From the NCBI RefSeq assembly GCF_014596475.1, contig NZ_MECJ01000015.1, positions 372,001-436,000 on the forward strand: a DNA stretch of 64,000 bases, written 5' to 3'. Positions 1 to 64,000 of the stretch are shown piece by piece. The notes under the pieces were generated by a model. The model worked only from the letters and a program-made list of their open reading frames with translations. It did not search any database and was not told the origin of the DNA. Both the position numbers and the translations under genes were made by a program. Source of the DNA: Streptomyces sp. CBMA152 (GTDB lineage: Bacteria > Actinomycetota > Actinomycetes > Streptomycetales > Streptomycetaceae). The first letter of the stretch is position 1, and each line of letters starts with the position of its first letter.

Positions 1-1
1 T

Positions 2-115
2 GGTCTCGCCGAAGCGCACGGATTCCAATCTGGTTCCGCAGAGCTCAAGTTCACCCGTATCTCCGGGCCAGCAGCCAGCGCCACCGGCGACTCCGAAGAG
101 GCAGGCGCCTGGTGA
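2..115 (+). CDS. C-terminal end of an unknown protein (partial)
   Basis: An open frame enters from the left edge and stops with TGA at 113-115. It gives about 37 residues ending in a Glu/Ala/Gly-rich tail. The stop overlaps the GTG start of the next gene (GTGA), the coupling pattern used throughout this operon. The fragment is too short to assign a family. Confidence 0.5.
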   Translation, partial: GLAEAHGFQSGSAELKFTRISGPAASATGDSEEAGAW

Positions 116-393
116 AAGACATCAGCGCCGAAGACGTTGCCGCGATCAAGGCGCAGGGCGACTTCGACGCCCTCCTCGCCCAGATCAGTGGCCGCGCTAC
201 CGCCAAACCCGCGCCCGCACAGCCCACCGAAGATCAACCGGCCCCCTACCGGATCACCCACGTCGGCGGTTGGCCGCTCGGGACCGCGGCGTCGGGCCCC
301 ACACCGCCGCCCGACGTCTGCACGTGCGCCAAATGCGGCGGCAACCCGGCCGCCCGCCACAACTGTCAGCCGCAGTCGGGAGAGGTCGCATGA
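112..393 (+). CDS. Small protein with CxC/CxxC Cys cluster, unknown function
   Basis: 93 aa from a GTG that overlaps the previous stop. The N-terminal 30 residues look helical. The middle is Pro-rich, and the C-terminal third has a Cys/His cluster (CTCAKCGG followed by RHNC) that could bind zinc. The stop overlaps the next start (ATGA), so the two are probably translationally coupled. I do not recognise a named family. Confidence 0.6.
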   Translation: MKDISAEDVAAIKAQGDFDALLAQISGRATAKPAPAQPTEDQPAPYRITHVGGWPLGTAASGPTPPPDVCTCAKCGGNPAARHNCQPQSGEVA

Positions 394-869
394 CGATCAC
401 CATCACCGCCTGGCCCGCCCACACGACCACACCCATCCCCGCCCCGCTGCCGCGCCTGGGCCGGTGCGCGGACTGCCCGGGCGAGATCCGCATCCGCAAC
501 AACGGCCGCTTGTACGCCCACCACTGCACCGGCGACGGCACCGTCCCGCTGCTGGCGCTGCGGCCGACGTTCGCCCGCTGGCTGTGGACCCAGTCCAAGC
601 GCCGCGACGACTACACGAACCTGCTGACCCTGTTCGCCGGCGGGATCTTCCGACCTTGCACCTGCACCCCACCCCTGACCGCACGCGACGTCACCTGGCA
701 GACCGCGGCACAGCTCCACGACGGGCTGCACCACCAGCAACTGGCCCGCGCCGGCACCGAGGTGCGGAACCCGTCGACGGGTGAGCGGTGCGACTCCCGG
801 TGCGGGGAGCTACAGATTGCGGCCCGCGCCTACGAGGAGCTGCTGGCGGCCGCCCGGACGCCCACGTGA
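390..869 (+). CDS. YozE SAM-like domain protein, unknown function
   Basis: 159 aa starting at the ATG that overlaps the previous TGA. Residues about 54-85 contain FARWLWTQSKRRDD followed by a hydrophobic helix, which resembles the YozE_SAM_like fold (a short helical domain in small actinobacterial and Firmicute proteins). Cys pairs flank it (CADC, CTC, CDSRC) and may hold zinc. It sits in a run of coupled small genes, and its role is unknown. An upstream in-frame start would overlap the neighbour heavily and is less likely. Confidence 0.65.
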   Translation: MTITITAWPAHTTTPIPAPLPRLGRCADCPGEIRIRNNGRLYAHHCTGDGTVPLLALRPTFARWLWTQSKRRDDYTNLLTLFAGGIFRPCTCTPPLTARDVTWQTAAQLHDGLHHQQLARAGTEVRNPSTGERCDSRCGELQIAARAYEELLAAARTPT

Positions 870-1159
870 CCCAGCCGACCCGTGGTCCGCATCTCCGCCG
901 CCCTGGAGCGCGTCGTCCTGCCGCACCAGCGCCGCGCCGCCGCATGACTGCCTGCCGTGCCACGACGACGGCCGTGCTCCCGGAATCCGTGTCCCCTGAT
1001 GCCGCCCAGGGCCCCACGGGGACGCGTCCTGGCGCCGTTGTGGCGTCTCGGGGCCCCTCGGGTGCTCCGGCTCCCCGTTCGGGCTCCTACGGCCCGTACA
1101 GCGCCTCGTACCCCTCCCGTCCCGCCCACGTGATTGATCCTCAGCCGAAAGGACCCGAA
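870..1159. other. 290-bp GC-rich spacer with GGCCCC/GGGGCC short inverted repeats
   Basis: This stretch lies between two genes. From about 1008 to 1107 it is built of short GGGCCCC, CGGGGCCCC and GGCTCC units that can fold into several hairpins. The frame of the next gene stays open from a GTG at 866, but the clear RBS and start at 1160 argue that this part is not translated or is poorly conserved. A similar tract lies at about 4490-4625. Confidence 0.45.
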
Positions 1160-1393
1160 ATGCCTGAAACACCCACCCCCGCCGTCGGCCAGGTCTGGCA
1201 GGACAACGATCCGCGCAGCCTCGGCCGCCGGGTGCGCATCGTCGAAGTCGACGCCACTCATGCGCTCGTCGAACTCGCCGTGCCGCGCGGCACGGGCCAT
1301 CTGCACGCCAAGCCTGGACGCCGCACGCGTATCCGTCTGAACCGCTTCCGGCCAACGAGCACCGGCTACCGGTACGTCGGGGAGGCCCGGTGA
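1160..1393 (+). CDS. Conserved hypothetical protein, 77 aa
   Basis: The ATG at 1160 follows a purine-rich site (GAAAGGA). The frame is open further upstream to a GTG at 866, but that part is low-complexity Arg/Pro sequence, so I chose 1160. The protein begins with MPETPTPAVGQVWQDNDPRS and then a beta-rich stretch, resembling short phage proteins of the 'GQVWxDxDPR' type that carry a small beta barrel. No catalytic motif is visible. Confidence 0.65.
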   Translation: MPETPTPAVGQVWQDNDPRSLGRRVRIVEVDATHALVELAVPRGTGHLHAKPGRRTRIRLNRFRPTSTGYRYVGEAR

Positions 1394-1491
1394 GTACCCC
1401 GCCTGCCCCGCCGCCGACGCCGCGCCCCGTCGACCCGGACCACCTGCCGTTGACCGCCGCATCCCACTCGCCGAACGGAGAACACCTGTGA
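1390..1491 (+). CDS. Short Pro-rich ORF, 33 aa
   Basis: A GTG at 1390 overlaps the previous stop and a TGA at 1489-1491 overlaps the next GTG, so the frame exactly fills the gap between two genes. The product is Pro-rich at its start. The double overlap supports real coupling, but the composition is not informative. Confidence 0.4.
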   Translation: MSTPPAPPPTPRPVDPDHLPLTAASHSPNGEHL

Positions 1492-1748
1492 CCCTCGCCG
1501 AACTTCGCCAGCAGCTCGACGCCCTCCGTCTGCCCGGCGACACGATCGTGATCATCGCCAAGGACTCGGAGGGCAACCGCTACTCGCCCCTCGTCGAAGC
1601 CCATCACGCCATGTACCGCGCCGACACCACGTGGGCCGGTGAGTGGTACATGCCCGAGTCGCAACGCCTCGCCGAGGACGACCCGGACGACTGGACGCAG
1701 GCCCCGGACGACGCCGTCCCCGCGGTTTTCCTGTGGCCGACGAACTGA
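1488..1748 (+). CDS. Conserved hypothetical protein, 86 aa
   Basis: GTG start at 1488. The N terminus predicts a short helix (LAELRQQLDAL) and then an alternating hydrophobic strand (DTIVIIAKDSEGN), with an acidic C-terminal half ending in FLWPTN. The pattern resembles small actinophage proteins of unknown role. There are no Cys residues or membrane segments. Confidence 0.6.
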   Translation: MTLAELRQQLDALRLPGDTIVIIAKDSEGNRYSPLVEAHHAMYRADTTWAGEWYMPESQRLAEDDPDDWTQAPDDAVPAVFLWPTN

Positions 1749-1831
1749 CCCACCACCCGCCCACGCGGCCCGGCGGTGGCTCAGACCGCCGGGCCTGCCG
1801 TCAGGACACCACCACCACCAAGGAGATGACC

Positions 1832-2479
1832 ATGACTGATCGCATCACGGCCGACATCCTCGTCGAAGCGTTCCATCTGGCGAAGCCTGATTTCGACGAT
1901 CTCAAGGACCGCATCGAGGAGGCGGCAGCCGCGCACAAGGCGACCGTGACTGTCGATGACCGCCTCTACCTGACGCAGCAGCCCGCCGTGGACCTGGCCG
2001 TGCTGCCCGAGCCCGCCGACCGCGCTGCGGACGGCATTGACTGGAAGGCCAGGTACGAGGCCGAGCACGCCCGGCACGTTGCGGTGGTGCGCAGCCTCGT
2101 CGCCGATCCGGCGGCCGTGCTGCGAGGAGCAGCCGATGACTGGACGGCTCACTGTCCGGACCACTCGGATGCCGAGGAAGCGTTCATGGACTGCCCGTGT
2201 GACTGGGCCCATGAGCTCCGCCGCAAGGCCGACGAGGCGCAGCAGGAGGCACCGAGTTGCACCTGCGGCGGCCCGCTCGCTTCGACCACGCTCCTGTCCG
2301 GCATCACCTACGAGGAACACCGCCGCGACTGCGCCGTCATGGCCGACGAGGCGCAGGTCGACGTTGAGCCCGTCGAGCCAGCGGTCACGATGCGGGGCGG
2401 TGTCACGCCCGCCGACGTCGCCCGAGAAGTCCGGGCGCTCGTCCGGCAGGCCGCCAACTGGCCGGGGAGGTGCGCCTGA
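1832..2479 (+). CDS. Hypothetical protein with several Cys-rich patches, 215 aa
   Basis: The ATG at 1832 has a strong RBS (AAGGAGA), so I chose it over the open upstream frame. The N-terminal 60 residues are helical. The middle has CPDH and CPCDWAHELRRKADE, the latter a motif common in Streptomyces phage proteins, then CTCGGPL. These patches could bind metal. The stop overlaps the next gene start (TGATG). Function unknown. Confidence 0.6.
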   Translation: MTDRITADILVEAFHLAKPDFDDLKDRIEEAAAAHKATVTVDDRLYLTQQPAVDLAVLPEPADRAADGIDWKARYEAEHARHVAVVRSLVADPAAVLRGAADDWTAHCPDHSDAEEAFMDCPCDWAHELRRKADEAQQEAPSCTCGGPLASTTLLSGITYEEHRRDCAVMADEAQVDVEPVEPAVTMRGGVTPADVAREVRALVRQAANWPGRCA

Positions 2480-2916
2480 TGTCGACCCGCATCCAGCGCA
2501 AGCGGCAGCGCGGCTGGACCGCGCCGCTCGACGCCGAGGGCCGTAGGCCCGTGTACGTCGGGCGTGGCAGCCGGTGGGGCAACCCGTGGGCGGTCGCCCA
2601 GACCCCGCACGGTTGGGCGGCGTCCTGGACAGCAGGGGACCGCGCCCCGGCCCCGCCCGATGGCAAGCGTTGGGTGGAGTGCGACACCCGGTACGCCGCT
2701 CACGAGACAGCGGTCTACCTGTACGCCGAGTGGATCGCCGACCAGCCCGTGCTGCTTGCCGCCATCCGCAGCGAGCTCGCCGACCGCGACGTCATGTGCT
2801 GGTGCGCCAGGGCGCTTCCCTGCCACGGCGACGTCCACCTCGCCGTGGCGGCAGGCGAAGACCCGCACCCCGACCCCCTCGCCCTCGCCCGAGTGATCAA
2901 CCGGAGTACGCCATGA
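2479..2916 (+). CDS. DUF4326 domain protein
   Basis: 145 aa from the ATG at 2479; a GTG three codons upstream is possible. The domain hallmarks are present: YVGRGSRWGNPW near residue 25, a long middle helix, and CWCARALPCHGDVHLAVA near the C terminus. DUF4326 is widespread in phages and plasmids and its biochemical role is not established. The conserved Cys-x-Cys and Cys-His pair suggest metal binding (inference). It overlaps the next gene by four bases. Confidence 0.85.
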   Translation: MSTRIQRKRQRGWTAPLDAEGRRPVYVGRGSRWGNPWAVAQTPHGWAASWTAGDRAPAPPDGKRWVECDTRYAAHETAVYLYAEWIADQPVLLAAIRSELADRDVMCWCARALPCHGDVHLAVAAGEDPHPDPLALARVINRSTP

Positions 2917-3365
2917 CCATCCTTCCGCCGCCGCTGACCTGCCGCCACCTTGCTGTGATCGCCGGGCTCGCCCGTGGCCACAGCTACGCGCAGATCGGCC
3001 GCCACCTCCACCTCAGCGACCAGAGCGTCAAGGGCCACATCCGGGACATCACCCAGGCGACGGGAGCCCACGGCGCCACGGTGATCGTCGACTGGGCGTA
3101 CCGGCACGGGCTGATGGACGGCCTGCGCGCCGAACCGCGCCAGCTAGTCGACCTCCGTGAACGGGACCTGCGCGTACTGGAGTTGATCGCGGCCGGGCTG
3201 ACGACCGAGGAGACCGCCCGCAAGCTCGGCATCGGCCACGCTGCGGTCAAGGGCAACATCGCCCGGCTGTCCGGCGAGTTCGGTGCCACCGGCCGCCCGC
3301 ATCTTGTGGCGCTCGCCCATCAGCAGGGCCTCCTCGGCGACGAGACGCGGGGGGTGGCGGCGTGA
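2913..3365 (+). CDS. Protein with two LuxR-type HTH domains
   Basis: 150 aa from the ATG at 2913. Two helix-turn-helix units occur in tandem. The first, about residues 8-70, contains LARGHSYAQIGRHLHLSDQSVK; the second, about 78-140, contains AAGLTTEETARKLGIGHAAVK. Each has the LuxR/FixJ-type helix pattern and is followed by a short AxxxGLL-like end. There is no receiver or ligand domain, so the protein is a bare DNA binder. A second protein of the same design lies two genes downstream. Confidence 0.8.
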   Translation: MTILPPPLTCRHLAVIAGLARGHSYAQIGRHLHLSDQSVKGHIRDITQATGAHGATVIVDWAYRHGLMDGLRAEPRQLVDLRERDLRVLELIAAGLTTEETARKLGIGHAAVKGNIARLSGEFGATGRPHLVALAHQQGLLGDETRGVAA

Positions 3366-3568
3366 CGAGCCTTCCCTCCCGCATGGTGCGCCTGAACTGC
3401 CTGATCGACCCCGAGACCGCCAAGATCCTCGCCCACTACGACAGGCGCCGCGAAGCGACGCCGGACGTGATCCGCCGGGCCGTGCGGCTCCTCGCCCTCG
3501 CCGACGGGCACCTCAACGCCCGAGGCCGGCTCGTCACCGACCGCGACGTGAAACGGGGGCAGACATGA
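3362..3568 (+). CDS. Ribbon-helix-helix-like small protein
   Basis: 68 aa from a GTG overlapping the previous stop. The start RMVRLNCLIDPETAKILAHY gives a strand followed by a helix, then TPDVIRRAVRLLALADG as a second helix, which is the usual shape of CopG/Arc-type dimeric DNA binders. It sits between two double-HTH regulators, so a regulatory role is likely. The family is assigned by pattern only. Confidence 0.6.
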   Translation: MTSLPSRMVRLNCLIDPETAKILAHYDRRREATPDVIRRAVRLLALADGHLNARGRLVTDRDVKRGQT

Positions 3569-4053
3569 CCGGGGCTGGGCGGCAGCGCGTCGAGCGCCTG
3601 ATCAGTAAGCGGCCGCTCCAGGCGCTGGAGTTGTTCTCGCAGGGCGCCACCAGGCCGGAGATTGCGACCGCGCTCACGGTCACCAGGTCGACGGTGGACG
3701 TGTACCTGAGCCATGCCACCAGGGCCCTTGGGGGCCGCAACCTGGTCCACGCCATCGTCCTCGCCCGCCGCCGTGGCCTGTTCGATCCCGGCGGCGTGGC
3801 GATCGCCCTGCTGACGGCTCGGCAGCGCGCCGCCCTGGTCTGCGCGGCGAACGGCGAGACGAACGATGAGATCGCCATCTCCATGGGGCTCGCCGCCAGT
3901 TCCGTGAACAGTCTCCTCAAGGGCGCCTATCGGGTTCTCGGAGTGGGAGACCGAGCGCAGGCTGTTGCGGTCGCCATGCGCCTGCGGATCATCACCGCCG
4001 AGGACGTGTCGCTGCCCGAAGCCCTCGCCGGGTCGGCGGGTGGTGACCGATGA
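3565..4053 (+). CDS. Second protein with two LuxR-type HTH domains
   Basis: 162 aa from the ATG at 3565. The first HTH, about residues 12-75, contains LFSQGATRPEIATALTVTRS; the second, about 80-145, contains ANGETNDEIAISMGLAASSV. Like the protein at 2913-3365 it has no sensory domain. The two are only distantly similar, which suggests an old duplication. The stop overlaps the next ATG. Confidence 0.8.
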   Translation: MTGAGRQRVERLISKRPLQALELFSQGATRPEIATALTVTRSTVDVYLSHATRALGGRNLVHAIVLARRRGLFDPGGVAIALLTARQRAALVCAANGETNDEIAISMGLAASSVNSLLKGAYRVLGVGDRAQAVAVAMRLRIITAEDVSLPEALAGSAGGDR

Positions 4054-4235
4054 GCCTCGACGACCGCCGCCGTGAGGCCCTGGCCCGGCTTGCCAACCGG
4101 CGACCAGCCCCGCGTCTGCGGGAGACCCGGCCGTCCGGCGACCTCCCCGAGGACCTCGACGCCGCCGAGACGTACCTGGCCCAACGTGAGGCGCTGTGCG
4201 CCGACTTCCTCGAACCGATCACCAAGGAGACCTGA
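4050..4235 (+). CDS. Small hypothetical protein, 61 aa
   Basis: The ATG at 4050 overlaps the previous stop. The product is charged and probably helical: an Arg-rich N-terminal half, then an acidic helix DLPEDLDAAETYLAQREAL. It resembles the many short unassigned proteins of actinophages. The last bases (AAGGAGACC) form the RBS of the next gene. Confidence 0.55.
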   Translation: MSLDDRRREALARLANRRPAPRLRETRPSGDLPEDLDAAETYLAQREALCADFLEPITKET

Positions 4236-4477
4236 TGGCCACGCACACCGTCCGTACCGTCACCTCGACCCGCTACGAGTGGATCGTCCCGGCGGCCGAA
4301 CCGTGGGGTGCTGCGGGGGCGGAGGTCGCCAAGGCGTGGACTGCCGCCGACATGGCGTACCGGGAGCGGCACGGCCTCGCCGGAGATCAGCCGCTCGCTG
4401 ATGACGCGCTGCGGTTCAAGGTCACCGACGCGGAGATCGTCATCTCGTTCACCGTCGAGACGGGGGCGAAGCCGTGA
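4235..4477 (+). CDS. Small hypothetical protein, 80 aa
   Basis: The ATG at 4235 overlaps the previous TGA and has an AAGGAG RBS. The product starts with a strand-rich segment TRYEWIVPAAEPWGAAGAEV, then a helix, and ends in a strand (AEIVISFTVETG). This beta-alpha-beta shape recurs in small Streptomyces phage proteins. Function unknown. Confidence 0.6.
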   Translation: MATHTVRTVTSTRYEWIVPAAEPWGAAGAEVAKAWTAADMAYRERHGLAGDQPLADDALRFKVTDAEIVISFTVETGAKP

Positions 4478-4635
4478 CGACCGGGCCCCTTCACCCCTCC
4501 CAGACCCCACGCGGGGCCACAGAAGGGCCACGGGGCGCTTCAGGAGCCGCTGTTGGGGCTCGGGAGGGGCGGGGAACTCCTGGAGCCTCTGAGGGCCCTT
4601 CACGGGCCTCTGGCCGATCCGGTGCCGCCCCGTGA
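4474..4635 (+). CDS. Low-complexity ORF, 53 aa
   Basis: The GTG at 4474 overlaps the previous stop and the TGA at 4633-4635 overlaps the next GTG, so the frame is exactly coupled at both ends. The product is rich in Gly, Ala, Arg, Ser and Pro. The DNA from about 4490 to 4625 is a GC-rich repeat tract like the one at 1008-1107. It may be a spacer that happens to stay open. Confidence 0.35.
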   Translation: MTTGPLHPSQTPRGATEGPRGASGAAVGAREGRGTPGASEGPSRASGRSGAAP

Positions 4636-4913
4636 CCCGCCTCCCGTACCGAACCGTCACCGTGTACGCCGCCCTCGGCCTCCTCCTGGGCGGCGTCCCG
4701 GCCGGACTGCTGTGGTGGCTCCTCGGCGCCGACATCGGGTGCCCACCGCCCCCGCACCTCGGCCTCGTCCTCGCGGTCGAGACCGTGCTCCTGGCCGCCG
4801 CCGGACTCGCCGTGGCCCGCCGGGAGCGCACCATCCAACGCCTCCACGAAGCGTGGTGGCGCAGCCGACCGACCGCCCGCACCAACGGAGACCCTGATGA
4901 CCGAGCTGCCTGA
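4632..4913 (+). CDS. Two-helix membrane protein
   Basis: 93 aa from the GTG at 4632. Two hydrophobic segments are obvious: about residues 10-30 (GLLLGGVPAGLLWWLLGA) and 42-62 (LGLVLAVETVLLAAAGLAVA). A basic tail follows (ARRERTIQRLHEAWWRSR), predicting a cytoplasmic C terminus. Its 3' end overlaps the next gene by 17 bases. Role unknown. Confidence 0.65.
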   Translation: MTRLPYRTVTVYAALGLLLGGVPAGLLWWLLGADIGCPPPPHLGLVLAVETVLLAAAGLAVARRERTIQRLHEAWWRSRPTARTNGDPDDRAA

Positions 4914-5121
4914 CCGTGCCGAACTCGACCGGATGCGGCACGAGTTGTCGTCGCACCTGCTCATGATCCAGGAGCAGATGACCCCGATCTACGACGCCGC
5001 CGACGGGATCCGCGCCGACCTCAACGCTCGGGGCTGGTCACCGACCGCTGCCGAGCAGGCCGCGCTCACATGGCTGTGCGCCAGCATCCAAATGTCCTTC
5101 GGCGGGAGCGGCACCCAGTGA
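4897..5121 (+). CDS. Small helical protein, 74 aa
   Basis: ATG at 4897 preceded by a purine-rich site (CGGAGACC). The sequence is largely helical (ELDRMRHELSSHLLMIQEQM) with an amphipathic pattern and a second helix ending in WLCASIQMSF. It overlaps both neighbours. No family recognised. Confidence 0.6.
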   Translation: MTELPDRAELDRMRHELSSHLLMIQEQMTPIYDAADGIRADLNARGWSPTAAEQAALTWLCASIQMSFGGSGTQ

Positions 5122-5432
5122 CCGAACGCCCGCCGACTTGCTGGGGCATGGGGCGCTGCGGCTGGTCGGACGAGTACCGCGAGTGCACATGCATCGACTA
5201 CCCCCAGCCCGAGGGCGTTGCCGCAGGGGCCGCGCAGCCGCTGGACTCCGACGAGCAGGCGTTTCTCCACCTGCACCGCCTGGGAGCCGGCGACTGGGAG
5301 TCCCACTGCTCCGCCCCCGGCTACTTCTTCAAGCTCGCCGCCAAGGGCGGCTCGTGGGCAGCCACACGCGAACCCGCGCACATCGACTGGCCCGACACGA
5401 TCAACGACATCCACAACAAGGAGTACCTGTGA
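5118..5432 (+). CDS. Hypothetical protein with N-terminal Cys cluster, 104 aa
   Basis: GTG at 5118 overlapping the previous stop. The first 25 residues carry four or five Cys (TCWGMGRCGWSDEYRECTC), a possible zinc knuckle. The C-terminal half contains DWPDTINDIHNKEYL. The last bases (AAGGAG) give the next gene its RBS. Confidence 0.6.
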   Translation: MTERPPTCWGMGRCGWSDEYRECTCIDYPQPEGVAAGAAQPLDSDEQAFLHLHRLGAGDWESHCSAPGYFFKLAAKGGSWAATREPAHIDWPDTINDIHNKEYL

Positions 5433-5653
5433 ACGAGGTCACCTACGCGTGGTGCTTCAGCCACGGCCGCCTTCACCGCTTCGACGGCGACCCCTGGTGC
5501 ACCGCCACCTGGACCCCCCTCGACGGCGGCAGCGAGACCGAAGCGCTCGCCGACAAGCAGGCCCGCTACGGCGACGCCCAGTTCCTCCACCAGCTCCCCG
5601 ACGAACAGCACCTCGACCTGATCACCAACCGCGACCCGGAGCAGAAGCCATGA
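5429..5653 (+). CDS. Small hypothetical protein, 74 aa
   Basis: GTG at 5429, overlapping both neighbours. Starts NEVTYAWCFSHGRLHRFDGD, an aromatic and His-rich strand segment, then a helix with charged residues. No membrane segment, and only two Cys. No family recognised. Confidence 0.55.
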   Translation: MNEVTYAWCFSHGRLHRFDGDPWCTATWTPLDGGSETEALADKQARYGDAQFLHQLPDEQHLDLITNRDPEQKP

Positions 5654-7098
5654 CCGACCAGCCCGACATCCTCGCCGCCTTCCGTGCGCTTCGTGAACGG
5701 CTCGCCCAAGACCGTGACCGGGCCGTTGAGCGCGCACCCCAGTGCACGATGCCCGAGGCGCGGCAGGCCAACGAGGGCATCGCTGCGGGACTCGACACGG
5801 CCCTCTTCCACCTCGACGGCGAGATCCGCCAGCACGGCACGGCCCATCCAGGCGACCGGGCCGTCCACATCGGCGGCAACGCCGACGACTGCCCCGGCTG
5901 CATCGCCAACGGCGTTGAGAAGCTCGGCTACCCGTGGGAATGCCCCGGGCCCGAACAAGCCGCTGCAACCGTGAACAACCCCGTGGCCAGCAGGGATGCA
6001 GCAGATTGTTCGGGCGGCGGCATCGAGCCGGTGGCCGCAAACACCGCGTGTGAGCACCACTACGAATCCCGCATCCTCGGCGGCCACCCTCTCACCGTCC
6101 GCGCCTGCGTCTTCTGCCACACCCCCGACTGGGCCGACCTCACGAAACAGGCTGCCGGACTGTACCGGTGGGGCTGGCAGGAAGGACACGCCGGGAATCC
6201 GGCACGAGAACGGCTCAGCTGTTACGACATGCCCCGGCAGCCAGACTCGGACCTCACCGAGGCCGACCTCGACCCGGCCATGGCCACCGGCGAGCCAGCC
6301 CGGATCATTGCGGCACCACCTGGCGTTGCGCAGCGCTGCGCCTGCGGGCAGGCCGAGACCGTCGCCACCATCCAGGCCGCAGATGGCCACGTCCACGTCG
6401 GGCCACCACTCGCGCCATCACTGATCCAGGTCGATGAACCCGACGAAGAGCCGGCCGCCATACAAGCCGCGTTCGACGCGGGCGAGAAGGGTGTCACCAC
6501 CCCGTCGGGGCTGGGGCAACGGATCGCAGCGGCCTTGCGCGAGCACGGCATGGTCCACCTCGGCAACCAGGTCCCCGCCGACGAATACGACTGCTGCGCC
6601 GACGCCGTCCTCACCGCGATACGGCCCGAGTTGACCACGCTCGCCGAGTACGAGAGTGCGATCAACTGGGCGACCACCTGCGTCTCCTGCGCCCGCATGC
6701 TCGACGCCAGCATCCGCGACCACGAACGCGCCGGGACGGCCAGGGCCGAGGTGACGCGGCTTCGCGCCGGCGAGGAACCCGTCGTCGACGAGCACCTGGC
6801 CCTGACCCCCGGCCAGTGGATTTGGAAGTGGAACCAGGCCAGCGCCGAAGAACGCCTCGCCAAAGCCCAGGGCGTACTGGAGGCGTGGCGGGAGGTCGAG
6901 CGCTTCCGGTTGAGCGACTTCGCGACCGCCGCCTGGGTCAACGCCTTCGACCGCGCCAACAAGGCCGAAGCCGCCCTCACCAGCGTGCGGGAGATCGCCA
7001 ACGAGCTGATCACCGGTGGCGCGTACTCGGACGGCAACGAACCCGGAGCCGGACGACGCATCCTCGCCGCGATCGACGGAACGGAGGCGACATCGTGA
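5650..7098 (+). CDS. Large mosaic protein with several Cys/His patches, 482 aa
   Basis: The ATG at 5650 overlaps the previous stop. Residues 1-65 form helices. About 72-100 has DDCPGCIANG and CPGPEQ, about 135-160 has CEHHYES and CVFCHTPDW, and about 232 has CACGQ; all could bind zinc. From about residue 270 to the end the protein is helical, with repeated Ala/Glu/Arg heptads (EERLAKAQGVLEAWREVERF). Such patchwork proteins occur in Streptomyces prophages and plasmids. They may have grown by fusion of small neighbouring genes. No enzyme motif is visible. Confidence 0.6.
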   Translation: MTDQPDILAAFRALRERLAQDRDRAVERAPQCTMPEARQANEGIAAGLDTALFHLDGEIRQHGTAHPGDRAVHIGGNADDCPGCIANGVEKLGYPWECPGPEQAAATVNNPVASRDAADCSGGGIEPVAANTACEHHYESRILGGHPLTVRACVFCHTPDWADLTKQAAGLYRWGWQEGHAGNPARERLSCYDMPRQPDSDLTEADLDPAMATGEPARIIAAPPGVAQRCACGQAETVATIQAADGHVHVGPPLAPSLIQVDEPDEEPAAIQAAFDAGEKGVTTPSGLGQRIAAALREHGMVHLGNQVPADEYDCCADAVLTAIRPELTTLAEYESAINWATTCVSCARMLDASIRDHERAGTARAEVTRLRAGEEPVVDEHLALTPGQWIWKWNQASAEERLAKAQGVLEAWREVERFRLSDFATAAWVNAFDRANKAEAALTSVREIANELITGGAYSDGNEPGAGRRILAAIDGTEATS

Positions 7099-7244
7099 CC
7101 GATCGCGGGCTCGACGCGGCCGAAGCCTTCCGTGCCCTCCACGTCTGCACCGTGCTGCGCATCAGCCCAAGCCGGTACGCCCAACTCACCCCTGAGCAGC
7201 AGTGGCTGCTTGACGCCGCGCTCGACGGAACGGAATCGCCATGA
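7095..7244 (+). CDS. Small hypothetical protein, 49 aa
   Basis: GTG at 7095 overlapping the previous stop, with the stop overlapping the next ATG. The sequence is one or two helices (DAAEAFRALHVCTVLRISP, then TPEQQWLLDAALDG). It ends in DGTESP, echoing the DGTEATS end of the preceding large protein, which hints at local duplication. Confidence 0.5.
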   Translation: MTDRGLDAAEAFRALHVCTVLRISPSRYAQLTPEQQWLLDAALDGTESP

Positions 7245-7474
7245 CCCGGCGGATCGCGCCCAACGCCATCATCGACCACCTCACCAAGGCAGGCCACCAC
7301 GACTTTCACGTCCGCGAAGACAGCCCGCGAACCTGCCGCGTCATCCATGACGGCCCGGACGAAGCCGCGCACTTGACCGCATACGCCCAGGTGCTCCGCA
7401 GCCACGGCTACACGGTCACCCCGCAGGCCGCCACCAACATCCGGCCCAACCGACTCAAGGTCACCCACCCGTGA
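7241..7474 (+). CDS. Small hypothetical protein, 77 aa
   Basis: ATG at 7241. A basic protein with a helix-strand-helix-strand pattern: AIIDHLTKAG, then FHVREDSPRTCRVIHDGP, AHLTAYAQVLRSHGYTV, and a basic tail NRLKV. The fold could be a small alpha/beta DNA- or protein-binding domain. It closes this run; a palindrome follows at 7504. Confidence 0.6.
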   Translation: MTRRIAPNAIIDHLTKAGHHDFHVREDSPRTCRVIHDGPDEAAHLTAYAQVLRSHGYTVTPQAATNIRPNRLKVTHP

Positions 7475-7503
7475 CCCGGTCAAGCGTGGCCGTGGTCACG
7501 CCA

Positions 7504-7527
7504 GTTGTGGGAAACAGTTCCCACAAC
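7504..7527. promoter_or_regulatory. Perfect inverted repeat with 10-bp arms, candidate operator
   Basis: GTTGTGGGAA at 7504-7513 and TTCCCACAAC at 7518-7527 are perfect complements around an ACAG spacer. The site lies in the gap upstream of the gene starting at 7589. It has no T-run and is less GC-rich than the terminators nearby, so an operator fits better than a terminator. The protein that would bind it is unknown. Confidence 0.5.
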
Positions 7528-7588
7528 GGCCAGGCGGGCGACGGGACGCTTGACGCACCGCATCACCCCACCCCGCCAGGGAGCGCCG

Positions 7589-8041
7589 ATGCCCAGCACC
7601 GCTGCACGATTCGCCGCCGCCTACGCCGCCCTCACCGCATCCCACGAAGTCGCCGACCACTGGGTGCAGATCGACAAGCAGGCCGTCGCCAAGGGCCAGC
7701 CCGGCGCCGAGGGAGCCCGCGCCTGCGCTGCCCACGTCGCCACCTACACCGCCACCCAAGCCGCCGCCCTGTACGCCGCCGACCGGCTCCTCGGCCTCCG
7801 CATCGGCTGGCGCCGCGCCTCCCTCGGTCTCGCCGTCTCCGCCGCCACCCACTACGTCGCCGACCGGCAAGGCGGCCACTGGCGCAACGAGGAACCCCAC
7901 GGAGTCGTCAAGCTCGCCGCCGCCACCGGCCACGCAGGCTGGCTCCAACGCGACCCCGGCGCCGGCTACCTGATGGACCAGTCCTGGCACAAGGGCTGGA
8001 TCGCCATCGCCGCAGCCGTCATCAGCGCGGGTGCCGAGTGA
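7589..8041 (+). CDS. DUF3307-like membrane protein of actinobacterial elements
   Basis: 150 aa from the ATG at 7589. The sequence shows HEVADHWVQIDKQAVAKGQP near residue 18, CAAHVATYTATQAAALYAA near 46, and THYVADRQGG near 85. This HxxxDHWVQ...H...H..D pattern matches a family common in Streptomyces integrative elements and plasmids, often loosely annotated as a transcriptional regulator. The spaced His/Asp residues in hydrophobic helices resemble DUF3307 membrane proteins. A long frame on another phase here is a codon-bias shadow. Confidence 0.7.
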   Translation: MPSTAARFAAAYAALTASHEVADHWVQIDKQAVAKGQPGAEGARACAAHVATYTATQAAALYAADRLLGLRIGWRRASLGLAVSAATHYVADRQGGHWRNEEPHGVVKLAAATGHAGWLQRDPGAGYLMDQSWHKGWIAIAAAVISAGAE

Positions 8042-8093
8042 CCATTCCGACCGCCGAGTAGCCATCCCGGCGCCGACGCAAGGAGAGACCGAA

Positions 8094-8384
8094 ATGCACG
8101 AAATCCAGTCCACAGGAACCCAGTTCGAAGAATGGCTGACCCTCAAGTTCAGCGACGCCGGCTGGGCTGTCGATGATCCGACCACGAAGAAGCAGATCAT
8201 GCTCACCGCGCACCTCATCCTCGGCGACACCGGCCACGACTGGACCCAGCTCGCCGAAGCGCTCGACATCACCCTCGACGAGCTCACCGCCGCCTACCTC
8301 CCCGAGAAACGCCAGCGCGACACCGCCGAACTCCGGGAGCATCCCGACCTGGCCGGACTCGAACATGAACTCGGCACCGACTGA
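8094..8384 (+). CDS. Hypothetical acidic protein, 96 aa
   Basis: The ATG at 8094 has an AAGGAGAG RBS. The product is helical, with EWLTLKFSDAGWAVDDPTTK and then an HTH-like stretch (WTQLAEALDITLDELTAAYL), followed by a charged end. It could be a small regulator, but the match to any HTH family is weak. Confidence 0.55.
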   Translation: MHEIQSTGTQFEEWLTLKFSDAGWAVDDPTTKKQIMLTAHLILGDTGHDWTQLAEALDITLDELTAAYLPEKRQRDTAELREHPDLAGLEHELGTD

Positions 8385-8449
8385 CGCCTGCCGAAAGAGG
8401 CAAAAGGCAACCACTTCCGCCCGCCGGAAACCACCACGACCCTGGAGGC

Positions 8450-8893
8450 ATGACGAGCGAGAGCGCCATGCCCGCGGACCTGTCCACGCTGTACCCGACG
8501 AGTCACATCCAGGTCGTGATCACCTCATTCGGGTACGGCCACGCACCGGCACCCCAAGCCGACCTGACCGTCGACGCCCGCCGCCACCTGCGCAACCCCC
8601 ACACCGACCCCGCACTACGCGACCTGACCGGCCTCAACCCGACCGTGCGCCAGCACGTCCTCGCAACCCCCGGCGCACGCGGCAACATCCAACACGTCGC
8701 CAACTACGCCCAGACCCTCCTCGACGACGCGGCCAACCAGCGGCAACGCCTCGTGACGATCGCCATCGGCTGCATCGGAGGCCGACACCGCGCCGTCGCC
8801 CTCGCCGAAGAAATCGCCGCCACACTCCGAGCCGGCGGAGTCGGCGTCGACGTCGAGCACCGCGACGTGGACAAGCCCGTCATCCAGGACTAG
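8450..8893 (+). CDS. RapZ C-terminal-domain protein
   Basis: 147 aa from the ATG at 8450 with a GGAGG RBS. It contains ITSFGYGHAPAPQADLTVDA, then RHLRNPHTDPALRDLTGLN, and the diagnostic GCIGGRHRAVALAEEI, followed by VEHRDV. These are hallmarks of the C-terminal domain of RapZ/YvcJ, which in E. coli binds small RNAs and adapts RNase E. The ATPase half is missing, so this is a stand-alone RapZ-C unit of the kind carried by Streptomyces mobile elements. Its stop TAG lies inside the CTAG target site of the MITE that follows. Confidence 0.85.
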   Translation: MTSESAMPADLSTLYPTSHIQVVITSFGYGHAPAPQADLTVDARRHLRNPHTDPALRDLTGLNPTVRQHVLATPGARGNIQHVANYAQTLLDDAANQRQRLVTIAIGCIGGRHRAVALAEEIAATLRAGGVGVDVEHRDVDKPVIQD

Positions 8894-9024
8894 GGGCTGT
8901 CCGGTGAGTCACCCACGATGGACGCCAAGCCGGTTTCGACATCAAGGACCACGACCAACTCGCCCAGCAGCCCCTGGTAGCTCTCACCCAGCCAGCGCAT
9001 CACGGCCTCGTCCTCGTCGCTCAC
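8890..9024 (-). CDS. 44-aa ORF inside the MITE
   Basis: On the minus strand a GTG at 9024 is preceded by GGAAGGGA. It opens a 44-codon frame that ends in the TAG of the left CTAG duplication, so the last residues are encoded by the terminal repeat. The product is acidic (start MSDEDEAVMRWLGESYQGLL). It may be a real passenger or a fragment of the gene from which the element was made. Confidence 0.4.
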   Translation of the reverse strand: MSDEDEAVMRWLGESYQGLLGELVVVLDVETGLASIVGDSPDSP

Positions 9025-9125
9025 GGTATTCCCTTCCGTAGGTGGGTCCTCATAGGTAAGAGGCAGAAGACGGTCTCCGCGTGAACCCCAATGCCGGACA
9101 TCTTCGGCGACTCACCGGACAGGCC
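8894..9125. mobile_element. 232-bp MITE-like element with CTAG target duplication
   Basis: The left end GGGCTGTCCGGTGAGTC (8894-8910) and the inverted right end (9109-9125) match at 16 of 17 positions, and similarity continues for about another 12 bases. CTAG flanks both ends (8890-8893 and 9126-9129), fitting the YTAR target duplication of the IS5 group. No transposase is encoded, so it would be a non-autonomous element mobilised in trans. It sits just after the RapZ-C gene and leaves that gene intact. Confidence 0.75.
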
Positions 9126-9433
9126 CTAGGACGGCAGGCGTCGTCCGTCGTCGAGTTGATGCAGAAACGCTCCAGAATCCCGCTGTACCTGGGCAGCCGC
9201 CGTCGGCGACGCTACGGTGGACCCGACTCCTGGTGCTACTGGCTCCAACCGTGCACCGCGCGTCCTGTTGGCGCAGACGCGCAACAGCGCCCCCGACCAC
9301 ACGGTCGGGGGCGCTTCGCTGTGTCCGGGGCCGTCACCCGTGCGGGCGACACTCCGTCACGACTCCGCAACACCCGCCCCACAGTGCTGCGTCCGGCGGT
9401 GGACTAGGCGGCCACCGACCCCAGGGGGATCCC
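9126..9433. other. About 300-bp intergenic region with a 13-bp hairpin
   Basis: I see no convincing gene here. A perfect 13-bp hairpin (AGCGCCCCCGACC at 9286-9298, ACAC loop, complement at 9303-9315) lies in the middle. It could terminate upstream transcription or form part of the leader of the lipoprotein gene. Close relatives of this hairpin occur at 9821-9851 and 13640-13667. Confidence 0.5.
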
Positions 9434-9814
9434 GTGACCGTCAGACGCCCACTCGCCGCCATCCTGCTCCTCACCGCCACCGCCACCGCGTGCGGCAGCG
9501 ACAAACCCGACAACAGCAAGCCCGACAACAACCCCGCCAGCATCAAGAACGCCGCCCAAGAAGCGGTCTACGCCGACCAGGCCGCCAAGGGCGACCCCGG
9601 CGACCTCAAGGGCGTCACGCCCAGCATCGTCGCCGAACAAGGCCACCACATCTGCAAGCTCCTCGACCAAGGCCAGTCCGTCGAGGATGCCGCCGCACAG
9701 ACCCGCCTCGGCTTCAGCGCCAAAGAGACCGGGGCGCTCATCGGCGCGGCGCCCGCACTCTGCCCCCAGCACGGGCAGGCCATCGACGCGTGGATCGCGG
9801 CACTCGGGCAGTGA
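9434..9814 (+). CDS. DUF732-like secreted lipoprotein
   Basis: 126 aa from the GTG at 9434. The N terminus is a lipoprotein signal: basic TVRRP, hydrophobic LAAILLLTATATA, then Cys at about residue 20 followed by GSDKPD. The mature part has GHHICKLLDQGQSVEDAAAQ and LGFSAKETGALIGAAPALCPQH, the two-Cys pattern of actinobacterial DUF732 proteins. It should be anchored on the outside of the membrane. Phage and plasmid lipoproteins of this size sometimes exclude related phages, but nothing in the sequence proves that here. Confidence 0.75.
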   Translation: MTVRRPLAAILLLTATATACGSDKPDNSKPDNNPASIKNAAQEAVYADQAAKGDPGDLKGVTPSIVAEQGHHICKLLDQGQSVEDAAAQTRLGFSAKETGALIGAAPALCPQHGQAIDAWIAALGQ

Positions 9815-9820
9815 CAGTGC

Positions 9821-9851
9821 GGCGCCCCCGACCACATCGGTTGGGGGCGCC
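9821..9851 (+). terminator. Terminator hairpin after the lipoprotein gene
   Basis: A 13-bp stem with one G-U pair: GGCGCCCCCGACC (9821-9833), a 5-nt loop, and GGTTGGGGGCGCC (9839-9851). It begins 7 bases after the stop codon. There is no T-run, as is usual for Streptomyces terminators. Confidence 0.75.
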
Positions 9852-9992
9852 GTCCGGTCAGGGCCTATGAGGCGATCGAGCCCGCTGCGCACCCACGTGC
9901 CACCCGGGCATATGCCCTGCCCCACCACATTCCCGCCGTTCCGGCCTAATCGACCCTTACCCCCGCCCTGCAATGACGAAGACCCTGGTCAC

Positions 9993-10469
9993 ATGGGGGA
10001 CCCAGACGACTACGAGTACACGGCACGCGTGCCCTACACCGGCCACGAACCCGACCAGTCACATGACCCGGACGTACAGGCCGCCCTGGAAGGCGCCACC
10101 GCCCCGCCACCCCCGGCCCCGCCCAACTGCCGCTTCTGTGGCCTCGCCCAGGACCGGTTCGCTACCCCACACTCGGGCCACTGGGTGCTCCTCGAACCGG
10201 GCGTGACCGCCCCCGCCCACCGGGTCCCGCCCCGACGGCGATGGATCATCGGGAGCGACGGCACCGCCTACAACACCTGGGACGCCGAACCCACCCCCGG
10301 CGCCGTCTGCCGCATCGCCCACCGCCTCGTATGCCCCGAAGTCCCACCAGACGTCCCAGCAGAGGATCCCCGGCCGTGGGCGACCGCCATGCGCGAGGAA
10401 AACCGGCGCCAGAGGGACCGCGAACAACAACGCCTACCCGAACCCGGAGAACTCCCCGACGCCGGCTAA
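9993..10469 (+). CDS. DUF6083-type protein
   Basis: 158 aa from the ATG at 9993. The hallmarks are CRFCGLAQDRFATPHSGHWV, VPPRRRWIIGSDGTAYNTWD and CRIAHRLVCPE, with a charged C-terminal helix. This CxxC...GHWVLLEP...P..RRW layout fits DUF6083, found on Streptomyces plasmids and integrative elements. A zinc-binding fold is likely; the function is not known. Confidence 0.7.
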   Translation: MGDPDDYEYTARVPYTGHEPDQSHDPDVQAALEGATAPPPPAPPNCRFCGLAQDRFATPHSGHWVLLEPGVTAPAHRVPPRRRWIIGSDGTAYNTWDAEPTPGAVCRIAHRLVCPEVPPDVPAEDPRPWATAMREENRRQRDREQQRLPEPGELPDAG

Positions 10470-10525
10470 CCGCCCTCGACCAGTCGGCGCCTCCGCCTAC
10501 GCCGGGCGAGGACGCCGTGGCGTGC

Positions 10526-10807
10526 TCAGCGGACCGCGACGGTGACGTAGCCGGCGGTCTCCAGCTCGGCCACCAACTCGTCGATGTCCTCCGGCGGGTT
10601 CCCCGCCGCCCGCCGTTCCTGCTCTGCCGCTCGCGCGTTCTCGATGTCCCAGTCGTCGGACACGATCAACTCTGTCAGCAGCCCGATTGCACCGACGCTC
10701 AGCGGAGCATTGCGGATCATGTCTTTCGGGAGGTAGGTCATCTCCTCGAACGGGTCCCGCAGGCACTGGTCGAGGACGTGCGGCTGGACGCGCACGGTCT
10801 TCGTCAT
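10526..10807 (-). CDS. Small hypothetical protein downstream of the winged-helix gene
   Basis: 93 aa. I chose the ATG at 10807, with GGAGA seven bases upstream, over a start at 10843. The sequence contains DPFEEMTYLPKDMIRNAPLS, then helices rich in Glu/Arg, and an end AELETAGYVTVAVR that resembles the wing of a winged helix. It follows the winged-helix gene on the same strand and may be its partner. Confidence 0.6.
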   Translation of the reverse strand: MTKTVRVQPHVLDQCLRDPFEEMTYLPKDMIRNAPLSVGAIGLLTELIVSDDWDIENARAAEQERRAAGNPPEDIDELVAELETAGYVTVAVR

Positions 10808-10926
10808 CGCGATCTCCGTTTCCGCTCGCCTGCTAGCGATCAAGCCCTCGCGCGCGCACGCACTAAGGCCGGGCAGGAGCGAGGCGTTTTAGCCAGCCCG
10901 GTTTTGAGGCCCCGTATTGAGTACTC

Positions 10927-10997
10927 CGTCTTAGGTAAAGACGTGCCTCTCACGAACCCCCTCGTTCATGAGGGGGTCCATCGACCAACCCCCTCAT
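10927..10997 (-). promoter_or_regulatory. Overlapping alternative hairpins at the 3' end of the winged-helix gene
   Basis: ACCCCCTC occurs at 10956-10963 and 10988-10995. The complement GAGGGGGT at 10970-10977 can pair with either: 8 bp with the left copy, or 10 bp (10968-10977 with 10988-10997) with the right copy. The two folds exclude each other. A further small hairpin, CGTCTT/AAGACG, lies at 10927-10943. On the minus strand these sit at the end of one gene and ahead of the next, so an attenuator or terminator role is plausible. Confidence 0.5.
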
Positions 10998-11352
10998 ATC
11001 TGCCGCCCTCATTTTGTCCGGTTTGTGGAACGTCGTAGACATCGAGAGTGGTCATGAAACCGCCCCCGTTCGGCTGCCCTTTCGGGATCCTCGACCGCGT
11101 CCGGATCATGTAACCGAACTCCTCAAGCTCGGCGAACGCGGCACGGATCGCGCGACGGCTCTCGGCCCGTGGCCCACGCTGCCGCTTGCCCTCGTCCGCC
11201 ATGGCGTCAGCAGTCGTCTGCCACCCGGGAGGCCGGGCCACGAGCTCGGTGAGGATCTGACGGGCCAGCCGACTGAGCCTCTCGTCCAGGACCGTCTGGT
11301 TCGCCATCTGTACGAAGTTCTTCGCGTGCTTCGTCCGGTGGACCACAATCAC
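10966..11352 (-). CDS. Winged-helix DNA-binding protein
   Basis: 128 aa. The GTG at 11352 gives a start VIVVHRTKHAKNFVQMANQ, the usual beginning of a Streptomyces plasmid/phage winged-helix family; an ATG at 11307 is the alternative. The body has LSRLARQILTELVARPPGWQ, a recognition region with RAESRRAIRAAFAELEEFGY, and a wing region MIRTRSRIPKGQ ending in LDVYDVP. Relatives are annotated as helix-turn-helix proteins on plasmids. It could be a replication or copy-control protein, but I cannot prove that. Confidence 0.7.
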   Translation of the reverse strand: MIVVHRTKHAKNFVQMANQTVLDERLSRLARQILTELVARPPGWQTTADAMADEGKRQRGPRAESRRAIRAAFAELEEFGYMIRTRSRIPKGQPNGGGFMTTLDVYDVPQTGQNEGGRYEGVGRWTPS

Positions 11353-11460
11353 CCGGCAGCCCCCATCTGGCAGGCGCGGATGGGGAACGCTATCTTCATG
11401 GCAGTGCCTAACTTCGCGGTGGGTCACTGGCAGCGGGCTGGTAACCCGCTCACAACGCAG

Positions 11461-11492
11461 CAGCGGCCGGACGGATGACCGTCCGGCCGCTG
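11461..11492 (-). terminator. 14-bp perfect hairpin terminator
   Basis: CAGCGGCCGGACGG (11461-11474) pairs perfectly with 11479-11492 around an ATGA loop. It lies 20 bases past the stop of the minus-strand gene 11512-11859 and should end its transcription. Confidence 0.75.
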
Positions 11493-11511
11493 CCGTATCT
11501 GAACTCACATC

Positions 11512-11859
11512 CTACGCCCGACCGTTGGCCAAAACCGGGCTCTCCGTGACCGGCGCACCGTCTTTCAGCACTGTGGTCTCGAACCCCTCGGGGAGCGGCG
11601 GCATCGGGATGTCCAGCATCTTCCCCAGCAGCATCCGGGCGACCGTGTCCCGCTCGAACTCGTCACGGCCCGACGGCATGCCCAGCGCGATCTGGCCGCT
11701 GTCTCGGACGGCCGCGAAGCCGAAGAACCCCGGGTCGGTGATCGATGAGTCGTACAGGTCCACAGCCAGCTCGACGAGGAGATCGGCGAGCGGGGCATCC
11801 ATCAGACGGGCAGGGGACAAGACAGGCCGCGCTAAGACGGCACGAGTCGTAGACTGCAT
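11512..11859 (-). CDS. Hypothetical protein, 115 aa
   Basis: The ATG at 11859 has a strong RBS (AAGGAGAG). The sequence has a helical stretch LADLLVELAVDLYDSSI, then GFFGFAAVRDSGQIALGMPS, a helix with ERDTVARMLLGKML, and a Pro-rich end. It carries its own terminator. No family recognised; position in the regulatory zone suggests a control or immunity role, which is speculative. Confidence 0.6.
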   Translation of the reverse strand: MQSTTRAVLARPVLSPARLMDAPLADLLVELAVDLYDSSITDPGFFGFAAVRDSGQIALGMPSGRDEFERDTVARMLLGKMLDIPMPPLPEGFETTVLKDGAPVTESPVLANGRA

Positions 11860-11900
11860 GGCAGAGCTCTCCTTCTTACGCCGTTGGATCTCTACTGATC

Positions 11901-11954
11901 AGCGAGTTCCAGCTCGCTGGTTGACTGGCCGGGGCCTTCGGGCTCCGGCCTTTT
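11901..11954 (+). terminator. Two tandem hairpins ending in TTTT, orphan plus-strand terminator
   Basis: AGCGAG/CTCGCT (11901-11918) is followed by a 10-bp stem at 11927-11950 with a TTCG tetraloop and then TTTT, a textbook intrinsic terminator reading rightwards. No plus-strand gene lies within 1.4 kb upstream. It may end an unannotated small RNA or block read-through. Read on the minus strand, it forms a structured leader ahead of the gene starting at 11859. Confidence 0.6.
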
Positions 11955-12257
11955 CCATGCCCGGACACTACGGCGACGACCGCGTCACGCGCAGGCGAAT
12001 CGCAGACATCCGGATGTTCCGTAATCGCAGGTCAACGCACTGGACAGTGCGCTGAGTTGGAAGTGCGGCGTGCCGCGCCGGGAGGAAACCGACCGTAGAG
12101 CAGGCGGTGCGAGCCGCGCATCTCCGACCACGGGAAGCAGCCGACAGCCATGCAGATCGTGACCATGCCGAACGTCGACTTGTCCGAATCGATAGGATCT
12201 GGCGCACGCCCCACGGAGTGTGCGGACAGACCAGGCGGCAGAGGGATCTGGCCGGAA
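11955..12257. other. About 300 bp without a supported gene; contains palindromes
   Basis: A perfect palindrome CGCACTG-GA-CAGTGCG lies at 12036-12051, with CATCCGGATG just before it at about 12008-12017. Both could be operators. A weak minus-strand frame of about 60 codons (12032-12214) lacks a good RBS, so I do not call it. Confidence 0.45.
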
Positions 12258-12692
12258 CTACACCGTGACGCCCAACAGCCCCTGCGCCTTCGCGTTCACC
12301 GCCGGGTTGTCGAACCACAAGTAGCCGACGTAGACGCCGTCCGAGCCGTAAGCCGGCGCCTTCAACATCGCCGTCTTCGAGACGTTCACCGTCCACGCCT
12401 CACCCGTCAGATCCAGCCCGTTTGGGTCCGGCAGCACCGACCGGCTCCAGCCCGCACACAACAGCCAACGACCATAAGCCTCGTCCTGATCCGTGGTGTT
12501 CGTCGGAAGATGACGGGCCGCCACATCCCACAACGACGGGGCCCCATACGGCACCTCAGGGACCTGCACCGCCGCGACGATCCCCATCCCCCCCTCGCGG
12601 GCGTAAGCGAGCACGCACTGCCCCTGGTCCTCCCACGACACCGTGAACGGCGCCAAATGAACCCGCGACGTCCCGTTCAACATCCTGCCCAT
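12258..12692 (-). CDS. Hypothetical protein, 144 aa
   Basis: The ATG at 12692 has AGGAGG at ideal spacing, so I preferred it to an upstream start. The sequence is beta-rich: SRVHLAPFTVSWEDQGQCVL, then AAVQVPEVPYGAPSLWDVAA, WLLCAGWSRSVLP, and YVGYLWFDNPAVNAKAQGLL. It has no signal peptide and no clear membrane segment. No family recognised. Confidence 0.6.
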   Translation of the reverse strand: MGRMLNGTSRVHLAPFTVSWEDQGQCVLAYAREGGMGIVAAVQVPEVPYGAPSLWDVAARHLPTNTTDQDEAYGRWLLCAGWSRSVLPDPNGLDLTGEAWTVNVSKTAMLKAPAYGSDGVYVGYLWFDNPAVNAKAQGLLGVTV

Positions 12693-12714
12693 ACGCGCCT
12701 CCTGGTAGCCGGGA

Positions 12715-12743
12715 TTCCCCGCCGCCACCGTAGCGGCGGGGAA
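12715..12743 (-). terminator. 11-bp hairpin between two minus-strand genes
   Basis: TTCCCCGCCGC (12715-12725) pairs with GCGGCGGGGAA (12733-12743) around a 7-nt loop. It lies after the 38-aa ORF and ahead of the gene starting at 12692, so it may terminate the first or control the second. Confidence 0.55.
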
Positions 12744-12765
12744 CCTAGATCACCGGCAGGTCAGA

Positions 12766-12882
12766 TCAGTTGTCGCCGCAACCCTGGGAGGGGTTGCCCT
12801 CTCCGCCATCACTACCGTCGCCCGTCTCACCGGACGAGTTCTCTTCGTCGCCGCGCAGAACGGCGAACTTGCGCAGATCCAT
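12766..12882 (-). CDS. 38-aa acidic, Ser/Gly-rich peptide with one Cys
   Basis: The ATG at 12882 has GAAGGGA upstream. The product starts MDLRKFAVLRGDEENSS and ends in GNPSQGCGDN, with a Gly/Asp/Ser-rich middle. A short basic/hydrophobic start followed by a Ser/Gly/Cys core resembles precursors of modified peptides, but no modifying enzyme is next to it. It is flanked by hairpins at 12715 and 12948 and so looks like a separate transcription unit. Confidence 0.45.
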   Translation of the reverse strand: MDLRKFAVLRGDEENSSGETGDGSDGGEGNPSQGCGDN

Positions 12883-12947
12883 CACGGATCCCTTCGCGTT
12901 GCCGTACCGGCACGAGGGCCATCCCCGCGCCGCCGTGCGTGGTGCAC

Positions 12948-12967
12948 CCCCGACCTGCCGGTCGGGG
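12948..12967 (-). terminator. 8-bp hairpin
   Basis: CCCCGACC (12948-12955), TGCC loop, GGTCGGGG (12960-12967). It lies after the minus-strand GIY-YIG gene and probably terminates it. Confidence 0.6.
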
Positions 12968-13031
12968 ACGATCGTGGGTCAGTTGGCCCCGGGACTCGCG
13001 CGAGTTCCGTCACTTCGAACATCGGCCTTTG

Positions 13032-13535
13032 TCATGCGACGGGTCGCTCGGTGACGACGAACGTCTTGCACAGCGATCGCAGAAGCCCCTCAGCGTGAAG
13101 CTGTTCCAGCGCTTGCGCAGCAAGGTAGGGGGAAAGGTCGAGGGTTCGGCTAGCGACGTGCGCGGCCAGGCGCTCCCCGGCCTGCCAGCGCCCCTCTGTG
13201 AGCGCCTCCCGGATCCTCTTCGCGGTGAGCGCGGTCTCGGGCCCGGCGTCGTACTTCAGTGCTGGCATGTCCCAGCTCAGGCGGCACTGTGAGTGATCCA
13301 TTGAGTTGAACGGTGGGCGCTCGGCCCGCTGTCGTGCGAGTTCTTCGATCCTGGCCAAGGCGTAACTGGGGAGCCAGGTTAGATCGATGTACTCCACGAG
13401 GTGCCACCAAGACTGATAGCGAGCATGAACCTTGAAGCGATCTTCGGGGGTGCGGCTAATCCCGATGTACAGCAGATCGCTCTCGATGTCGTACAGGCGG
13501 TAGAGCGCGGTGCGGTCGGGGGTGGGTTCAGGCAT
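13032..13535 (-). CDS. GIY-YIG nuclease fused to a C-terminal HTH domain
   Basis: 167 aa. The ATG at 13535 has a GAGGAG RBS. Residues about 12-75 carry a GIY-YIG-type domain: ALYRLYDIES, then LLYIGISRTPEDRFKVHAR (the YIG core with its Arg). Residues about 95-165 (ALTAKRIREALTEGRWQAGE, then YLAAQALEQLHAEGLL) look like a GntR-type winged helix. This nuclease-HTH fusion occurs in Streptomyces elements; it may act on element DNA or as a self-limiting regulator. It lies next to the GntR repressor. Confidence 0.75.
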   Translation of the reverse strand: MPEPTPDRTALYRLYDIESDLLYIGISRTPEDRFKVHARYQSWWHLVEYIDLTWLPSYALARIEELARQRAERPPFNSMDHSQCRLSWDMPALKYDAGPETALTAKRIREALTEGRWQAGERLAAHVASRTLDLSPYLAAQALEQLHAEGLLRSLCKTFVVTERPVA

Positions 13536-13639
13536 GACTCTCCTCAGGCACGTGGTGTGACCGGGGCCACTCTCACGCAACGAAACGGTAGACCTTATTC
13601 ATGGACCTATCAAGATGCCGTGCCCGTCGGAACGCCAAA

Positions 13640-13667
13640 GCGCCCCCGACCTACTGGACGGGGGCGC
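13640..13667 (-). terminator. Terminator hairpin after the GntR gene
   Basis: GCGCCCCCG (13640-13648) pairs with CGGGGGCGC (13659-13667) around a 10-nt loop. It lies just past the stop of the minus-strand GntR gene. Confidence 0.7.
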
Positions 13668-13680
13668 CTAAAGGGGCTGA

Positions 13681-14442
13681 TCAGCTCACGGGCAGGTGGT
13701 ACCCGAGCTTGTAGATGTGGCCCGGCTTCACCACGTCACTCACCTCGATGACACGGCGATCGTCGCTGTACACGATCCGGAAGACCTCCAAGACGGGGAC
13801 GTCGTCAGGGAGTTCCAGCAGGGCGTGCTCCTCCTGCGTCGCCTTGCGGGCGGTCACCTCGTCGGCCTGCTCGCGCGGGGGGAAGCCCATGTCTGCCAGG
13901 AGCGTCGGAGATCCGCCCGGGATTCGGCGGCGATCCGCTAGCCGCGTATCCCGGGCAAGCTCGACCGGGTAGTAGGAGTTGACCAACTCGGCCGGCTCAT
14001 CGTCGAGCAGGCCGATGCGCGAGCGCAGTACTGCCTTGCCGTTTCCGTCCAGGCCGAGTGCGGCGGCAACCCGCTTCGGAGGTGTCACCTCCGCCACGCG
14101 GAGGATCTTGTTGCTGCCGCGCTGCTCGCGGCCAGCGGCCTCGCTGACCCAGCGGTACGGCTCGCCGGGTGCCGACGGCGCCATGTAAGACGCGGGCGTG
14201 ATGATCTGCGCGGCGTCCGCTCGGACGTACACACCGCTGCCCGACCGCCCTTCAAGGAGTTCCTCGTCCTTGAGGATGTTCAGGGCGCGCTGAATGGTCA
14301 CGTTCGACGTCTCATATGCCTCGGTCAGCGCGCTGTTGCTGGGCACCTGCTGCCCGGGCTCCAACTCGCCGGACATGACGAGCGCCCGAAGGTCAGCCGC
14401 GACTCTCTCGGCAATGGGGCGCTTGTCCTTGTGCTTGGCCAT
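13681..14442 (-). CDS. GntR family repressor with UTRA domain (KorSA-like)
   Basis: 253 aa. Residues 8-75 form the GntR winged helix (IAERVAADLRALVMSGELEP, then SNVTIQRALNILKDEELLEG). Residues about 95-250 match the UTRA ligand-binding domain of the HutC subfamily, with GLLDDEPAELVNSYYPVELA and a typical end. In Streptomyces conjugative elements such as pSAM2 a GntR-type protein (KorSA) represses the transfer genes. The same job fits here, because the gene lies divergent to the transfer operon. Confidence 0.85.
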   Translation of the reverse strand: MAKHKDKRPIAERVAADLRALVMSGELEPGQQVPSNSALTEAYETSNVTIQRALNILKDEELLEGRSGSGVYVRADAAQIITPASYMAPSAPGEPYRWVSEAAGREQRGSNKILRVAEVTPPKRVAAALGLDGNGKAVLRSRIGLLDDEPAELVNSYYPVELARDTRLADRRRIPGGSPTLLADMGFPPREQADEVTARKATQEEHALLELPDDVPVLEVFRIVYSDDRRVIEVSDVVKPGHIYKLGYHLPVS

Positions 14443-14443
14443 G

Positions 14444-14974
14444 TCAGTCGACCTCGATCTCGTAGCGGATGTGCCGAGGTCCCTTCATGACCATCAGCGA
14501 TACCTCGAATGGCTGACCTCCTTGCGTGTGGGAGGTTCGGAGCAGCGTCAGGACGTTCTCGCCTTCGCGGATGTCGAGTTGCGACGCTTCCTCGGTGGTG
14601 GCGGGGCGGATGCCGACTTCCTCGGTGACCTGACGTGCCAGGTATCCGAGGTTGGCGAGAAGCGTTGGGGCTCCCCCCTGGATCTTCCGGGTTTCCGTGA
14701 GGGGCGTGCCCGCCGCGACTGATCGCGGATACCAGGAGTCGACGAGCTCGACCGGCTCGCCGCCGATCCGCATGATGCGCTGTCGCACGACGGCAGAGTC
14801 GCCGTCTTGAAGTCCGAGATTTTGCGCGACTTCAGGCGGTGGTGGCGCCTCGGCGACGGCGAGGAGTTGCTGCGATCCGCCTCGGCTGGCGCTCTCTTCG
14901 GTCCAGGCGTCGACCTGCTTGGGGCGGCGGGGGCGCACGTAGGGCAGTGAGGTGCTTGTCCATTTGTCGCTCAT
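14444..14974 (-). CDS. UTRA-domain protein without DNA-binding domain
   Basis: 176 aa from the ATG at 14974 (AAGGAG RBS). Residues about 40-175 are a UTRA-type domain: GDSAVVRQRIMRIGGEPVEL, DSWYPRSVAAGTPLTE, then a beta-rich end. The N-terminal 35 residues are Pro/Arg-rich, and the GntR winged helix is absent. It ends one base from the GntR start on the same strand, so the two are co-expressed. It may bind the effector or form mixed dimers with the repressor (inference). Confidence 0.75.
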   Translation of the reverse strand: MSDKWTSTSLPYVRPRRPKQVDAWTEESASRGGSQQLLAVAEAPPPPEVAQNLGLQDGDSAVVRQRIMRIGGEPVELVDSWYPRSVAAGTPLTETRKIQGGAPTLLANLGYLARQVTEEVGIRPATTEEASQLDIREGENVLTLLRTSHTQGGQPFEVSLMVMKGPRHIRYEIEVD

Positions 14975-14982
14975 GCGCACTC

Positions 14983-15149
14983 CTTGATTTTCACGGATGC
15001 CCCATCTGGGCCCTGACCTCCACCTTAAGCCCTTGATGAATACGGATAGAGGTTCGGATGCAGACTAATACGACTGCAACACCTTGATAAAAAACTGATC
15101 GAGCAGATATGGTTGCGGCATCGTGCGAAGCCAATCCACGGAGGACTCG
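14983..15149. promoter_or_regulatory. Divergent promoter region with three direct repeats
   Basis: This is an AT-richer stretch between the repressor pair and the transfer operon. It holds three copies of CTTGAT-N4/5-AC(G/T)GAT: 14983-14998, 15032-15047 and 15083-15099. The first overlaps the leader of the UTRA gene and the other two face the operon. They are good candidates for operators of the GntR protein. A GGAGG RBS precedes the gene at 15150. Confidence 0.6.
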
Positions 15150-15350
15150 ATGCTGAGCGTGAAGGAGGTGGCGGAGCTCCTCGACGTGCACCCCGCAACC
15201 ATCTACCGATGGATCAACGGGGGCCATCTGAGGGCCCTTCGTCACGGCAAGCCCTACGAGCCGGGTACCGGCACCGCCGTCGGCGGCGCCTTCCGGATCC
15301 CCGAATCCGAAGTCGGCTGCCACACCGACGACTCCAAGGCGGTGGCCTGA
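15150..15350 (+). CDS. Excisionase/MerR-type HTH protein
   Basis: 66 aa from the ATG at 15150 with GGAGG upstream. The sequence MLSVKEVAELLDVHPATIYR, then WINGGHLRALRHG and AFRIPESEV, is the standard layout of the helix-turn-helix excisionase-like family. It is the first gene of the rightward operon. It could be an excisionase or an activator of the operon; no integrase is visible in the window. Confidence 0.8.
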   Translation: MLSVKEVAELLDVHPATIYRWINGGHLRALRHGKPYEPGTGTAVGGAFRIPESEVGCHTDDSKAVA

Positions 15351-15772
15351 TGCAGAACCTCACTCTTTCCCTCGCGGACGCCGATGCCGCGATCACCATC
15401 GACAGCAACCCCAACCCCGACATCTCCGACACTGATCTGCTGCGTGCCGGGCTGGTGACGGCTTACGTGAGGGCTCGCGGTGTCCGTGACGTGAAGGCGA
15501 AGTCGCGTCTGCAGGCGGAGGCCGCCGACTACGACCGCGCCCACCCTGACGAGCAGCCGCTCGTCGACGAGCTGCACGCCATCGAGTCGTTCGGCGCCCC
15601 GGTGCTGACGGAGACCGACTGGTTCTTCGTCGGCGAGGCGCGTGCCGCTCTGGCCGCCTCGAAGGCGTCGGGCGGGAGTGGTGTCCAGGCGGTCCGGAAG
15701 AACGTAGCCCGGCTTGAGGCTGCGGTCGCGGGGCTGCTGTACGTCGTCGACGACGGATCGGAGGTGGCCTGA
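15350..15772 (+). CDS. Hypothetical protein, 140 aa, paralogue of the next gene
   Basis: ATG at 15350 overlapping the previous stop (TGATG). It starts MQNLTLSLADADAAIT and contains AADYDRAHPDEQPLVDELHA near residue 55, then helices to the end. The next protein shares the start and the AHPDE..LVDEL segment, so the two are duplicates that diverged. No enzyme motif seen. Confidence 0.65.
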   Translation: MQNLTLSLADADAAITIDSNPNPDISDTDLLRAGLVTAYVRARGVRDVKAKSRLQAEAADYDRAHPDEQPLVDELHAIESFGAPVLTETDWFFVGEARAALAASKASGGSGVQAVRKNVARLEAAVAGLLYVVDDGSEVA

Positions 15773-16041
15773 TGAAGAACCTGACCCTTCCCACCCTTTC
15801 CCCGACCCCCACCGACGCCTCCGCCCGCCTCCGAGCGATGACGTTCGTCGCATCCCCCGAGGCCGCTGACCGTCTCGCCGCCGAGCTCCACACCCGGTTT
15901 TTCGAGGCGTGGCAGGCCCGCGACACCGAGGCGATGAGCGCGATCGTCGCGGCGGCTGCCGGTTTCGATGCCGCCCACCCCGACGAGCCCCGGCTCGTCG
16001 ACGAGCTCGACGCGTTCAACACCCCTGCGGCGGTGGCGTGA
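15772..16041 (+). CDS. Hypothetical protein, 89 aa, shorter paralogue
   Basis: ATG at 15772 overlapping the previous stop. It starts MKNLTLPTLSPTPTD and has AAGFDAAHPDEPRLVDELDA near its end, matching the preceding protein in order and spacing. It lacks the C-terminal 60 residues of its neighbour. Confidence 0.65.
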   Translation: MKNLTLPTLSPTPTDASARLRAMTFVASPEAADRLAAELHTRFFEAWQARDTEAMSAIVAAAAGFDAAHPDEPRLVDELDAFNTPAAVA

Positions 16042-16253
16042 TGGGCTGCTACAGCAAGGCCGAGATCGAGGCCGCAGAGAAGGCGCACGCTGAGGCGACG
16101 GCCCGGTTGGAGGAGATCAACCGCAAGCTGGCCAGCGCCACGAGCGCTGAGGCAAAGGGCCTCTGCCTTGACGCGCACTACGCGCACAACGCCCGGGGTG
16201 CCGCGTCGTTCATCCTCACCGACAGCGAGTTCCACCGTGGGGAGGCGTCATGA
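16041..16253 (+). CDS. Small coiled-coil protein, 70 aa
   Basis: ATG at 16041 overlapping the previous stop. Residues 5-35 are a charged heptad-like helix (SKAEIEAAEKAHAEATARLE). The rest is short, with a His-rich stretch. Role unknown. Confidence 0.6.
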   Translation: MGCYSKAEIEAAEKAHAEATARLEEINRKLASATSAEAKGLCLDAHYAHNARGAASFILTDSEFHRGEAS

Positions 16254-16465
16254 CCCCGCCTGTTGCCGCCCCCGCGATGTCGGCGGCGGACCGTCTGGCC
16301 CACGTGGCCGCCTCTTACGTCCGCACCCCGGCCCCGGTCATGTCCGACGCCCTGTGGCAGGGCTTGTTCGTGCCGTTGCCGGACCAGTGCCAGGTGCACC
16401 ACTGCTGGGTCGACCAGTGCCCGGCCGGTTCGCACAGCCCGGCGCCGAAGGGCGGTGAGCGGTGA
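16250..16465 (+). CDS. Small protein with CxxxxC...C pattern, 71 aa
   Basis: ATG at 16250, overlapping both neighbours. The C-terminal half has QCQVHHCWVDQCPAGSHSP, a Cys/His cluster that could bind zinc. The N-terminal part is an Ala-rich helix. Confidence 0.6.
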   Translation: MTPPVAAPAMSAADRLAHVAASYVRTPAPVMSDALWQGLFVPLPDQCQVHHCWVDQCPAGSHSPAPKGGER

Positions 16466-16806
16466 TGGATGACGTGACGCCCGGCGCCCGGTACGCGCAC
16501 TGCGCCGCCTTGTGGGCCAAAGCCACCGTTGACCGGGCCAAGCAAGCCCACGAGCTCGACGGCATGGCTGCCCGCAGCCTGCATAAGGCGCTGGCGTCGA
16601 TGAGCCCCGACACCGATATTGCGGCCCGGGTCATGATCCTCACCCCTGGCGGGGACTTCGCTGGTTTCGCGCTCTTGTCTCTCGACGACGTTGAGCGGCT
16701 CCAGTTCGCGGCCGGGCACAGTAAGGCGATGCAGGCGGAGACCGTCGACGGCGACAAGCTCATCGCCGACTTCGAGGCGTACCTCCGCAACGGCGGTGAC
16801 CTGTGA
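16465..16806 (+). CDS. Hypothetical protein, 113 aa
   Basis: The ATG at 16465 follows the TGATG coupling used by its neighbours; a GTG one codon earlier is possible. The sequence is alpha/beta with PGARYAHCAALWAKATVDRA, a strand ARVMILTPGGDFAGFALLSL, and a final helix. No family recognised. Confidence 0.6.
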   Translation: MDDVTPGARYAHCAALWAKATVDRAKQAHELDGMAARSLHKALASMSPDTDIAARVMILTPGGDFAGFALLSLDDVERLQFAAGHSKAMQAETVDGDKLIADFEAYLRNGGDL

Positions 16807-17090
16807 TGTCCCTGATCGCTCTGCCCGCGTTCCTGACCCGCCGCCGAGGGGAAACCCCGATGCCCGAGACCACCACCGAAACGACGAACACGGTCGTCAT
16901 GCGCTTCCGCACCCGGGGCGGCGCTGTCGTCGAGGTCAGCAAGACGTACCGCACCGGCAGGTACGCGTACCGCTGCCTGGGCTGCGACTACGACAACGAC
17001 TCCAGCCGCGTGATCTACGCCCGCGACGACGCCAACGCCCACGCCGCCGCTTGCTGGTCCATGCCGAAGCCGGGCGGGGAGGCGGGCTGA
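16806..17090 (+). CDS. Hypothetical protein with CxxC pair, 94 aa
   Basis: ATG at 16806; an internal ATG at 16860 with a purine-rich leader is an alternative. The core has a beta-rich stretch VVMRFRTRGGAVVEVSKTYR and then YRCLGCDYDNDS, followed by HAAACW, giving two Cys pairs with a His that could hold zinc. Confidence 0.6.
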   Translation: MSLIALPAFLTRRRGETPMPETTTETTNTVVMRFRTRGGAVVEVSKTYRTGRYAYRCLGCDYDNDSSRVIYARDDANAHAAACWSMPKPGGEAG

Positions 17091-17091
17091 C

Positions 17092-17301
17092 GTGGCCGGT
17101 GAACGCTGCCACCCGTGCGAGCAGCATGCGGAGCTCCACAGCGACAACTGGTTCGGGATCGGCCCCGCGAACGATCCCTGCGCGCAGTGCGAGGCGCACG
17201 CCAAGAAGCACGCCAACGAAGGCTGCGCCGAGGCTTCCCTGATCGTCCTGTTCATCACCTGCGCCGCCGTCTTGGCCGGCAATCGAATCCGACGCCGCTG
17301 A
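17092..17301 (+). CDS. Small Cys-rich protein with C-terminal membrane segment
   Basis: 69 aa from the GTG at 17092. The first 45 residues contain CHPCEQH and CAQCEAHAKKH, two zinc-knuckle-like motifs. Residues about 46-64 (ASLIVLFITCAAVLAG) form a membrane helix, followed by a basic tail. This predicts a tail-anchored cytoplasmic zinc domain. Confidence 0.6.
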   Translation: MAGERCHPCEQHAELHSDNWFGIGPANDPCAQCEAHAKKHANEGCAEASLIVLFITCAAVLAGNRIRRR

Positions 17302-17315
17302 ACCGCTGCACGACA

Positions 17316-17364
17316 GCCCCGGCATTCAGCCGCGAGGGCGCGGGATCGACCCCCGCCCGGGGCG
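17316..17364 (+). other. tRNA-like acceptor/T-arm minihelix (no D or anticodon arm)
   Basis: GCCCCGG (17316-17322) pairs with CCGGGGC (17357-17363). Directly before the second strand lies a 5-bp stem, GCGGG/CCCGC (17340-17344, 17352-17356), with a 7-nt loop ATCGACC that keeps the T-loop CGA core. Only 17 nt replace the D and anticodon arms and there is no CCA. It sits in the gap between two small genes. It may be a degenerate tRNA, a structural mimic, or a chance hairpin. Confidence 0.3.
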
Positions 17365-17404
17365 CGACCGCCAACCGGCGGACCGTCAACAACAAGGAGA
17401 TGTT

Positions 17405-17617
17405 GTGGGCTTCACGTCCTACTTCAGCCGCCCCACCACCATCCGTGAGGCCAGCGACAACATCCGCGAAGTCAAGGCCAGCCAGAAGCGCCACCGCGAC
17501 CGCGGCAATTTCGCCGACGCTGCCGCCCTCGACGCCGAGATTCGGCATCAGCAGGGCGAACGGCAGCGCATCGCCGATGAGCACAACCGCGACCTCGACG
17601 AAATCTGGGGCGCCTGA
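17405..17617 (+). CDS. Small helical protein, 70 aa
   Basis: GTG at 17405 with AAGGAGA upstream. It starts GFTSYFSRPTTIREASDNIR and continues as a charged helix rich in Arg, Asp and Gln. Role unknown. Confidence 0.6.
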   Translation: MGFTSYFSRPTTIREASDNIREVKASQKRHRDRGNFADAAALDAEIRHQQGERQRIADEHNRDLDEIWGA

Positions 17618-17654
17618 CCGCTGTCCGACCGACACCAACGAAAGGAGGCCCGTG

Positions 17655-17855
17655 ATGGGCCGCTTCCAGGAGATCGACGGCTACGACATGCTGCACGCCC
17701 AGCTCGCAAAGGAGGGCAAGCTGCCGAAGCACTGCGGCCAGACGATGGAGTACGCGGGTGACGGCTACTACGGCTGCGAGGTCAACGGCTGCAAGGTCCG
17801 CTACACCACGAACCCCGAGATCCTCCGGGCCCACAACCGCGGGTTGATGGACTGA
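17655..17855 (+). CDS. Small protein with C-terminal Cys ribbon, 66 aa
   Basis: ATG at 17655 with AAAGGAGG. It contains LPKHCGQTMEYAGDGYYGCEVNGCKVRYTT in two stretches, that is a Cys-x(14)-Cys-x(4)-Cys pattern typical of a small zinc ribbon. The stop overlaps the next ATG. Confidence 0.6.
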   Translation: MGRFQEIDGYDMLHAQLAKEGKLPKHCGQTMEYAGDGYYGCEVNGCKVRYTTNPEILRAHNRGLMD

Positions 17856-18298
17856 TGGGTACCGCGATCGTCAGCGCTGTTGGGGTGCTCGCCGGTGCGG
17901 CCATGGCCGTGTTCGCCCAGTACGCCATGCATGCGACCTCGCGCCGGGATGCGCACCGCGAGGAGGTCAAGGAAGCCCTGGTGTGGGTCCTTGGCGCGGC
18001 GGCCGCGCACCGCGGAGAGCAGTACCAGAAGATCCAAGCCCAGCGGGACGATATCCCCGACACCCCCGAGGCGCGCCGACTGCGGTACGCGGCCCACACC
18101 GCTGTCACCGACGGCATGACCGCGTTGACCGTCGCCACCGACGACCGTGAACTCCTGCGCCTGGCCGGCGACCTCGTCGGCTACTCCTTCGCCCTCGGCG
18201 AGGTGCCTGACGAGGACGTCAAGACCGTCGGCGATCAGGCCCGCGACGCCCACAACGAGCTGCAAGCCGCCGCCCGCTACATCCACCAGCACGCCTGA
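17855..18298 (+). CDS. Membrane-anchored helical protein, 147 aa
   Basis: ATG at 17855. Residues 2-24 (GTAIVSAVGVLAGAAMAVFA) form an N-terminal membrane helix. The rest is charged helices with a long pattern from about 30 to 147. This matches small membrane proteins of Streptomyces transfer operons. A role in DNA spread within the mycelium is possible but not shown. Confidence 0.6.
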   Translation: MGTAIVSAVGVLAGAAMAVFAQYAMHATSRRDAHREEVKEALVWVLGAAAAHRGEQYQKIQAQRDDIPDTPEARRLRYAAHTAVTDGMTALTVATDDRELLRLAGDLVGYSFALGEVPDEDVKTVGDQARDAHNELQAAARYIHQHA

Positions 18299-18315
18299 CT
18301 GAGAGGGGGCCCGCC

Positions 18316-18477
18316 ATGGGCCTGTTCAGCAAGCCCTGCCAGGCGTGCGGACATCCGATTGGCAAGAACGACAAGGCCGTCACGACGCGCGATGGCTACC
18401 GAGTCCACAAGAGCCACACCGCCGACCCGAATAGCGGTCTCTACGGCGACCGCAAGCCGGGACTGTTCCGCCGCTGA
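18316..18477 (+). CDS. Small zinc-ribbon-like protein, 53 aa
   Basis: ATG at 18316 after GAGAGGGGG. It begins MGLFSKPCQACGHPIGKNDK, with a CxxC pair and a following His, and ends in a basic GDRKPGLFRR. Length and context fit small proteins of the transfer operon. Confidence 0.5.
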   Translation: MGLFSKPCQACGHPIGKNDKAVTTRDGYRVHKSHTADPNSGLYGDRKPGLFRR

Positions 18478-18509
18478 CCGTTAGCACGCCTGACCGGAAG
18501 GAGCCCGCC

Positions 18510-18689
18510 ATGGGCCGGCACAGCCGCAAGACCGACAAGGAATGCGCCCGGACCGCCGTCGCAGCAGTGCTCGTTGCCAACGGCGACCAGCAGATCGCCG
18601 AGAAGCTCATCGATCGGAACCTGACCACCGACGAGCTGGTCCGGGCCGAGGCGTACCTCGAATCCGGCAAGAAGATCACCGGCGACTGA
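18510..18689 (+). CDS. Small helical protein, 59 aa
   Basis: ATG at 18510 with GGAAGGAG. A basic N terminus (MGRHSRKTDKECAR) precedes a helical body ending in KKITGD. No family recognised. Confidence 0.5.
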   Translation: MGRHSRKTDKECARTAVAAVLVANGDQQIAEKLIDRNLTTDELVRAEAYLESGKKITGD

Positions 18690-18774
18690 CCGGCTGACCG
18701 CGCCGCAGGAACCCGCACCCCCTGCGGCAAGGAGAACCGGCCAGCCCCCCGCTCACTCGAAAGGATCAAGTGCC

Positions 18775-20130
18775 GTGACCACCACCGTCGTCAAGCAGGT
18801 CAGCGGAAAGCCCGCGACCTCGCCCGAGCCCCGGTTCGACCCGGTGGCCCTGGCCGAGGCGGAGGCGATCCGGAAACGCGCCGAAGCCGAAGCCGAGGCC
18901 ATCCGCATCAAGGCACAGGGAGAGGTCGAAGCCGAAAGGCTGCGCGCCGCCGAGGAGGCCGAGAAGCAGCGTCTGGCTAACGAGCGGGCAGCGATGCGCC
19001 TGGAGAAGGACAAGGTCAGTCACGAGGCGTTCGTCGCGAAGAGGAACACCGAGATCGCCCGCTCCAACGCCGAGACCGATGAGGTTACGAAGACGGCCGC
19101 TGACAAGGCCAGCCGGGAAGCGCAGCGGTTGGCCGAGCAGGAACGCTCGGAACGGTGGTGGCGGTGGGGCGCGCGCGGCATCTACGCCATCGGCCTGATC
19201 ATCGCGGCGCCGGTCCAGTTCGAGCATTTCTGGGACCCGCAACATCCCTTCCTCGTAGCCGCCCCCGGATTGCTGGAGGGGTTCGCCCTGGCGCTGGCAT
19301 TCGGTGCCGCATGGGCTGTGGCGCACCGGCGTGACGTCCTGCCATACCGGATTGGGATCATGGTCGGCGCTTTGATCGCCGCTGGGGTCAACCTGTACGG
19401 CGGCATGACCGACCCGGAGATCGGTTTCAACGCGGGACTGATCGGCGCGATCGCCTCCCTCGGCGGCCCCGTCGTCCTCATGACCTACGAGCGCGGCATC
19501 GCCCAAAAGGCCGACGGCATCCCGTCCCGGCGTGAAATCCGGGCGACCAAGAAGCAGGCCGCGGCAGAAGCAACAGCCGCCGCGAAGGCCCGCACCGAAA
19601 AGGCCGCCGCCGACGAGCGGAGTCGCATCGCAGCCGAGGCTGCCGAAGCGCGTACCAAGGCCGAGCAGATGCACCGTGACGAGGACCGCCAGCAGCACCA
19701 TCCCGCCGTCTGGAAGATCGCCAATTCGATCCGCTCAGCACGCGGCTGCCAGCACGTCACCGAGCAGATCTGGGCCGAGGCGTGGCACCGCGTCACCGGC
19801 TTCCGGCAGGTCGGCGTCACCCTCGACATCGACACCCAGTCCCGCGCCGCCGAAGCGCGCGCGGCGACCGCCGCGCAGGCGCCAGTTCTTGGTCCTCGAT
19901 CGCTGGTCGATTCCCAAATCAAGCCCCGCCAGAAGAAGGACCCTGGCGCCCCCGACGGACGCCGCAACAACGGCAGCACGCCGCCCGTCCGAAGGCCCGG
20001 CGACACCCCGCCGTACAGCGAAGGGGCCAGGCGTCAGATCGGCCGCACGACGGCCGCCCGACGCACCGTCGACGGAGCCCCGCACCACCCCTTCGCCGCA
20101 CCCGAAAACTCCCGCCCGAGCGACAACTAG
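18775..20130 (+). CDS. Coiled-coil membrane protein of the transfer operon (Spd-like)
   Basis: 451 aa from the GTG at 18775. Residues about 22-125 are an Ala/Glu/Arg coiled coil. Residues about 128-235 hold about four hydrophobic helices (GIYAIGLIIAAPVQFEHF; LLEGFALALAFGAAWAVAHR; IGIMVGALIAAGVNLYGG; LIGAIASLGGPVVLMTYERG). The rest is a second coiled coil and a basic, Pro-rich tail. The membrane block resembles the DUF2637/SpdB type found beside Streptomyces transfer genes, which helps plasmid spread inside the mycelium. Position just upstream of the translocase supports this. Confidence 0.65.
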   Translation: MTTTVVKQVSGKPATSPEPRFDPVALAEAEAIRKRAEAEAEAIRIKAQGEVEAERLRAAEEAEKQRLANERAAMRLEKDKVSHEAFVAKRNTEIARSNAETDEVTKTAADKASREAQRLAEQERSERWWRWGARGIYAIGLIIAAPVQFEHFWDPQHPFLVAAPGLLEGFALALAFGAAWAVAHRRDVLPYRIGIMVGALIAAGVNLYGGMTDPEIGFNAGLIGAIASLGGPVVLMTYERGIAQKADGIPSRREIRATKKQAAAEATAAAKARTEKAAADERSRIAAEAAEARTKAEQMHRDEDRQQHHPAVWKIANSIRSARGCQHVTEQIWAEAWHRVTGFRQVGVTLDIDTQSRAAEARAATAAQAPVLGPRSLVDSQIKPRQKKDPGAPDGRRNNGSTPPVRRPGDTPPYSEGARRQIGRTTAARRTVDGAPHHPFAAPENSRPSDN

Positions 20131-20154
20131 CCCACCCCTCAAGGAGAGATCACA

Positions 20155-20766
20155 ATGAACGCCGCCATCCGTCGGATCGCCGTCTCGGGCAGTGCGGCCG
20201 TAGCCCTCCTCGGAGGCGCTGCCGCGATCACCATCGTCGACTCGCCGACCGCGTCCGCCGCAACCCAGACCGTCGCCCACCGTGCCGCCACCGCGCCCAT
20301 CCGACTGCCCGACGGGCGCACCGTCCGGATCACCGGCATGGGCGGCTACGGCCACACGGCCAGCGTCGAGCACGTCGCCACCGTCACCGCGTTCAAGACC
20401 GACGCGACGCCCGGCGCCGGCCCGGCCGTCGGCACCGGCGTCGTCCCCGACGGCGGCGGCCAGGGCGCCCCCATCCAGAACCCCAACAGCAGCACACCGG
20501 CTGGCGCGTACAACCCGGCTGGCTACAACCCGCAGCAGGTCACCACCCAGGCAGGCGGCGGGTACATCGCCGTCGGCGCCACCGCCATCCTCGTCCTCGG
20601 CATCATCGTTTTCTTCAAGGTCAAGCACGGCCACATCAAGGCCCTCGACGCGGTCATCGTCGCCCTGCTCGGCATCTCCCTCGCCGGAACCGTCGTCGGC
20701 ACCATGGGCCACCAGGTGACCAACTCCCTCGTCGGCTCCCTCAGCGGAGTCCTCGGCGGCCTGTAG
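20155..20766 (+). CDS. Secreted/membrane transfer-operon protein
   Basis: 203 aa, ATG at 20155 with AAGGAGAG. Residues 1-36 are a signal peptide (hydrophobic VAVALLGGAAAITIV-like core, cut after an Ala-x-Ala). A Gly/Pro/Thr-rich outer part follows. Two membrane helices lie at about 143-160 (VGATAILVLGIIVFFKV) and 167-185 (AVIVALLGISLAGTVVG). Such small envelope proteins sit next to traB in Streptomyces elements and may form the channel or spreading complex with TraB (inference). Confidence 0.65.
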   Translation: MNAAIRRIAVSGSAAVALLGGAAAITIVDSPTASAATQTVAHRAATAPIRLPDGRTVRITGMGGYGHTASVEHVATVTAFKTDATPGAGPAVGTGVVPDGGGQGAPIQNPNSSTPAGAYNPAGYNPQQVTTQAGGGYIAVGATAILVLGIIVFFKVKHGHIKALDAVIVALLGISLAGTVVGTMGHQVTNSLVGSLSGVLGGL

Positions 20767-20827
20767 CCACCCGCCCGCGGGGCCCAACCCAGGCCTCGCC
20801 CCCCAATCCACGGAAGGAATCAGGCCA

Positions 20828-23008
20828 GTGGCCACCGAGACAGAGCCCACCGTCGAGCAGCAGCCGGAAAAGGCCACGGAACCATCCCGCGGCGACCGGA
20901 TGAAGGCCGCGTTCGGTGTGCAGCGCGGCCACGCCCGAGCCCGCGTCGGAGAGTGGCTCGCCGCCGGCGACCTCGACGAGGCCGACGTCATCCAGATCGC
21001 CGCCGAGAAGAAGCAGCGCCAGCACGCCGCGAAGGTCGCCCACCAGGAGCGGGCCGTCGCCGAAGCACGCGGACACTTCCGACACGCCGAGAGGCGCGCC
21101 GAAGCCGGAGAGGCCATCGGCTTCGGCACCGTCGCCACGGCGGGCGGGCGCGTTGCCGCAGCAGAGTCGAGGCTCGAACACCTTCGAGCCACGCCCCCCT
21201 TGCCGCCCACCGACCGCGAGATCAACAATGTGCGGCACGGGAAGCGGGCCGGCCGCGCCGCGATCCTTGCCGGTGGCGGCCTCGCCTCCCTGCCCACGTT
21301 CGGAACGGCGATAGAGATGGCCGCCCACGGGCAGCCGCTCGTCCTCGCCGCCCTCGGTACGGCGGCTGGCTACGGCTGGTACCTCGTGTCGCGCCCTTTC
21401 GTCGACGGCCAGCCTGCATCTGCCCCGAGCATCCCGGTGCAGCTGGCCTCGCCGGTGAGCATGACGAAGTCCGAACAGCCGACCGGACAGCGGGACTTCA
21501 ACGCCCCGCCGCCGCCCGCGCTCACGGTTGAGGAGCTTGACCAGGCGCTCCGCAACATTGGCGAGGTCAGGCCGAACGAGCAGATCCAGATCCTGGCCGT
21601 GCCGCAGCGGGAGAAGGACGGCAACACCACTGTCGTCTTCGACCTGCCGCCGCGTACCACCGTTGCCGAGCTGAAGAAGAAGCTGCCCAAGCTGGCCGGA
21701 GCCCTTGGCCGCGACGTGTCCATGGTCGACGTCGAGAAGGCAGGGACGGAGGCGCGCACCTCGCTGTGGCTGACCGACACGGATCCATTCGCGGCCACAC
21801 GCCCCTCCCCGCTCCTTCGGAAGCCGACTCAGCTGGACGCCTGGAAGGACGGCGTACCCGTCGGCTGGAACAAGCGCGGCATCACCATCCGGCTGGCCAT
21901 CAACAACCAGTCGTTCGTCATCGCGGGCACCGCTCGTTCCGGGAAGGGCGTCGGCGCCTCCAACCTGGTCGTGGGCGCCGGCTTTGACCCGCGCATCAAC
22001 CTGCGGATCGTGGCCGGTAAGCAGAACGCGGAGTGGAACCCCTACGCCAAGGCGGGCGTCGCCAGCACCTACTTCAAGCCCGACCCTGCCCGCCTGCTGG
22101 CGCTCTTGAAGGCACTGCTCGCCGACAAGGACCGGCGTGAACGTGCCCTCAACGATCTCGGCAAGAGCAAGCTGGTCGCCACCATCATCGAGCAGATCGG
22201 CGGCCTGGAGTTCCTCGTCATCGACGAGCTCGCCACCTACACGCGGCCGGGCAAGCCGCTGCGTGAAGAGATCCTCGAAGCGCTGATCGAACTGTCCGCG
22301 GTCGCCCTCGGAGCGGGCATCATCCTCGTGCTGATCACTCAGTACCCGGAGGTCGACGTCATCCCGCAGGCCCTGTCCGCGAACCTTGGGGCAAAGTGGG
22401 CGATGCGCGTCGAGAACGCCACCCAGTCCAACGCCATCCTCGGCGCAGGGCAGGCGGGCGCCGGCCGGGATGCCAGCAAGTTCGATCCTCCGCGCCCCGG
22501 CTTCGGCTGGCTGGTGAACCCGTTTGCCGGGGTCACCGACCTGGCTCGCAGCTTCGATCTGGACGAGGACGAGCGCGACGAGATCACCATGCTGCTGGAG
22601 AAGGCCGCGAAGATCCGCGAGACGGCGGGCCGGCTGGCCGGGCAGTGGGACGACCCGATCGAGCAGCACCTCCTCAACGCCACCGGCCTGTCGTCGGCGG
22701 CGGGCGGCCCGAAGCGAGACGGAGTGCCGGGCCGCAACGTGCTGCACCACACGCCCGAGGAGCGCATGCAGATGGATGCCTGCCGCGGTGCGCTCGCCGC
22801 GATGCGCGAGCTGGGTCGGGACGTGGCCCAACTGGCCGAGATGACGGAACTCATCGGCGACACCATGACCGAGACGCGGCTCGGCAAGCTCCTGCGCGAC
22901 GCGGGGGCGGGCGGCACGGTCAAGGTCGACATCGACGGCGTGGGCCGCGTGAACGGCTACCAGAAGGCCGATATCGCCGACGCGCTGAGCCTCCTCGAAG
23001 GCAACTGA
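20828..23008 (+). CDS. FtsK/SpoIIIE-type DNA translocase, TraB/TraSA-like
   Basis: 726 aa from the GTG at 20828. Two hydrophobic segments at about 140-187 should anchor it in the membrane. The motor domain has a Walker A-like loop GTARSGKGVG at 367-376, in which Gly replaces the usual Ser/Thr after Lys, and a Walker B FLVIDEL at 462-468. A C-terminal segment (about 650-726) looks like the winged helix that binds clt repeats. In Streptomyces plasmids, hexameric TraB alone moves double-stranded DNA between hyphae. It follows the membrane genes and precedes candidate clt repeats. Confidence 0.88.
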   Translation: MATETEPTVEQQPEKATEPSRGDRMKAAFGVQRGHARARVGEWLAAGDLDEADVIQIAAEKKQRQHAAKVAHQERAVAEARGHFRHAERRAEAGEAIGFGTVATAGGRVAAAESRLEHLRATPPLPPTDREINNVRHGKRAGRAAILAGGGLASLPTFGTAIEMAAHGQPLVLAALGTAAGYGWYLVSRPFVDGQPASAPSIPVQLASPVSMTKSEQPTGQRDFNAPPPPALTVEELDQALRNIGEVRPNEQIQILAVPQREKDGNTTVVFDLPPRTTVAELKKKLPKLAGALGRDVSMVDVEKAGTEARTSLWLTDTDPFAATRPSPLLRKPTQLDAWKDGVPVGWNKRGITIRLAINNQSFVIAGTARSGKGVGASNLVVGAGFDPRINLRIVAGKQNAEWNPYAKAGVASTYFKPDPARLLALLKALLADKDRRERALNDLGKSKLVATIIEQIGGLEFLVIDELATYTRPGKPLREEILEALIELSAVALGAGIILVLITQYPEVDVIPQALSANLGAKWAMRVENATQSNAILGAGQAGAGRDASKFDPPRPGFGWLVNPFAGVTDLARSFDLDEDERDEITMLLEKAAKIRETAGRLAGQWDDPIEQHLLNATGLSSAAGGPKRDGVPGRNVLHHTPEERMQMDACRGALAAMRELGRDVAQLAEMTELIGDTMTETRLGKLLRDAGAGGTVKVDIDGVGRVNGYQKADIADALSLLEGN

Positions 23009-23210
23009 TATGTGAGCTTTGCCCCGAGATCAGTACCCGGACATCAGCCGGTATGCCCCGGTCTATCCACCCGGACAGGCCGAACGACACCCGGACACCG
23101 CCCGGGCCGTGTCCACCCCCTATCCAACCCCGCCTGGGGTGCAGACCGGGGCAAACCACGCCCTGTCCGAGTGAACAAACCATCATAAACACCGTAAACA
23201 GGAGACCCTG
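23009..23210. promoter_or_regulatory. Candidate clt (cis-acting locus of transfer) with three ACCCGGACA repeats
   Basis: This 200-bp non-coding stretch follows the translocase gene. ACCCGGACA occurs at 23035-23043, 23069-23077 and 23089-23097 (spacings 34 and 20). TraB of plasmid pSVH1 is known to bind 8-bp GACCCGGA repeats in clt; the copies here match 7 of those 8 bases. Near-inverted GTGTCC and CTGTCC words lie further right. The location and the match make this the likely loading site of the translocase. Confidence 0.7.
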
Positions 23211-23615
23211 ATGACCACCTACGACCGCACCCGCCGCGACGCCAAGAAGGCCAGCCGCGAACTGAAAAAGGGCGACACCTTCTACGTCACCCTCGACGTA
23301 GCCAAGAACATCGCCCCCTACGAGGACAGCCACCTCTACAGCGAGTACACCGTCACCGGCGACCACCCCCTCCTCGGCGGCGCCATGGTCGGGGGTCAGT
23401 CCGTCGAGGGCATCGTCCTGCGCGACGGACCGATCCACACCAGGCCGCCCAAGGGGCTACGGAACATCGCGTCGCCCGGCCCCCAGGACGATGCCCCGCT
23501 CGGCAGCGACTACGAGGCCTTCCTCGACGAAGCCGAACTCCGCGGTCTCGACAAGCGCGTCCGCCAGGGCAGCGACCCGCAGAAACGCGGCCGCCTCAAC
23601 TCCTGGCGCGTCTGA
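23211..23615 (+). CDS. Hypothetical protein, 134 aa
   Basis: ATG at 23211 after AGGAGAC. The first half is beta-rich (GDTFYVTLDVAKNIAPYEDS, YSEYTVTGDHPLLGG). The C-terminal half is charged and loop-like. Stop and next start overlap (TGATG). It is the first gene after the clt region; role unknown. Confidence 0.6.
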   Translation: MTTYDRTRRDAKKASRELKKGDTFYVTLDVAKNIAPYEDSHLYSEYTVTGDHPLLGGAMVGGQSVEGIVLRDGPIHTRPPKGLRNIASPGPQDDAPLGSDYEAFLDEAELRGLDKRVRQGSDPQKRGRLNSWRV

Positions 23616-24127
23616 TGATCACTGTTGCCGAGACCGGTACGAAGTCGTCACCGGCCGTTGCGCCGGGCGACCTCAGCCTCGATGCCCGGATGGCGCTGAC
23701 CCTCGCCGAAATGGACGGGCGCTGCCGCATAGCCGTCCTCGCCGTCGACATCAACAGCGCCCACATCGCCACCGAAGCGCCCGCAGTCGGCGCAGCGCCC
23801 CCTGCCCTGCCTGTGCCGTGCCCCAGCCCGTACAGCACGCCGATCGCCGCGCTCCTGCACCGGGCCCGCATCCGGATCGAGACCGACGGCTGGTGCCGCG
23901 ACGCCCTGTACGACGACTCCGGCGCTATCTGCCCCGAACACGCAATCCGCCTCGAAGCAGCCAGCCGCCAGCAGGGCTATGACGCGAGCGTCCTGCTCCT
24001 CGAATCCATCCGGCGCCACTGGCAGGCCGAGACGATTCCGAGCTGGAACGCGCAGCAGACCAGCGTCGCGCCCGTTCTCCTGGCATTCGACCGCGCCGCC
24101 GAACTCGCCCACAACCGCAGCATCTGA
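23615..24127 (+). CDS. DUF6197-like protein
   Basis: 170 aa from the ATG at 23615. The C-terminal 100 residues show the DUF6197 layout: ALLHRARIRIETDGWCRDAL, CPEHAIRLEAASRQQGY, and IPSWNAQQTSVAPVLLAFDR. The N-terminal 60 residues are variable. The family is common in Streptomyces phages and plasmids; its function is unknown. Confidence 0.7.
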   Translation: MITVAETGTKSSPAVAPGDLSLDARMALTLAEMDGRCRIAVLAVDINSAHIATEAPAVGAAPPALPVPCPSPYSTPIAALLHRARIRIETDGWCRDALYDDSGAICPEHAIRLEAASRQQGYDASVLLLESIRRHWQAETIPSWNAQQTSVAPVLLAFDRAAELAHNRSI

Positions 24128-24140
24128 TCCAGGGAGACCG

Positions 24141-24332
24141 ATGATGACGCAACGCACCAACCCCGATCCCGGCAGCCAGATCTGCGGATACCAAATCGCC
24201 TACGGCATGCCGTGGTCGGAGTACTGCGCCGAACGCAAGGCCAAAGACAAGTACTTCTGCGCTGACCACGATCAGATCGTCCTGGAGGAAGACGGCGAAG
24301 TCCGTCCCCACGGCGCAGCAAAGGGGCGGTGA
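24141..24332 (+). CDS. Small protein with Cys/His motif, 63 aa
   Basis: ATG at 24141 (a second ATG follows) after AGGGAGA. Contains SQICGYQIAYGMPWSEYCAE then YFCADHDQIV, a three-Cys pattern that looks metal-binding. Overlaps the next start. Confidence 0.55.
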   Translation: MMTQRTNPDPGSQICGYQIAYGMPWSEYCAERKAKDKYFCADHDQIVLEEDGEVRPHGAAKGR

Positions 24333-24637
24333 CTATGGGAATCAGCATCAGCCATGGCGCCAAGGGCCCCCGCTCCGCGCTCACCATCAGCAACCTCGGC
24401 CAGCAGCTCGCCCACGTCCTCACCGCCGCCGAATGGCGGGAGATCGCTGACCTGTTCGACGGCTCGTTTGCCGACATCGCCAGCGTCCCGCCCCGTGAAG
24501 CCGGCCGCATCGGCGACCTGCTCCACAAGGGCGCCCGTCACCGCCTCATGGCCGCCGACTGGGGCGACCTCGCCGCCGAACTCGGAGACGCCGCCAACCG
24601 CGCCGCGCGCGCTGGACAGAACTGGGAGTGGACCTGA
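24329..24637 (+). CDS. Hypothetical protein, 102 aa
   Basis: GTG at 24329 overlapping the previous stop; an ATG two codons on is possible. Mixed helix pattern with LGQQLAHVLTAAEWREIADL and a second helix DLLHKGARHRLM. No family recognised. Confidence 0.55.
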   Translation: MTMGISISHGAKGPRSALTISNLGQQLAHVLTAAEWREIADLFDGSFADIASVPPREAGRIGDLLHKGARHRLMAADWGDLAAELGDAANRAARAGQNWEWT

Positions 24638-24696
24638 CCCGCATCCAGGACACGCACACCCGCGGCCTCTTGGCCAAAACCATCAACCAGCAGTAG
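24628..24696 (+). CDS. 22-aa ORF
   Basis: A GTG at 24628 overlaps the end of the previous gene, and the TAG at 24694-24696 lies just before the next RBS. The product is basic and short. Only position supports it. Confidence 0.25.
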   Translation: MDLTRIQDTHTRGLLAKTINQQ

Positions 24697-24706
24697 AGGA
24701 GACCAC

Positions 24707-24925
24707 ATGCCCGACACCTGGAATGGCGAGCCGCTGCCGGAACGCGGCAGGAAGTTCACCGATATCCACTACCGGCTGTACGACCGCCGCACCAAGCGAC
24801 TGCTCAGCTTCAACTCGACGAACAGCATCGACTGCATCGTCACCGACGTACTCCGCACCCAGCAGGAACACCTCGACGCACAGATCTGCGCCGTCGAATA
24901 CGACGGCCCCGCCTACCCGAACTAG
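24707..24925 (+). CDS. Hypothetical protein, 72 aa
   Basis: ATG at 24707 after TAGAGGAGACC. The sequence has RGRKFTDIHYRLYDRRTKRL, then a helix and an acidic end. The same RBS word, TAGAGGAGACC, precedes the next gene, a small local duplication. Confidence 0.55.
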   Translation: MPDTWNGEPLPERGRKFTDIHYRLYDRRTKRLLSFNSTNSIDCIVTDVLRTQQEHLDAQICAVEYDGPAYPN

Positions 24926-24936
24926 AGGAGACCACC

Positions 24937-25242
24937 ATGACCACCGCCACGATCACCGCCGACGACCTCGTCCGCCGCTACGCCGAGGACATCGCCTACG
25001 TCGCCGAACAGGCCCCCGCCACCGACCTCGACGCGCTCGTCGGCCAACTCGACAGCGCGGCCAGGAACTTCGACATAGCTGGCATCAACGGCCACGAAGA
25101 CCTGGAGACGGCCGGCACGCTGCTCGGCGAGGCCATCAACGCGGACGGCATCGAGCGCGGCGTCTTCCTCCGCAAGGCCGACGAACTCCTCACGCCACTC
25201 TGGGACATGACCAGCGAGTACCGAGACATGGTCGGCGACTGA
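24937..25242 (+). CDS. Hypothetical acidic protein, 101 aa
   Basis: ATG at 24937 with AGAGGAGACC. Helical and acidic: DDLVRRYAEDIAYVAEQAPA, then a long helix to the end. No Cys. Role unknown. Confidence 0.55.
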   Translation: MTTATITADDLVRRYAEDIAYVAEQAPATDLDALVGQLDSAARNFDIAGINGHEDLETAGTLLGEAINADGIERGVFLRKADELLTPLWDMTSEYRDMVGD

Positions 25243-25245
25243 CCC

Positions 25246-25410
25246 GTGGACATCACCGAGCCGACCGCGACCGCGTGGCCCGACGACGATGTCGGCTGCG
25301 AGGCGGAAGGCTGTGCGGGCCAGTTCACCCAAGGGCGTGACTACCTCTGCGAGCGTTGCGCCGACGCCTTCGACCAAGCCCGCGACGAAGCCGTGCAGCT
25401 CGGAGAATGA
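25246..25410 (+). CDS. Small zinc-ribbon-like protein, 54 aa
   Basis: GTG at 25246. It contains VGCEAEGCAG and then LCERCADAF, two Cys pairs about 12 residues apart, the typical layout of a small zinc ribbon. The last gene of clear support before the convergent terminator. Confidence 0.5.
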   Translation: MDITEPTATAWPDDDVGCEAEGCAGQFTQGRDYLCERCADAFDQARDEAVQLGE

Positions 25411-25414
25411 TGGC

Positions 25415-25477
25415 GTGATGTTCAGCCGACAGATCTGGTTCGACCGGCAGGGCGAGCCCATCGACTCCGACGTCTAG
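25415..25477 (+). CDS. 20-aa ORF
   Basis: GTG at 25415 (ATG at 25418) gives a short basic/aromatic peptide ending in DSDV, stopping 14 bases before a terminator. Only its position supports it. Confidence 0.25.
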   Translation: MMFSRQIWFDRQGEPIDSDV

Positions 25478-25490
25478 CCAGCCACCCTGC

Positions 25491-25516
25491 GGCCCCTGCC
25501 ATCCCCGGCAGGGGCC
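25491..25516. terminator. Convergent terminator
   Basis: GGCCCCTGCC (25491-25500) pairs perfectly with 25507-25516 around a 6-nt loop. It lies between the plus-strand transfer operon and the minus-strand HNH gene and can serve both. Confidence 0.8.
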
Positions 25517-25520
25517 GTCG

Positions 25521-26249
25521 TCATGCGGTGGGCTCCTCGCGGGGGCGCGCCGGATCCGCGCTGTAGAAGCCGTCCAACTGCACGTTCAGCTCGGCCAAGT
25601 CCGGGTGCTCGGCGACGTCCCGGGCCTCCGCCTCGGTCAGCAGGTTCATGAAGCGCTCGATGGACCGGGTGGTGAGCACCATCTCGGCCGACGCCTCCAA
25701 CGCCGCAGCCCTCAAGCGGTGGCGCTTGGCGAGGATGCGAAGAACGCGGGCGCGGATCTCGTACTCGTCGGGCTGCTCGCTCACGTGCGCTTCACCTTGC
25801 TGCTTACGTGGTGCTCGTGCCGGGGTCCCAGCTAGCCGGTCTCGTTGCTGTTCCTGGACCTGCTCTATCAGGGCAATTTGGTCGAGTGGAAGGCTGCGGA
25901 GCGCTCGCGCCTGATACGCGCGGGCTCGGGGCTCCAGTGCGCTGCGCCTCGGCCCCCATCTTTTCGTGCCGTCGAGGCAGGACATAGTCGAGTTGCAAGC
26001 GTCGCAGAGCATCCCGCGGATTGCCCGAAGCCTGGGCTGCCACGACTCAAAGTGGTCCACGACGAGGCGCCGCCCGCCCGTCTCGGGCGCGGGTGTCTGG
26101 CAGATCTCGCAGCGACCAGCTGCGCGCGACCACATCTCGTCGTACTCATCGCACGTGAGCCGGTGGTAGATGAAGTGGTGGCATGGGTTTCCGGACCGGG
26201 AGTGGCGGTTCTGCGCTCTCCTGAATGCCGCTCCGTCGCTACGCCTCAC
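25521..26249 (-). CDS. HNH endonuclease, endonuclease VII type, with C-terminal extension
   Basis: 242 aa. The GTG at 26249 overlaps the stop of the upstream gene; longer starts would overlap it fully. Residues about 20-95 show RLTCDEYDEMW, RCEICQTPAPETGGRRLVVD, then LCDACNSTM: two Cys pairs and a D-H pair, the pattern of phage recombination endonuclease VII-like HNH nucleases. The last 85 residues are charged helices and could be a separate gene starting at an internal GTG (MSEQPDEYE). Confidence 0.7.
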   Translation of the reverse strand: MRRSDGAAFRRAQNRHSRSGNPCHHFIYHRLTCDEYDEMWSRAAGRCEICQTPAPETGGRRLVVDHFESWQPRLRAIRGMLCDACNSTMSCLDGTKRWGPRRSALEPRARAYQARALRSLPLDQIALIEQVQEQQRDRLAGTPARAPRKQQGEAHVSEQPDEYEIRARVLRILAKRHRLRAAALEASAEMVLTTRSIERFMNLLTEAEARDVAEHPDLAELNVQLDGFYSADPARPREEPTA

Positions 26250-26464
26250 GAGGGTTTCACCTTCCCATCGCGGATGCGGGCGACGTATTCGCGGGTGAAT
26301 CCGGACGCCTTGACGACCTCGTTGAGCCGCCCGCGCACCTGCTCCTCGCCGCGCTTCTCTGGGAAGACCTGCGGGATTAGATCGAAGATGCGTGCCCGGT
26401 CTGCGGCCATGCGTTCGGTGAGGGCGCGGATCTCTTCGATCTTCTGTGCGTCGATGTCTGCCAT
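26246..26464 (-). CDS. Small HTH-like protein, 72 aa
   Basis: ATG at 26464. The N-terminal 45 residues are a charged helix, then GRLNEVVKASGFTREYVARI and RDGKVKPS, an HTH-like end. It stands at a divergent promoter and is followed by the HNH gene with a GTGA overlap, so it may control its own operon. Confidence 0.6.
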   Translation of the reverse strand: MADIDAQKIEEIRALTERMAADRARIFDLIPQVFPEKRGEEQVRGRLNEVVKASGFTREYVARIRDGKVKPS

Positions 26465-26469
26465 GACTC

Positions 26470-26575
26470 CAGTGTGCCACCCCTGTAGGCGAACTAGGTG
26501 TGCCAACTGTGTAGACAGGAGAACTGAGTAGGCATACATTGGTCTCACTGGAGACGCCGAAACAAGGGGGACCCC
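26470..26575. promoter_or_regulatory. Divergent promoter with direct repeats
   Basis: GTGTGCCA occurs at 26472-26479 and 26498-26505, each followed by a CTGTAGGC- or TGTAGAC-like word and GAACT. The repeats are 26 bp apart (about 2.5 helical turns). A purine-rich site (AACAAGGGGGACC) precedes the rightward gene. The likely binder is the HTH protein next to it. Confidence 0.5.
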
Positions 26576-26962
26576 ATGAACCACACCGTCGCCGCGATCC
26601 GCCGCAGCATCCGCGCCGCCCTCACCACCAGCCGCCCGCTCGGCTACGCCACGCTCTCCGGCATCATCGGCGCCCACGTCAACACCGGCCGCCTCGTGAG
26701 GACCGGCGACATCCTCGACCGCATCGGCGCCGGCGACCTCCCCGACGGACAGAAGTCCTGGTATGGCCGCCATGTCGCCAAGGCGTACCGCGCCTGCCAC
26801 CTCGGCGCCGACACGGTCCGCGTCTGGAGTCAGCACCGCACCACCGGCCGCTGGATTCACGTCTACGTCTATGACCCGGCCGACCCCGCCCTGTACACCG
26901 CGCTTCACAGCTACAAGGCCACCCAGCCCTACGCCGCCACCTCGTTCGCGGAGGTCGCCTAG
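26576..26962 (+). CDS. Hypothetical protein, 128 aa
   Basis: ATG at 26576 with GGGGGA. Begins NHTVAAIRRSIRAALTTSRP, continues with VRTGDILDRIGAGDLPDGQK, and ends in a strand-rich segment (WIHVYVYDPADPALYTAL). The first gene of the rightward operon; no family recognised. Confidence 0.6.
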   Translation: MNHTVAAIRRSIRAALTTSRPLGYATLSGIIGAHVNTGRLVRTGDILDRIGAGDLPDGQKSWYGRHVAKAYRACHLGADTVRVWSQHRTTGRWIHVYVYDPADPALYTALHSYKATQPYAATSFAEVA

Positions 26963-27010
26963 TCCAACTTCGCCGCCTCGTCCGCCTGTCCTGCCTACGC
27001 TGGAGTCGTC

Positions 27011-27373
27011 ATGACCCGTCAGACCCGCCACGCCCTCACCGCGCTCACCCGCATGACCCCCGCCCGCCGCAGTGTCGTGCAGGCGGCCGCGGTCGAGTAC
27101 CTGTCGCAGGTCGACCGACGGCGCCTGCCCGTCGGCTACGACCGGGCGATCGGCCACGACGACGACAACCGGGCCGACGCGTTCACCATGCGGCGCGGCA
27201 ACGTCATGGCCCGCCTGCTCGGCCTCGGCGTCCAGCCCCACGACCCCGACCTGCCCGACACCGCCCGCGCCGTCCTCGCCGCGATCGACACCACGCCCCG
27301 CGAGCTGACCAAGCTGGGTGAGGCGAGCGGGCAGTCGCTCCTCGTCGCCGCCCTCTGGCTGGCCACCAAGTGA
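27011..27373 (+). CDS. Hypothetical protein, 120 aa
   Basis: ATG at 27011. Helical with RRSVVQAAAVEYLSQVDRRR, then MRRGNVMARLLGLGVQPHDP, and a last helix LGEASGQSLLVAALWLA. Overlaps the next GTG. Confidence 0.55.
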   Translation: MTRQTRHALTALTRMTPARRSVVQAAAVEYLSQVDRRRLPVGYDRAIGHDDDNRADAFTMRRGNVMARLLGLGVQPHDPDLPDTARAVLAAIDTTPRELTKLGEASGQSLLVAALWLATK

Positions 27374-27504
27374 CCGCGCCGCCGCCCCGTCTCCTCCCGT
27401 GGTGGGAGGAGACGCCCGACGAGTGCGCGCGGGCCGACCGGGCCTACTACGCCGACCAGTACGACGCTGCGGACGATGACGTCGACGGGGACGACGACCA
27501 GTAG
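27370..27504 (+). CDS. Very acidic small protein, 44 aa
   Basis: GTG at 27370 overlapping the previous stop. Starts TAPPPRLLPWWEETPDE and ends in a run of Asp (DDDVDGDDDQ). The composition suggests a flexible tail or binding partner of a basic protein. Confidence 0.45.
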   Translation: MTAPPPRLLPWWEETPDECARADRAYYADQYDAADDDVDGDDDQ

Positions 27505-27531
27505 CCGGGCTGGAGTCGCATACTGGGCGCC

Positions 27532-27732
27532 ATGAGCGAACTCGCGCCCGACGATGACGCCTTGATGGCCCTTGTCGAGCAGGTGTACCGCGTCAACCGC
27601 GCCGACGTCGCTACGGGCCGGGAGCGGATCCGGGACGACCTCGACGCGATCGCCGCCCAGCTGACGGAGACGCTGCTCCCGGCCGACATGCGCGCCGCCG
27701 GGTTGCGGTTCGAATGGGCGGAGGAGCGGTGA
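27532..27732 (+). CDS. Small helical protein, 66 aa
   Basis: ATG at 27532. It begins MSELAPDDDALMALVEQVYR and ends FEWAEER. A 14-codon ORF at 27977 repeats its first and last residues. The stop overlaps the next GTG. Confidence 0.55.
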   Translation: MSELAPDDDALMALVEQVYRVNRADVATGRERIRDDLDAIAAQLTETLLPADMRAAGLRFEWAEER

Positions 27733-27962
27733 AGGAGTGGATCGTCGTCTACAAGGAGTCGACCGTCGTCGACGCACTCGTCATGGAATGTGAACGGTGG
27801 GAGCCGGACAACCCCAACTCCTGGCTTCCGTTGTGCCCGGTGTGTGGTGCGCAGCCGGTGGATGTTGCTGTCGACGCCGATCTCAACTCCGATCCCTATG
27901 TCGTCAGGAGCGTGTCGTTCACGGGCTGCTGGCATCGCATCGTGCCTATTTGGACGATGTAG
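27729..27962 (+). CDS. Hypothetical protein with CxxC, 77 aa
   Basis: GTG at 27729. Starts KEWIVVYKESTVVDALVMEC, then LCPVCGAQPVD and a final GCWHRIVPIWT. The CPVC pair with later Cys/His suggests a metal site. Confidence 0.55.
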   Translation: MKEWIVVYKESTVVDALVMECERWEPDNPNSWLPLCPVCGAQPVDVAVDADLNSDPYVVRSVSFTGCWHRIVPIWTM

Positions 27963-27976
27963 ACCGAGGGGACAAC

Positions 27977-28021
27977 GTGAAGGAACTCGCCCCGGCCAGC
28001 GACGCCTTGGAGGAGCGGTGA
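27977..28021 (+). CDS. 14-aa ORF, possible internal-deletion remnant of the 27532 gene
   Basis: GTG at 27977 opens MKELAPASDALEER and stops at 28021, overlapping the next GTG. Its start matches SELAPDDDAL and its end matches AEER of the protein at 27532-27732, as if the middle had been lost after duplication. Confidence 0.3.
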   Translation: MKELAPASDALEER

Positions 28022-28422
28022 GCGCACAGCATCCGATGGTCGACCGCGTCCTGACCGCCAGCGACCCGGAGCCGCCCGCCGGTACCGTCGTGCGGGACGA
28101 CTGCGGCACGATATGGAAGAACGACGGCCACTACCCGGCCTGCTGGGTTGAGCCCGACGCCGACGTCCACGACCCCGAATCCTGGACAAAGATCGCCGGA
28201 AACTATGGGCCGGTCACCGTGATCGAATGGGTCAGCGAGTACAGGTACAGCACTATGCCGGGCTACGGCGTCCTCCCGGACGATCAACTCGTCCTGGTAG
28301 TCGCCGCGCTCGTCGACCCGGGCGGCCACGCCAGCGATGCCGCCGAACGCGCACAGAACATCATCCGGCTCGTCCGCGCCAACACCACCTGCATCGGCGA
28401 CATGAACCGAGGCTGCTACTGA
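28018..28422 (+). CDS. Hypothetical protein, 134 aa
   Basis: GTG at 28018. Residues about 20-75 are beta-rich with GTVVRDDCGTIWKNDGHYPA and VTVIEWVSEYRYS. The C-terminal half is a helix (AERAQNIIRLVRA). The N-terminal beta part resembles small phage 'DxxGxxW' domains. The end overlaps the next ATG. Confidence 0.55.
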   Translation: MSAQHPMVDRVLTASDPEPPAGTVVRDDCGTIWKNDGHYPACWVEPDADVHDPESWTKIAGNYGPVTVIEWVSEYRYSTMPGYGVLPDDQLVLVVAALVDPGGHASDAAERAQNIIRLVRANTTCIGDMNRGCY

Positions 28423-28481
28423 TGGGCGAAGACGAGCAGGAGAACATCCAGGTCATGCGCGAGATGGAGAACCGCCGGTGA
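28422..28481 (+). CDS. 19-aa charged ORF
   Basis: ATG at 28422 overlaps the previous stop and the TGA overlaps the next GTG. The peptide (MGEDEQENIQVMREMENRR) is a single charged helix. The exact double overlap is the main support. Confidence 0.35.
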   Translation: MGEDEQENIQVMREMENRR

Positions 28482-28675
28482 GCAACTTCGCGAAAGATGG
28501 CTTTGTCGGGGATCGCGTCATCCTCGGCCCTGAGCACGTAAACGGCACCGGTCAGGTGTACCTCGACGTGCAAGGCCCCATCCACCTCTCGAACGCCGAG
28601 GCGAGGGAAATAGCGGCAGCGCTGGTCGAGGCGGCCGACTACGCCAGCGAACGGCAGGCAGAGGAGAACGCGTGA
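28478..28675 (+). CDS. Small hypothetical protein, 65 aa
   Basis: GTG at 28478. A strand-rich first half (GFVGDRVILGPEHVNGTGQV) and an Ala-rich helix. It overlaps the next GTG. Confidence 0.55.
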   Translation: MSNFAKDGFVGDRVILGPEHVNGTGQVYLDVQGPIHLSNAEAREIAAALVEAADYASERQAEENA

Positions 28676-29103
28676 CCACTCCACGCTGGGGCCACAAACC
28701 CGCCCCGGTCGCCGATCGGTACGCCTACTGGAGCGACGCCCCGCCCGCCCCCTCTGACCGCGCGGTGTACTGGATTCGCCGATGGCGTGAGGGGACCTGG
28801 CGCCCCAACCGGTGGCTCCTACGCGAGTGCTACGACTGCCGCTCCAGCATGCTCGGGATCTGGATTTGGGAGTCCCGGTTCGTCCTTCACTCGCTCGACT
28901 CGGCATCCGACAAGCCGGTGAGCGAGGTTGCGGCGGTGGCCGTCGAGTGGAGCAACGACCCTCTGGGCCCGTACTGGCGGGAGCTGGAGATGCGGACACG
29001 GCCCGAGGATGGTGGGGATGATCTGATAGCGACGCTGGCTGGAGCGATGCAGGCGGCGGTTCCGCCACCAGCGGAGGCGCGGCATCCACTGGCGAGGTGG
29101 TGA
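28672..29103 (+). CDS. Trp-rich hypothetical protein, 143 aa
   Basis: GTG at 28672. Unusually rich in Trp and Arg: RYAYWSDAP, VYWIRRWREGTWRPNRWLL, and IWIWESRF, with a CYDC pair at about residue 61. The pattern resembles small phage proteins that bind nucleic acid or cell wall, but no family is clear. Confidence 0.55.
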   Translation: MTTPRWGHKPAPVADRYAYWSDAPPAPSDRAVYWIRRWREGTWRPNRWLLRECYDCRSSMLGIWIWESRFVLHSLDSASDKPVSEVAAVAVEWSNDPLGPYWRELEMRTRPEDGGDDLIATLAGAMQAAVPPPAEARHPLARW

Positions 29104-29585
29104 CGGTGACGGACACGGACCGCATGGTCGTGTGGCTGCGGGAAGCCATGGACGCGGCCGAGTTGGCGGCCCAGAAAGCTGCTGAGCTGTGCGGCTGCCA
29201 TCCGCCATCCCCGGCATGGGCCTTCGGTGACGAGGCGACGGAAGGCCGGATCCTCATCGTGAACGACCCGCATCCGGGCGTGAAGCGGAAGATCCATAGG
29301 CGGTGGAGCGGGTCCTACGAGGGCCTGTACATGGCCGAGCACATCGTCCGGCATGACCCCGCTGCGGTACTTCACCGGATCGCCGCCGACCGGAAGCTCC
29401 TCGACGACCTCCTCGCAGAGAAGCACCAGACGTGTGAAGACGAGTACTACAGCTGCCCAGCTGGCGACGCATACGCGGCGGGCCAGTTCGGCACGCAAGA
29501 GTGCACCTGCGGCCGGGACGCCCGCGTTGCACGCCGGGTCCGCCTGCTCGCCGAATCCTGGGGCCGGACCGAGGAGACACCGTGA
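29100..29585 (+). CDS. DUF6221-like protein
   Basis: 161 aa from the GTG at 29100, which overlaps the previous stop. Hallmarks: MVVWLREAMDAAELAAQKAA near the start, HIVRHDPAAVLHRIAADRKL in the middle, and a Cys patch ECTCGRD near the end. DUF6221 is a common actinophage and Streptomyces prophage family with no known function. Confidence 0.75.
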   Translation: MTVTDTDRMVVWLREAMDAAELAAQKAAELCGCHPPSPAWAFGDEATEGRILIVNDPHPGVKRKIHRRWSGSYEGLYMAEHIVRHDPAAVLHRIAADRKLLDDLLAEKHQTCEDEYYSCPAGDAYAAGQFGTQECTCGRDARVARRVRLLAESWGRTEETP

Positions 29586-29749
29586 ACTCCTGGACGTGGG
29601 CGGCCTTCGCATTCGCTGGCGTCGTCTGGACGGCCGTCTCGGTGACGAGGACCTGGCGACGAGAACGCGCCCTTACCGCGCAATGCCAAGCCGACGAGCA
29701 GGCAAAGACGGAAGCACTTATGCGGCAGATCGCCAAAGGCCACGGCTGA
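29582..29749 (+). CDS. Small membrane-anchored protein, 55 aa
   Basis: GTG at 29582. Residues 3-22 (SWTWAAFAFAGVVWTAVSV) form a membrane helix; the rest is a charged cytoplasmic tail. Confidence 0.55.
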   Translation: MNSWTWAAFAFAGVVWTAVSVTRTWRRERALTAQCQADEQAKTEALMRQIAKGHG

Positions 29750-29822
29750 CACCCAGGCGTCGTCACGCCCCAGGTGCACACTTGGCTCAGCCGCCACTCG
29801 CCTCACCGCCGAGGAGCCAGCC

Positions 29823-30530
29823 GTGCCCCACACCCCCGAGAACCTGGACGACTACCAGTGGCCCGCCTGTACGTCGTGCACCAAACCGCTCTGGATCAGT
29901 GAAATCGAGGACGGCCGGTACGCCTGCCGCCCCTGCGAGGACAAGGCCCGCACCCGACTCGCCGCCCTCCCCGGCCTGTTCGCCGAGCTGAACCGCACCG
30001 CCACCCTCATGCACGGCTCCCGCAGTCCCAGCGCCGCGACCTCCGGCAGCCGCGTACCCCCGATCCCGCCCCGCCTGGACGTCCTCGCCCTCACCGGCCC
30101 CGGCGGCGCAGCAGCCCGACTCCGCGACATTGAGGACGCCTGGCGGGCCGCGCTCGGCTGGACCATCGCACCCTGGCGGGGATCACCAGCCCAAGCCGTT
30201 CCCGAGCACGTCCGCTTCCTGACCAACAACCTGCCGTGGGCGACTGGCAGTTACGAGGAGGTCGGGCAGGACATTGACGACATCCGCCGCCTCCACGGCG
30301 AGATGACCGCCGCGGTGACTACTGAACGACGGCCGGGCCGCGTGAAGGTCGGCCTTTGCCCCGCCCCCGCCGAGGAAGGAACATGCGGCGTCCAACTGAC
30401 CGCCAGCAGCGGCAAAGAACAAATCCGCTGCCCGGCATGCGGGGCCGCATGGATCGGGAAAGACGGCTGGGACGCCCTCCGTGACGAACAACAGAAGGCC
30501 TTGCAGCGGGACGCTGGAGTCGCAGCATGA
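29823..30530 (+). CDS. Hypothetical protein with two zinc-ribbon-like ends, 235 aa
   Basis: GTG at 29823. The N terminus has CTSCTKPLWISEIEDGRYAC then CRPCEDKA, and the C terminus has GLCPAPAEEGTCG then IRCPACGAAW. The middle (about 85-165) is helical. Proteins with a zinc ribbon at each end are common at this position in Streptomyces prophages. Last gene before the terminator at 30611. Confidence 0.65.
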   Translation: MPHTPENLDDYQWPACTSCTKPLWISEIEDGRYACRPCEDKARTRLAALPGLFAELNRTATLMHGSRSPSAATSGSRVPPIPPRLDVLALTGPGGAAARLRDIEDAWRAALGWTIAPWRGSPAQAVPEHVRFLTNNLPWATGSYEEVGQDIDDIRRLHGEMTAAVTTERRPGRVKVGLCPAPAEEGTCGVQLTASSGKEQIRCPACGAAWIGKDGWDALRDEQQKALQRDAGVAA

Positions 30531-30610
30531 GCGACATCGCCTTGACGGATGCTAGTTGAGCTGTAAATCTGTTCATTGATCGTGGCACACGAGTCACAAC
30601 ACGCTGATGG

Positions 30611-30641
30611 AGCCCCCGCCGTGAACAATCCGGCGGGGGCT
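30611..30641 (+). terminator. Intrinsic terminator between early-type and late-type genes
   Basis: AGCCCCCGCCG (30611-30621) pairs perfectly with 30631-30641 around a 9-nt loop and is followed by TTTCG. It separates the accessory operon from the virion module. Confidence 0.85.
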
Positions 30642-30662
30642 TTCGCGTACCCGGGGGGTGCC

Positions 30663-30944
30663 ATGGTCGCCTTCCCGAACCCCGATGGCATCGAACTGCA
30701 CTTCACCCAAATCGAATACGGCAGTCAGCTCGGCGACCTCTGGGAGGCCGCCCGCACTGCGGGAGTGAAGCCCGGCACCATCCACGTCTGGGTCAGCAGA
30801 GGCAAGATCGAACCCGTGCTCACCGGCGACGGCGGAACGTATTTTCACCTCCCCACCGTTCAGGCCGCAGCCAAGGCCCGCGCCAAGTTCACCCCGGCAG
30901 ACCCGGCCGCCAACAGTCGCGGACCCCACGCCCACGCCGCCTGA
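30663..30944 (+). CDS. HTH protein at the head of the virion module
   Basis: 93 aa from the ATG at 30663. Residues about 25-75 (LGDLWEAARTAGVKPGTIHV, then WVSRGKIEPVLTGDGG) match the MerR/excisionase-like fold used by small phage DNA binders. It stands just after a terminator and before the structured region and terminase genes. A late regulator or packaging-site binder is possible (inference). Confidence 0.65.
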   Translation: MVAFPNPDGIELHFTQIEYGSQLGDLWEAARTAGVKPGTIHVWVSRGKIEPVLTGDGGTYFHLPTVQAAAKARAKFTPADPAANSRGPHAHAA

Positions 30945-30974
30945 CCCCCAACTGCCTGCGGTGCGGCTCGCAGG

Positions 30975-31259
30975 CCGGGCCCGAGTACCCCCTGTTGCTC
31001 GGCCCGGTCCGCCCGGCCGTGGGGGCCGGGCGGGCTCACCCGCTCGGGGCCACTTCATTCACCCCCAGCTGAGGCCCCGAAGCCCGCTGCCCCGGTCTCG
31101 ATCCGCCGGGGCAGCGGGACCCCTTGCAGCCCCGACACCCCGACCTGCCCGGCCACCGTGCGTGCCGGGCGTTTTCGTGCCACGGCCCGCGCCTGTTCCG
31201 GTTGGGGAACTGCGGACAGGCCGGGCCGTGCGCACCCCAGTTCCCCCGCAGTTCCCCAA
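30975..31259. promoter_or_regulatory. Structured non-coding region with six consecutive hairpins; candidate packaging site or leader
   Basis: No gene is supported between 30945 and 31267. Six stems follow one another: 30975-31007; 31009-31018/31024-31033 (10 bp perfect); 31044-31051/31073-31080; 31083-31095/31106-31118 (13 bp perfect); 31147-31153/31164-31170 followed by GTTTT; and 31202-31215/31246-31259 (14 bp perfect). GGGGAACTG of the last can pair with two copies of CAGTTCCCC (31238-31246 and 31249-31257). Its place upstream of the terminase genes fits a pac/cos region. Confidence 0.5.
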
Positions 31260-31267
31260 GGAGACCA

Positions 31268-32062
31268 GTGGACCACCACCCCATCGCCGACCTGTTCCCG
31301 ATGCTCGCCGACGACGAGCTGGCAGACCTCGCGGAAGACATCAAGCAGCGCGGCCTGCTCCAGCTGATCGTTCTGGACCCGCAAGGCCGCATCCTCGATG
31401 GACGGAACCGCCTCGCTGCGTGTGAACGGGCAGGGGTCGAGCCGGAGTTCACCACCTATGACGGTGATGACCCCGACGGATATGCCGTCTCGGTGAACAT
31501 CACGCGGCGCCACTTGACCAAGGGCCAGCAGGCAATGGTGATCGCGAAATCGCGGGCTGTTTTGTCGCAAAACACGATGCGCGGCATCGCTGCCGACCAG
31601 AAGATCAGCGCCTCGCGGGTGGCTTATGCCGCCACGGTACTCCAGCATGCTCCCGATCTCGCTGACGCTGTTACTGCTGGGGCTATGTCTCTGGATGAGG
31701 CGTACAAAATCGCGCGCGAGAACAAGACCAAGGCGGAAGGCGTCGAGGCGCAACTCGCGCGGCTCCGCGCAGAGGACCCCGAACTCGCAGACCGCGTCGT
31801 CGAGGGCGAGTTGACCCTTCCTGGCGCCTGGGCGGAGTGAAAGGCTCGCGCTGCTGAGGAGGAACGGCAGCGGAAGGTCTCCACGCACCTCCTCTGCGAG
31901 ATCGTGCCATCGCTGGCCCAGACCCAAGGCACGGTCGCCTTCCGTCAGTACGACCCCGGCGAGGCGCTCCCTGGTCGGGCAATCACCCGCCAGACCATCG
32001 CCAAGGCCATGGCCGCCTTGCAAGAGATGGTGGGCGCGTGGCAGGAGCGTGACCTGCCGTGA
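31268..32062 (+). pseudogene. ParB/Srx-type protein interrupted by an in-frame TGA
   Basis: GTG at 31268 after CAAGGAGACC. The first 190 residues show a ParB N-terminal nuclease-like domain: MLADDELADLAEDIKQRGLL, then VLDPQGRILDGRNRLAACER and ISASRVAYAATVL (HTH). A TGA at 31838-31840 stops the frame after GAWAE. The same frame then continues without a break for 73 more codons (AARAEEERQRK-like start) to the TGA at 32060-32062, which overlaps the next GTG. A single base change (for example CGA to TGA) explains this. The truncated protein may still work. Confidence 0.8.
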
Positions 32063-32574
32063 GCACCGCAGACGCACGCCTCTGGGAGATCGTCGAACAA
32101 GCCGCCCAGGCCGTAACAGACGGAGTGACAGGCCGACTTGAGAAGAAAGAACTGGTCGCCGAACTCCGTGAACGCCTCGCCGACAACAGCCTGATGGACC
32201 ACGTCCGGGCTGTCACGCTCGATCGGCTCGCCGAAAGTCTGGCCCGTGGATTTGGAGAACGCAGAAGCCCCAAGCCAGGCAGGCCATCGGGCATGTTCCA
32301 CCCGAGGTCCATCCTCAAGCTCGGCGACGGCAAGTGGATCTGGATGGCGGAGGCCACCGACCGCGACCTCATCGAATGGGGTCGCCAATCCACAAAGAAT
32401 CTGGCCCGCGTCGCTGTTGCCGAAGGGGCCCGCCAGGCATACGTGGCTGAGCGGCTAGAAGCATTCCAGACACATCCGGGGTGGCTGCTGGGCCGGATCG
32501 AGCGCGAGGTCTTCAACCACGTCGAAATCGAGGATCCGCCGAACTCGCCAGATCCCGACTGGGACGAGGCCTGA
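32059..32574 (+). CDS. Hypothetical protein between ParB-like and terminase genes, 171 aa
   Basis: GTG at 32059 overlapping the true end of the ParB-like frame. Helical N-terminal half (LWEIVEQAAQAVTDGVTGRL), then a strand segment KLGDGKWIWMAEATDRDLIE and a helix. Such proteins regularly accompany ParB-like genes upstream of actinophage terminases. Function unknown. Confidence 0.6.
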   Translation: MSTADARLWEIVEQAAQAVTDGVTGRLEKKELVAELRERLADNSLMDHVRAVTLDRLAESLARGFGERRSPKPGRPSGMFHPRSILKLGDGKWIWMAEATDRDLIEWGRQSTKNLARVAVAEGARQAYVAERLEAFQTHPGWLLGRIEREVFNHVEIEDPPNSPDPDWDEA

Positions 32575-32648
32575 TCCACGACGGACGGCCGCCGCCTGAT
32601 GGCGCACCCCAGACCAGGCGACGGGCGCTCCCCCTGAAGGCGGTGGCG

Positions 32649-32843
32649 ATGGTGGCACGGATCCAGATCCTGCAACTCCCCGACAGCATCGACGAGATCG
32701 CCCCCTTCGTGCTGATCTTCGATCAGGCGCAGGACCTGAACGCCGCGATCGAGCGGCTCGACTACGACCCGCTCGCCGCCCTCAAGGCCGCCACCGGCGC
32801 CCGCGCGGTGTTCATCACCGAGGCCACCGTCAACGTCCGCTGA
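32649..32843 (+). CDS. Small hypothetical protein, 64 aa
   Basis: I chose the ATG at 32649 (GAAGG upstream) because the upstream frame is low-complexity. Strand-helix pattern: ARIQILQLPDSIDEIAPFVL, then IFDQAQDLNAAIERLDYDPL. No family. Confidence 0.55.
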   Translation: MVARIQILQLPDSIDEIAPFVLIFDQAQDLNAAIERLDYDPLAALKAATGARAVFITEATVNVR

Positions 32844-32914
32844 ACCGGGGCCCAGGCGGACACAACCCAAGTCTCGGGGCCGCTTCTCCCGCCGTCCCCC
32901 GGCGGAGCCCCGAC

Positions 32915-32954
32915 GTCCCGCTGCCCACCGCGCCCACGCCACCGGCAGCGGGAC
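32915..32954. repeat. Perfect 11-bp stem-loop
   Basis: GTCCCGCTGCC (32915-32925) pairs with 32944-32954 around an 18-nt loop. A smaller GGGGC/GCCCC stem precedes it from about 32875. It lies in the 140-bp gap before the next small gene; terminator or RNA control element. Confidence 0.55.
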
Positions 32955-32984
32955 ACCCCCACGAATGCTGAGCCGGAGGCGCGC

Positions 32985-33143
32985 ATGACCGTGACAGCCG
33001 ACCAGGCCATCGCTAACGCTGCCCGACTCCTCGACCGCGCCGAGATCGAACTGACGAACCTGCCACTCATGGAGCGCCTCGACGAACTAGCGGCTTCCTG
33101 GTTGCAGCTGGCGGCGATGCTGCTGGAACGCGAACGCGTCTGA
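32985..33143 (+). CDS. Small helical protein, 52 aa
   Basis: ATG at 32985 with GGAGG. A single long amphipathic helix pattern (ADQAIANAARLLDRAEIELT, then LAASWLQLAAMLLERERV). Role unknown. Confidence 0.5.
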   Translation: MTVTADQAIANAARLLDRAEIELTNLPLMERLDELAASWLQLAAMLLERERV

Positions 33144-33150
33144 TCACAAC

Positions 33151-33228
33151 TTCCGTCGCCCGGCCGGGCCGGGACAGGGCCCGCAGGCTGGCCGGGTCAT
33201 GGTGCACCAGCAGCGCCTGGCGACGGAA
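33151..33228. repeat. Long stem-loop, 10-bp perfect base stem
   Basis: TTCCGTCGCC (33151-33160) pairs with GGCGACGGAA (33219-33228). The interior has further GC-rich self-complementary words. It lies between small genes just upstream of the terminase genes and resembles the structured gap at 30975. Confidence 0.5.
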
Positions 33229-33253
33229 CACCCCCACGGTCAGGGAGGACGAC

Positions 33254-33655
33254 GTGAACACTGACACCACCGGCCCGGCACCAGCACCCGCCGGACCGAC
33301 GTGCAGCCTGTGCGGGCAGCGTGCCGCCGTCAACTGGCGGCGCAGGCTCACCGACGACGAGTTCACCGCGCACCTTGCCCTGGAGCAGGAACGCCGCGAC
33401 GAACGCCTGCTCCTCGCCGACAAGAAGCAGCCTGTGCCCGACTTCGGCCCGATGCCTGAACCCGGCGAGACCCTGCGCACCGTGTACGGCTGCGTCAACC
33501 ACGCCATCAGCCGGGAATCCGCCGCGCTCATCCACAGCAAGACCTGCACAGCCCCGGCCGTCGCCGACCTGCCCGGCTGCAACTGCACCCCCGAGCCGGC
33601 ACCCGCGCCCGAACCCGACCCGACGCCGCAGCAACTGCCGCCCGGCTGGGACTGA
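33254..33655 (+). CDS. Hypothetical protein with Cys pairs, 133 aa
   Basis: GTG at 33254 after CAGGGAGGACG. N-terminal PTCSLCGQRAAVNWRRRLTD has a zinc-type CxxC; the middle helix is charged; near residue 83 VYGCVNHAIS and later KTCTAP/GCNCTPEP add Cys. The tail is Pro-rich. Common just before terminases in Streptomyces phages. Confidence 0.6.
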   Translation: MNTDTTGPAPAPAGPTCSLCGQRAAVNWRRRLTDDEFTAHLALEQERRDERLLLADKKQPVPDFGPMPEPGETLRTVYGCVNHAISRESAALIHSKTCTAPAVADLPGCNCTPEPAPAPEPDPTPQQLPPGWD

Positions 33656-33665
33656 GGGGGATTCG

Positions 33666-34166
33666 ATGCCCCGCCCCCGAGCCGAACGCGCCGCCACCGC
33701 TGACCGGCGAGCCAAACTCGTTGAATACCGGCGCCGAAAGATCCCCTACACGCAGATCTACGAGGAACTCGGCTACGCCAACGCGAACGCCGCCTCCAAG
33801 GACTTCCACCGCGCCCTCGAAGAGTCGATCGCAGCACAGCACGCCAGTGTCGAGGTCTACCGCGAGGAACAGCTGATCGAACTGGACTACCTCGCCGAGG
33901 AAGCCCACAAGATCCTCCGCGCGCGCCACTACGTCGTCACCGCCAGCGGACGGATCGTCGAGGACCCCGAGACCGGCCAGCCCCTGCAAGACGACGGGCC
34001 CGTCCTCGCCGCCATCGACCGGCTTGTCAAAATCCTCGACCGCATCGCGAAACTGCGGGGCCTGGATCAGATCAAGGTTCAGGTCCTCACGATCGACGCG
34101 ATTGAGGCGGAGATCGAACGGCTGTCAACGGAGCTCGGCGAGCCCGTCATTCCGGAGGCTTCGTAA
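33666..34166 (+). CDS. Probable small terminase subunit
   Basis: 166 aa from the ATG at 33666 after GAGGGGG. The N-terminal 50 residues have an HTH pattern (RRAKLVEYRRRKIPYTQIYE, then ELGYANANAASKDFHRAL). The middle and end are long helices with IDRLVKILDRIAKLRGLD and IEAEIERLS. DNA-binding start, oligomerising helices and position immediately before the large terminase fit a TerS. Confidence 0.75.
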   Translation: MPRPRAERAATADRRAKLVEYRRRKIPYTQIYEELGYANANAASKDFHRALEESIAAQHASVEVYREEQLIELDYLAEEAHKILRARHYVVTASGRIVEDPETGQPLQDDGPVLAAIDRLVKILDRIAKLRGLDQIKVQVLTIDAIEAEIERLSTELGEPVIPEAS

Positions 34167-34188
34167 GAAGCGGGGGTGATGGCGATCA

Positions 34189-35736
34189 ATGTCGTCACCC
34201 CCACCCTCACTCAGCCTGCTGAAGCTGCAACGGCTGAGGGAACTGAAGCAACTCCAAGCCGAGATCCGACAGCGTGAGGCCGAACGGCTCCGCCGGATCG
34301 ACGTGTTCGGCCTGCTCGACTATGTGCCCACCGCCCGCCAGCAGCTCTTCCACGATGCTGAAGAGTTCGCCGTGCTCATGGGAGGCGCGGCGGGCGGCGG
34401 GAAATCGAAAGCCCTCACGATGGAAGCCATTCGGGCCTGCGTCCGCTACCCCGGCATCCGTGTTGGGGCCTTCCGCCGAACCTACGGCGAGCTGAAGGAA
34501 TCCCTGCTCGCGGAACTCGCGTCGGTCGGCTACGCGGGAGCGCTCGGCGCCTCCTGGAACGGCACCGAGTACGAGCTCCGCTTCCCCAACGGATCCTTGC
34601 TGATGTTCCGCTACGCCGAATCCCTCAAGGACTCCACCCGGCGCCAGGGCGGCCAGTACCAGCTCCTGGTCTTCGACGAGCTCACCCTGACCCCGCCGGA
34701 CGTCGTCGCCTTCCTGGAATCCCGGCTGCGGACCGGCCGCGGTGACGTCCCCGTCATCGGAGTAAGAGCCGGCACGAATCCCGGTGGCCCGGGCCACGGC
34801 GGCGTCAAGCAGCGCTATGTCGATGCCACCAGCTACGGCGAGCGCGTGGTCATCGACGAGCGTGGCCGGACAGTCCGCTTCATCCCGTCCAAGCTTGCCG
34901 ACAACCCGCACGTGAACAGGGAGTACGCCGACGACCTCAAAGCCCTCCCCGAAAAGCTCCGCCGTGCCTTCCTCGACGGGGACTGGGAGTCGTTCATGGG
35001 GCAGGCCCTCAGCGAATGGCGGCACGAACGGCACACCATCGCCCCGATCGCACTGCCCGCCTCCTGGCGCCGCTACGTCGGCATCGACTGGGGCTACACC
35101 GCCCCTTGGTGTGTGCTGTGGGCGGCCGTCGACGAGGACGGCCGCGTCTGGTTCTACCGGGAGCTGTACGCCACCCAGGTTGGCGAGGCCGAACAGGCGC
35201 GCCGGATCCTGGCCGCCGAAGCCGCAGATGAACAGGTCGCCGCCCGGTACGCGGACGATTCAATGTGGGCCACCCGGGGCGATGCCCAGGCCGTCGCCGA
35301 TGTCTACGCGCAGCACGGCGTGCCACTCACCGCCGCTGGTAAAGGACCCGGTTCGCGTCTGTCCGGGCTGCAACGCTGGCACTCCTACCTCGCCGAAGCG
35401 CCGGCCTGTCCGCACCATCGTGCTCAGGGATGGGAGACCTGCCCGAAGGTCCACGTGTTCACGACCTGCGCCAACCTGATCCGCACGCTGCCGGTCCTTC
35501 CGCACGCCATGAGCGGCAACCCCGAGGACGTCGACACGCACGCAGAGGATCACGCCTATGACGCCGGTCGCTACCTATTGATCAACTTGGGTGGCGGGGC
35601 CCGCTTCCACTTCCCGGCCCCCGAGCCTGCCGTGCGGGCGCTCGACCCGAACGTTCAGGGTGCGGCGCCGGTCGCGGCGCCGCCGTCGATCGGCGGGTTC
35701 CCGATCCTGTCAGGGGGTGACCCGTGGGCGCTGTGA
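34189..35736 (+). CDS. terL: Large terminase subunit
   Basis: 515 aa from the ATG at 34189. ATPase: Walker A GGAAGGGKS at 65-73 and Walker B LLVFDELT at about 159-166. Nuclease: GIDWGY at about 298-303, an ADDS motif at about 355-358, and a last acidic motif HAYDAGRYLL near 455. This is the Terminase_6 type that cuts and pumps DNA into the prohead. Its 3' end overlaps the portal gene by 13 bases. Confidence 0.95.
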   Translation: MSSPPPSLSLLKLQRLRELKQLQAEIRQREAERLRRIDVFGLLDYVPTARQQLFHDAEEFAVLMGGAAGGGKSKALTMEAIRACVRYPGIRVGAFRRTYGELKESLLAELASVGYAGALGASWNGTEYELRFPNGSLLMFRYAESLKDSTRRQGGQYQLLVFDELTLTPPDVVAFLESRLRTGRGDVPVIGVRAGTNPGGPGHGGVKQRYVDATSYGERVVIDERGRTVRFIPSKLADNPHVNREYADDLKALPEKLRRAFLDGDWESFMGQALSEWRHERHTIAPIALPASWRRYVGIDWGYTAPWCVLWAAVDEDGRVWFYRELYATQVGEAEQARRILAAEAADEQVAARYADDSMWATRGDAQAVADVYAQHGVPLTAAGKGPGSRLSGLQRWHSYLAEAPACPHHRAQGWETCPKVHVFTTCANLIRTLPVLPHAMSGNPEDVDTHAEDHAYDAGRYLLINLGGGARFHFPAPEPAVRALDPNVQGAAPVAAPPSIGGFPILSGGDPWAL

Positions 35737-37247
35737 CCTGGCTGCGCGAGCGCTTCGGGCGCACCCCCGTGACGGAGTCGGCTCCGGTCGTGGAGTCGCT
35801 GGAGGCACCGACTCCCGCGCAGGTCCGCCGTATCGGGTACGAGTACGGGCTCCCACTCAACATCCAGAACACGAGCAGTCTGACGTCGGCGACGTCGGAG
35901 CGGCAGCAGGTTCTCGCCCAGCTCCATCAGGCGTACATGTCGTGCAACTGGGTGTCCGCCTGCGTCGACCTGATCGCGCGGACGGTGACGGCCGGCGGCC
36001 TGCAGGCCGTGCCCGAGAACAGTCCGACCGGAGACGGGACAGCAGCGGACACTCCCCAAGTCGCTCGTCTGCGGCGCCTGATGAGGTTCTGCAACGCCCG
36101 CGAGGACATGGTCCAGCTGCTGCGGAACGTGGCCACCGATCTGCTGTTGTTCGGCGATGCCTACCTGGAAGTGGTGCTCCTGCTGGGGGAGCCGGTCGCC
36201 TTGTACACGCTGGACGCCACCACCATGACCGTGGTCGCCGACCAGCACGGTGAGGTGTCCGGCTACATCCAGGACGTCGACGGGGTGCGTACCGTGAAGT
36301 TCGGCGCCGACCAGGTGATCCATATCAGCCTGGATGCGCCGCGCGGCGGTCTGTACGGCGTCAGCCCGGCACAGAAGGCACTGCTGCCCGTCACGGCGTG
36401 GCTTTTCACGATGGCGACCTTGAAGGAATGTTTCCGCAGGGGCGACCCGCCGCGCGTGCACGTCGACCTGGGGCATCAGCAGGAAGCGGACGTGCAGCGG
36501 TGGCGGGAACAGTACCGCGTCTTCAATCTGGGCCCGAAGGCCGTCGGCGAGCCGGTGATCACCACCATGGGCGGTGTGATCCAGGTACTCGATCAGCGGA
36601 AGGTCGCCGACTATCTGGACGCGGACCGGCAGCTGCGGGACCAGATCATCGCGTCGTTCGGGGTCCCGCCGGCCAAGCTTGGCATCATTGAGACCGGCAA
36701 CCTGGGCGGCGGCACGGGTGAGGCGCAGGATAAGACGTTCAGGGTCAACACGATCATTCCGATCGCCAACCTGATCCTGGAGAAGCTGAACTTCCACCTG
36801 CTGATGCAGGGCTTCGGGATCACCGACTGGCACCTGGAGTTCGAAGAGATCGACTTCCGGGACTCGAAGGTCGTCGAAGAAATCCGCGAGAAAAGGCTGC
36901 ACAACGGCGCCTACACCCTCAACCGGTGGCGTGCCGAGATCGGCGAACCTCCCGTCGACGGCGGCGACGACCCCATCTTCATGGAACGCACGTTCGTCGC
37001 GGACTGGGGCAGCATGCAAGACATGGCCAAGTCGTTCATCATCAAGAACCTGGGTGCCCAGGCGCAGCAGCCCGACCAGACGCCCAAGGACCCCAACGAC
37101 TTGGCGCCGCCCTCGACGGGCGACGGACCCCAGGACCCCGAGGACAAGCCCGGGCTCGCCAAGGACGCTACCCAGGGCGAGCCGCCGGAGGAACTGTGGG
37201 ACGACCTGTACCGGCGCTGCCTCGACGAGGCCCTGGCCAAGCTGTGA
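35724..37247 (+). CDS. Portal protein
   Basis: 507 aa from the GTG at 35724 inside the terL end. Key features: SCNWVSACVDLIARTVTAGG near 73, LLLFGDAYLEVVLLLGEPVA near 140, YGVSPAQKALLPVTAW near 212, and IIASFGVPPAKLGIIETGNL near 308. These are typical of HK97-like/PBSX-type portals. The C-terminal 80 residues are Pro/Asp-rich and flexible. It forms the dodecameric gate between head and tail. Confidence 0.93.
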   Translation: MGAVTWLRERFGRTPVTESAPVVESLEAPTPAQVRRIGYEYGLPLNIQNTSSLTSATSERQQVLAQLHQAYMSCNWVSACVDLIARTVTAGGLQAVPENSPTGDGTAADTPQVARLRRLMRFCNAREDMVQLLRNVATDLLLFGDAYLEVVLLLGEPVALYTLDATTMTVVADQHGEVSGYIQDVDGVRTVKFGADQVIHISLDAPRGGLYGVSPAQKALLPVTAWLFTMATLKECFRRGDPPRVHVDLGHQQEADVQRWREQYRVFNLGPKAVGEPVITTMGGVIQVLDQRKVADYLDADRQLRDQIIASFGVPPAKLGIIETGNLGGGTGEAQDKTFRVNTIIPIANLILEKLNFHLLMQGFGITDWHLEFEEIDFRDSKVVEEIREKRLHNGAYTLNRWRAEIGEPPVDGGDDPIFMERTFVADWGSMQDMAKSFIIKNLGAQAQQPDQTPKDPNDLAPPSTGDGPQDPEDKPGLAKDATQGEPPEELWDDLYRRCLDEALAKL

Positions 37248-37432
37248 CCTCACTACGCGGACACACCGACGAGGTGGACGCCGACCGACTCAACGGGTTC
37301 CACGTCCGCTGGTACAGCCACAACGGGGGCCGCACGACCGGCCCCTTCTTCACCATGGACGAGCTCACCGTCTACATGGCCCGGCATGACCTACCGGGCC
37401 CCGACGAGTTCCTCGCGCCGATCGAGCCGTAG
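37244..37432 (+). CDS. Small hypothetical protein, 62 aa
   Basis: GTG at 37244 overlapping the portal stop. Contains DRLNGFHVRWYSHNGGRTTG then FFTMDELTVYMARHDLPGPD. A small alpha/beta protein typical of this position in actinophages; role unknown. Confidence 0.55.
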   Translation: MTSLRGHTDEVDADRLNGFHVRWYSHNGGRTTGPFFTMDELTVYMARHDLPGPDEFLAPIEP

Positions 37433-37437
37433 GGGAG

Positions 37438-37512
37438 GTGACCGCCATGGGACCCGGACACCCGACACGCGCCCAGGACGTACTCCCGCTGATCGCGAAG
37501 CAGATCGGATGA
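37438..37512 (+). CDS. 24-aa ORF with good RBS
   Basis: GTG at 37438 (or ATG at 37447 with GGGGAGG upstream). It ends in TGA at 37510-37512, overlapping the next ATG. The peptide is basic and hydrophobic (RAQDVLPLIAKQIG). The overlap supports translation. Confidence 0.35.
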   Translation: MTAMGPGHPTRAQDVLPLIAKQIG

Positions 37513-37790
37513 GCGGCGGCAGCTACAACTACCTGCACACACACGCTGGGGGACTCGAAGACCAGCGCGGCGACATCGAGGCCATGGCAAAGTGCCTCGC
37601 GGGCCTGCCCTACGCCGAACGGGTCGCCGAGGCCACGCGCCGCGTCATGGCCCTGCTCGACGAAGCTGAGGCGGCAGCGCAGGAACTCGCAGATGTCTGG
37701 AAGGCCGTTGAGTGGTGGGACTCCGGTGACTGGGATGAGAACGATGTACGCGAGGTGATCGAGGAGTACCGCATCTCCTCTGCGGGCTGA
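37509..37790 (+). CDS. Hypothetical protein, 93 aa
   Basis: ATG at 37509. Starts SGGSYNYLHTHAGGLEDQRG, continues as helices with RVMALLDEAEAAAQELADVW, and an acidic WWDSGDWDENDVREVIEEYR. This 'SGGSYNY' protein is frequent in phages and in bacteria; function unknown. Confidence 0.6.
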   Translation: MSGGSYNYLHTHAGGLEDQRGDIEAMAKCLAGLPYAERVAEATRRVMALLDEAEAAAQELADVWKAVEWWDSGDWDENDVREVIEEYRISSAG

Positions 37791-37804
37791 CGCAGGGGGT
37801 GGCC

Positions 37805-38566
37805 ATGCCCGACGCCACCCTCCAGCTCGGCAACCTCAAAGGCGTGTGGCGCCCGGTCTACGCCCACCGCACCGCTCTCCACGCCACCGCCGACGCGATC
37901 ATCCTCGCCGCGTGGAAGCGTGACGCTGCCGACCTCAACCTCGCCGACGTCATCGCCGCGTGGCGGCAGTCGACCGGTGAAACAGTCGACCACCACCGGC
38001 GCCAGGCCGCCGCCGCGATCGTCCTCACGGCCCTCCACGCCCACCCGTGGCGACGCACCCGGGCCGCCATCGCCACCGCCGCCAAACGAGCCCACCGCAT
38101 CGGCTGGGCCACCGGCCACACTCTCGTCACCCGCGACAAGGCCGACGACACCCCCTACGACGACACCCCCGACAGCGGGTACGGCATCACCTCCCCGGAC
38201 ATGCCCGATGCGACCGCCGATGCCACCGCCACCGCCGTACTCACCACGGCCCTCGCCGCGACCGCGAACCGCGCCGGGCGCGCGATGGCGGACGGCACTG
38301 ACGACTCCGAAGGCGACGCCGAGGACGTCGTCGATGACGGCTACGACCTGTCCCTCGCCGCCGACGTCGCCGCGTCCGCCGCCTACGGAGCCGGACTCCT
38401 CGCCGCCTACCTCGACGCCGGTACACAGTCGGTGAGCTGGATGGCAGCCGGGGACGACAGGGTGTGCGACCGCTGTTCGGCCAACGAGGCCGCGGGCCCG
38501 TACAGCCCGTTCGCAGTGCCTACTTTCCCAGCCCATCCTCGCTGTCGCTGCGTCCTTGTGTCCTGA
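37805..38566 (+). CDS. Phage head morphogenesis protein (Mu gpF/SPP1 gp7-like)
   Basis: 253 aa from the ATG at 37805; a GTG two codons earlier is possible. The C-terminal 40 residues are diagnostic: DDRVCDRCSANEAAGPYSPF, then FPAHPRCRCVLVS, two Cys pairs with the HPRCRC motif of minor head proteins. The N-terminal 200 residues are helical and Ala-rich. It is expected inside the prohead near the portal. Confidence 0.85.
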   Translation: MPDATLQLGNLKGVWRPVYAHRTALHATADAIILAAWKRDAADLNLADVIAAWRQSTGETVDHHRRQAAAAIVLTALHAHPWRRTRAAIATAAKRAHRIGWATGHTLVTRDKADDTPYDDTPDSGYGITSPDMPDATADATATAVLTTALAATANRAGRAMADGTDDSEGDAEDVVDDGYDLSLAADVAASAAYGAGLLAAYLDAGTQSVSWMAAGDDRVCDRCSANEAAGPYSPFAVPTFPAHPRCRCVLVS

Positions 38567-38582
38567 CCTGGAGGTCCACCGC

Positions 38583-39074
38583 ATGCCTACGAACCCGGTG
38601 TTCACCCCGGTCGACGGATCTGGCAACGTGATCGGCGCCTCGGGCAGCCCGACCTCGGTGACGGTCACCAATACCGCAGCGGTGAACATCGCGAACTCTC
38701 CCACCGTGTTCACCGTCGTGCAGCCGCCGACCGCCCAGTACACCGAGGCTGCCCAGTCGAGGACCAGCGCCGGCAACACCGCGACACAGACGTGGACGAG
38801 CAACGTCTCGCAGGTGATCGTCGGCGTGAACGTGACGGCCTTCACGGGCGGCACCAATGTCGTCATTGGCCTCCAGCAGCAGGATGCCAACGGCGTGTGG
38901 CAGACCATCGGCTCCTCGTCCCCGATCACCGCCGTTGGCGCTGCCACGTTCTCCGTCGGCGCGGGCATGGCAACCGGAGCGGTGATCGTCTCCGGCGGCT
39001 CCTACCGACTCACCTGGACGCTGACCGGCACATTCTCGGCCCTGACGTTCCAACTGTCCGTGCAGGGCAGGTGA
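38583..39074 (+). CDS. Beta-rich virion-associated protein (head decoration or fibre), 163 aa
   Basis: ATG at 38583 after GGAGG. Almost entirely beta, with many Thr, Ser, Val and Gly: VFTPVDGSGNVIGASGSPTS, then IVGVNVTAFTGGTNVVIGLQ and GGSYRLTWTLTG. This resembles small immunoglobulin-like or jelly-roll proteins on capsids. Position between head morphogenesis and protease genes supports a head role. Confidence 0.6.
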   Translation: MPTNPVFTPVDGSGNVIGASGSPTSVTVTNTAAVNIANSPTVFTVVQPPTAQYTEAAQSRTSAGNTATQTWTSNVSQVIVGVNVTAFTGGTNVVIGLQQQDANGVWQTIGSSSPITAVGAATFSVGAGMATGAVIVSGGSYRLTWTLTGTFSALTFQLSVQGR

Positions 39075-39081
39075 CGCACCC

Positions 39082-39297
39082 ATGTACGAGATCCCACCCA
39101 AGAGACGCGCCGTCCGCAAGGCCGTGACCCGCGCCGACGTCGAAGCCGCCGACGCCGACGCTGAATTCACCGACCGGCTCCTCGCAGCCATCGACACCGA
39201 CCAGCAGGTACGGGCCGCGATTCTGCGCCTCGTCGCCGGGACACGCCGCCAGCCCCGCCCGACCACCACCACGCAGCTACGGGGGAGGGGGCGCTGA
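39082..39297 (+). CDS. Small basic protein, 71 aa
   Basis: ATG at 39082. Basic N and C termini (PPKRRAVRKAV, TTTQLRGRGR) around an acidic helix. The stop overlaps the protease start (TGATG). Role unknown. Confidence 0.5.
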   Translation: MYEIPPKRRAVRKAVTRADVEAADADAEFTDRLLAAIDTDQQVRAAILRLVAGTRRQPRPTTTTQLRGRGR

Positions 39298-41057
39298 TGG
39301 ACAAGCGCATTGCCACGATCCACGGCACGATGCTCACCCCCGGTGTGAGCCGCAACAAGCGCCTGTACTCCCGCGAACTGATCGCCAAGGCCGCGGCACG
39401 CATGACGGAGCGGATCGCCGACCCCGACGGGCTGCCCATCGTCATGCGGTCGCATCACGAGGCCGGTGACGACAGCACCCGCATCGTGGGGCGCCTCACG
39501 GACGTCCGTGTCGGCGAGGACGGAGCGGCCCGCTACCGCGCCGACCTGTACGACACGGCCGCCGGACGCGACATCGCCGCCCTGGTCACCGGCAAGGACC
39601 CGGCCCTCAAGTCCGTGTCGATCCACGGGTACTGGCTCGGGCCCGTGAAGCGAGTCCAGTACGAGGGCGAGACGGTCGCGACGGGGTCGGACCTGGAGAT
39701 CGACGCGCTGGACTTCACCGCGACCCCCGGCGTACCTGGCGCCTCGGTGGCCGTCGCCTCCTACCTGGACGGCCGTGCGCCCGCAGAGTCGGTCGACGGG
39801 CGCACAGCCATCAGCGAGAGTGTCGAGGTCACCTTGGAGCCCGTCACTGAAGAGGATCCTGGCGAGGCGTACTCGGCGAAGCAGAAGCGGGACGCGCTCG
39901 CCAAGGGCCAGGCGATGAAGAACGCATCGGGTGATCCGTCGTACCCCATCAAGTCCAAGTCCGACCTGCGCAAGGCAATCAAGGCTGTCGGTCGCGGCGG
40001 CGCCGACCACGACAAAATCCGGGCCCACATCGTGGCCCGCGCCAAGGCTCTCGGACTCACATCGATGATCCCCGACACCTGGAACAAGGACGGATCGATG
40101 AAGGAAACCACGACCCGCCTCGGGGAGATCCGCGAGTACTACCCCGACGGCCCCGGCGGCGGCGCCGGCTTCTGCATCGACGCCTACAACGGGCCGATCA
40201 GCCTGACCATGCGCGCCTGCGGAATCGAACCCGCCGAACTCCGGACCATCACCGCCGCCGCCATGACCGTGGCCGTCGACGCCCTCCAGGCCATGGACCC
40301 GGACATGGACGCCGACATCGACGTGCCCGGCGCCCCCAACGCTGACACTGACGGCGACATGGGGAGCGGCGAGAGCGCGCCGCCCGCTGCGGGCCAGCCA
40401 CTCGCACGGGAACACGTCGCCGCACTCGAAGCAGCCGCTGACGCCGGACTGCTGACCCCCGGCCAGGTCATCACCTCGGCCGTCGTCACCGAAGCCCTCG
40501 CCCTCACCGAGACCGCCCCGCCCACCCAGGGCGCGGCCACCACCCACACCGAGGAGGAGGCCGCCATGGGCGAGCCCACCCCGACCGACGAGACCACGGC
40601 GGCCCCCGCCCGCAGCCTCACCGACGCCGACATCACCGCCCTCGGCGCCCTGTTCGGCACCGCACTGAAGGAAGCGATGGCACCGGTCACCGCCGCCCTC
40701 GCCGAGAACACCCCCAAGGCTGACAAGAACACGGAGGCCAAGGAGTCGGCGCCCGCCGCCCCGAAGCCGGCCAACCGGGCCAAGGAGTCGAAGAAGGCCC
40801 GCAAGGCCGCCCTCGCAGAGACCGTCGCCGAACTCCAGGCGACCTTCGACACCAAGCTCACCGAGGCACTGGCCAAGCAGCGTGACGAACTGCGCGAAAC
40901 GCTCCTCAAGGAGCACGGCCTCCCCGAGCGCAAGGGCTACCGCGTCCACGAGAACGACAAGGCCGGTCCCGCGTCCGAGGACGACGCCGACGCCCTGTTC
41001 GCGGACCGCGCCAACACCCTGCTCGGCAACTACGGGCTCATGCAGCCCGCCCAGTAG
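39297..41057 (+). CDS. Capsid maturation protease fused to DUF6582 and scaffold domain
   Basis: 586 aa from the ATG at 39297. Residues 1-170 form a prohead-protease-like domain, with candidate catalytic His at 53/54 (VMRSHHEAGDD) and Ser at 106/108 (KSVSIHGYWLG). Residues about 196-270 match DUF6582 (YSAKQKRDALAKGQAMKNAS, then RAHIVARAKALGLTSMIPDT). The C-terminal 200 residues are an Ala/Glu/Lys coiled coil typical of scaffolds. An internal start at 40566 would make free scaffold. Confidence 0.8.
   Translation: MDKRIATIHGTMLTPGVSRNKRLYSRELIAKAAARMTERIADPDGLPIVMRSHHEAGDDSTRIVGRLTDVRVGEDGAARYRADLYDTAAGRDIAALVTGKDPALKSVSIHGYWLGPVKRVQYEGETVATGSDLEIDALDFTATPGVPGASVAVASYLDGRAPAESVDGRTAISESVEVTLEPVTEEDPGEAYSAKQKRDALAKGQAMKNASGDPSYPIKSKSDLRKAIKAVGRGGADHDKIRAHIVARAKALGLTSMIPDTWNKDGSMKETTTRLGEIREYYPDGPGGGAGFCIDAYNGPISLTMRACGIEPAELRTITAAAMTVAVDALQAMDPDMDADIDVPGAPNADTDGDMGSGESAPPAAGQPLAREHVAALEAAADAGLLTPGQVITSAVVTEALALTETAPPTQGAATTHTEEEAAMGEPTPTDETTAAPARSLTDADITALGALFGTALKEAMAPVTAALAENTPKADKNTEAKESAPAAPKPANRAKESKKARKAALAETVAELQATFDTKLTEALAKQRDELRETLLKEHGLPERKGYRVHENDKAGPASEDDADALFADRANTLLGNYGLMQPAQ
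40566..41057 (+). CDS. Nested in-frame scaffold protein
   Basis: An ATG at 40566 in the protease frame follows GAGGAGGAGG at proper spacing, much stronger than random. It would give 163 aa starting MGEPTPTDETTAAP: a Pro/Thr-rich start, then a long coiled coil and a KGYRVHE end. Phages such as lambda make their scaffold (Nu3) from a nested start inside the protease gene; the same arrangement is likely here. Confidence 0.65.
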   Translation: MGEPTPTDETTAAPARSLTDADITALGALFGTALKEAMAPVTAALAENTPKADKNTEAKESAPAAPKPANRAKESKKARKAALAETVAELQATFDTKLTEALAKQRDELRETLLKEHGLPERKGYRVHENDKAGPASEDDADALFADRANTLLGNYGLMQPAQ

Positions 41058-41075
41058 GCATCAAGCACCTCCACG

Positions 41076-41095
41076 GCCCCGCCACTGCGCGGGGC
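41076..41095 (+). terminator. Terminator hairpin before the capsid gene
   Basis: GCCCCGC (41076-41082) pairs with 41089-41095 around a 6-nt loop and is followed by TTTCG. A weak stem here could lower or separate expression of protease and capsid genes. Confidence 0.65.
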
Positions 41096-41173
41096 TTTCG
41101 CATAACCCCAGACCTTTCGAGCCCGCCCGGCCCCATGCCGCGCTGGCTCTTTGCATGAACAGGAGGTGCCTCC

Positions 41174-42529
41174 ATGCCCACTGAGCTGGAGGAAGCCATC
41201 ACCACGGCGGGCACAGTCTCCCCGCTTATCCCCAAGGCCATCAGCCCGCTCCTGCTGGAGTACCAGCGCCGGTACTCGCCGCTGCTCGCCGCGATCCCGG
41301 CCCGGCAGTGGAACAGCACGCAGTACTTCTTCAACAGGCGCGTCAACCGGCCCGACTCCGGCGGCGTCGTCGACGGCGGCGCCCGCCCCATCGGCAACTC
41401 CGTCTACGAGCAGGCCGTCTTCAACATCAGGCTCTTCCAGGCCGTAGGCTCCGTCACCGGGTTCGCCCAGACGGTGACCAGGGACATCGTCGGCGACCTG
41501 CGTCAGATCGAACTCGACGGCACCGTCAGCTCGATGCTGTGGACGCTGGAAAACTCCTTCGTCTGGGGCAACGACGGCGCCACCGCGAACGGCGCGTACC
41601 CGATTTGCTCCGGCCTCGACTACCTCGTGTCCAACTGGACCGCAGGCACCGGCTCCAGCAACTACACCAACGCGGTCGACATCAACGGCAACTTCGCACT
41701 GCACTACCTCGACCAGCTCATCGACCTCGTCGAGTCCAACGCCGCGATGCCCATCGGCTCCCAGTACATGCTCGTCATGTCGCCGCGCATGGCCTCGGCT
41801 GTGTCGCAGGCATTCATCGCCCAGCAGCGCTTCGCCGCCCCCACCACCGTCGTGGGCGCCGGCCTGAACGTGCCGACCTACCGCGACGTGCCGATCATCA
41901 AGAGTTCGTTCCTGAGCCCTCGGAGCAACCAGATGGGCACCGTCACCACCGCGACCGCCACCACCGGCGGCACCTTGGCCGCGGCGACCTACTACTACCA
42001 GGTGTCCGCCGTCGCGGCCCGGTTCGGCGAGGTCCAGGCGTCGGTGGAGGTCTCCCAGGTCACCACTGGCGCGACCTCGACAGTGACGCTCAGCTTCTCC
42101 ACGCCCACGAACCTCCCCGACGGTGCTGGCCCGATCCTGTACAAGGTGTACCGCGGCACCTCGTCCGGTACGGAGACCCTGGTCGGTACCGTCGACGCCT
42201 TCGACACCACCGGCACGGCTGTCACGAGCGTCATCGACACCGGGTCGAACCTGCTCACCAACAGCTCCGGCAACACGGGCCCGACCGGCTACCAGGGCGG
42301 CAACACCGGCGCCAAGCCCCGCAACGGCGTCCAGGAAGACATCTACCTGGTGCCGCGTGACGAGAACTTCCTCGTCCGCCCGTACACGCGCGACATGCAG
42401 ATCATCCCGCTCGCGCCCACCGTCACCGCGCCCGACACGCTCCCCTTCGCATGTGTGACTGACACGACGCTTGCGTTCCGCGGCGTCAAGTACGGCGGCA
42501 GGCTCTCCCGCCTCGTGGCCGCCCTCTAG
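41174..42529 (+). CDS. Major capsid protein (HK97 fold) with inserted Ig/FnIII-like domain
   Basis: 451 aa from the ATG at 41174, which has the strongest RBS of the module (AACAGGAGGTG). Start and end match HK97-like capsid proteins: LEYQRRYSPLLAAIPARQWN early and IIPLAPTVTAPDTLPFACVT late. Residues about 254-365 are an extra beta-rich block with AATYYYQVSAVAARFGE and ILYKVYRGTS, as in FnIII/Ig-like domains that protrude from the shell. Confidence 0.85.
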   Translation: MPTELEEAITTAGTVSPLIPKAISPLLLEYQRRYSPLLAAIPARQWNSTQYFFNRRVNRPDSGGVVDGGARPIGNSVYEQAVFNIRLFQAVGSVTGFAQTVTRDIVGDLRQIELDGTVSSMLWTLENSFVWGNDGATANGAYPICSGLDYLVSNWTAGTGSSNYTNAVDINGNFALHYLDQLIDLVESNAAMPIGSQYMLVMSPRMASAVSQAFIAQQRFAAPTTVVGAGLNVPTYRDVPIIKSSFLSPRSNQMGTVTTATATTGGTLAAATYYYQVSAVAARFGEVQASVEVSQVTTGATSTVTLSFSTPTNLPDGAGPILYKVYRGTSSGTETLVGTVDAFDTTGTAVTSVIDTGSNLLTNSSGNTGPTGYQGGNTGAKPRNGVQEDIYLVPRDENFLVRPYTRDMQIIPLAPTVTAPDTLPFACVTDTTLAFRGVKYGGRLSRLVAAL

Positions 42530-43162
42530 TCCCTGGTCAGAGCATTTTTGAGACGCCTTCACACGGATGGGCTAGGCTTGTTTTGCAATCTAGTCCACTG
42601 ACGGCGACGGGTGGAGTGCGTCACCACTCCGCCCATCTGCCGGAGACCGTTAGGGGCGGTATCCGACGTGAGTGAGCGTTGCGTGGTGGGGTTCTGGGAG
42701 CGCGTGGAGAAGGTGGCGCTCACCGGTTGTTGGGTGTGGCGAGGGTCCATCACCCGTAGCAGGTACGGCCTGTGGTCGTCCACGCATGACGGCGAGACAA
42801 AAACGGTGTACGCGCACCGGTTCGCGTATGAGTTGCTGGTGGGCCCGATCCCTGAGAGCCATGTTCTCGATCACCTGTGTCTGAACCGGACGTGCTGCAA
42901 TCCGGAACACCTTGAGCCCGTTACGCAGCAGGAGAATTTCCGGCGTGGAGTGGGGGGCCGAGATGGGGCAGCCTTCCAGCGCAACAAGACCCACTGCCCG
43001 CATGGCCATCCGTACTCGGGCGACAACCTGTATGTTCGAAAGGACGGCTGTCAATGGCCATCTCATGCTCCCCGTTGGCGGCCGTTCGGTTTCCCCGTGT
43101 GTGGCCGTCAAGTGCTCCCCGCTGGCAGTCATTTAAATTCCCCGCCCGAGAGGTTGCTGAGC

Positions 43163-43954
43163 TCAGCTGAAGGGCCTCACCCCCTGCCCGCTGGTGGCCT
43201 GGGTGAGCCGGTAGCTGTCTCCCTGGGTGACAACGATATGGGCATGGTGCATCAGACGGTCGACGGTGGCCGTGGCGAGTGTTTTGGGCATGATCTCGTC
43301 GAAGCCCGAGGGATGCAGGTTGCTGGAGACAGCGATTGAGCGTCGCTCGTAAGCCGCGTCGACGAGCCGGTAGAAGCCTTCCGCGGCATCCGGGGAAACG
43401 GGCAGGAGTCCGATGTCGTCGACGATGATCAGGTCCGAGCGAATAATTCTCGCTAGTGCCCGTGCGATGGAGTCGTCTGCTCGGTGGCGTCGGACGAGGA
43501 CACCCAGGTCCTCGATGGTGAACCAGGCAACGGTCAGGCCGGCTTCGACTGCGGTCTGGCCCAGCGCCTCGGTGAAGTGACTCTTTCCGGTGCCGCTGGG
43601 GCCGCAAATGCAGAAGTTTTCCCGGCGGCCGATCCATTCGAGTGTCTTAAGCGCGTCCTGTGTGGGTCGTGGAATGGATGACTTCAGTTCGTCCCAGTCG
43701 CCGAATGTCTTCCCGGTGGGGAATCCGGCTCGTTTGCGGCGGGTGTGAAGGTTAGCCCGATCTCGTCCGGCAGCTTCTTCAGCCAGCAACACGCGGACGA
43801 CTTCGGCTGGGTCCCATCTTTGTGCTTTCGCTGTGGGAATGAGGTCGCCCAATGCCCGTCGCAGGTGCGGGAGTTTGAGCCGTTTGGTCAGTTCGAGTGC
43901 CTCGGCCAGAGGGTCGCCGTTGGTGCCGGGAACGGTGCGAAGTGGTGCGGCCAT
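43163..43954 (-). CDS. istB: IS21 helper ATPase
   Basis: 263 aa. AAA+ ATPase with Walker A GPSGTGKS near residue 118 and Walker B LIIVDDIG near 173. The pattern FGDWDELKSSIPRPTQDALK before it is typical of IstB. It helps the IstA transposase with target choice and strand transfer. The start overlaps the istA stop. Confidence 0.93.
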   Translation of the reverse strand: MAAPLRTVPGTNGDPLAEALELTKRLKLPHLRRALGDLIPTAKAQRWDPAEVVRVLLAEEAAGRDRANLHTRRKRAGFPTGKTFGDWDELKSSIPRPTQDALKTLEWIGRRENFCICGPSGTGKSHFTEALGQTAVEAGLTVAWFTIEDLGVLVRRHRADDSIARALARIIRSDLIIVDDIGLLPVSPDAAEGFYRLVDAAYERRSIAVSSNLHPSGFDEIMPKTLATATVDRLMHHAHIVVTQGDSYRLTQATSGQGVRPFS

Positions 43955-45525
43955 CAGGCGAGATCACTTTCGTCGTACTCAGACGGGTCCGAGGCGGGCT
44001 GGTGGGGCTGGCCGAAGGAGGCCCAGGCGGAAGTGCCGGGCTGCAGTGAATGGTCCTCGCCGCGGCGGACAGCTTCCGTGGGACCGTGGGCAGATTGGTA
44101 GTCGAGAATCGACATCAGGTCCTTTTCGGCGAACCGGCCGGTGACCGCAGCCGTGCCCAGGGCCCGGTCGACTTTCGCGGCCGAGTAGAGCTTGGCGAGC
44201 GCGACGGCTTCGGTCATTTTTGCTTTGACCCGGCGGGCGCCGGCCGCGCCTGCTTCCACGAGCCATGATGCGGCGCCAGGACCGAGGGTGAGGAAGGCTG
44301 CCTCCTCAGCAGACCGGGCTTTGGGGATGCGATCTGCTTCTTTGTCCGCGCGGGGTGGGTAGTGGCTGTCCTCAAGGACCGGATCACCGGGGCGGCCCCG
44401 ACGATGGCGGGCGACCTCGCGAGCCGAACCACCCTCGTCGACCGCGGTGACGATCAGTTCGTCGCCGTGGAATCGGGCCCAGACCCTGGTGTCGATGAGT
44501 TCGTGCGGGACTGAATAGCGCACGGATTCCACGGAGATGCACGACTCCCAGGTCACCCGTCGTGTGGTGCCGAAAGCTGCGGTGAACGGACGACGGGGCA
44601 GAGGATGAAGTCGTTGCTGTTCCTCTGCCAACCGTTCGACCGGTTTGCGTCGAATGGCGCGGTGAATACGGGAGTTGACCTCCTCGCAGAAGTGACGGCA
44701 GGCGGCCTCCAGTTCACCGAAGGTCTTGTAGTGGTCCAGCAGGTTGACATCCGTGGGCACCAGGTCGGCCTTAGCGATGCGAACGGTGGCCTCAGAACCG
44801 CCCTTGGTCTCCGGGTCGGCTGGAATGCATGTCCGCATGGTCGTTCCGTAGTGTCGGGCGACCTCCACGATTTCGGGGTTGCGGACCGCGATTCCAGCAA
44901 TGTGATCCGTGGTGACGGTCTTCTCGTTGTCCGTCAGGACGTAGGCTGGAACCCCGCCGACCCGGCGGAACGTGGCGTCCAGACACGCGGTGATCGTCGG
45001 AAGTGTCTTGTCCCAGACCGGGATTACCACCCGGAATCGTGACCAGGCGAGCCAGGCGCACCACAGTGTCGTCTTGCGTCCTTGGATGGTCGGGCCGTCA
45101 CCCCAGTCGTATTGCAGCCACAGTCCCGGCTCGGTCACCCAGGGCCGGTAAACCCGCCGCCTTCCTGATCTGAATTGGGTTTTGGCCTCCGCGACGGTGC
45201 GGCGAGTTGTTCGTTCACCGCCGGAGAAACCCATCGCGACGATCCGTTTGTGGACCACATCGGCCCGGATCTTGCCTTGCGATCGGACTACCAGTTCTTC
45301 GATTTTCGGCAGATAGTCGTCGATGGCCCGAGCCCGGTGACGGCGGCGGTCGGGGTGCTGGCCGGCGGCCCTCAGCTTCACATAGCGGGCCACGGTGTGA
45401 TGGTCGCACCCGGCGAGCTCGGCCGCGGCGCGGTAACTCCCAGTGAGGTCGTATGCCTCAAGGATCTCCATGATCTCCCTGCTGTTCTTCACCCGCCGGG
45501 ACTTCCCAAAGCGGGACAGATCCAT
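43954..45525 (-). CDS. istA: IS21 transposase
   Basis: 523 aa from the ATG at 45525. N-terminal HTH (REIMEILEAYDLTGSYRAAA, then CDHHTVARYVKLR). Integrase core with the DDE residues: D in LQYDWGDGPTI, D in VLTDNEKTVT, E in KGGSEATVRIA. C-terminal beta barrel with VRYSVPHELIDTRVWARFHG. Complete and apparently intact. Confidence 0.93.
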   Translation of the reverse strand: MDLSRFGKSRRVKNSREIMEILEAYDLTGSYRAAAELAGCDHHTVARYVKLRAAGQHPDRRRHRARAIDDYLPKIEELVVRSQGKIRADVVHKRIVAMGFSGGERTTRRTVAEAKTQFRSGRRRVYRPWVTEPGLWLQYDWGDGPTIQGRKTTLWCAWLAWSRFRVVIPVWDKTLPTITACLDATFRRVGGVPAYVLTDNEKTVTTDHIAGIAVRNPEIVEVARHYGTTMRTCIPADPETKGGSEATVRIAKADLVPTDVNLLDHYKTFGELEAACRHFCEEVNSRIHRAIRRKPVERLAEEQQRLHPLPRRPFTAAFGTTRRVTWESCISVESVRYSVPHELIDTRVWARFHGDELIVTAVDEGGSAREVARHRRGRPGDPVLEDSHYPPRADKEADRIPKARSAEEAAFLTLGPGAASWLVEAGAAGARRVKAKMTEAVALAKLYSAAKVDRALGTAAVTGRFAEKDLMSILDYQSAHGPTEAVRRGEDHSLQPGTSAWASFGQPHQPASDPSEYDESDLA

Positions 45526-46172
45526 GACGGGCGGGGAGCCTAACCAGCCGTACGTGGGGAATCTCTTGGCCGCGAGTGGGGCGGCAAATGGCCGCCTATG
45601 AGGAGCGTGACATGGCCGCCCTCAGACGGCTCGCGAGGCTGTCGAGCATGTGGGCGGCTCAAGTCGGCCCAGTATCAAGCTCGTAAGCGCGCCGAGAACC
45701 CGCCCACCCCGAAGGCGCCTAAGCAGTTCTGCAAGCACGGCCACGAGTTCACGCCGGAGAACACCTACGTGGATCCGAACCGAGGCGTGCGGTCGTGTCG
45801 CGAGTGCAAGCGGGCCCAGGTGCGAAAGTACCGGGCACGTGAGGACAAGCAGGTCGTTCACCGGGTCGATGTGTGCAAGCACGGTCACGCGATGGACGAG
45901 GAGAACTCGCACTTCGCGGCGGACGGTACGCGGTCGTGTCGGGCGTGCAGCCGGGAGAAAGCCCGGGAGTCGTACAGGCGGACGCAGGCCCATCGGGGGC
46001 CTGCTTTCGCGGAGCGCACTCACTGCCCGCAGGGTCATGCTTACGACGAGGCCAACACCTACGTGACCTCGAAGGGGCACCGGCAGTGCCGCACGTGCAA
46101 CAAGGCGCGTGAGGTGGTGCGGACGGAGAAGAGGCGGTCTGAGAGGGCTGTCTCCTGATTGACCGGTTCATC

Positions 46173-46206
46173 CGAAGGGCCTGGGCGTGCTGCTCAAGGC
46201 CCTTCG
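46173..46206 (+). terminator. Stem-loop after the HNH gene
   Basis: CGAAGGGCC (46173-46181) pairs with GGCCCTTCG (46198-46206) around a 16-nt loop. It begins 14 bases after the HNH stop. Confidence 0.65.
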
Positions 46207-46225
46207 TCATTCCTGGAGGTCTCCC

Positions 46226-46483
46226 ATGGCGGATATGCCGCCTCCGCCTGGCTGGTGCGTCGTGGATCTGTTCCACGGTGATCAGGTTCCGGCGGAGACG
46301 ATCGTCAAGGGCTACATGGTCTGCCCGCAGCACCTGTCCTTCGAGGAGGACTTTTTCCGCCGGTGGGAGGCCATCCAGGACCCCAAGCAGCTCGACAAGA
46401 CAGAGAAGAAACTGTTGAAGAGGCTGCTGAAGTCCGTGAAGAAGGCAGCACAGACAGGAAGGACGTCCGATGTGGCTCCGTAA
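46226..46483 (+). CDS. Hypothetical protein in head-tail region, 85 aa
   Basis: I chose the ATG at 46226 with GGAGG seven bases upstream. MPPPPGWCVVDLFHGDQVPA, then a helix with EEDFFRRWEAIQDPKQLDKT and a Lys-rich end. It overlaps the next gene by 14 bases. Role unknown, possibly a connector cofactor. Confidence 0.6.
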   Translation: MADMPPPPGWCVVDLFHGDQVPAETIVKGYMVCPQHLSFEEDFFRRWEAIQDPKQLDKTEKKLLKRLLKSVKKAAQTGRTSDVAP

Positions 46484-46754
46484 GACCGCCGGGGTACCGG
46501 CGTCGGCGCCGGGCGGCTACACGTGGGAGACCCTGGACGACGTCGTTGGCGTTCCCGACGACCTGGGCCTGGACCTGGTCGCCATCCCGGGCGCCTCGTT
46601 CGTGGAGGCTCCCGCCCCGAATGGAGAGGACGAGGTGTCAGCCGACAGCGTTGAGCCGCTGCCGATCCCGAACGACAGCGGGGTCGTGGAGGCACCCACC
46701 GCGCCGAAGCGTGGACGCCCCCGCAAGACGACACAGTCCGAGATCAGCGAGTAG
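46470..46754 (+). CDS. Hypothetical acidic protein, 94 aa
   Basis: ATG at 46470. A short globular start (GGYTWETLDDVVGVPDDLGL) and an acidic, Pro-rich tail ending in an AT-hook-like KRGRPRKTTQ. Position after the capsid gene is typical of small head-completion cofactors. Confidence 0.6.
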   Translation: MWLRKTAGVPASAPGGYTWETLDDVVGVPDDLGLDLVAIPGASFVEAPAPNGEDEVSADSVEPLPIPNDSGVVEAPTAPKRGRPRKTTQSEISE

Positions 46755-46798
46755 CAGCCGCCCGCCCGTCCACCCACGGAAGAAGGGGGTGAGCGGGC

Positions 46799-47461
46799 GT
46801 GACTGCGGACAGCCCAATTCCTCTTGCATCGGTGGCGTCGTTTACTGAGGGCCCCTTCGCGAACCTGGTCTCTGGCTATTCGGTGCAGGCGCAGTCGAAC
46901 TTGATGTTGCAGGCGACCCGCGCGTGCGAGTCAGCGTGTGACCGCAGGCTGGCCCCGTTCACGAACATCGTGGAAACGCAGCGCGCGGACGCCATGGATA
47001 TTGAGGACGCCATGGATGCCTACGTGCCGCTGGACCCGACGAGCCAGCTTGGCTTCAGCCGGGCGCAGTCCCTCGGCTCGACGCTGCTGACCCGGCACGT
47101 CTGGGTCCGTGAGCACCCGCCCCGCTACCCGGAGCTCTGGACGGGCAGCATCTCGGCGATCAACCTGTTCAGGTCCTTCTCCGGGCAGCAGTCCGTGTCC
47201 GTCTCGACGATCCAGTACGAGCCCGACACCGGCCACTGCCGTTTCGCCCTGGGCACGTTCGTGCCACCGGGCACCACAGTCCAGGTGATCTACTCGGGCG
47301 GCTATGCGACGGTGCCGGCGGATCTGGTGCAGGCCTGTCAGTACATGGCCGCGAGCATGGCGGTGAAGCAACTCGATCCGGTGGACGGACGCTCGGGGCA
47401 TGATCCGGATGCGCTCCGTTCGGACGCGCTGGAGATGCTCGCCCCGTACACCAGGCGTTGA
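46799..47461 (+). CDS. Head-tail connector protein
   Basis: 220 aa from the GTG at 46799 after AAGGGGGTGAG. Residues have an acidic helical start, then TRHVWVREHPPRYPELWTGS and FVPPGTTVQVIYSGGYATVP, ADLVQACQYMAASMAVKQLD: a helix bundle with inserted beta loops as in gp6/gp15-type adaptors. It should join the portal ring to the tail. Confidence 0.75.
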   Translation: MTADSPIPLASVASFTEGPFANLVSGYSVQAQSNLMLQATRACESACDRRLAPFTNIVETQRADAMDIEDAMDAYVPLDPTSQLGFSRAQSLGSTLLTRHVWVREHPPRYPELWTGSISAINLFRSFSGQQSVSVSTIQYEPDTGHCRFALGTFVPPGTTVQVIYSGGYATVPADLVQACQYMAASMAVKQLDPVDGRSGHDPDALRSDALEMLAPYTRR

Positions 47462-47463
47462 CG

Positions 47464-47997
47464 GTGGCGCGCCGCAAGCGCGTGGTCTCCGCCACGGCCC
47501 GGGCGAAGGCCTCGGCCCGGATGAAGGGGAAGCAGCACCCCCACAAGGGCCACAAGATTTCGGCATCGACGCGTGCCCGGATCGCCCGCGCCTTGAAGGG
47601 CAAGCATCCCCGCCACAAAGGGCATCGCCTGTCGGCGACCACCCGCGCGAAGATCTCCGCCCGGCTGAAGGGCCACCACCACAAGGGCCATCGGCTCTCC
47701 GCCGCGACCCGCGCCAAGATCGCCGCACGGCTGAAGGGCCGTCACCGCACCGCTGTCGGTAGCCGTCATCCGACGACGATGCATCCGCGAGCCGCCGCAA
47801 GCGCAGCCGCAGCGGCCCACCGCACCAGGCGTGGTCGGCGGTATGGCGCCTTCCGCCCGTCGACGCATTTCGGGCTGCGCAAGCACCATGCCCACAACAC
47901 GCGGTTCGGGCTGATCAAACACCACCGGGCCACGCACTTCGGCCGCCACCACATCAGGATGTCGAAGCCCATCCGCATCCGCCGCCGCAGGAGGTGA
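47464..47997 (+). CDS. Highly basic NUMOD3-repeat protein
   Basis: 177 aa from the GTG at 47464; a TTG at 47458 overlapping the previous stop is an alternative. It contains three to four repeats of HKGHxxSAxTRAKIxARLKG, the NUMOD3 DNA-binding motif that usually accompanies homing endonucleases. The rest is also rich in Arg, Lys and His (ending RIRRRRR). No nuclease core is present. In this position it may bind packaged DNA. Confidence 0.75.
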   Translation: MARRKRVVSATARAKASARMKGKQHPHKGHKISASTRARIARALKGKHPRHKGHRLSATTRAKISARLKGHHHKGHRLSAATRAKIAARLKGRHRTAVGSRHPTTMHPRAAASAAAAAHRTRRGRRYGAFRPSTHFGLRKHHAHNTRFGLIKHHRATHFGRHHIRMSKPIRIRRRRR

Positions 47998-48003
47998 GCC
48001 AGC

Positions 48004-48486
48004 ATGTCGACCTCCGACGCCGTGGACCGCGAGGTCGCGTGGCTGACCGCTTCAGGCGACGGGCTACCCGCACTGCTGGCGAGCAGCGGAGGCCCGTGGG
48101 GCAACGTCCAGGCGTACCAGCCCCGAACCCCCGGCAAGCGCTCGACGAACGTGTTCGTGCTGAGGCGGCAGATTCACGAGAAGCGGTTCGCGCACGTCCG
48201 CCGCATGGCCACCCACGAGTTCGTGCTGAAAATGGTCTGGCCCCTGTCCTCGGGGCAAGGCATCGCCGAGGCGGATCAAAGAGCGTTCGACGTGGCCGTG
48301 GACAAGCTCCTGCAACGCATCGGCGGGCTGGTCGGCGACAAGTCGCACGGCGGCCGGTTCCGCAGCGTTGCCGAGAATCCGGAGTACGTGATCGTGCGCT
48401 TCACCGACCCGGAGCAGACGCTGAGCGTCGGCGAATTCCACGGCGAGATCACCTACTACGCCGACGACTTCGAGATCACCGGCTGA
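48004..48486 (+). CDS. Probable head closure / tail terminator protein
   Basis: 160 aa from the ATG at 48004. Mixed alpha/beta with VNVFVLRRQIHEKRFAHVRR-like basic stretch, FVLKMVWPLSSGQGIAEADQ, a helix DVAVDKLLQRIGGLVGD, and GEFHGEITYYADDFEITG at the end. Size and order (connector, this gene, then tail tube) fit a neck protein. Confidence 0.65.
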   Translation: MSTSDAVDREVAWLTASGDGLPALLASSGGPWGNVQAYQPRTPGKRSTNVFVLRRQIHEKRFAHVRRMATHEFVLKMVWPLSSGQGIAEADQRAFDVAVDKLLQRIGGLVGDKSHGGRFRSVAENPEYVIVRFTDPEQTLSVGEFHGEITYYADDFEITG

Positions 48487-48501
48487 CCCCTCACTCCTTC
48501 C

Positions 48502-48530
48502 AGGCCCCCGAGCGACCACGCCGGGGGCCT
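48502..48530 (+). terminator. Terminator hairpin
   Basis: AGGCCCCCG (48502-48510) pairs with CGGGGGCCT (48522-48530), followed by TTTCG. Placed 16 bases after the neck gene. Confidence 0.75.
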
Positions 48531-48551
48531 TTCGCATGCCCGGAGGCCCCC

Positions 48552-48764
48552 GTGCTTCAGCGCAGTACCCACGAGGCCGCGGTGGACGTGCCGGACATCC
48601 CGGCCACGGTCCAGCCCGGCGAAACCGTCGACTGGCCCCATCCGGTCGCGGGGTTCGAGTCCGTCGAAGACGCCCCGGCCCCCGAGGCGGAGGCCCCCAA
48701 GACCCCCCGCAGCAAGAAGGCCGCGCCCGCGCCGGCGCCCACCGGTGAGGAGCCGCAGCCGTGA
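48552..48764 (+). CDS. Small Pro/Glu-rich protein, 70 aa
   Basis: GTG at 48552 with CGGAGG upstream. Short globular start (DVPDIPATVQPGETVDWPHP), then a Pro/Ala/Glu tail with a Lys patch. The design resembles the protein at 46470, and both may be head-tail cofactors. It overlaps the tail tube gene. Confidence 0.55.
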   Translation: MLQRSTHEAAVDVPDIPATVQPGETVDWPHPVAGFESVEDAPAPEAEAPKTPRSKKAAPAPAPTGEEPQP

Positions 48765-49906
48765 CCCAGATCTCGCGTCTTGCCACAGTCGGCCTCGCCA
48801 AAGAAGTCACCCCTGGTACATGGCTGGCGCCGACCATCGGCATCCCCTTTACCAAGGGTGATTTTGAGGACATGTATACCGAGGTCAAGGACGAGTCGTA
48901 CCGGGGCAACGACACCGTGCTGCAGGGCGTCTACCAGGGCGTCGTCCACGGCGAGTGGCAGCTGGACGTGATGGCCTACCCGGACCTGGCCGGGCATTTC
49001 CTCGCGGGGATCATCGGCCCCGATGTGGTGTCGGCGGGGGTGTCGACCACCCTGTCGTCATCGACGATCGTGGGTGCGACGTCGATCTCGACGGCGGCCA
49101 GCATCCCGCTCGGTACGACCATCGCGATCGACACCGCCGGGAACTTGGAGTACGCCACGACGGGCACGCCGTCCGGGTCGGGACCGTACACGATCCCGAT
49201 CACGGTACCGGCGGGTGGCCTGACCAAGGCGCACAGCTCCTCGGTTGTCGTCGTCGGGCAGACCACGCACACGTTCAAGCAGTCCACGACGCCGCTGCCC
49301 ACATACTCCCTGACGATCTACGACACGACGCAGACGCTGTCGTGCTCGTACTGCCGCCTCTCCGATCTCCAGCTGAAGATCGACCCGAAGGGCGCGGTCA
49401 CCGCGTCCCTCAAGTACATCAGCTTCCCCAGCGTCGTCCAGTCCCTGCAGACGGAGACGTTCTCCACCTACGACCCGCTGCTCGGCTGGTCCTGGAACAT
49501 GACCAACGGCGGCTCGTCCTCGACGCGCGGCCTCACCTACGACGCCACCATCAAGCGCGCCACGGAGGCCATTGCGTCCTCGGACGGCGTTCAGACGCCC
49601 CGCGAGGTTTTCGCCGGGCCGATCGAGGTGGACGGCACCTACAAGGCCATTTTCGAGAACCAGCTCGACATGAACCTGTACATCAACTACACGCAGACCG
49701 CCTGCACCGCCTCCCTCGCTCAGCCGGTTCCGCGCGGCGGCCAGTCCCTGTCGCTCACCATGTCCAAGTCCGGCTGGATCAAGGGCAAGCGCGACCTCAG
49801 TCAGCCCTACGTGCAGGCCGACTTCAGCCTCTCGGGGATCTACAACACCACCGACGGCGGCGCCGTCCAGGCCGTCCTGAAGAACTTCACTTCGACGCAG
49901 TACTGA
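48761..49906 (+). CDS. Major tail tube protein
   Basis: 381 aa from the GTG at 48761. Starts TQISRLATVGLAKEVTPGTW and has DSYRGNDTVLQGVYQGVVHG-like segments and LGWSWNMTNGG, LDMNLYINYTQ late, with a beta-rich body as in siphophage tube proteins. Residues about 90-175 are an extra domain (TTLSSSTIVGATSISTAASI, then LTKAHSSSVVVV), related to a domain near the end of the 57.8-kb minor tail gene. Confidence 0.85.
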   Translation: MTQISRLATVGLAKEVTPGTWLAPTIGIPFTKGDFEDMYTEVKDESYRGNDTVLQGVYQGVVHGEWQLDVMAYPDLAGHFLAGIIGPDVVSAGVSTTLSSSTIVGATSISTAASIPLGTTIAIDTAGNLEYATTGTPSGSGPYTIPITVPAGGLTKAHSSSVVVVGQTTHTFKQSTTPLPTYSLTIYDTTQTLSCSYCRLSDLQLKIDPKGAVTASLKYISFPSVVQSLQTETFSTYDPLLGWSWNMTNGGSSSTRGLTYDATIKRATEAIASSDGVQTPREVFAGPIEVDGTYKAIFENQLDMNLYINYTQTACTASLAQPVPRGGQSLSLTMSKSGWIKGKRDLSQPYVQADFSLSGIYNTTDGGAVQAVLKNFTSTQY

Positions 49907-49910
49907 CGAC

Positions 49911-49954
49911 TCCCTGGCCGGGCCGCGCGTGAGGGCGTCGCGCCCGGCCAGGGA
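49911..49954 (+). terminator. 13-bp perfect hairpin after the tail tube gene
   Basis: TCCCTGGCCGGGC (49911-49923) pairs with 49942-49954 around an 18-nt loop. A strong stem after the tube gene, as expected for a highly expressed gene with limited read-through. Confidence 0.8.
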
Positions 49955-49989
49955 CCACGCCCTCAACGCCCTCTGCAAGGAGCACCACC

Positions 49990-50334
49990 ATGCCCGGGTA
50001 CGCCAACCGAACCATTCGCTTCGACTTCCCCGACCTGACCGAGGAAGGCGACACCCCCATCCATGTGATCATTAAGAACCCCCGGACGCTGCCCGTCGAA
50101 GAGCTGGCACCCGATGTTGCTGACGAGGCGTCTGGGATCGACACCCTCAAAGCCATGTACCCGGTCATCGCCAGCATGATCAAGGCCTGGCATGTCTACG
50201 ACGGCACTTCGAACGCCGACGACCTGCCGCCTCTTCCGCTGCCCGCTACCGCGCAGTCGGTGGCCAAGCTGCCCTTCGAAATACTCAACAAGATCAGCGA
50301 GGCCATCAAGGGCGTCGTCGCCCCGGGGATCTAG
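49990..50334 (+). CDS. Tail assembly chaperone, G form
   Basis: 114 aa from the ATG at 49990 after GCAAGGAG. Begins PGYANRTIRFDFPDLTEEGD and is helical later (LKAMYPVIASMIKAWHVYDG). The order tube, G, GT, tape measure is the siphophage standard. A CCCGGGG slip site lies at 50322-50328, just before its stop. Confidence 0.85.
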   Translation: MPGYANRTIRFDFPDLTEEGDTPIHVIIKNPRTLPVEELAPDVADEASGIDTLKAMYPVIASMIKAWHVYDGTSNADDLPPLPLPATAQSVAKLPFEILNKISEAIKGVVAPGI

Positions 50335-50585
50335 GGCTGGATGACCCGTACCTCAACGATGTCCTCTGGCCAGCCCAGAGCATCTACGACGGCACGTGGT
50401 CATCCGGCCCGGCACCCGAGGAGCTCATTGATTTCGAGGTGATGCGGGAGATGGGCTGGACGTGGCAGGCGCTCCAGGAAACGCCCTGGTACGTGCGCCG
50501 CTATGTCTGGGACCTCATCTGCGCGCGGCGCGAGGCGGAGCACGAGGCAAACACCAGGAGCTATTCCAAGGCAGGTGCCCCGTGA
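49990..50585 (+). CDS. Tail assembly chaperone, GT fusion by -1 frameshift
   Basis: The -1 frame opens after the G gene and runs to TGA at 50583-50585 (PYLNDVLWPAQSIYDGTWSS, then MREMGWTWQALQETPWYVRR). It has no start codon of its own with an RBS. C-CCG-GGG (50322-50328) is a proper X-XXY-YYZ slippery heptamer four bases before the G stop, and it gives a fusion of 198 residues. This is the conserved way siphophages make the G/GT ratio for tape measure assembly. Confidence 0.88.
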
Positions 50586-51028
50586 GCGCAGTAACGGGCA
50601 TCAGCGAGTGCATCGCCGCCCTGCACGCCATGGCGACCCGGGTAGAGGCGGCCACCCCAAGGGCCCTCGACCAGGGCATGGCCCTGTTTGAGGGACGAGC
50701 CCGGTCGAACCTGTCCCGCTATTCCCACCAACGCGGCACCCCCACCCCGTCCCCACCCGGCCAGCCACCGGCCCTGATTTCGGGCCGGCTGCGGTCGTCG
50801 TTCCAGAGCACGGCGCCGGTGCAGGCCGGGGCGGGCATGTGGTCTGCGGTAGTAGGGCCGACGACCGTATACGCCCGGATCCAGGAAGAAGGCGGCATGG
50901 CAGGCCGCGGGCACCGTTCGCGGATCCCTAAGCGCCCCTACCTGCGGCCTGCGGCCGATGACCTGCTGCGGGACACGGCGCTGATTGCCGTGTTCGAGCG
51001 TTCCTGGGGCACCGCGCTTCGTATCTGA
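50582..51028 (+). CDS. HK97 gp10-like tail completion protein
   Basis: 148 aa from the GTG at 50582 overlapping the GT stop. Contains YSHQRGTPTPSPPGQPPALI, SGRLRSSF, VVGPTTVYARIQEEGG, and IPKRPYLRPAADDLL, the typical pattern of HK97 gp10/minor tail completion proteins. These usually lie between connector and tube genes; here the gene lies after the chaperones. Confidence 0.75.
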   Translation: MSAVTGISECIAALHAMATRVEAATPRALDQGMALFEGRARSNLSRYSHQRGTPTPSPPGQPPALISGRLRSSFQSTAPVQAGAGMWSAVVGPTTVYARIQEEGGMAGRGHRSRIPKRPYLRPAADDLLRDTALIAVFERSWGTALRI

Positions 51029-51072
51029 GCGCCGCCCGACCACACCCTTCTCCTGCGGATCGGAGGCGGGTT

Positions 51073-54000
51073 GTGTCGGGTTTGCCGCCGATCGCCGTTG
51101 AGTTCACCGCCAGTGCCACCAGCGTCCTGACCGCGATCAACAAGATGGTCGCGGGCCTGGAACGGCTCGGAGAGGCCGCGCGGGCCGCCGCCGCCGCAAC
51201 TGACGAGGCGTTCTCGGCCATGCGCGCGTCCGCCAGTTCGCTCTCGTCCGTCGCTGAGTCTGCAGGCGTCGCAAAAAAGCAGCTTCAGGGCGTGGCGAGG
51301 GCCAGCCGGTCGATCGCCACGGCCACGGATACGGCTGCGGCATCGGTCGAGGCAGGTATGGCCTCGATCGGCACGGCAGCGGACCGGATGGCCGTATCCG
51401 TGGAGGCATCCACCGTTGCGGCCCGCGAGGGCATCACAGCCCTGGACACCGAGGCCCGTTCCGTCGGCGTCAGCGTCGCGGCGGGCGCGGACGAAGCCAC
51501 GGCGGCATTGGTGCGGGTGGCCGAGTCCGCGAAGGCCGCCGCGACAGCGATGGACGAGATGGCCGTCGCCTCCGAGCGGTCGTCACGGCGGGCCGCCGCT
51601 GGCGCGGACGCCCTGGGCGCAAAGTGGCTCGGCTTGGGCCCGGTGTTCGACAAGGTCAAAAAGTGGGGTGCGCTCGGCCTCGCCGGTATCGGGATCGCAT
51701 CAACCGATCTGGCGGTGCACTTCCAGACGCAGATGACCAGGATCAGCACCGCAGCGGGCGCCCCGATCGCCCAGGTTCAGGCGATGCGGAGCCAGGTGCT
51801 GCAGACCGCGACGTCCGTGGGCGTGTCCGGCACCCAGATGGCCGAGGCCTTGTACCACCCGGTCTCTGCCGGCCTGGATCTGAAGACTTCTTTGCAGGCG
51901 GTGAAGTACGCGGCGATGGAGGCGCAGATCTCCGGGGCGTCGCTGGACGACACCACCTACTCGCTGTCATCGGTGATGAAGGCGTTCAACATGTCCGCCT
52001 CGCAGGCCGGGCCGACGATGGCGGACCTGAACGCCATTGTCGGTGAGGGCGACATGCGCTTCCAGGATCTCAACGCCTCGATCAAGAACTGGGCGCCGAC
52101 GGCCGCGCAGATGGGCATCTCCGTCAACTCGATGGGCGCCGGCCTGGCCTATCTGACGGACCGAGGCAACAGCGCGGAGGTCGCTGCGACCCGGCTGACG
52201 ATGGGCATCTCGATGATGACCACGCCGTCCGGGCAGGCCGCGAAAATGCTTGAGGGCCTTGGGGTGGCTTCCTCGGACGTCTCGGCGTCCAGCTCGGCCA
52301 TGCAAGAGGCGATGAAGAAGGCCAACATCACGCAGAACCAGCTCGCGCTGGATCTGAAGAAGCCCGATGGCCTGTACGTCGCGCTCAAGGATTTGAAGGA
52401 CCACCTCAAGGCGGCTGGGGTTTCCGGCACGGAGGCGGACAGTGTCCTGGCGAAGGTCTTTGGTGGTGGCCGCTCCGACAAGGCGATCATGTCGCTGATG
52501 CAGAACCTCGACGGGGTGAAGCAGAAATTCAACGCGATCAGCCACGACTCGTCAATGGATCATTTCCAGCAGGCGTGGCAGCAGACCACCAAGACGCTGA
52601 AGTTCCAGTTCGAGCAGATCAAGGCAGGGGCCGAGAACCTCGGCATCAGGATCGGTGACGCGCTGATCCCGCAGGTGAGCAAATTCATCACCTTGGTCGA
52701 GAAGCACGGCGCGCCTATCGCGAAGTCCCTGGGCGGAATGTTCTCCGGGATCGCTGCCGGTTTCACCGGCAAGGCCAACGAAGGCAAGTCCAAGGGTGGC
52801 AGTGCTCCGCAGATGACGGGCTGGGAGAAGCTCGGTCAGCAACTGCGGCACGTCGCTGATGACTTCAAGTCGTTTGCCTTGGACGCGGGGAAGGCGCTGC
52901 ACGGCGTGGCTCAGGCCCTTGGTCCGGTCGCCGCGCAGATCGGAGGGGCGCTCGTTGGCGCCCTGCAGATGGCGGGGAAGATCCTCGCTGATGTCGTCGG
53001 CCCGGCTTTGAAGGGGTTCGCGGACTTCCTGGACCACAACAAGGGCCTAGTGAAGGCGTTCGCCGACGTCGTCCTTGGCGGTCTGGCCGCGAAGCTCATG
53101 ATTGTCGGGGGTGTCAAGGCAGCCACCGGCATCGTCAATCTCGCGACGTCGATCCTCGGGTTCCCGCTCAAGCAAATCGAGGGCATCAGGGATGCGTTCA
53201 AGGGGCTCAAGGAGGCCGGGAAGGGTATGGCCGCGGCCGGGCGGGCCGTGAAGGAATTCGCCACGGCGGAGAAACTGGCTGCCGTGGCCACGACCATCTG
53301 GGAGGGTGCTCAGGCCGTCCTGAACGTGGTCATGGACGCGTTTCCGATTGTGTTGATCGTCCTGGCGATTGCGGCGCTGGTCGCGGCGATCGTGTGGGTG
53401 GCGACCAAGACGACGTGGTTCCAGACCGCCTGGTCGGTGGCCTGGGGCGGGATCAAGGCTGCGGCGTCGGCTGCCTGGACGCTCCTCAAGACCATCTTCG
53501 ACGCGATTGTCGGGGCGGCGGGTACGGTCGTCGGCTGGCTGAAGGCGCACTGGCCGCTACTTCTGGCGATCTTGACGGGCCCGATCGGCATCGCCGTCCT
53601 GCTGATCGTCAAATACTGGCGGCAGATCAGCGACGCGTTCACTTCCGCCTATCGCGCCGTGGTCAGCACCGGCGGCCAACTGATCAGCTGGACTGCCGGA
53701 CTCCCGGGCCGCATCCTCTCCGCGCTGGCCTCCCTCGGAAGCCGCTTGTGGTCGTGGGCCAGCAACGCCTTCTGGCAGGCCCTGTCCGGCGCGGCCAGTA
53801 CCGCGCGCAGCATGGTCTCCTGGCTGGGGGGTCTCCCCGGACGGATCCTGGGAGCCCTTGGTAACACGGGCTCCCTGCTGTGGAGTGCGGGGCGGAACAT
53901 CATTCAGGGGCTGATCGACGGGGTCTGGAGCATGATCGGCTCTGTCGGAAACGCGATCAGCGGCGTCGTCAGCAACATCAAGTCGTACCTGCCCTGGTCA

Positions 54001-54363
54001 CCAGCCAAAAAGGGCCCGCTGTCGGGCTCCGGTGCGCCGGAGATCGGCGGCAGGAACATTGCGCGCCTGATGGCCCAGGGCATCACCGGTGGCACCGGTG
54101 ACGTGGCCGCTGCCATGGCCCGCCTCACCGGCAGCGCCTCCGCAAGCCTCTCGCTGAACACCTCCGGCGGGCTCGGCGCCTCCCGTCCGGCTGTGGCTGG
54201 GGTCGGTGGTGGTGGCGGATCCACGGTGGTCCACAACCATTACGAGATCAAGGTTGCGGGCAGCGTGGCCACGATCGACGGCATCGCCCGGGAGATCGAG
54301 GCGTCCTTCGAGCGGCGCGGTATGCGCAATTCCGCCACCTACCCCGGCTACCGGGGCCGATGA
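51073..54363 (+). CDS. Tape measure protein
   Basis: 1096 aa from the GTG at 51073 after GGAGG. A long helical N-terminal region (about 1-230, Ala-rich coiled coil), a central TP901-type domain with FQTQMTRISTAAGAPIAQVQ and STVGVSGTQ-like segments, and two hydrophobic blocks at about 750-778 and 830-855. The C-terminal end is Gly/Ser-rich. It sets tail length and may form a channel for DNA entry. It should give a tail of roughly 160 nm by the usual 1.5 angstrom per residue rule (inference). Confidence 0.92.
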   Translation: MSGLPPIAVEFTASATSVLTAINKMVAGLERLGEAARAAAAATDEAFSAMRASASSLSSVAESAGVAKKQLQGVARASRSIATATDTAAASVEAGMASIGTAADRMAVSVEASTVAAREGITALDTEARSVGVSVAAGADEATAALVRVAESAKAAATAMDEMAVASERSSRRAAAGADALGAKWLGLGPVFDKVKKWGALGLAGIGIASTDLAVHFQTQMTRISTAAGAPIAQVQAMRSQVLQTATSVGVSGTQMAEALYHPVSAGLDLKTSLQAVKYAAMEAQISGASLDDTTYSLSSVMKAFNMSASQAGPTMADLNAIVGEGDMRFQDLNASIKNWAPTAAQMGISVNSMGAGLAYLTDRGNSAEVAATRLTMGISMMTTPSGQAAKMLEGLGVASSDVSASSSAMQEAMKKANITQNQLALDLKKPDGLYVALKDLKDHLKAAGVSGTEADSVLAKVFGGGRSDKAIMSLMQNLDGVKQKFNAISHDSSMDHFQQAWQQTTKTLKFQFEQIKAGAENLGIRIGDALIPQVSKFITLVEKHGAPIAKSLGGMFSGIAAGFTGKANEGKSKGGSAPQMTGWEKLGQQLRHVADDFKSFALDAGKALHGVAQALGPVAAQIGGALVGALQMAGKILADVVGPALKGFADFLDHNKGLVKAFADVVLGGLAAKLMIVGGVKAATGIVNLATSILGFPLKQIEGIRDAFKGLKEAGKGMAAAGRAVKEFATAEKLAAVATTIWEGAQAVLNVVMDAFPIVLIVLAIAALVAAIVWVATKTTWFQTAWSVAWGGIKAAASAAWTLLKTIFDAIVGAAGTVVGWLKAHWPLLLAILTGPIGIAVLLIVKYWRQISDAFTSAYRAVVSTGGQLISWTAGLPGRILSALASLGSRLWSWASNAFWQALSGAASTARSMVSWLGGLPGRILGALGNTGSLLWSAGRNIIQGLIDGVWSMIGSVGNAISGVVSNIKSYLPWSPAKKGPLSGSGAPEIGGRNIARLMAQGITGGTGDVAAAMARLTGSASASLSLNTSGGLGASRPAVAGVGGGGGSTVVHNHYEIKVAGSVATIDGIAREIEASFERRGMRNSATYPGYRGR

Positions 54364-54402
54364 GCGCCACCAGGCGCCCCCGACACACCCCGGAGGTGCC
54401 TG

Positions 54403-57400
54403 GTGCCCAACCCCAAGCTGGCCACATTCTCGGACGCGTTCACCGGCGCGGCGATCAACACGACGCTTTGGAACTCCATCACCGGTACGGCGACGCTGGA
54501 CACGACGAACGACCTGGTGACGCTGGCCCAGCCCACGGTCAGCGGCACCACGAACTCGTTCGGCACGACCAGCCTGTACGACGCCACCGGCTCCAGCATC
54601 TACGCGCAGATCGCCGCCGTACCCAACGGCGCGGGCACCACCAAAACCGCGCTCGTGCTGCGCGTCGACGCCAACAACTCCGTCGCCATCCGCGTCGAGA
54701 GCGGCATCTTCAAGATGACGCTCCAGACAGCTGGAACGACCGCCACCACGACGCTTCCGCCCTACGACCCGCACGCCCACCGCTGGTGGCGCATCCGCGA
54801 GAACAGCGGCACCTGGTACGCCGACACCGCCCCCGACGGCATCACCTGGACCCAGCAGACTTCCAGCACCTACAGCTGGGGCGCCACCGCCATGACCGCC
54901 GCCATCCAAACGTCGGCCGGTGCGACCGAGGTGGCCGGGCTCGTCGCCACGATCGCGCACATCAACACCCCGCTCGGCGGGACGGCGAACCCCAACTGGC
55001 CGACGCTCGAACACGGTTGGGGCGCATATTGGGACGCCAACGGCGGCGACATCCCCCTCGACCGCTACGTCGAGGTCACCAACCGCACGCGCGGCACCAC
55101 CACCACGCGGCGCGGCCGCCAGTACGAACTCGACCAGGTCCGCGCCGGGGAACTCACCACCCGCCTCGCCAACACCGACGCGGCCCTCGACCCCACCAAC
55201 AGCTCGGGCCCCTGGTACGGGCGGATCGCCCCCTATCAGCCCTACCGGCTCCGCGCCCAGTGGCCGCCGACTCGAAACCTCTTGGACCAGGTGCACGCCA
55301 CCGGCGGCGACTTGGGGGGCTGGCCGCTCGGCACCGTCGACGGATCGGGCGTGGGCCCCGACATTTTCAGCGTCACCGACTCCACCAACGGTGCCATCGT
55401 CGCGGCCACGGACGCCTGGCAGGGCGGCCGCGTACTGCAGTTCGCTGTGCCGTCCGGGTCGACGGCTCCCACGCGGATCGCGCACACGCCCCGGTTCTCG
55501 GCGATCCCCGGCCAGACGTACACGATGCAGATGCAGGTCAGGAACATCACCGCGTCCACATCGCTGTCGGTGCAGGCGTTCGTCGGCTGGTATATGACGG
55601 CCGGCGCGTCAGCCACCTCGTTCACCTACGGCACCACCACCACGCTCACGGGCAGCACCACGGCCGGATGGACCCAGCTCACCGTCACCGCGACGGCGCC
55701 GACGGGTGCGATGGGCATCGACGTCGGTGTCGCGGTCGCGGTGACGGCCGCCGCGACGTGCAGTGTGCAGGTCGATGGCTGGCAGTTGGAGAAGGGCGCT
55801 ACCGCATCGTCGTGGACTGTCCCCGGCGTCTGGTATCCGATCTACAGCGGGTACGTCGAACGATTCAGTCCCGAGTGGGAGATGTCGGGCACCTACGGCA
55901 CGGTGAACCCCACCTGCGTGGACGCGCTCGCCCTGCTGTCGCGGGTGCTGCTGACCGACATCCTCACCCAGCAACTGTCGCTCGCCGCATTCAGCCCCCG
56001 CTTCCTCTTCCCGCTCAGCGACCCCTCCGGGTCGACGACGTTCGTGGACCGCCTCGGCGTCTACCCCGCCGCGAAGATCACCAAGTCGAAGAACGGCGCC
56101 GGATCCGTTGCACCCGGCACGCAGATCACCGCGACGGACACCGTCAACGGGATCTTCACCGGCAGCGGCGGGGCGACCGTCACCACCATCACCAACCCCA
56201 GCCCCGGCGTTGGCGCCGTCGTTGCGTCCAGTGTCATCGACCTGACGACTTCCGGAATCGTCGGCCCGGCGAACCCGGCAGAGTGGACGCGCGCCATCGC
56301 TTTCCGCTACACGGGTCCGCTGCCCTCGGATGCGGCGTGCATCTGGTCCTGCATGGACCGCCAGCATGCGCCAACTGGTGCCCTTGCCACCGGGTCGCGG
56401 ATCTTTCTGTCCGTGAGCAGCACCGGGAAGCTGGTGCTGGTCATCGGCGGCCCGACGAACGTCGAAGCCGTCATGTCATTCACCGCCAACGATGGCTCCG
56501 TCCCGTCGGTAAACGATGGGAACTGGCACTGGGCCCTCTTCGCCTACGACGCCGCGAACGCCCAGGCGCGCGTGTCCCTTGACGGCAACAACTGGTTCTA
56601 CACCGGCCTCAGCAGCGCCATTACGCCGACCGGACTCGTCTCCGACTCCATCGGTGCCTGGTACGACCTCGGCCTCGGCGGCGCGGCTGGCGACAATTTC
56701 CAAGGCGACGTGGCCTTCGCTGCTGAGTGGCCCGTATGGTTCAACAATGCGGACAATGTGGCGATCTACTCGGCCTGGAAGAACTCCCTTACAGGGGACC
56801 CCACGAATTTCAGGTATACGCGGATCCTTGGCTGGTGTGGGTACACCGGCGCATGGAATGCCCAGGCCGGACTGACCACGTCGATGGGCCCGGCATCATT
56901 CTCGGGCCAGGACGTCGTCACCGCGTTGCAGGCGGTGGTGGAGACGGAGAACGGCGAGCACTTCGTATCGCGTGACGGCACGCTGACGTTCCGCCCGCGC
57001 AGCGCCCGCTACAACGCCACCACCCCCGTATTGATCTTCGGGGAGCGGACGGATCTCGGCGAGTATCCGTATGAAGACTGCAAAATGGATTACGACCCGA
57101 CGCGACTGGCCAACCAAATCACGGTCACGCAGACTGGCACCGGGCAGACCTTCACCGCCAACGACAAGGCGTCAATCACCCGGTATTTTCCCAGCACGTT
57201 GACCCGGTCGGTGAATGCGTCGTCAGCCCTCGAATGCCAGGACGCGGCATCGTATCTCCTCTCCCGGTACAAGGCGCCCGCAACCCGCGTGAGTGCGATC
57301 AAGCTGAATCCGGCGTCGAATCCGGCGTTGTGGCCGGTGATGCTGAGTCTGGAGCTCGGCAGCCGGGTGCGGGTGATGCGGCGCCCACCGGGCGTCCCCG

Positions 57401-57852
57401 CGATCACAGTGGATTGCTTCGTCGAGGCGATCGACTGGCAGCTCGACGACACCGCCGGCGCGGCAGTCACGCTCCAGCTGTCCCCGGCCGACCTCACCCC
57501 CTACGGGATCTTCGCGTCGTTCCACACCACCCTGAACGGCTCCCCGGCATCGGGTGTCACGTCGATCACCATCAACGCAGGCGCGGACACGACGAATTTG
57601 GCCTCGCAGCAGTTGTGGCCTGGCCAGCAGCTGGTCCTCGGGCAGGGGAGTGCCAACCAGGAGACGGTCACCATCGGCTCGGTCGGCGCGACATCGCCGG
57701 GCTGGACCACCGCGACCGTCACCCTCACCGGCGCCACCACCAAATCCCACACCAACGGCGACACCGTGTGCGAGCCGCTGCCCGCCGGGACCACCGACCC
57801 CACCGCCTGGGACGCCGTCAGCGCTTTCGATGCGATTGCCTTTGCCTACTGA
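54403..57852 (+). CDS. Large minor tail protein with carbohydrate-binding-like domains
   Basis: 1149 aa from the GTG at 54403 with GGAGG. Residues about 5-190 are a beta sandwich of the lectin/DUF1349 type (FSDAFTGAAINTTLWNSITG). About 300-460 resemble a CBM4/9-like module. About 620-820 is LamG/concanavalin-like. The last 300 residues carry tail-hub-like features (SLELGSRVRVMRRPPGVPAI, then EAIDWQLDDTAG) and a domain also found in the tail tube. It probably merges distal tail and receptor-binding parts. Confidence 0.8.
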   Translation: MPNPKLATFSDAFTGAAINTTLWNSITGTATLDTTNDLVTLAQPTVSGTTNSFGTTSLYDATGSSIYAQIAAVPNGAGTTKTALVLRVDANNSVAIRVESGIFKMTLQTAGTTATTTLPPYDPHAHRWWRIRENSGTWYADTAPDGITWTQQTSSTYSWGATAMTAAIQTSAGATEVAGLVATIAHINTPLGGTANPNWPTLEHGWGAYWDANGGDIPLDRYVEVTNRTRGTTTTRRGRQYELDQVRAGELTTRLANTDAALDPTNSSGPWYGRIAPYQPYRLRAQWPPTRNLLDQVHATGGDLGGWPLGTVDGSGVGPDIFSVTDSTNGAIVAATDAWQGGRVLQFAVPSGSTAPTRIAHTPRFSAIPGQTYTMQMQVRNITASTSLSVQAFVGWYMTAGASATSFTYGTTTTLTGSTTAGWTQLTVTATAPTGAMGIDVGVAVAVTAAATCSVQVDGWQLEKGATASSWTVPGVWYPIYSGYVERFSPEWEMSGTYGTVNPTCVDALALLSRVLLTDILTQQLSLAAFSPRFLFPLSDPSGSTTFVDRLGVYPAAKITKSKNGAGSVAPGTQITATDTVNGIFTGSGGATVTTITNPSPGVGAVVASSVIDLTTSGIVGPANPAEWTRAIAFRYTGPLPSDAACIWSCMDRQHAPTGALATGSRIFLSVSSTGKLVLVIGGPTNVEAVMSFTANDGSVPSVNDGNWHWALFAYDAANAQARVSLDGNNWFYTGLSSAITPTGLVSDSIGAWYDLGLGGAAGDNFQGDVAFAAEWPVWFNNADNVAIYSAWKNSLTGDPTNFRYTRILGWCGYTGAWNAQAGLTTSMGPASFSGQDVVTALQAVVETENGEHFVSRDGTLTFRPRSARYNATTPVLIFGERTDLGEYPYEDCKMDYDPTRLANQITVTQTGTGQTFTANDKASITRYFPSTLTRSVNASSALECQDAASYLLSRYKAPATRVSAIKLNPASNPALWPVMLSLELGSRVRVMRRPPGVPAITVDCFVEAIDWQLDDTAGAAVTLQLSPADLTPYGIFASFHTTLNGSPASGVTSITINAGADTTNLASQQLWPGQQLVLGQGSANQETVTIGSVGATSPGWTTATVTLTGATTKSHTNGDTVCEPLPAGTTDPTAWDAVSAFDAIAFAY

Positions 57853-57864
57853 GAGGGGGCGGAA

Positions 57865-58395
57865 ATGGCCCGCACCGTGCCCGTCATAGCCCAGGAGGCT
57901 CCGGGTAATTTCCTCACCGGCGCTTTGTGGAATGCCAACGTCAAAGCGCTCGGCGACTACGAGACTCTGCGGCCCCTGTTCTTCGGCTATCAGGGGAGCG
58001 CCCAGTCCATCTCAAATAACACCTGGACGTCGCTCACGCTCGACACCGAGGTATTGGACGGGGATGGTGGCCACTCGACCGTCACCAATACGAACCGCTA
58101 CACGGTTCAGGTCGCAGGTACCTATCTCCTGCTCGGTGTTAGCGCGTTCGTCGCCAACACCACGAGCGTTCGCGGTGTCCGTATGGGCCTCAATGGGACC
58201 GTGATCAGGGGCTCGCACATTCAGCAGCAGACCTCCAGCGCGGGCGTCTGGTCCGGCACCTCCTGGGCCATCCAGACCTGTGCGGTCAACGATTGGGTCG
58301 ACGTCGCCGGATATCAGAATTCCGGCGGCGCGATCAACACTTTCGTGGGCACTGACGCATCGAGTTGCATGGGCGTCTACTGGATCTCCCGCTGA
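57865..58395 (+). CDS. C1q/TNF-like tail tip protein
   Basis: 176 aa from the ATG at 57865. PGNFLTGALWNANVKALGDY start, then the jelly-roll pattern TVQVAGTYLLLGVSAFVANT, GVRMGLNGTVIRG, and a WTSGTSWAIQTCAVNDWVDV-like end. C1q-like trimers at phage tail tips bind host surfaces. Placed after the large minor tail gene and before the lysin. Confidence 0.75.
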   Translation: MARTVPVIAQEAPGNFLTGALWNANVKALGDYETLRPLFFGYQGSAQSISNNTWTSLTLDTEVLDGDGGHSTVTNTNRYTVQVAGTYLLLGVSAFVANTTSVRGVRMGLNGTVIRGSHIQQQTSSAGVWSGTSWAIQTCAVNDWVDVAGYQNSGGAINTFVGTDASSCMGVYWISR

Positions 58396-58442
58396 TCCGG
58401 TTACCACCCGCCCCCGACCTATCACTGAGAAGGGACTGTGAC

Positions 58443-59300
58443 GTGGGGACCTACGGGCAGGACTGGGCTTCGTACCAGTCGGCGACCCCTGACACTTCTG
58501 GCCTGTCCTTCGCTTTCGTCAAGATCACCGAAGGACTGTCGTACATCAACCCCGTATGGATCACCCAGCGGGATCACGCGAAGGCCGCCGGTCTGGTGTG
58601 GGGCGGCTACCACTACCCACACATGGCCAACAGCCCCCAGGACGAAGCCGACTTCTTCCTCTCTCAAGTCAACTGGCAGCACGGAGACGTCATCGTCCTC
58701 GACTGGGAGGGCTACGACAACGCCAACCAGAACGTGTCGAAGGCAGCGCAGGCCGCGTACAAGGACGCGTGGCTGCGCCACGTGAAGAGCCGCATGCCGT
58801 ACAACCCCGTCGGGATGTACGCCAACACCGACTACTGGCACAACGTCGACACCAGCAACTTCTACGGCGACTTCCTGTGGATCGCCACCGCCGGACGCCC
58901 CGCAGGCGACCCCGGAATCCAGGCCCCGTGGCTCTTCCACCAGTACAGCGAGTCCGGTGGCCTCGATCACGACTACTGCCACCTCGACAGCAATGCGCTC
59001 CGATCGTGGGCGCTCCAATCCTCGGAGGCCGAAATGCCGCTCACCCCCGCTGACGTCAAGGCCGTCTGGGCCTACAGCAACGGCGACCACCCGGATGTCC
59101 ACCAGACCCTCGCCGATGCCGCCGGCGCTACGGCGGCCGTGAAGGCGCTCGCGGGCAAGGTCGACGCCCTGGCAACCGAGGTTGCCGCGCTCTCGGCGCA
59201 GGGGGGACTCACCGCCGAGGAAATCACCGCCGCCGCCCAGGCCGGAGCCCAGGCGGCCCTCGCCGAGCTCGGCAACGCCCTCGCCCACCCTCACGCCTGA
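58443..59300 (+). CDS. GH25 endolysin (muramidase)
   Basis: 285 aa. The GTG at 58443 has GAAGGGA upstream. Residues 3-195 are a GH25 lysozyme domain: TYGQDWASYQ (Asp7), WGGYHYPHMANSPQDEADFF, IVLDWEGYD with catalytic Asp87 and Glu89, and MYANTDYWHNVDTSN. The C-terminal 90 residues are an Ala-rich helix and linker, probably for wall or oligomer contacts. It cuts the N-acetylmuramic acid bonds at lysis or entry. Confidence 0.92.
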   Translation: MGTYGQDWASYQSATPDTSGLSFAFVKITEGLSYINPVWITQRDHAKAAGLVWGGYHYPHMANSPQDEADFFLSQVNWQHGDVIVLDWEGYDNANQNVSKAAQAAYKDAWLRHVKSRMPYNPVGMYANTDYWHNVDTSNFYGDFLWIATAGRPAGDPGIQAPWLFHQYSESGGLDHDYCHLDSNALRSWALQSSEAEMPLTPADVKAVWAYSNGDHPDVHQTLADAAGATAAVKALAGKVDALATEVAALSAQGGLTAEEITAAAQAGAQAALAELGNALAHPHA

Positions 59301-59312
59301 AAGGCCGCCACC

Positions 59313-59669
59313 ATGAAGATCCTCGGGAGAGAGCCGGCCCTCGTCCTCGGCCTCATCGCCGCCGCTGTCAAGCTGGTCAGTGCATTCTGGCTCCACACCA
59401 CCGCAGACCAGCAGGCCGCCGTCAACACGGTCGCCGCCGCAGCCGTAGCGGTCGTCATCGCCTACCAGGTCCACGACGGAATCGGCGCGGCGCTCCTCGG
59501 CCTCACCCAGGCAGCCATGGCCGCAGCCGTCGGCTTTGGTCTGCACTGGTCCGCCGATACCCAGGCCGTGGTGTTCACGTTCGCCTCCGCCCTCGTCGCC
59601 GCCTACACCCGCACCCAGGTCACCGCGAAGGTCCCGGCCCCGGCCGTCAGCCGTCCGACTGCTGTTTGA
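59313..59669 (+). CDS. Holin-like membrane protein
   Basis: 118 aa, ATG at 59313 after GAAAGG. Four hydrophobic segments at about 8-28, 37-55, 60-76 and 84-101 (ALVLGLIAAAVKLVSAFWLH; AAVNTVAAAAVAVVIAYQVH; LLGLTQAAMAAAVGFGLH; AVVFTFASALVAAYTR). Next to the lysin and with a typical size, it is the best holin candidate. Confidence 0.75.
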   Translation: MKILGREPALVLGLIAAAVKLVSAFWLHTTADQQAAVNTVAAAAVAVVIAYQVHDGIGAALLGLTQAAMAAAVGFGLHWSADTQAVVFTFASALVAAYTRTQVTAKVPAPAVSRPTAV

Positions 59670-59681
59670 TCGGAGACGGGC

Positions 59682-59996
59682 ATGCCCGACCTTCCGACCA
59701 TCGGCGAGCTGGTCCGCCGTCTAGAGGACCGTTACGGCGATGTCCGCGACGACCTTCACGTCATGGGCGCCCGGGTCGACTCCCGCGTCTCCATGGAGCG
59801 CTACCAGATCGAGCAGGCCCAACGCGACGACGCCTACAAGGCGCTCCTGGAGCGGGTCAAGAGCATTGAGGACGCGCGGCGGGACCAGGAACGGCTGCGC
59901 GCCGCCGACCGACGCCTGATCCTGTCGGGCCTGGTCGTGCCTGTCCTTGTGATCCTGCTGCAGGTGTACCTCTCGACGAGGGGAGCCGGGGTGTGA
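59682..59996 (+). CDS. Coiled-coil protein with C-terminal membrane helix (second holin-like)
   Basis: 104 aa from the ATG at 59682. Residues 5-78 are a charged coiled coil ([20 protein letters not shown]). Residues about 80-98 ([20 protein letters not shown]) form a membrane helix. This resembles XhlA-type partners of holins. The stop overlaps the next GTG. Confidence 0.7.
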
Positions 59997-60682
59997 GTGA
60001 CCACGCATCACCGGCCGGGAGCCACCGACGCACCGACATCGGGTTCGCCCTGGGGGTCCTTGCCGCTGTTGGGGTGCTGTGCTGGATCGTCGTCACCATG
60101 CAGTCCCTGGGTCATGATCTGCGGACCGCCAACGGCGCCAGAGATGCGCTCGCCCGGCAGGTGCAGGGGCTTGGGCATCAGCCGATCGCGGGGCCGCCTG
60201 GGTCGCGGGGGGATCCGGGCCAGTCCGTCACCGGACCACGCGGACCGCAGGGCGAGCCCGGACCCGTCGGGCCCACGGGACCGGTCGGCCCGACCGGGCA
60301 GGCGGGGATCAGCGCCACGGGCGCGCCGGGCATCAACGGCTCCATCGGACCGACGGGGGCGGCGGGACCCTCCGGCCAGCCGGGCATTGTCGGCCCGTCC
60401 GGAGCTCCCGGAACTCCCGGGAATCCAGGCAAGGATGGCGCCGACGGGGCACCAGGCAAGGACGGGAAGGACGGCCAGCCGCCCGCCGGCTGGACGTACA
60501 CCGACCCGCAGGGCGTGACCTACAGCTGCGTGCCCGTCTCCGGCTTCGACCCGAACGCGCCCCGCTACAGCTGCACGCCCACCAGCAGCCCCTCGCCGTC
60601 CCCGTCGCCCAAGTCGCGCAGGCGCGGCCTGCTCGGGGTGGGGGTGCTGGCGATGTCGTCGATGTACCGGAGGCTCCCGTGA
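59993..60682 (+). CDS. Membrane-anchored collagen-like protein
   Basis: 229 aa from the GTG at 59993. Residues about 15-37 ([20 protein letters not shown]) are a membrane helix. Residues about 67-160 are Gly-x-y repeats ([20 protein letters not shown] and so on) that predict a collagen-like triple helix. The tail has two Cys and a basic end. Collagen-like stretches are common in tail fibres, but here the protein is membrane-anchored inside the lysis cassette. Confidence 0.75.
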
Positions 60683-60903
60683 CCCGAACCTGGTGGGCGA
60701 TCGCCGCCCTCGTCGTCGCTGGTCTCGACGCCTACCTGCTGCTGTGCCACTGGCCGGACGTTGCCGGGAACCTTGAGGCGTCGGTGATCTGGGGGACTCC
60801 GGCGCTGGTCGCCCAGCACGTGGCGCTGCGTCGGCACGTCGACCGCCGCCACGCCGAAACCCAGGCCGTCATCGCCGGGGAAGCCGATTCGGGAGGGAGG
60901 TGA
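60679..60903 (+). CDS. Small membrane protein, 74 aa
   Basis: GTG at 60679 overlapping the previous stop. Residues 5-24 ([20 protein letters not shown]) and about 32-48 are hydrophobic, followed by a basic, His/Arg-rich cytoplasmic tail. Lysis cassette member of unknown role. Confidence 0.6.
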
Positions 60904-60907
60904 TCGC

Positions 60908-60958
60908 ATGCTGTCGCTGGTCCTGCACCTCCTGCTCTCGCTGAACCTGTCCCTCTGA
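60908..60958 (+). CDS. 16-aa hydrophobic peptide
   Basis: ATG at 60908 with GGGAGGTGA upstream gives MLSLVLHLLLSLNLSL and stop. It is almost entirely Leu and Ser with one His, a typical membrane-inserting helix. It follows the lysis genes without a terminator and may aid lysis, or it may be chance. Confidence 0.4.
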   Translation: MLSLVLHLLLSLNLSL

Positions 60959-61024
60959 ACCCCGGCGGCGAACAGCCCCGCCCGCTCCGGCGCGGCGGGG
61001 CGCCGGCCCCGATTGGAGCGTCTG

Positions 61025-61504
61025 ATGACGCAGCACGACGAGACGCCCGACATAGTCGAGGCCCATCAACAGGCTGGCTCGGCGCACTGGATAGCCTCGA
61101 TCCCTGCCCACGAGCCGCGCGAGCATGATCCGCACTATCACCTGTTCCACGCGGCGAAGGAGCGGCTGCGACGGCTCGGCCTACTGAAGTGCGCGATCCC
61201 CGGCTGCACGTTCCCGGGGCCGATGGAACTCCACCACACGCACGTGGAGTTCTCGCTGGCCGGGGGCGTCGACCTGGAGCTCGCATCGCAGGCGTTCGGG
61301 CATCACTTCGAGAATGATGATCAGTTCGCGGAGTGGATCGAAGGACCGGGCAATTTGGAAGTATTGTGCCCAACTCACCACAGAACGCACCTAGGCGTGC
61401 ACGTCCTCCCGGGCCCACTCTGGGAGCCGCTGCGGGTGTGGCGGCACGACATGGCGCCCCCCGCCGAAGTCGTCACCGCCCACGACGCCCAACCAGACAC
61501 GTAG
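61025..61504 (+). CDS. HNH endonuclease, 159 aa
   Basis: ATG at 61025 with TTGGAGCG. The core is CAIPGCTFPGPMELHHTHVE, then NLEVLCPTHHRTHLG: paired Cys, the HH of the HNH motif, and the N...H. Phages with cos ends often place an HNH nuclease near their packaging genes; here it closes the late operon. Confidence 0.8.
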   Translation: MTQHDETPDIVEAHQQAGSAHWIASIPAHEPREHDPHYHLFHAAKERLRRLGLLKCAIPGCTFPGPMELHHTHVEFSLAGGVDLELASQAFGHHFENDDQFAEWIEGPGNLEVLCPTHHRTHLGVHVLPGPLWEPLRVWRHDMAPPAEVVTAHDAQPDT

Positions 61505-61520
61505 AAGCGCTAGTTGTCGT

Positions 61521-61548
61521 GCCCCCGCTGCCTTCGGGCGGCGGGGGC
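61521..61548 (+). terminator. Terminator at the end of the late operon
   Basis: GCCCCCGC (61521-61528) pairs with GCGGGGGC (61541-61548), extended inside by GCC/GGC around TTCG, followed by TTTG. It lies between the late operon and the convergent helicase gene. Confidence 0.85.
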
Positions 61549-61621
61549 CGTTTGCATGTTCTGCAAGAAGACTTGACGTGCAGGAAATCCTGTGGGTTCG
61601 TCGTCGGCTGTTCGCGAGAGA

Positions 61622-64000
61622 TCAGTTCCAGTTGATGCCGAGGGCGTCCAGGGCGCGGATCCGGTCGTCGGACAGGCTTCCTTGGCGGCGTGCGGCGCGC
61701 TGTCGGGCCACCCATGCGTCGATGCGAATCCCACCGAAGGTGCACCTGGCGGGTGGCGTGAGGTGTCCGTGCTGGTCGAAGAAGGCGACGGCGATGGCGT
61801 AGCCGCGCTGCCAGACTGCGTTACTGCGGGATCGAACGGTTTCGGGGTCTCGGGCTGCGGGCTTGCGGGGCGGCTTGTCGGCCCAGGAGAAACCGAGGGC
61901 GTCCAGTGCCTCCTTGACTGTCGTAGGGAGTTCCCCCTTGGCGTGCGCTGACCGCTGACGGGCGAGCCAGTTCCCCAGGGGTATGTCGTCATACCGGTCG
62001 GTGTAGGGGACGTCGAGGTGCCCATGCTGCTCGTGCCAGGAAGCGGCAGCGGCCAGCGCCCGGGCGGTGCGCGTGGGCACCTCCACCCGCCAGACGACAC
62101 CGGCGTCCTCCAGGTCGGCGATCCGCTGGGCGGGAAGCTTCCCGGCGGCGCGCTTGGCCCGCATCTGCGACAGCCATGCGCCTAGGCGCAGCCCCTCGGG
62201 GGTGACGTACCGCTGGGGCACCAGCGTGGTCCCGTGTTCCTCGGCGTAGGCGGCCAGGGCGTCGAGGTTGCGCTGCCAGGCGTTGGTGCGGTGCTGCCAG
62301 ATCATGCCGATCTCGTCGAGGGCGGCGATCCGGTGTTCGGCGAGCGTCCCCTCTTGGCGGTAGCGGCGCTGGTGAAGGATCCAGTTGCCGAGTTGTGGGT
62401 GCTTGGAGTTGATATCGAGGTGCCCGTGCTCGGCGTGGAAGGCGACGGCCTTGCGGTAGGCGGCCTGCCAGCGCGCTTCGCTGGGGTCCCAGGTGATGCC
62501 CAGCTTCTCTAGGGACTGGACACGGTCGGGGGCGAGCCAGCCCTTGCGGCGGAACTCTCTCTGCTTGGCCAGCCATTGCCCCAGCTTGAAGCCGGCGGCG
62601 GTGGAGTGGCGCAAGGGGATGTCGAGGTGCCCGTGTTCGGCGTGCCACGTGGAGGCTGCGGCATAGCCGTCCCACCACGACGACGTGGTCTGGCGGACCA
62701 GCATCAGACTGACTTGACGCAGGACATCGGCGCTGGTGCCGGGCGGCAACTGCACGGTGATCTTCGAGGGAAGCCGCACCTCGTCAGAATGGCCATGGCT
62801 GCGTTGGCGGTCGAGTTCGCTGCCGAGGACCGCGTCATGGGCGCGCAGAGCGCGAAGGACTTCCCAGACCGTGCTGTAGTCACCGGGTTCCAGGTCGCCG
62901 ACCTCATTCTCCTCGGGCGGAAGAATGAGAGGAACGATGACAGTGGAGGGGCCCGGCGTGTCAGGGTGAGGCCGCAAAGCCCGGCCGACGGCCTGCACGA
63001 TGTCGACGGCGCTGGACTTGGCGTGCGCGAACAGCACCGCGTCGATAGCCGGAACGTCGACACCTTCGCCCAGGACGCGCACGTTGGAGACGCTGACCCA
63101 TTCGCCCGGACCTGGATGACGTAGCTGGTCCAGGATCTTCTCGCGCACCGCCTGCGCCATCGTGCCGTGCACGATGGCAGACTGCGGTGGGCTCAGCTCC
63201 GGCGCCACGATCGCCGCCGTCCTGCGCAGCGTGCGGGCGAACTCGGCCGCGTCCTGCACCCGGTGGTGGAAGACGACGGCCCGCCGCACCCCGAACTGCT
63301 GGGCCGCCCTGACCAGGGCGGCCTGGGCCACCAGAGTCTGCAAGGACGGGGCGCCGGGCCCGTCGACGTAGTCGCGCTCGGTGTCGGCGAGCAGCGCCCT
63401 CGACTCCGAGGCGGCGATCCCCACCACGAACACGCGGTAGTCCTCCAGGTAGCCCTCCGCGATGCCCCGGGAGAACGGGTAGTCGTACAGCACCTCTCCA
63501 AAGAGACCGGTGTCGTCCATGGAGATCAGGTCGGCGCGTGCCTGGCCGGCGTACACACGCGGCGTGGCGGTCATGAACAGCCGTCGCTTGGCGGGGAGGA
63601 GGCGCGGCTGGGTGACCTCGCGCAGCGCCGCGTCAGTCGGCCCGGTCAGGTGGTGCGCTTCGTCGTATATCAGCGTGTGCAGAACGGTGCCGGTGTGGTG
63701 CAGGGCTTCGGACAGGCGTCGGCAGGAGTGGTAGGTCGACACGATGAGCCGCGGGCCGGTCGATTCCTCCTGCAGCCAGCGCGCGATGCGTGCCGCGTCG
63801 GTGGTGACAGGGGCGTCCACGTCTTCGATGTGAACAGGGCTGTCGCCGGTCACCGTGTCGTCCGAGCACACGGCCAGCACGGACAGCGCCTCAGCGTGCT
63901 GGGACCGCCAGACCTGGACGGTCTGCGCGGCCAGCGCCAGCGACGGCACCAGGACCGCCACCGGCTCCCGGCCCGGGGTCATGCGGCGCACCGCGTGCAC
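61622..64000 (-). CDS. SF2 helicase with five helicase-associated repeats (N-terminus outside window)
   Basis: 792 visible residues; the frame runs off the right edge, so the Walker A part is missing. Present are IYDEAHHLTG (DEAH box), FMTATPRVYAG (motif III), VSVSNVRVLGEGVDVPAIDA and AVGRALRPHPD (motif VI). From about residue 440 to the end, five copies of a WxxxxxxxxxFxxEHGHLDxP...LGxWLxxQR repeat match the helicase-associated (HA) domain. Such proteins are common on actinobacterial mobile elements and some linear replicon ends. A role in DNA repair or element defence is possible. Confidence 0.88.
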   Translation of the reverse strand: MHAVRRMTPGREPVAVLVPSLALAAQTVQVWRSQHAEALSVLAVCSDDTVTGDSPVHIEDVDAPVTTDAARIARWLQEESTGPRLIVSTYHSCRRLSEALHHTGTVLHTLIYDEAHHLTGPTDAALREVTQPRLLPAKRRLFMTATPRVYAGQARADLISMDDTGLFGEVLYDYPFSRGIAEGYLEDYRVFVVGIAASESRALLADTERDYVDGPGAPSLQTLVAQAALVRAAQQFGVRRAVVFHHRVQDAAEFARTLRRTAAIVAPELSPPQSAIVHGTMAQAVREKILDQLRHPGPGEWVSVSNVRVLGEGVDVPAIDAVLFAHAKSSAVDIVQAVGRALRPHPDTPGPSTVIVPLILPPEENEVGDLEPGDYSTVWEVLRALRAHDAVLGSELDRQRSHGHSDEVRLPSKITVQLPPGTSADVLRQVSLMLVRQTTSSWWDGYAAASTWHAEHGHLDIPLRHSTAAGFKLGQWLAKQREFRRKGWLAPDRVQSLEKLGITWDPSEARWQAAYRKAVAFHAEHGHLDINSKHPQLGNWILHQRRYRQEGTLAEHRIAALDEIGMIWQHRTNAWQRNLDALAAYAEEHGTTLVPQRYVTPEGLRLGAWLSQMRAKRAAGKLPAQRIADLEDAGVVWRVEVPTRTARALAAAASWHEQHGHLDVPYTDRYDDIPLGNWLARQRSAHAKGELPTTVKEALDALGFSWADKPPRKPAARDPETVRSRSNAVWQRGYAIAVAFFDQHGHLTPPARCTFGGIRIDAWVARQRAARRQGSLSDDRIRALDALGINWN

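Follow-up and report, generated by a model that had tools for sequence, protein, structure and literature searches.

The 202-bp non-coding gap that directly follows the traB-like gene in the window (the whole stretch of 64,000 nucleotides of Streptomyces sp. CBMA152 DNA that was analysed) is, judged from its sequence features and those of its relatives, very probably a clt that would be bound by TraB through a word specific to the TraB lineage. It most likely represents a further clt of known type, and the rule found at the level of the family looks new and is partly supported. The gap (23009-23210, no strand assigned) lies between the translocase ORF at 20828-23008 and an ORF on the + strand at 23211-23615, which starts right after it, encodes a protein of 134 aa and gave no Pfam or NCBIfam match. 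A candidate clt had been placed here by an earlier, sequence-only reading on the basis of three direct repeats, and its position, its repeats, its inverted symmetry, the predicted winged helix of the translocase and the layout known from pSVH1 all speak for that proposal, but the site is not merely three direct repeats.

The repeats themselves are real: ACCCGGACA is present three times in the gap, exact and on the + strand each time, at 23035-23043 (site 1), 23069-23077 (site 2) and 23089-23097 (site 3), and the copies follow the translocase gene directly, as had been claimed, in a gap that abuts its ORF. When counted elsewhere in the 64-kb window, the word was found only at 37452 and 40297, giving five occurrences against 1.0 expected (0 of 100 shuffles reached five). 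Three copies within 63 bp have a Poisson probability of 6e-10 at the genome density (215 copies in 8.80 Mb, against 108 for the backwards-read pattern), and for a triplet within 202 bp anywhere in the window the probability is about 6e-6. Pairs of CCCGGACA lying 6-36 bp apart were found at five places in the genome, as were those of the backwards control; two of the five places are the candidate clt locus, which is the sole place with three copies. As some 9-mer occurs three times within 202 bp at 12 further places in the window, clustering of repeats alone is moderate evidence only. The gap contains 25 pairs of 7-mers against 7.1 in shuffles (2 of 300 as high), a count equalled by 2 of 184 other 200-bp stretches around the window's traB. 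With the preceding base included (TACCCGGA, CACCCGGA and CACCCGGA), each copy is identical at seven of eight bases to the word of pSVH1 TraB, GACCCGGA, which a reading of the bases confirmed; the exact pSVH1 word is absent from 23009-23210, and the rest of the window has 13 copies against 6.0 expected, a count that 2 of 100 shuffles attained. This likeness, on which the sequence-only reading had drawn, stands, but as the word is lineage-specific it counts for less than the finding that each TraB lineage tends to have a word of its own.

The three direct repeats make up just one arm, the left, of a larger dyad-symmetric array. The gap forms an imperfect palindrome of about 160 bp, centred between 23103 and 23104 in a CCCGGG at 23101-23106 (no strand assigned), with 43 of 81 ungapped pairs, which none of 40 shuffles matched. 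Sites 1, 2 and 3 lie at offsets of -64.5, -30.5 and -10.5 from this dyad, and on the - strand site 1 is mirrored by ACTCGGACA, with one mismatch, at 23164-23172 (offset +64.5), while the mirror of site 3 at 23110-23118 (offset +10.5), GGGTGGACA, is half kept with GGACA retained, and the mirror position of site 2 (23130-23138) is degenerate. A frame is formed by a left arm, GCCCCGGTCT, at 23055-23064 (offset about -44; inverted repeat I1) and a right arm, AGACCGGGGC, at 23143-23152 (offset about +44), the one being the perfect complement of the other and neither having been assigned a strand. The motif matrix used for the site scan did not reach the half-kept mirror of site 3, and its consensus is not independent of the sequence-only reading, because the matrix was seeded with the word given there. 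Three features by which a Streptomyces clt is recognised, namely a position 3' of traB, short direct repeats in several copies and imperfect inverted repeats, were found in the gap. A clt is also expected to be bound by its cognate TraB, for which the association of the word with the C-terminus (see below) speaks only indirectly, and to be needed in cis for conjugal transfer. A search of the DNA at 22900-23300 against plasmids returned only two short matches, each of 12% of the query.

The ORF at 20828-23008 (+ strand) encodes 726 aa with the Walker A motif GTARSGKGVG and is, by its sequence matches, a divergent FtsK/SpoIIIE-type translocase. It matched the FtsK/SpoIIIE-like PHROG at 2.5e-30 and FtsK chains in the PDB at 1.4e-5, and matched PF01580 with 18.4 bits (E 0.0015), under the gathering score of 24, and NF041214 (plasmid_TraB) with 23.5 bits (E 1.8e-5), under the curated cut-off of 800 bits. 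The protein stands outside the curated NF041214 family and yet may work in a TraB-like way. A C-terminal winged helix, which the sequence-only reading had expected, was predicted by AF2 (AlphaFold2) for residues 631-726 (22718-23005, + strand), the presumed reader of the repeats; the model, from an alignment of four sequences, had a mean pLDDT of 85.8, a pTM of 0.76 and the order helix-helix-helix-strand-strand-helix. Its predicted recognition helix, ETRLGKLLRDA, spans residues 682-692 (helix 52-62 of the model; 22871-22903, + strand). The best matches of this model among solved structures were winged helices of Rex and MarR type (Z up to 7.8), which stood on top of the fold matches listed, FtsK gamma being absent among these; such matches indicate a shared fold and are no statement on function.

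The family was sampled from TraB relatives on named contigs and from three draws that overlapped (392, 394 and 392 genomes, of which 19, 24 and 21 matched), with 12 of the 51 plasmid records having a TraB match also fetched, and the final set consisted of 56 TraB loci, the window's own included. Excluded before these counts were L002 (own match weak), L008 and L009 (Helicobacter, distant), L025, L028, L051 and L052 (match to the N-terminus only) and L015, whose 92,592-bp contig is like that of L007 and was treated as the same plasmid. In this plasmid the TraB match lies out of a single frame (L007) or has an internal stop (L015), which would fit a broken gene or a sequencing error, and the array is well kept. 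L065-L070 are not part of the 56, three of them sharing traB DNA with L004, L006 and L007. A canonical TraB set, gathered via NF041214, came from 11 of 61 genomes and gave 13 loci, 10 of them above the cut-off.

The 200 bp after the traB stop were repetitive in 45 of the 56 loci (7-mers against shuffles, at most 3 of 300 as high, p<=0.01), and in 24 of the 56 they had the most repeated 7-mers of the whole locus. The window's word was commoner still in the gaps of several close relatives (six CCCGGAC in L003, seven copies in L065), and L004, with a TraB 77% identical, was nearly free of exact repeats (202 of 300 shuffles reached its count). An ungapped dyad beat all 40 shuffles in 42 of 56 gaps, where five control windows gave 4-8 of 56, and a dyad score of at least 14 was likewise reached in 42 of 56 gaps, against 5-16 of 56 in the control windows (16 in one of them); in L003 the dyad finder settled on a centre at 87.0, at odds with the expectation from the window. 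A frame word, GCAGGTCA / TGACCTGC with one mismatch allowed, was present on both arms in 25 of 56 loci against 0.27 expected, and on neither arm in the window's gap. In all 13 canonical loci the stop was followed by a repeat array, at a level that no more than 1 of 200 shuffles reached; six of these arrays had at least three TGACACC, and a dyad beating all 40 shuffles was found in only three of the loci.

Distances between copies, computed for 22 word classes, peaked at 10-12, 21-22, 32-33, 44, 53-54, 63-64 and 74-75 bp, a helical period of 10.6 bp whose amplitude of 87 compares with at most 31 in the five control windows and at most 42 in 60 shuffles; the canonical arrays gave a period of 10.2 bp (amplitude 65, against at most 29 in 100 shuffles). 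Relative to the dyad, copies of 17 words lay at about 7, 23, 35, 67 and 78 bp on either side, positions that the window's own sites (10.5, 30.5 and 64.5) match only roughly. The coincidence of these positions across the 17 word classes was 2.919 against a null mean of 2.818 (0 of 2000 shifts), a small effect that is partly inheritance because the classes include related loci. Site profiles aligned on the stop codon gave a broad maximum only. The polarity of copies was mostly non-significant within single loci; pooled over 45 loci, the mean |AUC-0.5| was 0.288 against a null of 0.188 (largest null mean 0.246).

Words were found to differ from lineage to lineage: CCGGAC(A) in most of the window's clade, CCGAGCAG in L006 and L007, ACCCTGCC in L016 and L020, AGGTCTGC in L021, ATGCGACG in L023 and L046, CCGGTACG in L047, GGCGAACC in L048, and CCTGACG, CCCCTGCC or CCGCCGCC in 12 loci of one genus of the same family (g14). 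In the one analysis that gave the polarity of copies and the correlations within clades, an automatic choice of word took CGGGGCA for the window, not ACCCGGACA. For each locus the nearest neighbour was determined by the C-terminal 80 residues, by the motor and by the downstream protein. C-terminus and motor disagreed in 38 of 56 loci, where the word was nearer to that of the C-terminal neighbour in 25 and to that of the motor neighbour in 12, with one tie (Wilcoxon p 4.5e-4), these discordant cases being mutually non-independent. The counts were 15 against 11 (p 0.066) when the 12 g14 loci were left out, and 24 against 13 (p 0.001) when L007 was, whose match is not confined to one frame and so leaves a motor segment of 166 aa against a median of 257. 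C-terminus and downstream protein disagreed in 45 of 56 loci, with 36 in favour of the C-terminus and 9 in favour of the downstream protein (p 3.8e-7); this became 26 against 8 (p 3.4e-4) without the g14 loci, and 32 against 9 of 41 (p 5.3e-6) without the four loci of the 56 that have no downstream ORF and for which this similarity had been set to 0.

The association of word and reader was strongest within g14, on whose loci the comparison with the motor leans. Among these 12 loci, whose motors have a similarity of 0.88-0.99, the partial correlation of word with C-terminus given motor was 0.57 (0 of 2000), and in the window-like clade (14 loci) it was 0.41 (15 of 2000). Global rank partial Mantel tests over all 56 loci failed to separate C-terminus from motor, with a weak r of 0.085 (77 of 1000) for word against C-terminus given motor and an r of 0.193 (0 of 1000) for word against motor given C-terminus. 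One locus, L042, is closest to L040 by motor and to L034 by C-terminus, and its word is that of L034 and L039; in the viral contigs L065, L066 and L069 the word fits the C-terminal type as judged by eye. L033 and L055 pair CCGGAC-type words with C-termini of different build, so that similar words may arise repeatedly, and linkage could mimic covariation of word and reader because the C-terminal codons adjoin the array. These comparisons suggest that a change in the tip of TraB tends to go with a change in its site, which, if true, could help to explain how elements keep their transfer systems apart.

The palindrome might act instead as RNA or as a single strand, either once transcribed, between traB and the gene that follows it (attenuation or processing), or as a single-strand origin, with the repeats simply following from self-complementarity. 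We consider this improbable, although folding is strong: the fold energy of the + strand beat shuffles in most gaps, with z < -2 in 50 of 56 and < -3 in 44 (median -4.5), and the window gave z values of -3.03 for 180 nt and -2.45 for 202 nt, the latter equalled by 3 of 200 shuffles. Because of this strength an RNA or single-strand role keeps its small share of probability, and an RNA role may also exist in addition to that of a clt. Self-complementarity does not predict copies in the same orientation inside one arm, nor a spacing of 10.6 bp, nor an association with the C-terminus of TraB, and the canonical gaps are repetitive and phased and mostly have no dyad (3 of 13 do). Searched against Rfam, 22900-23400 had no match at E up to 1.

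Repetition of a word together with inverted symmetry would also suit an operator array for a regulator of the operon, or iterons for a replication protein. Regulator genes are at hand, with a GntR protein with a UTRA domain encoded on the - strand upstream of traB at 13681-14442, followed by a UTRA domain alone at 14444-14974 (PF00392, PF07702), and with a GntR gene annotated in 5 of the 12 fetched plasmid regions. No ACCCGGACA was found near the GntR genes of the window, however, and in the post-traB gaps, the only gaps compared, the word tracks the C-terminus of TraB more closely than it does the downstream protein, which makes an operator or iteron array quite unlikely. Chance repeats in GC-rich intergenic DNA, for which the other 9-mer triplets of the window and the two equally repetitive stretches among 184 could be cited, are exceedingly improbable in view of the still more numerous copies of the same word in L003, L065 and other close relatives and of a window dyad that outscored 40 of 40 shuffles.

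For a clt bound by TraB, the preferred reading of the gap, we infer binding, loading and transfer in cis as follows. The C-terminal winged helix of TraB would bind the ACCCGGAC(A) copies, which are inverted on one arm of the palindrome relative to the other, and the bound copies would be spaced by about whole helical turns. Once bound, TraB could load its hexameric motor onto the double-stranded DNA of the element itself, which would then be pumped into the neighbouring hypha. Over evolution, reader domain and word would change together, with the layout largely kept.

In its widest form, which we hold tentatively and with slightly less than even confidence, the proposal is that TraB elements share a general and swappable address system, in which a C-terminal reader and a clt word in multiple copies sit on a conserved scaffold that is helically phased and, in the window's lineage, mirror-symmetric. 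Reader and word would be exchanged jointly, at times through recombination that spares the motor (L042), so giving each element its own transfer identity, and some of these systems would reside in elements with phage head genes. The rule points to a clt, as a repetitive post-traB gap, in most of the TraB elements examined (45 of the 56 loci and all 13 canonical ones). It pairs this clt with a reader domain and so renders transfer specificity testable by swaps of domain and word, and for each TraB it gives a prediction of the chromosomal sites open to mobilisation.

Downstream of the transfer operon, at 34189-54363 of the window, there are phage genes, among them those for a terminase large subunit (34189), a portal (35790), a major capsid protein (41174) and a tape measure protein (51220), with a possible protease (39297, weak). 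When 18 TraB genomes or loci were searched for relatives of the capsid protein, only the window's own and one in L003 (59%) were found; the L003 genome also has a portal (48%), and its capsid and portal genes are on contig C17, presumably the contig of traB, about 10 and 16 kb away. Among six viral contigs with TraB, the portal family was present in one and the terminase family in one, and phage records searched at E 1e-3 contained no relative of the window's TraB. TraB and clt may ride in phage-like elements. A minus-strand gene at 43954-45471, with rve and Mu-transposase C domains, lies between the capsid and tail genes and may interrupt the head-tail module; it is adjoined by a minus-strand ORF at 43163-43954, with which we take it to form an IS21-like pair. 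Two further observations in the window are a set of repeats at 31195-31260 (two CAGTTCCCC and one complement, GGGGAACTG), in the gap preceding a gene (31268) that matches ParB_N weakly, which could be an operator or partition site, and a tRNA-Leu(gag) gene of 73 nt at 2332-2404 among small genes, which we take to be short for a tRNA-Leu and which is perhaps element-borne.

FtsK gamma is the C-terminal winged helix of a hexameric double-stranded DNA pump and reads the 8-bp polar KOPS, which are spread over the chromosome. The window's TraB would resemble it as a hexameric double-stranded DNA pump with a C-terminal winged helix, whereas the sites in the window, unlike KOPS, are clustered and mirror-symmetric. 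In the clt and TraB literature that was searched, mostly outside subscription journals and available in part, no description was found of helical phasing, of a mirror-symmetric clt layout or of covariation between word and reader. The available parts of that literature present a clt as a set of short repeats to which TraB binds (PMC3583192, PMC4170104, PMC9513070, PMC5133688, PMC3218068, PMC6722414, PMC12857230), and differing repeats are listed for pIJ101, pJV1 and pWTY27 in the accessible text of one report (PMC3583192). According to the same excerpts, the clt of pJV1 has nine CCGCACA[C/G][C/G] and, like that of pIJ101 and like the gap, several short direct repeats with imperfect inverted repeats (PMC3583192); the words are unrelated, and the systems are set side by side here by description, not by sequence. 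In pWTY27, as excerpted there, four TGACACC lie inside a region that the TraA protein protects from DNase I (PMC3583192), and its clt resembles that of the window in occupying the 3' end of a tra gene with the adjoining non-coding DNA and in having short direct and inverted repeats; it differs in its word, and the canonical TraB gaps, several of which have TGACACC, mostly have no long dyad (3 of 13).

The closest known counterpart is pSVH1, the TraB of which is reported, in the parts of the sources available, to recognise GACCCGGA (PMC5133688) and to read it via helix alpha3 of its C-terminal winged helix (PMC3583192). As a positive control, the post-traB gap of this S. venezuelae plasmid (L053 in our set) contained five of the six GACCCGGA of a 9.1-kb stretch and was palindromic (49 of 81 pairs), in line with the rest of the set. 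The word of the window, ACCCGGACA, differs from that of pSVH1, and BLASTP shows the two C-termini to be unlike (E 0.27), with only RV[N/T]GY in common. The gap shares with the clt/TRS of pSVH1 its place right after traB (228 bp in pSVH1), the core ACCCGGA(C) and the palindrome, and the translocase shares with pSVH1 TraB that wing motif in its C-terminus.
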